NCBI GenBank assembly: GCA_002399505.1
Contig: DHDT01000036.1
Span: forward strand, 31,864 to 37,017
Reading direction: 5' to 3'
Length of the DNA stretch: 5,154 bases
From: Caryophanales bacterium UBA4869
GTDB lineage: Bacteria; Bacillota_I; Bacilli_A; RFN20; CAG-288
Shown here: piece by piece, positions 1 through 5,154 of the stretch
Numbering within the stretch: position 1 is the stretch's first letter
Layout: each line of letters opens with the position of its first letter
Position numbers and translations under genes: made by a program
The notes under the pieces: model-generated
Told to the model about the DNA's origin: nothing
Databases searched by the model: none
What the model saw: only the letters and a program-made list of their open reading frames with translations

Positions 1-2
1 TT

Positions 3-737
3 TATTCGGCCATCAAGAGAAAAGAACCTGTTGATGACAAAGATATAAAACAGGCGTTTGATCAGACTAAATCCAAGTTCATCTCTCTTTTGGATGACGA
101 ATATCCGGTCTTCTTCAAAAATGCCTCCAATCCTCCCTTTATTGTCTACTATTACGGTAACCTGTCTCTTTTGGAAAAAAAGTATCGTCTCGGAGTCATC
201 GGAACCAGAAATCCGACTCTTTATCAAAACGACACGGTTTATCGTCTTATTTCAGAAACCGAAGACAAAATGAAGAACGATTTAGTTTTAGTCTCAGGGA
301 TGGCTCGCGGCTTAGATCAGACGGCGATGGAAGCCGCTCTTAGCAAGAAAGCCCCGGTTATATCCATCATCGGTTCTGGTATCGACAATCCCTATCCGGA
401 ATTCAACAAGGGGATTTACGACTACTGCAAGACAGAAAACGGATTGGTTCTATCTGAATATCCGGGAATGGAAGCAGCTAAGCCGGATAATTTCGTATTC
501 AGAAACAGACTGTTGGCTATGGTATCAGAAGTCATTTTTGTCGGAGGAGGCAAAAATCGTTCCGGTACCTCATCGACTGTCAGACAGGCTTTGGATCTCA
601 ACCGGGAAATCATGGCTCTGCCCTGTGATATCACCGGCGATGATCTCACTAATTCTCTGATAAATGATGGCGCCGGATCAGTTTTGACATCTGATGATTT
701 GGTGATGGCTCTGAAAAACAGGATGAACATTTTGTAG
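3..737 (+). CDS. dprA: DNA-processing protein DprA (Smf), C-terminal part, 5' end outside the window
   Basis: The frame is open from the left edge to a TAG at 735–737, giving 244 visible residues; the true start lies upstream. DprA proteins bind incoming or exposed single-stranded DNA in the cytoplasm and load RecA, mainly during natural transformation. Family motifs seen, numbered from the first visible codon: YYYGN near 50, GTR at 67–69, SGMARGLD at 98–105 (family SGxAxGID), GSGID at 124–128 followed by NPYP, SEYPG at 151–155, and RNR at 167–169. The tail is divergent: RSGTSSTVRQAL replaces the usual SGS-LITA-type segment, and ALPCDI stands where most members have a VPG. The protein ends after the Rossmann-like fold with no C-terminal winged-helix domain, as in streptococcal DprA. 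A TTG at 90 is internal and not a credible start, because the homologous sequence continues upstream of it. The gene lies directly upstream of topA, as in Bacillus. Identification is firm; competence in this organism is not shown. Confidence 0.93.
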   Translation, partial: YSAIKRKEPVDDKDIKQAFDQTKSKFISLLDDEYPVFFKNASNPPFIVYYYGNLSLLEKKYRLGVIGTRNPTLYQNDTVYRLISETEDKMKNDLVLVSGMARGLDQTAMEAALSKKAPVISIIGSGIDNPYPEFNKGIYDYCKTENGLVLSEYPGMEAAKPDNFVFRNRLLAMVSEVIFVGGGKNRSGTSSTVRQALDLNREIMALPCDITGDDLTNSLINDGAGSVLTSDDLVMALKNRMNIL

Positions 738-758
738 CTATATATATTGATAAATATT

Positions 759-777
759 CCCTTAGCATAGCTAAGGG
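759..777 (+). other. Perfect 8-bp inverted repeat after dprA, not a typical terminator
   Basis: CCCTTAGC (759–766) and GCTAAGGG (770–777) are exact reverse complements separated by ATA. The hairpin begins 21 bases after the dprA stop, where a terminator would be expected. On the + strand it is followed by G and seven A rather than T, so it does not fit an intrinsic terminator. On the – strand the downstream bases are only mixed A/T. It could be a weak terminator, an mRNA 3'-end stabiliser, or an operator next to the topA promoter. The repeat is plainly visible; its role is not. Confidence 0.55.
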
Positions 778-778
778 G

Positions 779-819
779 AAAAAAAGGGGCTTGACAAAAC
801 CCCCAAGTGTTTTAATAAT
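779..819 (+). promoter_or_regulatory. topA promoter with consensus -35 and upstream A-tract
   Basis: A perfect TTGACA (-35) lies at 791–796. A 17-base spacer leads to AATAAT at 814–819, which matches the -10 consensus at five of six positions. Initiation is expected near 825–828, leaving a leader of about 20 bases before the topA ATG. Seven A followed by G (779–786) fall at about -47 to -40 and resemble the proximal UP-element consensus bound by the RNA polymerase alpha C-terminal domain. An alternative -10, TAATAT at 816–821, would need a 19-base spacer. GGGG (786–789) and CCCCC (800–804) flank the -35 box. Confidence 0.8.
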
Positions 820-832
820 ATGTTGCTAATTT

Positions 833-838
833 GAGGAG
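833..838 (+). promoter_or_regulatory. topA Shine-Dalgarno site, decides the start
   Basis: GAGGAG at 833–838 lies 7 bases before the ATG at 846. A TTG at 831 is in frame and would lengthen the protein by five residues, but it overlaps this ribosome-binding site. The ATG gives an N-terminus (MKLIIVES) that matches the usual TopA start. Confidence 0.88.
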
Positions 839-845
839 TGTGCAC

Positions 846-2969
846 ATGAAACTGATTATTGTCGAGTCCCCGCACAAGTGCGAGACCATCGGAAAGTTCT
901 TAGGCAAGGATTACAAAGTAATGGCCAGCAAAGGCCATATTCGTGATTTGACTAACCACGGAAAGATGGGTTTAGGTGTTGATATTGAGAATTCATTTAA
1001 GCCTCAGTATGAAGTGTCTCCTGATAAAGCCCCTGTAGTAAAAGAATTACAGAGTGCAGTATCAAAAGCTGATGAAGTGTATCTTGCAACCGACCCTGAC
1101 CGTGAAGGAGAAGCTATCTCCTGGCATCTGGCTCAGGTCTTAAATCTTGACGTCGCCACTACTAAACGTCTGGAGTTTCACGAAATCACTAAGCCGGCTA
1201 TCACTAAGGCTCTTGCTAATCCGCGTATCATCGATATGAATCTGGTGGAATCACAGGAAACCAGAAGAATCATCGATCGTCTGATGGGTTTCCGTCTTTC
1301 TGCCCTGCTTCAAAAGAAGATCAAGTCTAAATCTGCCGGCCGTGTTCAGTCGGTAGTTCTGAAGTTCATCGTCGACCGTGAAAAGGAAATCAAGGAATTC
1401 GTTCCTGAGGAATTCTGGACGATTGACGCTATCTTCAATCAGGATGATAAGTCTGTCAAAGCTGATTTAGCCTCCTATAAGGGCAAGACTGTCAAGATCA
1501 CCAATGGCGATGAAGCGACTAAGATCGTCTCCGAATTACCTGATAAGTTCACAGTCAAGTCACTCAAGAGCGAAATCAGAAAACGTGAAGCCAAGCCTCC
1601 GTTTATTACTTCCACCCTCCAGCAGGAAGCGTTCACTCAGTTCCACTTCTCAACCAAAAAGACCGCTTCTGTTGCTCAGAAGCTCTATGAAGGCGAAGAA
1701 ATCAACGGTTCATCCACTGGTTTGATCACTTACATGAGAACTGATTCCACTCGTCTTTCAGATGAATTCAAGGATGCTGCCAAAGACCATATCATCACCA
1801 CTTACGGCGAAGAATTCTTAGGCACTGTTCATATGCAGAAGAGCAATAAGAATGTTCAGGATGCTCATGAAGCTATCCGTCCTACTGATATCTCATTGAC
1901 TCCGGAAGTCGTCAAGCCTTTCCTGGCTCATGACGAATATCAGCTTTATTCTCTGATCTACGAAAGAGCCTTGGCTTCTTTGATGTCAGCCAGAAAAGAC
2001 AAGGTCACTTCACTGGTCTTAACCGGCAATGAATATGACTTCACCGCTTCTTCAACTTCACCTGTTTTCCCCGGTTACTGCAAAATCTATGGCAAGTACG
2101 AGGAAAAAGAAGATACCAATAATCTTCCTGATGTTCAGGAAGGTCAGGTCATGGATAAAGGCGAAGTCAACAAGACTCAGCACTTCACCAAACCTAAGCC
2201 TCGTTACAATGAAGGCAAAGTCGTTAAGCTCATGCAGGAAAACGGCATCGGCCGTCCTTCCACTTATGCTACGACCATCACTACTTTGTTAGGCCGTGAT
2301 TATGTCGAGAGTCAGAAGGGATCTTTAGTCCCGACTGAACAGGGCATTATGACCTCTGACCGTTTAGAGGAATACTTCCCCAAGTATATGGATGTCAATT
2401 ATACTGCCGGAATGGAAACAGCTTTGGATCAGATTGCCGAAGGCAAGACTGACAAGCTTAAGCTGTTGAATGATTTCTGGGGAGAATTCCAGACCTTCTA
2501 TGCTGATGCCGATAAGAAAATGGAGAAAGTTCAGCCTAAGGAAGTAGGCAGAAACTGCCCTAAATGCGGCTCTCCTTTAGTTATGAGACACGGAAAGTAC
2601 GGAGACTTTGTCGGCTGTTCCAACTATCCTGAATGCAACTACATCGAAAAGAACAAACCCGAAGTCGTCGAAGGACATGTCTGTCCCAAGTGCGGAGCTC
2701 CTCTTGTCAAGAGAGTCGGTAAGAAAGGCGCTTTTGTCGGCTGCTCCAACTATCCTAAGTGCAACTACATGGAATCTCTTGACGGCAAGGAACTGACCAA
2801 TGAGAAGAAACCGGTTGTCATACCTGCTGATGCTCCTCTCTGCCCTTCCTGCCATACCGGACATCTGATTGAGAAGAAGAGCCGCTGGGGCAAAACCTTC
2901 ATCGGCTGTTCCAATTATCCTAAGTGCCATTACATCCAAAAGGACGTCAAAGACAAGAAGGAAGAATAA
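846..2969 (+). CDS. topA: DNA topoisomerase I (type IA), TopA
   Basis: This is a complete 707-residue enzyme, close to the usual Firmicutes length of about 690. Type IA topoisomerases relax negative supercoils in the nucleoid by cutting one strand through a 5'-phosphotyrosine and passing the other. The Toprim domain comes first, with Glu7 in IIVESP and the acidic metal-binding cluster D83-P-D85-R86-E87. The catalytic tyrosine is Tyr296 in ITYMRTDSTR, followed by Arg298. Other family blocks include DAHEAIRPT and GRPSTYATTI. Three C4 zinc ribbons form the C-terminus, beginning at Cys571, Cys613 and Cys666; each pairs CPxC with a later CSNYPxC. The tail is lysine-rich. Arg is encoded mostly by CGT, unlike the AGA-rich downstream gene, which suggests selection for higher expression. 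The gene has its own promoter and is followed after 5 bases by a terminator hairpin, so it is probably transcribed alone, perhaps with some read-through from dprA. No key residue is missing. Confidence 0.98.
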   Translation: MKLIIVESPHKCETIGKFLGKDYKVMASKGHIRDLTNHGKMGLGVDIENSFKPQYEVSPDKAPVVKELQSAVSKADEVYLATDPDREGEAISWHLAQVLNLDVATTKRLEFHEITKPAITKALANPRIIDMNLVESQETRRIIDRLMGFRLSALLQKKIKSKSAGRVQSVVLKFIVDREKEIKEFVPEEFWTIDAIFNQDDKSVKADLASYKGKTVKITNGDEATKIVSELPDKFTVKSLKSEIRKREAKPPFITSTLQQEAFTQFHFSTKKTASVAQKLYEGEEINGSSTGLITYMRTDSTRLSDEFKDAAKDHIITTYGEEFLGTVHMQKSNKNVQDAHEAIRPTDISLTPEVVKPFLAHDEYQLYSLIYERALASLMSARKDKVTSLVLTGNEYDFTASSTSPVFPGYCKIYGKYEEKEDTNNLPDVQEGQVMDKGEVNKTQHFTKPKPRYNEGKVVKLMQENGIGRPSTYATTITTLLGRDYVESQKGSLVPTEQGIMTSDRLEEYFPKYMDVNYTAGMETALDQIAEGKTDKLKLLNDFWGEFQTFYADADKKMEKVQPKEVGRNCPKCGSPLVMRHGKYGDFVGCSNYPECNYIEKNKPEVVEGHVCPKCGAPLVKRVGKKGAFVGCSNYPKCNYMESLDGKELTNEKKPVVIPADAPLCPSCHTGHLIEKKSRWGKTFIGCSNYPKCHYIQKDVKDKKEE
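2607..2935 (+). repeat. Three-copy 38-bp motif encoding the zinc-ribbon ends of TopA
   Basis: The second half of each zinc ribbon (F-V/I-GCSNYPxCxYxx) is encoded by a similar 38-base segment at 2607–2644, 2733–2770 and 2898–2935. Copies 1 and 2 differ at 3 positions, copies 2 and 3 at 6, and copies 1 and 3 at 7. The spacing is irregular (126 and 165 bases). This reflects internal domain duplication in TopA and is not a mobile repeat. Confidence 0.75.
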
Positions 2970-2974
2970 ACTAC

Positions 2975-3006
2975 ATCCCGCAGCAAACCTGCGGGATTTT
3001 TCTTTT
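2975..3006 (+). terminator. Intrinsic terminator of topA
   Basis: ATCCCGCAG (2975–2983) pairs perfectly with CTGCGGGAT (2989–2997) around a 5-base CAAAC loop. It is followed by a T-rich tract, five T, C, then four T (2997–3006). The 9-bp GC-rich stem plus U-tract starts 5 bases after the topA stop and is a textbook Rho-independent terminator. Confidence 0.95.
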
Positions 3007-3012
3007 ATAGGT

Positions 3013-3018
3013 TATAAT
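3013..3018 (+). promoter_or_regulatory. Perfect -10 box (TATAAT) for the Xer–HAD gene
   Basis: TATAAT at 3013–3018 places the expected transcription start at about 3025–3026, essentially on the GTG start codon at 3026. No convincing -35 is visible: the 17-base-spaced position (2990–2995, TGCGGG) lies within the topA terminator stem. There is also no TGn extension. The match may be an activator-dependent or weak promoter, or chance in A/T-rich sequence. Confidence 0.5.
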
Positions 3019-3025
3019 AGTTTTT

Positions 3026-4678
3026 GTGGAAAACGAAAACGAAAAGAATAACCGAATCGCCCTGGCCCTTGATCAGGATCTCAATGATTTCATGGTCTAT
3101 CTGACTGGTGTTTTAAACTACTCTTATAAGACCAGAATCAGTTATGGCGAAGACGTGGCCTGTTTTATTCTTTTCCTTCAGGGACGTCATATCGAAAAGA
3201 AAGATGTCGACAGGGAGACAATCCGCTCTTTTCTTTTGACTCTCAATAAAACCGGACTTGAGAAAAGCTCTGTCAAAAGAGCTCTGTCTGCTCTTAGGCA
3301 TTTCTATCGGTATCTATATCGATACAAAGGATACCTGTCTAATCCCTTTGACTCAGTCCATAGTCCCAAAACTCCTAAAAAGCTTCCTGAATTCCTCACG
3401 ATGGATGAAGTCAATGATTTCCTCGACTCCAATAAGAAGAGGGATGATCCTCTTTCAAAAAGAGATCAGGCAATCTTAGAACTGATGTTTGCTTCCGGAC
3501 TCAGAGCTTCTGAGACTATCGGACTGCAGATAAGAGACGTTGACTTTTCCTCCCGTCTTTTGAAGATCCACGGAAAAGGCAGAAAGGACCGCTTGGTTCC
3601 TTTCAATAAGGCTTCTAAAGAGGCCCTTCTTCTCTATCTGGAACAGATCCGTCCCTCTTTGATAAAAGGAGAAGACGAAAGCGAAGATCTGGTCTTTCTT
3701 AACGGAAGAGGAAAACCTCTGACAGAAAGAGGACTGGAGTATCTTATCTCTGAGGCTGCCTTAAAAGCCGGATTCACATTGAAGGTTCACCCCCATATGC
3801 TCCGCCATTCATTTGCTACCGAATTGCTCAACAGCGGAACTGACTTACGAATCATTCAGGATCTACTTGGGCATTCATCCATCAGGACCACGTCCATCTA
3901 TACCCATGTCACTTATGAAGACTTGAAGAAAACCTATGAGGAGTGCTTTCCAAAAGCACATATAACAAACAACATGAAAGAAAAAAGAGCTGTTATCTTC
4001 GACTTTAACGGGACGATGTTCTTCGATGAGGAAAAACATATTGAAAGCTGGAAAGATTTTTCTCTGCAGGAATTCAATCGAGAGATAAAAGACGAGGAAT
4101 TTCCTCTTCGTATCCATGGACACAACAATGAAGATATTCTTTCTTTTCTTTCCGGAAGAAAGTTCTCAATTGAGGAGACAGCGGTCTATGCCGAAAGAAA
4201 AGAAAGACTTTATCAGTCTCTGTGTGAGAAAGATACAGCTAACCTTCATCTGGTAAAAGGACTGACTCAATTTCTCGATATTCTCAAAGAAAACAACATT
4301 CCTTTTGCGATTGCCACTGCCAGTATGAAACCTAATGTCGACTGGTATATCAAGACTTTCGGACTTGACAGGTGGTTTACCGCTAAGACCATTATCTATG
4401 ATGACGGAACACTCACTGAAGGAAAGCCGGCTCCGATGATATATCAGAGAGCTATGAAGGCTCTCGATATCAAACCGGAAGAGACGGTGATATTCGAAGA
4501 TGCCATCTCCGGAGTCAAGAGCGCCTATGCTGCTAAGGCCAAATATGTCATCGCCGTTGAGAAGGAAGAAAGAAGAGAGCAGTTTATGAAGATGAAGGAA
4601 GTCGATGATGTCATTCTGGACTTCACTTCTCTTCCTCAGATTGTCTGGGAATTTTTAGGACTTCTCAATCAAAATTAA
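3026..4678 (+). CDS. Xer-type tyrosine recombinase fused to a HAD-superfamily hydrolase
   Basis: One 550-residue frame holds two complete domains. Residues 1–311 are a XerC/XerD-like recombinase, which resolves chromosome dimers at dif. It has an N-terminal SAM-like DNA-binding domain (about 14–105), then the catalytic set Arg160 (SGLRASE), Lys184 (HGKGRK), His257 and Arg260 (HxLRH), His283 (LLGH) and nucleophile Tyr292 (IYTHVT). The Xer part ends with FPKA, like the usual H-P-R-A ending. Five residues later, from Met317, a HAD hydrolase of the beta-phosphoglucomutase-like type begins, with a helical cap. Its motif I is D326-F-N328-G-T, motif II Thr431 in IATAS, motif III Lys467 (GKPAP) and motif IV Glu491-Asp492. 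Asn328 replaces the usual second Asp. The GTG start is the only start that keeps the first recombinase helix; it has no Shine-Dalgarno site. The next in-frame ATG (3092) would cut that helix. Position after topA favours XerC over XerD, but sequence alone does not decide. The HAD substrate is unknown, and the fusion could also reflect a lost stop or a sequencing error. Confidence 0.88.
   Translation: MENENEKNNRIALALDQDLNDFMVYLTGVLNYSYKTRISYGEDVACFILFLQGRHIEKKDVDRETIRSFLLTLNKTGLEKSSVKRALSALRHFYRYLYRYKGYLSNPFDSVHSPKTPKKLPEFLTMDEVNDFLDSNKKRDDPLSKRDQAILELMFASGLRASETIGLQIRDVDFSSRLLKIHGKGRKDRLVPFNKASKEALLLYLEQIRPSLIKGEDESEDLVFLNGRGKPLTERGLEYLISEAALKAGFTLKVHPHMLRHSFATELLNSGTDLRIIQDLLGHSSIRTTSIYTHVTYEDLKKTYEECFPKAHITNNMKEKRAVIFDFNGTMFFDEEKHIESWKDFSLQEFNREIKDEEFPLRIHGHNNEDILSFLSGRKFSIEETAVYAERKERLYQSLCEKDTANLHLVKGLTQFLDILKENNIPFAIATASMKPNVDWYIKTFGLDRWFTAKTIIYDDGTLTEGKPAPMIYQRAMKALDIKPEETVIFEDAISGVKSAYAAKAKYVIAVEKEERREQFMKMKEVDDVILDFTSLPQIVWEFLGLLNQN
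3974..4678 (+). other. HAD-hydrolase half of the fusion; possible independent start at ATG 3974
   Basis: This part encodes residues 317–550 (234 aa), the normal size of a stand-alone C1-capped HAD phosphatase. The MKEK beginning at ATG 3974, just before the first beta strand (AVIFDFNGT), looks like an ordinary HAD N-terminus. However, the 20 bases upstream contain no Shine-Dalgarno sequence; the nearest, GAGGAG at 3938–3943, is 30 bases before the ATG and too far to be effective. Independent initiation is therefore unsupported but not excluded. HAD enzymes of this type usually act on small phosphorylated metabolites through an aspartyl-phosphate intermediate. Confidence 0.7.
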
Positions 4679-4705
4679 CATCATTTGTCTTGAGAATATT
4701 ATAAT
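4675..4705 (+). promoter_or_regulatory. Candidate promoter for the flavodiiron gene
   Basis: TTAACA at 4675–4680 matches the -35 consensus at five of six positions and overlaps the TAA stop of the upstream fusion gene. TATAAT at 4700–4705 is a perfect -10, but the spacer is 19 bases; TATTAT at 4697–4702 would give a 16-base spacer. No hairpin terminator is visible after the upstream stop, so read-through from the Xer–HAD gene is also possible. Confidence 0.6.
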
Positions 4706-4716
4706 TAATAAACAGT

Positions 4717-4723
4717 GGAGGAG
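4717..4723 (+). promoter_or_regulatory. Strong Shine-Dalgarno site of the flavodiiron gene
   Basis: GGAGGAG at 4717–4723 lies 6 bases before the ATG at 4730, fixing the start. It contrasts sharply with the Xer–HAD gene, which has no such site. Confidence 0.9.
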
Positions 4724-4729
4724 AATACC

Positions 4730-5154
4730 ATGCACAACGAAAGAAAACTGATTGACGGACTCTATTATGTCGGAGCCAGTGATAGAAGGCTGACCAAGTT
4801 TGAGAATCTCTTGCCTTTGGAAAGAGGAGTCTCTTATAATTCCTATCTCTTCATCGAAGAAAAAACCTGTTTGTTTGATACTGTCGATATCTCGGTGACT
4901 CGTCAGTTTCTCGATAACATCGATTTTCTTCTCAAAGACCGAAAACTTGATTATCTGGTCATTTCCCATATGGAACCTGATCATTGCTACAACATCAGGG
5001 AAGTCTTGCTCAGACATCCTGAGACTGTCGTCGTTGGCAATGCCAAGACTTTTTCTTTCCTGAAACAGTTCTTCCCTGATCTCGACTTAGAAGGACATAC
5101 CTTAGTAGTCAAAGAAGGGGATACTCTGGCCTTTGGAAAGAGAGTATTTCATTT
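4730..5154 (+). CDS. Flavodiiron protein (FprA / A-type flavoprotein family), N-terminal part, 3' end outside the window
   Basis: The frame runs from ATG 4730 to the right edge (141 full codons). The visible part is the N-terminus of the metallo-beta-lactamase-like domain of a flavodiiron protein. In full form these soluble enzymes carry a C-terminal flavodoxin domain with FMN and reduce O2 to water and/or NO to N2O, protecting anaerobes. Evidence: the opening IDGLYYVGASD, the NSYLFIEEKTCLFDTVD strand pair, and the diiron-ligand motif H80-M-E82-P-D84-H85 in VISHMEPDHC, which is typical of the family and differs from the HxHxDH of ordinary beta-lactamase-fold hydrolases. The remaining iron ligands and the flavodoxin domain lie outside the window, so oxygen versus nitric oxide preference and any extra redox domains cannot be judged. 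The gene has its own Shine-Dalgarno site and probable promoter. Other HxExDH lactamase-fold proteins are possible but less likely. Confidence 0.88.
   Translation, partial: MHNERKLIDGLYYVGASDRRLTKFENLLPLERGVSYNSYLFIEEKTCLFDTVDISVTRQFLDNIDFLLKDRKLDYLVISHMEPDHCYNIREVLLRHPETVVVGNAKTFSFLKQFFPDLDLEGHTLVVKEGDTLAFGKRVFH

Follow-up and report, generated by a model that had tools for sequence, protein, structure and literature searches.

Xer recombinases are, to our knowledge, widely conserved chromosome-maintenance enzymes that normally stand alone. A 5,154-nucleotide stretch of DNA from Caryophanales bacterium UBA4869, here called the window, contains a gene in which such a recombinase runs without interruption into a HAD hydrolase. 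This raises the question of whether the fusion is genuine, and whether its two halves work side by side or control one another.

Domain architecture of the fused gene

The gene consists of a single frame of 550 codons without an internal stop (Table 1). The first-pass annotation had read it as an in-frame fusion of a Xer recombinase and a HAD hydrolase. This reading holds, as Pfam finds both domains and the arrangement is conserved among homologues, described below. The recombinase residues that had been listed (R160, K184, H257, R260, H283 and Y292) are all present, and this R-K-H-R-H-Y set in an integrase fold identifies a tyrosine recombinase (PF00589). R160, K184, R260, H283 and Y292 are identical in 70/70 fused homologues and H257 in 69/70. 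Of the four motif regions claimed for the HAD half, motif I needs revision, being D-x-N and not D-x-D. D326, K467, E491 and D492 are kept in all 70 fused homologues and T431 in 69, with one serine. The match to the NCBIfam XerC model stops at residue 311 and the HAD domain begins at about residue 320, leaving a joint of about 8 residues. The HITNN peptide previously taken as a joint of about five residues lies within it. In the predicted structure both domains are mostly confident, pLDDT falls below 50 across residues 306–317, and the orientation of the domains is undefined (pTM 0.46).

Table 1 Features of the fused gene and its upstream region, in window coordinates.
Feature	Position	Strand	Details
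Terminator-like hairpin with T-run after topA	2975–3006	+	9 pairs; 2 terminator-like matches are the two strands of one hairpin; shuffle mean 0.4
TATAAT, candidate -10 element for a leaderless xerC-HAD transcript	3013–3018	+	7 nt 5' of GTG; putative
Fused XerC-type recombinase / HAD-IA gene	3026–4678	+	550 aa; GTG start; stop 4676–4678
N-terminal SAM-like (DNA-binding arm) domain	3083–3322	+	PF02899; aa 20–99
Tyrosine recombinase catalytic domain	3392–3919	+	PF00589; aa 123–298; E 3.9e-47 (Pfam)
Catalytic Tyr codon (Y292)	3899–3901	+	In PF00589 domain
Linker HITNNMKE	3959–3982	+	aa 312–319
In-frame ATG at joint	3974–3976	+	Shine-Dalgarno pairing not found, +0.8 kcal/mol
HAD-IA domain	3992–4549	+	PF13419 (HAD_2); aa 323–508; E 2.4e-22; structure match spans aa 320–546
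HAD motif I, D-F-N-G-T	4001–4015	+	Nucleophile D326; Asn at 328 where Asp is usual
HAD motif III lysine K467	4424–4426	+	Conserved residue
HAD motif IV E491-D492	4496–4501	+	Conserved residues

The fusion recurs in relatives

A search for the two-domain architecture and a comparison of junctions in relatives, as had been proposed, returned many fusions with comparable joints. Among the best 120 of 7621 matches in 5.8 billion clustered proteins, 70 (P0001–P0070, 45–100% identity) carry both Pfam domains, 49 are Xer proteins alone and one, P0080, has the length of a fusion without a recognised HAD domain. The 70 include four near copies, P0001–P0004, which are protein clusters of 99–100% identity from ncbi, ena and jgi with a joint identical to that of the window. 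In two of these the longest contig has the same length (18540), and the four may therefore stem from fewer than four independent assemblies. A scan of GTDB-based genome contigs gave nine loci, in uncultured Bacilli, Bacillales, Firmicutes or Clostridiales, seven of them fused and two with neighbouring, separate genes.

In the 23-genome family of the relative G002, 11 genomes have the fused gene (G001–G007, G013, G015, G016 and G017) and four have adjacent, separate xerC and HAD genes (G008, G009, G014 and G018). Five others (G010 and G020–G023) possess xerC, and the 9–18 kb read around it gave no HAD match, an absence that is weak for G022 because its contig ends just after xerC. For G011, G012 and G019 no clear xerC, or only fragments, could be found. 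Beyond the fused genomes, none of 279 genomes in the order reaches fused scores (best E-value per genome), a comparison that leaves room for adjacent HAD genes elsewhere. The earlier concern that this genome might be a lone exception among close relatives with separate genes is thus rejected by 7 of 9 scanned genomes and 11 of 23 family genomes. The Xer-HAD fusion is real, conserved and recurrent in many relatives. We found no published description of one in open-licence PMC text, judged by titles and abstract openings.

It is hardly credible that the fusion is an artefact of assembly or gene calling in which a stop or frameshift was lost at the joint. Two rows that carry an unfused or free label are near-duplicates of fused ones (P0091 of P0067, and P0124 of P0010), and the frame is broken inside the Xer part of G015, so the data set may contain errors of this type. 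Against this, the joint is identical in the four clusters of the window's species, is comparable in divergent relatives from several sources, and is in frame in 11 family genomes. The break in G015 (L043/L056) is a frame change at about residue 177, either an assembly error or decay, and leaves the Xer-HAD joint in frame.

The joint between the two halves

The linker has a mean pairwise identity of 0.14, versus 0.50–0.59 for the Xer parts and 0.52 for the HAD part, and by our measure its length ranges from 5 to 15 residues. Inspection of junctions at the DNA level revealed several forms. The xerC and HAD genes are separated by 73–77 nt in G008 and G009. They overlap by 8 nt in G014, with AGGAGG, and through ATGA in G018, with a Shine-Dalgarno site; overlapping genes with such sites are a usual sign of translational coupling. 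The fused frame retains AAGGAGG and ATG in G004–G006, AAGGAG and ATG in G007, and a joint ATG with weaker pairing in G001. Fused G002, G003, G013, G015, G016 and G017 have no ATG within 10 codons before DFNGT, and G002 has an unpaired GTG. The series from gap to overlap, to fusion with a Shine-Dalgarno site, to fusion without an ATG is our own ordering and not a demonstrated path.

These junctions bear on whether one frame could yield two products, the full-length fusion and a free HAD protein from an internal start. Pairing energies were calculated against the anti-Shine-Dalgarno tail. In four of the 12 fused loci read as DNA (L013–L016) an in-frame ATG is preceded by a strongly pairing site (-8.3 to -11.9 kcal/mol), L010 has weaker pairing (-5.6 kcal/mol), and 19/70 fused proteins fit a loose K/E-then-Met pattern at the joint, of the sort that AAGGAGG followed by a start would encode. 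On the other side, the ATG in the window is unpaired and 34/70 fused proteins lack a Met in the 10 residues preceding FDFNGT, and we therefore regard a single fused product as likely for the window. Two products may be made in some relatives but hardly from the window's own gene, and we give this reading a low probability.

History of the fusion

We calculated a tree from TopA and XerC with 20 rows, TopA being present in 18; G013 and G017 were under half filled and G015 was omitted. All HAD-bearing rows fall on one side of a branch with support of 100/100. A single clade of the 11 fused rows was rejected (AU p = 0.0021), and the fused rows came together as one group in 0/200 bootstrap trees. 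Parsimony on this tree gives three changes between fused and adjacent on top of the change in HAD presence. The backbone is poorly resolved, with 8/17 inner branches starred, and when the starred branches are counted by themselves no more than 1 change of the fused label is required. A Xer tree of 100 of the 120 listed proteins, in which P0080 was labelled fused and the outgroup rows unfused, requires at least 8 label changes on its starred branches. In a tree of 105 HAD domains, 67 fused and 21 free domains cluster together, separate from 17 free domains at greater distance (SH-aLRT 99). A single fused clade is also rejected here, on a quick tree in which long branches meet. A few free or unfused rows differ very little from fused ones; these may stem from breaks in gene calling and inflate the counts. 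Since the trees reject a single fused clade, joining or splitting was probably repeated. The simplest account would be one recruitment of the HAD gene behind xerC followed by repeated joining or splitting.

Genomic surroundings

In the window, topA directly precedes the fused gene. The terminator-like hairpin after topA suggests that the fused gene may have its own promoter. A promoter in full form was rejected, as positions 2850–3150 contain no complete sigma-70-type site; TATAAT is present alone, with no matching -35 hexamer found. A TANAAT box occurs 6–7 nt 5' of the probable xerC start codon in the window and also in L001, L005, L006, L083, L087 and L091, making 7/19 loci as judged by eye. 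Its position may fit a leaderless mRNA.

The interval between topA and xerC varies among relatives. L082, L088, L089 and L091, from four genomes without the HAD gene, have a gene there resembling FAD proteins, which we take to be TrmFO; it is absent from this interval in the window and in the HAD-bearing L001, L004, L008 and L009. In G002 (L002), about 4 kb with other genes separates topA from the fused gene. Downstream in the window, the gene at 4715–5152 resembles the ODP / metallo-beta-lactamase group and is presumably of the flavodiiron type; Pfam scores for the piece within the window are below cut-off. A link to defence systems was rejected, with no PADLOC match found at E ≤ 0.001.

The recombinase half and the XerCD-dif system

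The Xer half scores 319.6 bits (317.3 for the whole protein) against the NCBIfam XerC equivalog TIGR02224, whose cut-off is 335.15, and 293.1 bits against the XerD model. XerC is ahead of XerD yet remains under the curated cut-off, and we therefore call the protein XerC-type and do not file it as an equivalog. A second Xer gene is common in relatives. The copies in G001 and G002 score best as XerD (311.4 and 296.6 bits, below the cut-off of 329.6), and in both of these genomes, the two examined, the gene adjoins what we take to be a phosphopentomutase gene. The FtsK gamma domain was detected in 19/23 family genomes at E ≤ 0.001, in 13/23 above the Pfam cut-off, and was absent at that threshold from 4/23.

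Relatives were also scanned for dif, a two-armed site of 28 bp, using the Firmicutes consensus as the pattern and allowing up to 3 mismatches. Of the 13 genomes scanned, 12 have a dif-like site, predicted from sequence, at 1.5–12 kb from their second Xer gene (L069–L071, L073, L074, L076–L081 and L093, from G001–G009, G013, G014 and G018). In the thirteenth, the fused G016, a second Xer gene was not found and a convincing dif was likewise missing. The match count by itself proves nothing, since control matches are about as many in these genomes. The argument for dif is drawn from location next to the second Xer gene and from a T-x-C-G just left of the searched pattern, which is invariant in the 12 aligned sites and absent from L072 and L075, the other two sites read. 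In 11 genomes the top match, or the sole one, is that near xerD; that of G014 has 3 mismatches, with the better-scoring L072 elsewhere. The consensus of the 12 sites, CTTCGTATAATGTTTATTATGTTAA, has an arm-centre-arm layout as in dif. The close linkage of a dif-like site and a recombinase gene in 12 genomes is notable in itself.

Taken together, the second Xer gene, FtsK gamma and the dif-like site in most relatives tested make ordinary XerCD-dif dimer resolution the likely job of the recombinase half. It would likely act together with XerD to resolve chromosome dimers at dif, binding the left arm and exchanging strands with XerD under FtsK control. CodV, the XerC of Bacillus subtilis, favours the left half-site (PMC5357621).

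The HAD half

The HAD half scores 51.5 bits against TIGR01509 (HAD-IA hydrolase, variant 3), above the curated cut-off of 29.4, and 86.9 bits against TIGR01990 (beta-phosphoglucomutase), below that of 189.4. We know of no substrate for this HAD subfamily. Its activity is predicted to be phosphatase-like. At the position two after the nucleophile, all 70 fused homologues have an asparagine (N328) instead of aspartate, and the general acid-base aspartate of beta-phosphoglucomutase is thereby missing. D-x-N also occurs in shorter homologues of the HAD half (112/120 by pattern). The motif resembles laboratory Asp-to-Asn variants of related enzymes that were solved with bound ligands, D10N of beta-phosphoglucomutase and CbbY and Asp13Asn of a pyrophosphatase (entry titles; PMC11283535). 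This HAD subfamily thus carries naturally an active-site substitution that has been made in the laboratory in its relatives.

The catalytic residues of HAD are no longer present in P0080 (512 aa, 10 member sequences), whose frame nevertheless remains open. Its residues 312–512 form an open C-terminal region of about 200 residues on a XerC-type protein, for which neither a HAD family in Pfam at E ≤ 1 nor another homologue was found. Profile comparison gave a weak resemblance to the HAD cap (E 0.0018, probability only 15%), which scores 27.8, versus 18.7 for the best of 20 shuffles. The model of the region has a mean pLDDT of 79 and is biased, since the alignment behind it is made of HAD fusions; the best 50 Foldseek matches listed for it are all recombinases. 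The attached region is a probable decayed HAD domain. Purely catalytic selection fails to explain a frame that remains open after the loss of the catalytic residues.

Independent enzymes or regulatory coupling

The gene encodes a XerC-type recombinase and a HAD-IA domain on a short, probably flexible linker. On balance, we think that the two are probably largely independent of one another and kept together for co-expression. The variable linker and the undefined domain orientation favour two tethered enzymes of this kind. The HAD half would be a phosphoryl-transfer enzyme for a small phosphorylated metabolite, its chemistry slowed or altered by the asparagine in place of the general acid-base aspartate. 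The fusion, or the overlapping gene pair in some sister genomes, would fix co-expression of the two activities. Recurrent fusion counts against mere co-expression, as it could reflect a physical need. Recurrence, attachment at the partner-contact end and the open frame of P0080 count against independence.

A rival reading, along the lines of the effect on dimer resolution or tie to a metabolite suggested by the first-pass annotation, is regulatory coupling, in which the HAD half would sense a phosphorylated metabolite and, through the C-terminal tether, alter partner contacts and dimer resolution. The HAD domain sits on the recombinase C-terminus, where the final helix has been proposed to touch the partner, and XerD is within reach of a domain tethered at this site (PMC5052618). 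The likeness of D-x-N to the ligand-bound laboratory variants (PMC11283535), the recurrent joining or splitting of xerC and HAD, and the retention in P0080 of an attached remnant without catalytic residues point the same way. We nevertheless consider coupling unlikely, given that D-x-N, being present in the shorter HAD homologues too, did not arise for that role, that the linker is poorly conserved and that sister genomes are served by separate genes. A narrower version, to which we assign a distinctly smaller chance, is that the HAD domain is a natural substrate-trapping receptor, whose D-x-N would hold a phosphorylated sugar without fast turnover and whose tether would gate dimer resolution. 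If so, the XerC-XerD synapse would be told the metabolic state of the cell and chromosome dimer resolution would be gated by a metabolite.

In this lineage XerC and one metabolic-type enzyme probably became fused on more than one occasion, a natural gene-fusion clue that the functions belong together. Whether phosphorylated metabolites are tied to the resolution of chromosome dimers can thereby be tested directly.

Comparison with known systems

Another natural Xer fusion is hinted at by PDB chain 9i5v_14, named RaiA by its depositors, in which residues 8–296 of 401 match Xer, unless this is a naming slip. The likeness is a sequence match alone and, if the chain is a fusion at all, its attached domain is other than HAD. 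A literature search found no paper on this chain or on a precedent linking Xer to ribosome hibernation.

For the HAD half, the nearest known proteins are HAD-IA hydrolases of the beta-phosphoglucomutase-like fold, the closest solved structure being 6w04 from Entamoeba histolytica. Unlike beta-phosphoglucomutase, the HAD half is fused to a recombinase, has asparagine in place of the general acid-base aspartate and does not reach the beta-phosphoglucomutase cut-offs.

The recombinase half resembles XerC/CodV of the XerCD-dif-FtsK system in its best match to TIGR02224, its conserved catalytic residues and its location after topA, and in the dif-like site, second Xer gene and FtsK gamma domain of most relatives tested. 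It differs in bearing a C-terminal HAD domain and in scoring under the curated XerC cut-off. An engineered Escherichia coli XerC-FtsK gamma fusion recombines dif, which indicates that C-terminal additions to XerC are tolerated (PMC5052618). In that recombination-competent construct, as in the window protein, XerC bears an additional C-terminal domain joined through a flexible linker; it differs in being man-made and in that its attached domain is a known activator (PMC5052618).
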